Source of the DNA: Candidatus Desantisbacteria bacterium CG1_02_38_46
Lineage (GTDB): Bacteria > Desantisbacteria > UBA1551 > UBA1559
NCBI GenBank assembly: GCA_001871015.1
Contig: MNUO01000077.1
Location: 1 to 6,679 of the forward strand
DNA: 6,679 bases
Direction: 5' to 3'
Below are positions 1 to 6,679 of this stretch, in pieces. Within the stretch, counting starts at the first letter, position 1, and each line of letters begins with the position of its first letter. A program made the translations under genes and the position numbers. The notes below the pieces were generated by a model. That model saw only the letters and a program-made list of their open reading frames with translations, was not told the origin of the DNA and did no database searches.

Positions 1-93
1 TCAATCTATCTTGAGTAGCTCCCCCTTGTTTTTATGAGCAGAGACTCCACCACAAAATTTTTCCTGTAAAATCCATGATTATTCTTTCTACCC

Positions 94-163
<70 letters not shown>

Positions 164-315
164 TCATGTTTTTATTAATATCTATTAAAGAGAGTGTAGA
201 TTTTTATTTATGTTTTTTGGTATATTTCTTTCTTTCTTTTTTATTTTATGGTTGAATGAAATTGCTCTATAACTTATTCTATTTACAATGTATTTTATTC
301 TTTTTTTGATTGATG

Positions 316-344
316 TTGACCTACAATCACATTTATTGTATATT
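316..344 (+). promoter_or_regulatory. Sigma70-type promoter for the terminase genes
   Basis: TTGACC at 316-321 (five of six matches to the -35 consensus) is followed after 17 bases by TATATT at 339-344 (five of six to the -10 consensus). A TG directly precedes the -10. Transcription would start near 351, giving a leader of about 20 bases that includes AAGGAGG at 355-361 before the ATG at 372. The -35 block TTGACCTAC recurs in the promoter at 2935, which strengthens the call. Confidence 0.7.
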
Positions 345-371
345 GTTTATGTATAAGGAGGATATTTTATT

Positions 372-980
372 ATGAAAAGAAAGAAAACCAATGATGCTTT
401 ACCAATAGAATCATCTGAAGAATCTTCTGATCTGCCTGATCTGTATAGAATGAAACTTTGTTCTATGCATGTTCAAAAGGGTAGTGATGGTAGTGGTACG
501 AAACAGATTATTTCATGGGAAGTGGCAAAACCCTGTCGTGGAGAAAGATGTCCTGCTTCTGATCTGTGTGATTATGAAAGAGGATCTCGTTGCAGGGTTG
601 AAAACACCTATCTTCGTTCTGTGGCCGCTGTTATATATCGAAACTTCATTACTGTGCTGGATGAACCTACTTTGATGCGGATTGGTTTGCATTTAATGCC
701 TATTTATCAGAATTTATGTCGATTGAAGATAGTAGAGATTGGTGTTGTAGATGCTGTTATGACGGATGATAAAGGTAAGCCTTTTATAAATCCTGTTTAT
801 AAGGAGATGCGGGAGCATATTAAGTTGTTGGAACAGACCTGGAGATCTTTGGGTCTTTCTGATTATTTTATCGAAGCGGAGCTTCCTGATATTAAGTTTG
901 ATGATGATGTCCGTCCTCCTGAACGAGCGATGAAGTTAAGGAACAGGGTAGTCCGTAAAGTTGTTGCTGTAGGAGAATAA
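372..980 (+). CDS. terS: Terminase small subunit, P27-like, with a cysteine cluster
   Basis: Probable small subunit of the packaging terminase. It would bind phage DNA as an oligomer and recruit the large subunit encoded four bases downstream. The protein has 202 residues, within the usual size for the family. The stretch from N140-P141 through about residue 162 (NPVYKEMREHIKLLEQTWRS, then LGLS) has the pattern of the C-terminal helix of P27-type small terminases: an asparagine-proline, an amphipathic helix, then a leucine-rich turn. Residues 1-25 are charged and probably disordered. Residues 55-74 hold C55, C60, C66 and C74 (C-X4-C-X5-C-X7-C), a candidate zinc or iron-sulfur site not typical of the family, with C30 nearby. 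The start is set by AAGGAGG at 355-361, ten bases before the ATG. The gene's position directly before a clear large terminase gene is the strongest support. It could instead be another DNA-binding packaging accessory protein. Confidence 0.65.
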   Translation: MKRKKTNDALPIESSEESSDLPDLYRMKLCSMHVQKGSDGSGTKQIISWEVAKPCRGERCPASDLCDYERGSRCRVENTYLRSVAAVIYRNFITVLDEPTLMRIGLHLMPIYQNLCRLKIVEIGVVDAVMTDDKGKPFINPVYKEMREHIKLLEQTWRSLGLSDYFIEAELPDIKFDDDVRPPERAMKLRNRVVRKVVAVGE

Positions 981-984
981 ATTC

Positions 985-2919
985 ATGTCAGATAAAATAA
1001 TTAGAAAAGTGGTTTCCCGTACTCGTAAAGCGATGAAAGCGGATAGAGGGAAGGGTTCTGTTTTTAATCGTGATTATAATGTTCCTGAATATCGTAATGG
1101 TGCTGAGGGTATGATCAAATGGGTGGAAGATCACTGTTACGGAGAAATCACTCCTATTTCGCTTGATGAGGATGCTTTTGGGGATATTAAAATCTGGGTT
1201 AAGATGAGTGAACTTCCTGACACCCCTCATCCTGATACAGGACGTTCTTATAAAGAGATGTGGGAAAAGCAGAAAAACGTTTTAAGAAAAGCTTTGGAGA
1301 TGAAAAATGGTGTGTTTCTTAATCGACTTATTGTCCTTTGTTGGCCCCGTGGGGAAGGAAAGTCTTTTTTAGCTTGTCTTATCCAGTTATGGAAGTTTTT
1401 CTGTTGGCCTCGACAACAAATCATGCTCGGAGCTAATTCTAAAGATCAGGTTAAGTTCGTACATTTTGACATCATGCGGGATATTATTCGACATTCTCCC
1501 GATCTTCATTCTCAAGTGGGAGAACGTAATATCCAGGAAAAGGAAATCAGACTTACTAATGAAAAAGGGAATGTTGATTCTATGATTCGTTCTATTTCTT
1601 CTTTCACTGGTATTGTTTCTAATATTACCGGATATACTTTCTCTGAAATGTTCGATATGAAGAATCCTAAGTTTTTTGTCCAGCTTGACGGATCAATCAG
1701 GAATGTACCTAATGCTATGGGAGTGATTGACTCTACCGTTTCTGCTAAGACCCATGTTCTCTATTCTCTTTACATTAATTATATTGATAAGAAAACGAAA
1801 ACTCTATTTTATTCATATCGAAACAGTGTTACCGGGGATATTTCAGATTATTGGCATCCTTTGATGACAGAAGATCAACTTTCTGATTATAAAGCCAAGT
1901 TTCCTTTTGGAGAATTCGAGCGTTATTTTTTAAATCTTTGGTCAGTAGGTACAGCAAGGGTTTTTACTGATGAAATGATAGAAGCAACTTCTATTTATGC
2001 AATAGATAAGAGTATTTTAAATAATACTGCTCTTTTTTCTGCTCTCGAAGAGAAAAATACGCTGATAGAAGTTAAAAAAGACGCTATTGAGAAACATGTG
2101 CCTTCAGATTTAGAAGAAATAAGTGTAAGAATCGTAAGAATTTATGAAAGAATGCAAAAAATTGATGAAATTTATGCTTTATCCAGTGATTTTGGAAGTG
2201 CTAAAATGGCAACAATAAATGATTTTACAAATCTCGAAAATATATTTGATACTCATTTTGCCTTAATTGCTGGAATAGATAGAGGAGATCCATCAGCAAT
2301 AAGAGGAAAAGCCAGAACGATTGTCGGAGTTATTGCAAAAGGACTTCCAGGAAGTCGTAGTAATCCCCATATTGCAAATATGCTTGCAACTGCTCCCCGC
2401 TACCTTTATCTTATTCTTCTTTTGGCTAATATAGAAACCCATTCTCTTGAAACAATCAAAGAAGTGCTTGAAAAATGTAATGAAGAATTTGAAGGAATAG
2501 ATTCTCTTTGCAGTGAGCGGTATGGAACCTGGGATATGGAAGATTGGTGTAAAGACAGACAGATTTCTTTTGAACCTGTCTATCCGAATTATGATAGACA
2601 GAAAGAAGCCTTCAATGAACTTTATAATATTATCAAAGCAGGTTTATTTAAATGTCCGATCACTAATATTTGGGGATCGAAAAAGGAAGACATCCTTCGA
2701 GAAGAGATGTTGGTCTTTGATCACGATACGGATAAGAAGTGGTTTGGTTCTCCTGAAAAGGGAGAAAAATATGGAATTCAGGATGACTGTATTTATACAA
2801 TAGGATGGTCTATTTATGGTGGACGCAACATTAATTCAGATCTATTTCGTATAAGAAAATCAATGACTTCCTTCGGGGTATGGATGCCAGATAAGTCTGT
2901 AATAGGAAATTATAAATAA
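985..2919 (+). CDS. terL: Terminase large subunit (packaging ATPase and nuclease)
   Basis: Motor and endonuclease that cuts phage DNA and drives it through the portal into the head. The length of 644 residues is at the large end for this family. The ATPase domain (about 90-330) shows Walker A PRGEGKS with G123, G125, K126 and S127. A probable Walker B lies at 217-222 (YTFSEM), where S220-E221 replaces the usual Asp-Glu. A coupling motif VIDSTVS lies at 247-253. The domain closes with a typical LWSVGTARVF (318-327). The RNase H-like nuclease follows: IAGIDRGDP with D432, SERYGTWDM with E511 as a candidate second acidic residue, and QDD with D600/D601 near the end, consistent with a two-metal site. 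Between the domains, about 333-425 is a long, charged, mainly helical segment. AGGAG at 971-975 lies inside the end of the previous gene, nine bases before the ATG, so the pair is likely co-translated. Arginine codons change from mostly CGN before residue 326 to mostly AGA after it. Confidence 0.92.
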   Translation: MSDKIIRKVVSRTRKAMKADRGKGSVFNRDYNVPEYRNGAEGMIKWVEDHCYGEITPISLDEDAFGDIKIWVKMSELPDTPHPDTGRSYKEMWEKQKNVLRKALEMKNGVFLNRLIVLCWPRGEGKSFLACLIQLWKFFCWPRQQIMLGANSKDQVKFVHFDIMRDIIRHSPDLHSQVGERNIQEKEIRLTNEKGNVDSMIRSISSFTGIVSNITGYTFSEMFDMKNPKFFVQLDGSIRNVPNAMGVIDSTVSAKTHVLYSLYINYIDKKTKTLFYSYRNSVTGDISDYWHPLMTEDQLSDYKAKFPFGEFERYFLNLWSVGTARVFTDEMIEATSIYAIDKSILNNTALFSALEEKNTLIEVKKDAIEKHVPSDLEEISVRIVRIYERMQKIDEIYALSSDFGSAKMATINDFTNLENIFDTHFALIAGIDRGDPSAIRGKARTIVGVIAKGLPGSRSNPHIANMLATAPRYLYLILLLANIETHSLETIKEVLEKCNEEFEGIDSLCSERYGTWDMEDWCKDRQISFEPVYPNYDRQKEAFNELYNIIKAGLFKCPITNIWGSKKEDILREEMLVFDHDTDKKWFGSPEKGEKYGIQDDCIYTIGWSIYGGRNINSDLFRIRKSMTSFGVWMPDKSVIGNYK

Positions 2920-2934
2920 TTTTTTTTGCTGGAC

Positions 2935-2963
2935 TTGACCTACTCTTATTTAAGGTGTATAAT
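2935..2963 (+). promoter_or_regulatory. Strong sigma70-type promoter for the portal transcript
   Basis: TTGACC at 2935-2940, a 17-base spacer and a perfect TATAAT at 2958-2963. Transcription should start near 2970, leaving a leader of about 84 bases before the portal ATG. The first nine bases (TTGACCTAC), the spacer length and the TG directly before the -10 all match the promoter at 316, so the two probably belong to one class and are controlled together. Its position in the gap after the large terminase gene lets portal and downstream genes be transcribed apart from the terminase. Confidence 0.8.
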
Positions 2964-2981
2964 ACAGTTAATAATGATATA

Positions 2982-3000
2982 AATATTCAAATAGAATATT
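2982..3000 (+). promoter_or_regulatory. Inverted repeat in the portal leader, near the predicted mRNA 5' end
   Basis: AATATTC (2982-2988) and GAATATT (2994-3000) form a perfect seven-base inverted repeat around five bases. It begins about 12 bases after the predicted transcription start. It could be a weak 5' stem-loop protecting the mRNA, or a small operator. It is almost all A and T, so chance is a real alternative. Confidence 0.35.
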
Positions 3001-3012
3001 ATATTAAAATCT

Positions 3013-3053
3013 AAGGAGAGGGGGATTAATTATTAATCCCTCTCATAAAAAAG
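3013..3053 (+). promoter_or_regulatory. Split ribosome binding site with a bridging hairpin before the portal gene
   Basis: AAGGAG at 3013-3018 is the only strong Shine-Dalgarno before the portal ATG at 3054, but it is 35 bases away, too far to act in a linear mRNA. The bases between form a hairpin. GAGAGGG at 3016-3022 pairs with CCCTCTC at 3038-3044, then two bulged G (3023-3024), then ATTA at 3025-3028 pairs with TAAT at 3034-3037. Folding would leave AAGG about nine bases from the ATG. Phage T4 genes 25 and 38 are known cases where a hairpin brings a distant Shine-Dalgarno to the start. The stem overlaps the last bases of AAGGAG, so it could also hide the site and act as a switch. The core GGGATTAAT-T-ATTAATCCC is also a perfect DNA palindrome and could be a protein operator. 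Confidence 0.55.
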
Positions 3054-4718
3054 ATGAAAAGAGAAGAAATAGATCAATATATAATGGACATGCCTGATGA
3101 TGTCCTTTCAAAGTTTAAATTTTCTATGCCCTGGCAATATGATGCTTCTTCTGAAACAGGAACAAGAAAGGATGAAGATGGTTTTCCCATTTCTTTAGGT
3201 CCTGACAAAGAAGATCCTCAATTAACGAGAGAGTATCTTCAAAAACAATGTTGGCTTAAATTTCAAAGAAATCCTCAAGTAAATACAGCGATTACAGGAA
3301 AAATTGGTAGATTAACGGGATGGGGATATGAAACAACTTCAGGAGTTCAAGAGATTCAAGAAGAAATAGAGAACACTGAACTTGATCCAAGAAATCGACT
3401 TTATTCTTATTGGTCCAAGTATGTTGGAAGGGCTCTTATTGAAGGAGAACTTTTTCTTTGTTTAACTTGTCATCTCGATGGATTTATAGAAATTGATTTT
3501 ATTGATCCTGTTTTAATTGGTAAAGATGGAAAAGACAATACAGGAATAATTTATCATCCCACCAAAGTTACTATGCCTTTATTTTATAATGTAAATGATG
3601 AAAGGGGGAATCTAATAAGCCAAATTCCGAGCATTTATATAGCTCGGTATCCAGAATTGGCTACTTTGCCCGCTACGAAAACAAATTACAGAGATCATAA
3701 CGATTGTAGAGGATATAATATAAGTCTTCAACAAGATTCAAGAAGTCGAAAAAAGAGATATTCTTCTTTGGGGGGATATTTCCGATTTGTTATTTCATGG
3801 GATAAAGGACTTATTACTCGTAGATCTATTTCGTATTTGAGAACAGTTCTTGAATGGTTAAATCATTATGAGAATTTAAAGAAGTATGAAATAGATCATA
3901 AGAAAGCGGCGGGATCTTATTTATGGGTTTTTTCTTTTGATAATCCAAGAGATTTTAAATTGTGGTTGACTTTATCTGATGAAGAAAGAGCTAAAACAGC
4001 AATTTTTCAAAAGAAGACTCCAGGAGGAACATTGGTACTTCCTCCAGGGATGACAGTCGAAGCAAAGAATCCTAATTTGACCAGTATTAAAGAACAAGAT
4101 ACAGATCTTTTACAAATGGTTATTTCAGGATTGAATGAACCTGCTGATGTAACTACGGGAACATCTAAAGGAACTTTTGCTTCTGTTAAGGCTTCAAGGG
4201 GTCCTATGTCTGATAGGGTTTCTGATGAAATTGCTGAATTTGATCGTTTTCAGAAATATGATTTTTGGGGAAGCATTTTCTTTTTAAAGAATAAACTTAA
4301 TGGATTTCCTGAATTTTTTAAAATTAAAGAAGCAGTAGATTTTGATGATAATCAGGAACCTATTTTTAAGAAAGTGAAAAAAAGACCTGAACAGTTGATT
4401 GACATTTCTTATCCTGTTTCAGAAACAATAAACTTTGAAGGAAGAGCAAAAGGTTTGTTAGGAGTAAAACACGGACCTGTGACTGAATCTGTCGGAATCC
4501 CTTCTTCTGAAATATCAAAAAGATTGGGTATTGGTGGATATGCTCGTATGCGATTGCGAAAAGCAACTGAAGATGAAATGTATCCTGAATTGATTTATGA
4601 ACAAGGGGTTGATGCGGAAAGTATGCAAGAGACTATTGAAGGGGAACCTGGGAAGAAGAAAACTAAGAAGATAAAAAAAGAAACTAAAGGGGGATTATCG
4701 GAATGGAGAGATTTTTAA
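3054..4718 (+). CDS. Portal protein
   Basis: Probable portal, the dodecameric ring at the head vertex through which DNA is pumped by the terminase and to which the tail attaches. The 554-residue length fits. Features typical of portals are an N-terminal helical wing ending in KIGRLTGWGYETTS (83-96), the wing segment GRALIEGELFL (125-135) followed by IEIDFIDP, a long stem-like helix around YLRTVLEWLNHYENL, and the conserved-looking segment PADVTTGTSKGTFASVKASR (363-382) near the crown or tunnel loop. The C-terminus is charged, with a lysine-rich run at 534-545. The gene follows the large terminase gene, the usual order, but has its own promoter and an unusual hairpin-spaced ribosome binding site. 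The ATG at 3054 is the first in this frame after a stop at 3027. A stable hairpin lies inside the gene at 3619-3661. Function rests on pattern and position, since portals diverge strongly in sequence. Confidence 0.8.
   Translation: MKREEIDQYIMDMPDDVLSKFKFSMPWQYDASSETGTRKDEDGFPISLGPDKEDPQLTREYLQKQCWLKFQRNPQVNTAITGKIGRLTGWGYETTSGVQEIQEEIENTELDPRNRLYSYWSKYVGRALIEGELFLCLTCHLDGFIEIDFIDPVLIGKDGKDNTGIIYHPTKVTMPLFYNVNDERGNLISQIPSIYIARYPELATLPATKTNYRDHNDCRGYNISLQQDSRSRKKRYSSLGGYFRFVISWDKGLITRRSISYLRTVLEWLNHYENLKKYEIDHKKAAGSYLWVFSFDNPRDFKLWLTLSDEERAKTAIFQKKTPGGTLVLPPGMTVEAKNPNLTSIKEQDTDLLQMVISGLNEPADVTTGTSKGTFASVKASRGPMSDRVSDEIAEFDRFQKYDFWGSIFFLKNKLNGFPEFFKIKEAVDFDDNQEPIFKKVKKRPEQLIDISYPVSETINFEGRAKGLLGVKHGPVTESVGIPSSEISKRLGIGGYARMRLRKATEDEMYPELIYEQGVDAESMQETIEGEPGKKKTKKIKKETKGGLSEWRDF
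3619..3661 (+). other. Extended hairpin inside the portal gene
   Basis: CCGAGC (3627-3632) and GCTCGG (3642-3647) form a perfect six-base stem around a nine-base AT loop. Just outside, GCCAAATTC (3619-3627) can pair with GAATTGGC (3654-3661) with one bulged A, so the two stems can stack with an asymmetric internal loop (C3627 is shared and can join only one stem). The arms are GC-rich for this AT-rich gene. It lies over codons 189-203 of the portal. No T tract follows, so it is not a terminator. A role in translation pausing or mRNA stability is possible but unproven. Confidence 0.45.
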
Positions 4719-4858
4719 GATTGATTGATTCTGAATTAACAGGAACAGGAACTCTTACTCTTCGAGCAAATGAACTACTTGGATTAATTTTTCAAATGCG
4801 AGACGTAAAGTTTCATGGGGAAAATCTTAAACAAACAAAAACAATATTTGTGTCGTAG
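4703..4858 (+). CDS. Small hypothetical protein overlapping the portal end
   Basis: A 51-residue reading frame (MERFLRLIDSELTGTGTLTL at the start) that begins inside the last 16 bases of the portal gene. AAAGGGGG at 4686-4693, nine bases before the ATG, is a plausible Shine-Dalgarno, and the overlap suggests translational coupling to the portal. Codon choice (AGA, GAA, ATT, TTA) matches the portal. The sequence LTLRANELLGLIFQMRDVKF is amphipathic and could be helical. No cysteine cluster, signal peptide or membrane segment is visible. I do not recognise the family. The alternative is a chance frame in coding-like DNA, but the ribosome site and the filling of an otherwise empty 165-base gap argue for a real gene. 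Confidence 0.5.
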   Translation: MERFLRLIDSELTGTGTLTLRANELLGLIFQMRDVKFHGENLKQTKTIFVS

Positions 4859-4883
4859 TATAAAGTGAAGAGCAGGGAAAACT

Positions 4884-5069
4884 ATGTTAAAAATAACTCC
4901 AAAAATAGCAGATGTTGATATTGCTAATGATAGCTTTTATGTTTATTTAGGCCAGCACGGTTTCCCAATATCAATATCACGGCTGAAAGACATAGTTTCT
5001 AATACGTGGACGGCCCATATCTTGCAGATGGAAGTATTAAGGCTGGCGGAGACCGGGACACAACGATAG
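4884..5069 (+). CDS. Small hypothetical protein, possibly frame-shifted at its end
   Basis: A 61-residue frame beginning MLKITPKIADVDIANDSFYV. AGGGA at 4874-4878 lies five bases before the ATG, a modest ribosome site. It follows the previous small gene by 25 bases and its TAG (5067-5069) overlaps the ribosome site of the next gene, a normal operon arrangement. The N-terminal 40 residues look like a small beta-rich domain (SFYVYLGQHGFPISISRL). From about residue 40 another frame (from 5003) reads DGPYLADGSIKAGGDRD, which looks at least as protein-like as this gene's own last 20 residues, so the end may have been altered by an indel. I do not recognise a family. A head or tail accessory role is only inferred from position. 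Confidence 0.45.
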   Translation: MLKITPKIADVDIANDSFYVYLGQHGFPISISRLKDIVSNTWTAHILQMEVLRLAETGTQR

Positions 5070-5077
5070 GTGAGACA

Positions 5078-5338
5078 ATGAAACTCAAAGACTATCAATA
5101 TATTACTCACAAAATCATTTTCCGTCCCTGGGGAGTTGAATGCCGTTTTACAGTGGCACGATTAGATGGTACTCATATTAATGATATTGTTATGTTAAAA
5201 GATGGCAAAGAAGATGAGACTCAATTAGCTTTGCTAATATTTGAAAGGCTTAAAAAAGTGGATATTCCTTCTGAAATTATCATCTCTGAAATGATTTATA
5301 CAGAAACAGAAGTGGAAAATTTGATGAAGGATATTTAG
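5078..5338 (+). CDS. Small hypothetical protein with a possible -1 frameshift extension
   Basis: An 86-residue acidic and lysine-rich protein starting MKLKDYQYITHKIIFRPWGV. I chose the ATG at 5078 because AGGTGA (5068-5073) precedes it at short spacing and overlaps the stop of the previous gene. A GTG at 5006 in the same frame would add 24 residues but has no clear ribosome site and would overlap the previous gene. The sequence suggests a small alpha/beta domain: beta strands around IIFRPWGVECRFTVARLDG, then a helix TQLALLIFERLKKV. No family is recognised. Near the end, AAATTTG at 5317-5323 is in the correct register for -1 slippage. A shift there would replace the last residues with a 26-codon tail, giving a 108-residue product ending one base before the next gene. 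Confidence 0.6.
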   Translation: MKLKDYQYITHKIIFRPWGVECRFTVARLDGTHINDIVMLKDGKEDETQLALLIFERLKKVDIPSEIIISEMIYTETEVENLMKDI

Positions 5339-5403
5339 TTTTAGGGCAGGATTTATCTGATTTAAAATCTAAAGAGAATTTATTGGAAATAAAGGCTTTA
5401 TAA
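5317..5403 (+). other. Candidate -1 frameshift site and alternative C-terminal extension
   Basis: The heptamer A AAT TTG (5317-5323) fits X XXY YYZ in the frame of the gene at 5078. After a -1 slip the frame reads on from GAT at 5323 to TAA at 5401-5403, encoding DEGYLVLGQDLSDLKSKENL and six more residues. The extension has no start codon of its own, looks like ordinary acidic/lysine-rich protein, and stops one base before the ATG at 5405. No strong stimulating hairpin or pseudoknot is visible just downstream. A chance match in AT-rich DNA or a past single-base indel are the alternatives. Confidence 0.35.
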
Positions 5404-5404
5404 A

Positions 5405-6679
5405 ATGGCAACTATCACATCAAATGCATCAGGAAATTGGTCAGCCGGCGCAACCTGGGTAGGAGGAATAAAGCCTGCTGATGGGGATGCTGTTGTTATT
5501 GCCGCTGGTCATAATGTTCTAATGGATGATGATTTATCAGCCTATACCGGACTTCTCGCAGTGACGATAACTGGAGGGGCAACTCCTGGAATGCTCTATT
5601 TTATGAATGGCACTTCAGGGCATCTTAAGATTAGGACAGGTTATAATCTTGTAGGAACAACAGATACGAATCGTGGCAGATTGCTTGCTAATTCTGATGG
5701 AATCTGGGGGAATACAGGGGCTTTAGCGTTTGCAAATAAAGCAATTATTGATTTGCAGGGAACATCAAAAATCGAGGCTCTAAATCTTGATATAGCCCTT
5801 TATTGCACCCATCCTGCCAACTGGTTTGTTGAGACTTACAAAACCGCATATACCTGCAATCAGGCAACAGACGTAAATGTAGATACAGACGTTTTGACGT
5901 TTGGTACTGCCCCTCCTGCGGCTGGAACTCCAGTTAGAGTAAAATCCAGTGGGACTTTACCTGGAGGATTATCGGCTGATAGAATCTATTATACTCGCAC
6001 CATCTCGGGAAACACCTGTAAACTCACCCTTCAGAAGAACGACGCAACCATTGTGGATATTACCAGCATAGGTGATGGCACACTTACGATGTATGACGGG
6101 CATACGAATACAGCGACTAAAATACTGAACGTAATTCAGGACATTACAGCAGACGCCCCCTGGACGACTGTAGCAGGACATAATAGGATTGTCCTGGCCG
6201 ATATTGCCCCTGAAGCTTATGACCAGCAAAGGGATACTCTTGCAACTATTGCTGCAGGTGCCTTGACGATAACTACCAATAACGTAGATTCTGTTCAATT
6301 CCCTTGCGCCAGAATATATCTTTCAAGTCGGAATGTATCAATTCGCTCAAATGGAACAACGAAAGATCAACCTATTGTAGATTTTACTTCAGCGGCGACT
6401 CATGGTGGAGTATTTGACTGTGAAATTGTTAATACCTATCAACCTGGCACACAGACGACATTTTATGGCTATGGCATTCTCTATGGTTCAGGGCATACCC
6501 TCTCGGGGGTAATAACTGGTTGCTATCGTGGCATTGCCTATGGTTCAGGGCATACCCTCTTGGGGGTAATAACTGGTTGCAGTTATGGCATTTTCTATGG
6601 TTCAGGGCATACCCTCTCGGGGGTAATAACTGGTTGCTATTGTGGCACTTTCTATGGTTCAGGGCATACCATCTCGGGG
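5405..6679 (+). CDS. Beta-helix surface protein, probable tail fibre or tailspike (partial, 3' end beyond window)
   Basis: An open frame of 425 codons with no stop before the window ends. AAAGG at 5391-5395 lies nine bases before the ATG. Residues 1-40 (GNWSAGATWVGG, P24, GD at 27-28, VVIAAGHNV) have the layout of the G8-like beta module that opens many phage and bacterial surface proteins. Residues about 155-230 match a small beta-barrel module common in phage tail proteins (AGTPVRVKSSGTLPGGLSA, then IYYTRTISGNTCKLTL and a GDGTLT end). From about residue 315 the chain has the spacing of a right-handed beta-helix, ending in tandem 19-residue repeats from Y360. The likely role is binding or degrading a host surface polymer, but no catalytic residues can be named. 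GC content is visibly higher than in the upstream genes (31 of 60 bases at 5881-5940 against 14 of 60 at 4261-4320), suggesting a module of different origin. It could also be a head decoration or baseplate protein. Confidence 0.75.
   Translation, partial: MATITSNASGNWSAGATWVGGIKPADGDAVVIAAGHNVLMDDDLSAYTGLLAVTITGGATPGMLYFMNGTSGHLKIRTGYNLVGTTDTNRGRLLANSDGIWGNTGALAFANKAIIDLQGTSKIEALNLDIALYCTHPANWFVETYKTAYTCNQATDVNVDTDVLTFGTAPPAAGTPVRVKSSGTLPGGLSADRIYYTRTISGNTCKLTLQKNDATIVDITSIGDGTLTMYDGHTNTATKILNVIQDITADAPWTTVAGHNRIVLADIAPEAYDQQRDTLATIAAGALTITTNNVDSVQFPCARIYLSSRNVSIRSNGTTKDQPIVDFTSAATHGGVFDCEIVNTYQPGTQTTFYGYGILYGSGHTLSGVITGCYRGIAYGSGHTLLGVITGCSYGIFYGSGHTLSGVITGCYCGTFYGSGHTISG
6482..6679 (+). repeat. 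Tandem 57-bp repeats encoding 19-residue beta-helix coils
   Basis: Three complete units (6482-6538, 6539-6595, 6596-6652) and a partial fourth (6653-6679) that runs off the window. Each begins TATGGTTCAGGGCATACC and encodes YGSGHTLSGVITGC followed by five residues: YRGIA, SYGIF and YCGTF in the three full units. The first 42 bases of the three full units are nearly identical (a single C/T change in unit 2, Ser to Leu), while the last 15 differ. The 57-base period keeps the frame, so copy number can change without breaking the protein. A degenerate earlier coil (YGYGIL, residues 354-359) precedes the array. Confidence 0.95.

Follow-up and report, generated by a model that had tools for sequence, protein, structure and literature searches.

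Genes 25 and 38 of bacteriophage T4, the cases named in a review of post-transcriptional control in this phage, are translated from split sites in which folding of the intervening RNA shortens the spacing between the Shine-Dalgarno (SD) sequence and the start codon from 27 to 11 nt and from 22 to 5 nt, respectively, and initiation is lower when the structure is destabilised (PMC3014915). An operator hairpin also lies upstream of T4 gene 43 (PMC3014915). The ribosome can take in the long hairpin of Escherichia coli thrS while leaving it folded, as crystallography supports (PMC3936740), and this hairpin is essential for autoregulation according to the title of Sacerdot et al. 1998, listed in the same source (PMC3936740).

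The window analyzed here, a stretch of 6,679 nt from contig MNUO01000077.1, has a candidate site of this kind in front of a portal protein gene, and the features on which the comparison depends are the following.

985–2919, + strand: terminase large subunit gene (PHROGs 2, 9 and 38), directly 5' of the portal gene.
2935–2963, + strand: promoter-like site TTGACC-17-TATAAT, with 11/12 consensus matches and a start expected near 2970.
2975–3006, + strand: A+T-rich upstream hairpin (RNA fold), directly 5' of the SD.
3013–3018, + strand: distal SD, AAGGAG (from sequence), placed between two hairpins.
3018–3044, + strand: probable bridging hairpin (RNA fold) with 12 bp, a 3-nt loop and −16.9 kcal/mol.
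3045–3053, + strand: A-rich spacer ATAAAAAAG, the 9 nt between the folded hairpin and the ATG.
3054–4718, + strand: portal protein gene, 554 aa, aligning from residue 1 onward in many relatives.

The leader runs ...AAAATCT AAGGAG AGGGGGATTAATTATTAATCCCTCTC ATAAAAAAG ATG, with the portal start ATG at 3054 and a gap to AAGGAG of 35 nt (3019–3053). That the sole strong SD lies 35 bases from the ATG, as an earlier note on this DNA had claimed, is confirmed by the coordinates, by an SD scorer that returned no match in the usual range before the portal ATG, and by anti-SD duplex energies of −6.6 kcal/mol for AAGGAG vs. +0.1 kcal/mol for the proximal AUAAAAAAG. The 16S rRNA 3' end found in the same genome bin (...CACCTCCTTT) is complementary to AAGGAG, in a bin that may not represent the phage host.

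The minimum-energy stem comprises 12 pairs, one of them G-U, around a UUA loop; it fills the gap between SD and ATG and in the folded form cuts the 35 nt to 9 nt, which agrees with the effective spacing of about nine bases anticipated in the earlier note. The note had drawn the hairpin at 3016–3044, and while the hairpin itself stands, this exact register does not, being possible yet weaker than the stable stem at 3018–3044 (−12.3 vs. −16.9 kcal/mol); likewise, its statement that the stem occupies the last bases of AAGGAG holds for the final G alone, with GAG taken up only in the weaker register. In fold ensembles the SD bases 3013–3017 are mostly unpaired (0.4–1.0, varying with base and fragment, with G3016 at 0.40–0.70) and G3018 is paired. 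Folding of 2970–3080, which had been suggested as a check, recovers the 12-bp stem with a z of −3.84, and none of 200 dinucleotide shuffles folds equally well. Of 20,000 dinucleotide and 20,000 mononucleotide shuffles of the 35-nt spacer by itself, 31 and 4, respectively, reach an equally good fold. The 35-mers of lowest energy anywhere in the window all fall on the portal-leader hairpin, and it is the tightest true hairpin where three inverted repeats with arms of at least 10 nt are listed in the window. Together with the upstream hairpin at 2975–3006, which has no counterpart in the shorter leaders of relatives, it would leave the SD mostly exposed between two stems.

A close resemblance is to T4 gene 38, which reads TAAGGAGAGGGGCTTCGGCCC... 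and shares with the window (3012–3023) the identical run TAAGGAGAGGGG. In both, TAAGGAG is followed directly by AGGGG, the stem uses the last SD bases, and the start lies a few nt past the stem without a nearer SD. We read the identity as convergence, because the two genes lack homology and a G-rich arm can begin directly after an SD. The T4 site differs in its 8-bp stem, UUCG loop, spacing of 22 to 5 nt and position before a tail-fibre assembly gene, whereas the portal site has 12 bp, a UUA loop, a spacing of 35 to 9 nt and a portal gene with its own promoter. T4 gene 25 likewise has a hairpin between SD and AUG and a further one upstream of these, and it is similarly lineage-restricted, occurring in close T-even phages only; its stem is of 7 bp (the T4 stems are thus 7–8 bp against 12 bp here), it is located where gene 26 meets gene 25 and not downstream of an intergenic promoter, and it has been DMS-probed and reporter-tested. 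Like the portal site, E. coli thrS places a hairpin between the two parts of the site, which in thrS the ribosome does not unfold and at the portal site would not, but it is a cellular, autoregulated gene with a long single-stranded upstream domain.

The portal open reading frame (ORF) alone gave no Pfam or PHROG match. The assignment of the product as a portal protein is nevertheless right, because its predicted structure (mean pLDDT of 69, a moderate confidence) matches the solved portals of lambda, R4C, SPP1 and T4 with a probability of 1.00, and PHROG 21 (portal protein) is matched by 14 of 36 family members; the name given to this downstream gene in the earlier note is borne out by both comparisons. 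Upstream of the portal gene, a TTGAC-like box with a −10-like partner is present in 80 of 116 distinct relatives, and among the TTGAC-like boxes in the terminase-portal gap of the family a 17-nt spacer is the commonest. With a promoter in the gap and a counterpart in most relatives, the portal gene therefore probably has its own transcript from its own sigma-70-like promoter across most of this uncultured phage family, as judged from sequence. The predicted leader has a median of 38 nt in the family vs. about 84 nt here. A second promoter-like site lies at 316–344 (TTGACC-17-TATATT), before an ORF at 372, and has TTGACCTAC in common with the portal promoter. At the other end of the window a 57-bp tandem repeat (YGSGHTLSGVITGC...) occupies 6472–6679 within the last ORF; since the window ends inside this repeat, the assembly probably broke there.

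Relatives of the portal gene place the hairpin in a narrow group. Among the best 80 portal relatives in IMG/VR it is carried by one contig only, L001, which is 99.2% identical overall and has zero differences in the leader; most of its differences (length and base changes) lie in a CTAT tetranucleotide array at 94–185. GTDB genomes contributed three distant portals, and the phylum-wide search of the window's lineage covered two genomes. Conservation of the arms, which the earlier note had asked to see among related phages, is accordingly mixed, being found in the 99%-identical L001 and not at 70–75% identity, where the leaders are shorter; with this one carrier, the arms offer no changes to compare for covariation. 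The next relatives (70–75% identity) have a terminase-portal gap of 58–95 nt vs. 134 nt here and do not contain the hairpin. Ordinary nearby SDs are present in L005, L002 and L006, and weak SD-like motifs in L003 and L004; at the chosen starts of some other relatives the scorer saw no proximal SD.

The hairpin thus appears, on comparison of these leaders, to have been gained recently and not to be the survivor of a formerly conserved element in decay, because the leaders of relatives at 70–75% identity are shorter and in most cases place an SD-like motif by the ATG. The site of L005 reads AATAGGAG-ATTAAAAA-ATG and that of L002 reads TATAGGG-ATAAA-ATG; their SD-ATG spacers are similar to ATAAAAAAG, and both sites match the two ends of the window site minus the hairpin. 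From this we infer that a palindrome was probably inserted into, or an inverted copy made within, an ordinary AAGGAG-ATAAAAAAG-ATG site.

We gauged the rarity of the layout with a scanner for an SD followed by a hairpin and a start without a nearer SD, for which two T4 segments served as the positive control and returned exactly genes 25 and 38. On 1.09 Mb of portal/terminase-family contigs the window site and its L001 copy score 28, far above the chance level, and the rest score 20 or less, making them the only two of about 5,000 starts in these contigs to score so strongly. Counted together, the hits are no more numerous than chance would give, with 4.7 expected from shuffles, and the other three, at 20 or below, are rejected as further split sites in the portal family. 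A strict-threshold scan of 1.09 Mb of other viral contigs, those of the outward scan below with its search pattern excluded, found the layout at 0 of 1,897 starts, and the layout is therefore rare.

Taken together, we consider it likely that bridging by the hairpin makes the distant SD usable for the portal start. The portal leader would be transcribed from its own promoter, and the 12-bp hairpin would fold locally in the leader RNA, drawing AAGGAG to about 9 nt from the AUG. A 30S subunit could then pair with the SD and reach the AUG without melting the stem, so that the hairpin would remain folded on the ribosome and initiation would depend on it. Since the palindrome would fold away from the ribosome, its insertion may have been tolerated. 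For bridging, the SD must be accessible, the stem must not melt and the spacer that remains must be of suitable length; the exposed SD and the spacer are both predicted at the portal site, and thrS offers a precedent by analogy for the stem staying folded. Against bridging, the arms show no covariation, L001 with its unchanged leader being the one relative that carries the hairpin; the stem is also longer than those of T4 and takes the last G of AAGGAG, and so stable a stem, if unbridged, could equally block initiation.

It is important to consider that the distal SD and the hairpin may be incidental, with the portal gene starting in an SD-less manner on the A-rich ATAAAAAAG and the hairpin being neutral, slightly harmful or a protector of the mRNA 5' end. 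Stem-loops in a 5' leader are able to stabilise mRNA, the spacer is indeed A-rich, and the relatives whose chosen starts have no scored proximal SD would fit such a start; but a stem of −17 kcal/mol only 9 nt ahead of the AUG should, if unbridged, keep the 30S subunit from loading, and the SD, stem and spacer are aligned as in T4 gene 38, an alignment whose strength is confined to this start and L001 in the family contigs. We regard this coincidence as unlikely. A function of the repeat in DNA, as an operator or a mobile repeat, or in termination of transcription seems very improbable indeed. It is a tight inverted repeat in an intergenic position, as would be expected of such elements, but it occurs as a single copy in the whole genome bin (allowing up to 3 mismatches), on which ground a mobile repeat or operator was rejected, its occurrence in IMG/VR is limited to L001, and one of its pairs is G-U, which is fine in RNA and a mismatch in DNA. 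The + strand continues into ATAAAAAAG and the element is absent from a terminator scan of both strands; lacking a T-run after the stem, it was rejected as an intrinsic terminator.

The hairpin could also be a translational operator that lowers portal synthesis, either masking the SD or serving as a protein-binding site as in thrS, and the earlier note had proposed an on/off switch controlling portal levels. The stem does contain the last G of the SD, the alternative register hides GAG, the split-site hairpin of thrS is, per the title cited above, described as essential for autoregulation (PMC3936740), and T4 gene 43 has its own upstream hairpin operator (PMC3014915). In the stable fold, however, most of the SD bases are predicted to be exposed, the relatives at 70–75% identity face the same portal-dosage problem with no counterpart of the hairpin, and Rfam gave no match to a known RNA family. 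Nothing at the site points directly to a switch: the predicted fold leaves the SD largely free of pairing, and neither an alternative fold nor a ligand or partner for the hairpin came to light. What favors control of portal dosage is the analogy with T4 and thrS, and such a switch is unlikely; an operator of either type seems quite improbable to us, and bridging remains the preferred reading of the hairpin.

The same design was then sought in other viral contigs by scanning for AAGGAGAGGGG followed by an ATG 12–40 nt on and folding the sites, a selection by pattern through which matches speak to recurrence and not to frequency. Among the matches listed, a strong hairpin in the gap is present before 10 of 37 ORFs of at least 100 aa vs. 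1.9 expected by shuffling, and before 4 of 76 ORFs shorter than 50 aa vs. 2.0 expected. Clear cases among the matches listed precede genes for a phrog_394 tail protein, a RuvC-like resolvase, a DNA polymerase and an endolysin, among others. In L174, L175, L188 and L267 the hairpin between SD and ATG has a T-run after the stem, and these elements possibly combine a terminator with a split site, in which case translation would occur only from read-through RNA; L174 was rejected as a split site, having only a near-identical relative and a terminator-like T-run after the stem. For the RuvC-like gene, a minority of 23 relatives (L351, L352, L353, L358, L363/L373 and L364/L365) have a strong stem just before the ATG, several with an SD directly 5' and with quite different arms. 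Those of L363, L364, L353 and L358, about 50 nt before the gene, have unrelated arms and are found on contigs of up to about 530 kb.

The phrog_394 case could be followed across many relatives. The tail protein of L241 was compared with 80 relatives (74–100% identical; L269–L348) that have 33 distinct leader forms, and in all 80 leaders a stop codon is followed by an SD-like run, then by a stem and, after 6–9 nt, by the ATG, the folds having energies of −18 to −23 kcal/mol; an SD-like motif follows the stem in only 1 of the 33 forms. These leaders, which lie some 50 nt before the start of the tail gene and most commonly have UUCG and GAAA loops, resemble the portal site in their lone SD, the stem directly after it and the 6–9 nt to the ATG, and they differ in being conserved in 80 of 80 relatives examined, in covarying and in standing at a capsid-tail gene junction. 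Their arms change in step (GAGGGGGG/CCCCCCTC, GAAGGGGGC/GCCCCCTTC and GTGGGGGGT/GCCCCCCAT, with further pairs TAGGGGAGGT/ACCTCCCCTA and GGGGGATAATC/GGTTATCCCCC). In a sequence-only alignment of 22 distinct leaders, and with shuffles that ignore relatedness, there are 17 double-sided changes vs. 8.5 ± 2.7 when shuffled and a covariation score of 0.240 vs. 0.181 ± 0.019, each reached in 0 of 500 shuffles that leave kinship uncorrected; sliding the partner reduces all covariation measures, with a slide of +3 nearly equal in score. A partner-swap test on hand-defined arms was discarded as circular, the arms having been picked for pairing, and was replaced by the test on the sequence-only alignment. 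The carriers are uncultured podovirus-like phages, probably marine. In more distant isolates (Pelagibacter and Methylophilales phages) this junction also contains a hairpin, but without this SD layout; there the stem may originally have acted on behalf of the capsid mRNA and been put to use in a split site only afterwards. The logic of T4 genes 25 and 38 that the earlier note had recognized at the portal start is well supported by the anatomy of the site, by the direct comparison with T4 and by this covarying case in another phage group.

The portal site thus probably joins the known split sites of the T4 gene 25/38 type and adds to them a recent origin within one family, together with the recurrence and covariation of such sites in other phages. 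Gene finders and models of translation generally expect the SD to be 5–12 nt away from the start codon and count stems in its vicinity as inhibitory, and a stem that makes an SD usable would contradict both assumptions. The covarying tail-gene family suggests that split sites can be kept by selection. It seems fairly likely that hairpin-bridged SDs are a recurring design of phage ribosome binding sites rather than a T4 curiosity, conserved and covarying before a tail gene, present before the RuvC-like gene of some large phages and freshly evolved before the portal gene, in whose family the states before and after can be compared. Because its relatives have ordinary sites, the portal locus offers a direct test of how split sites evolve, in which a palindromic insertion would be tolerable once it is folded off the path of the ribosome.
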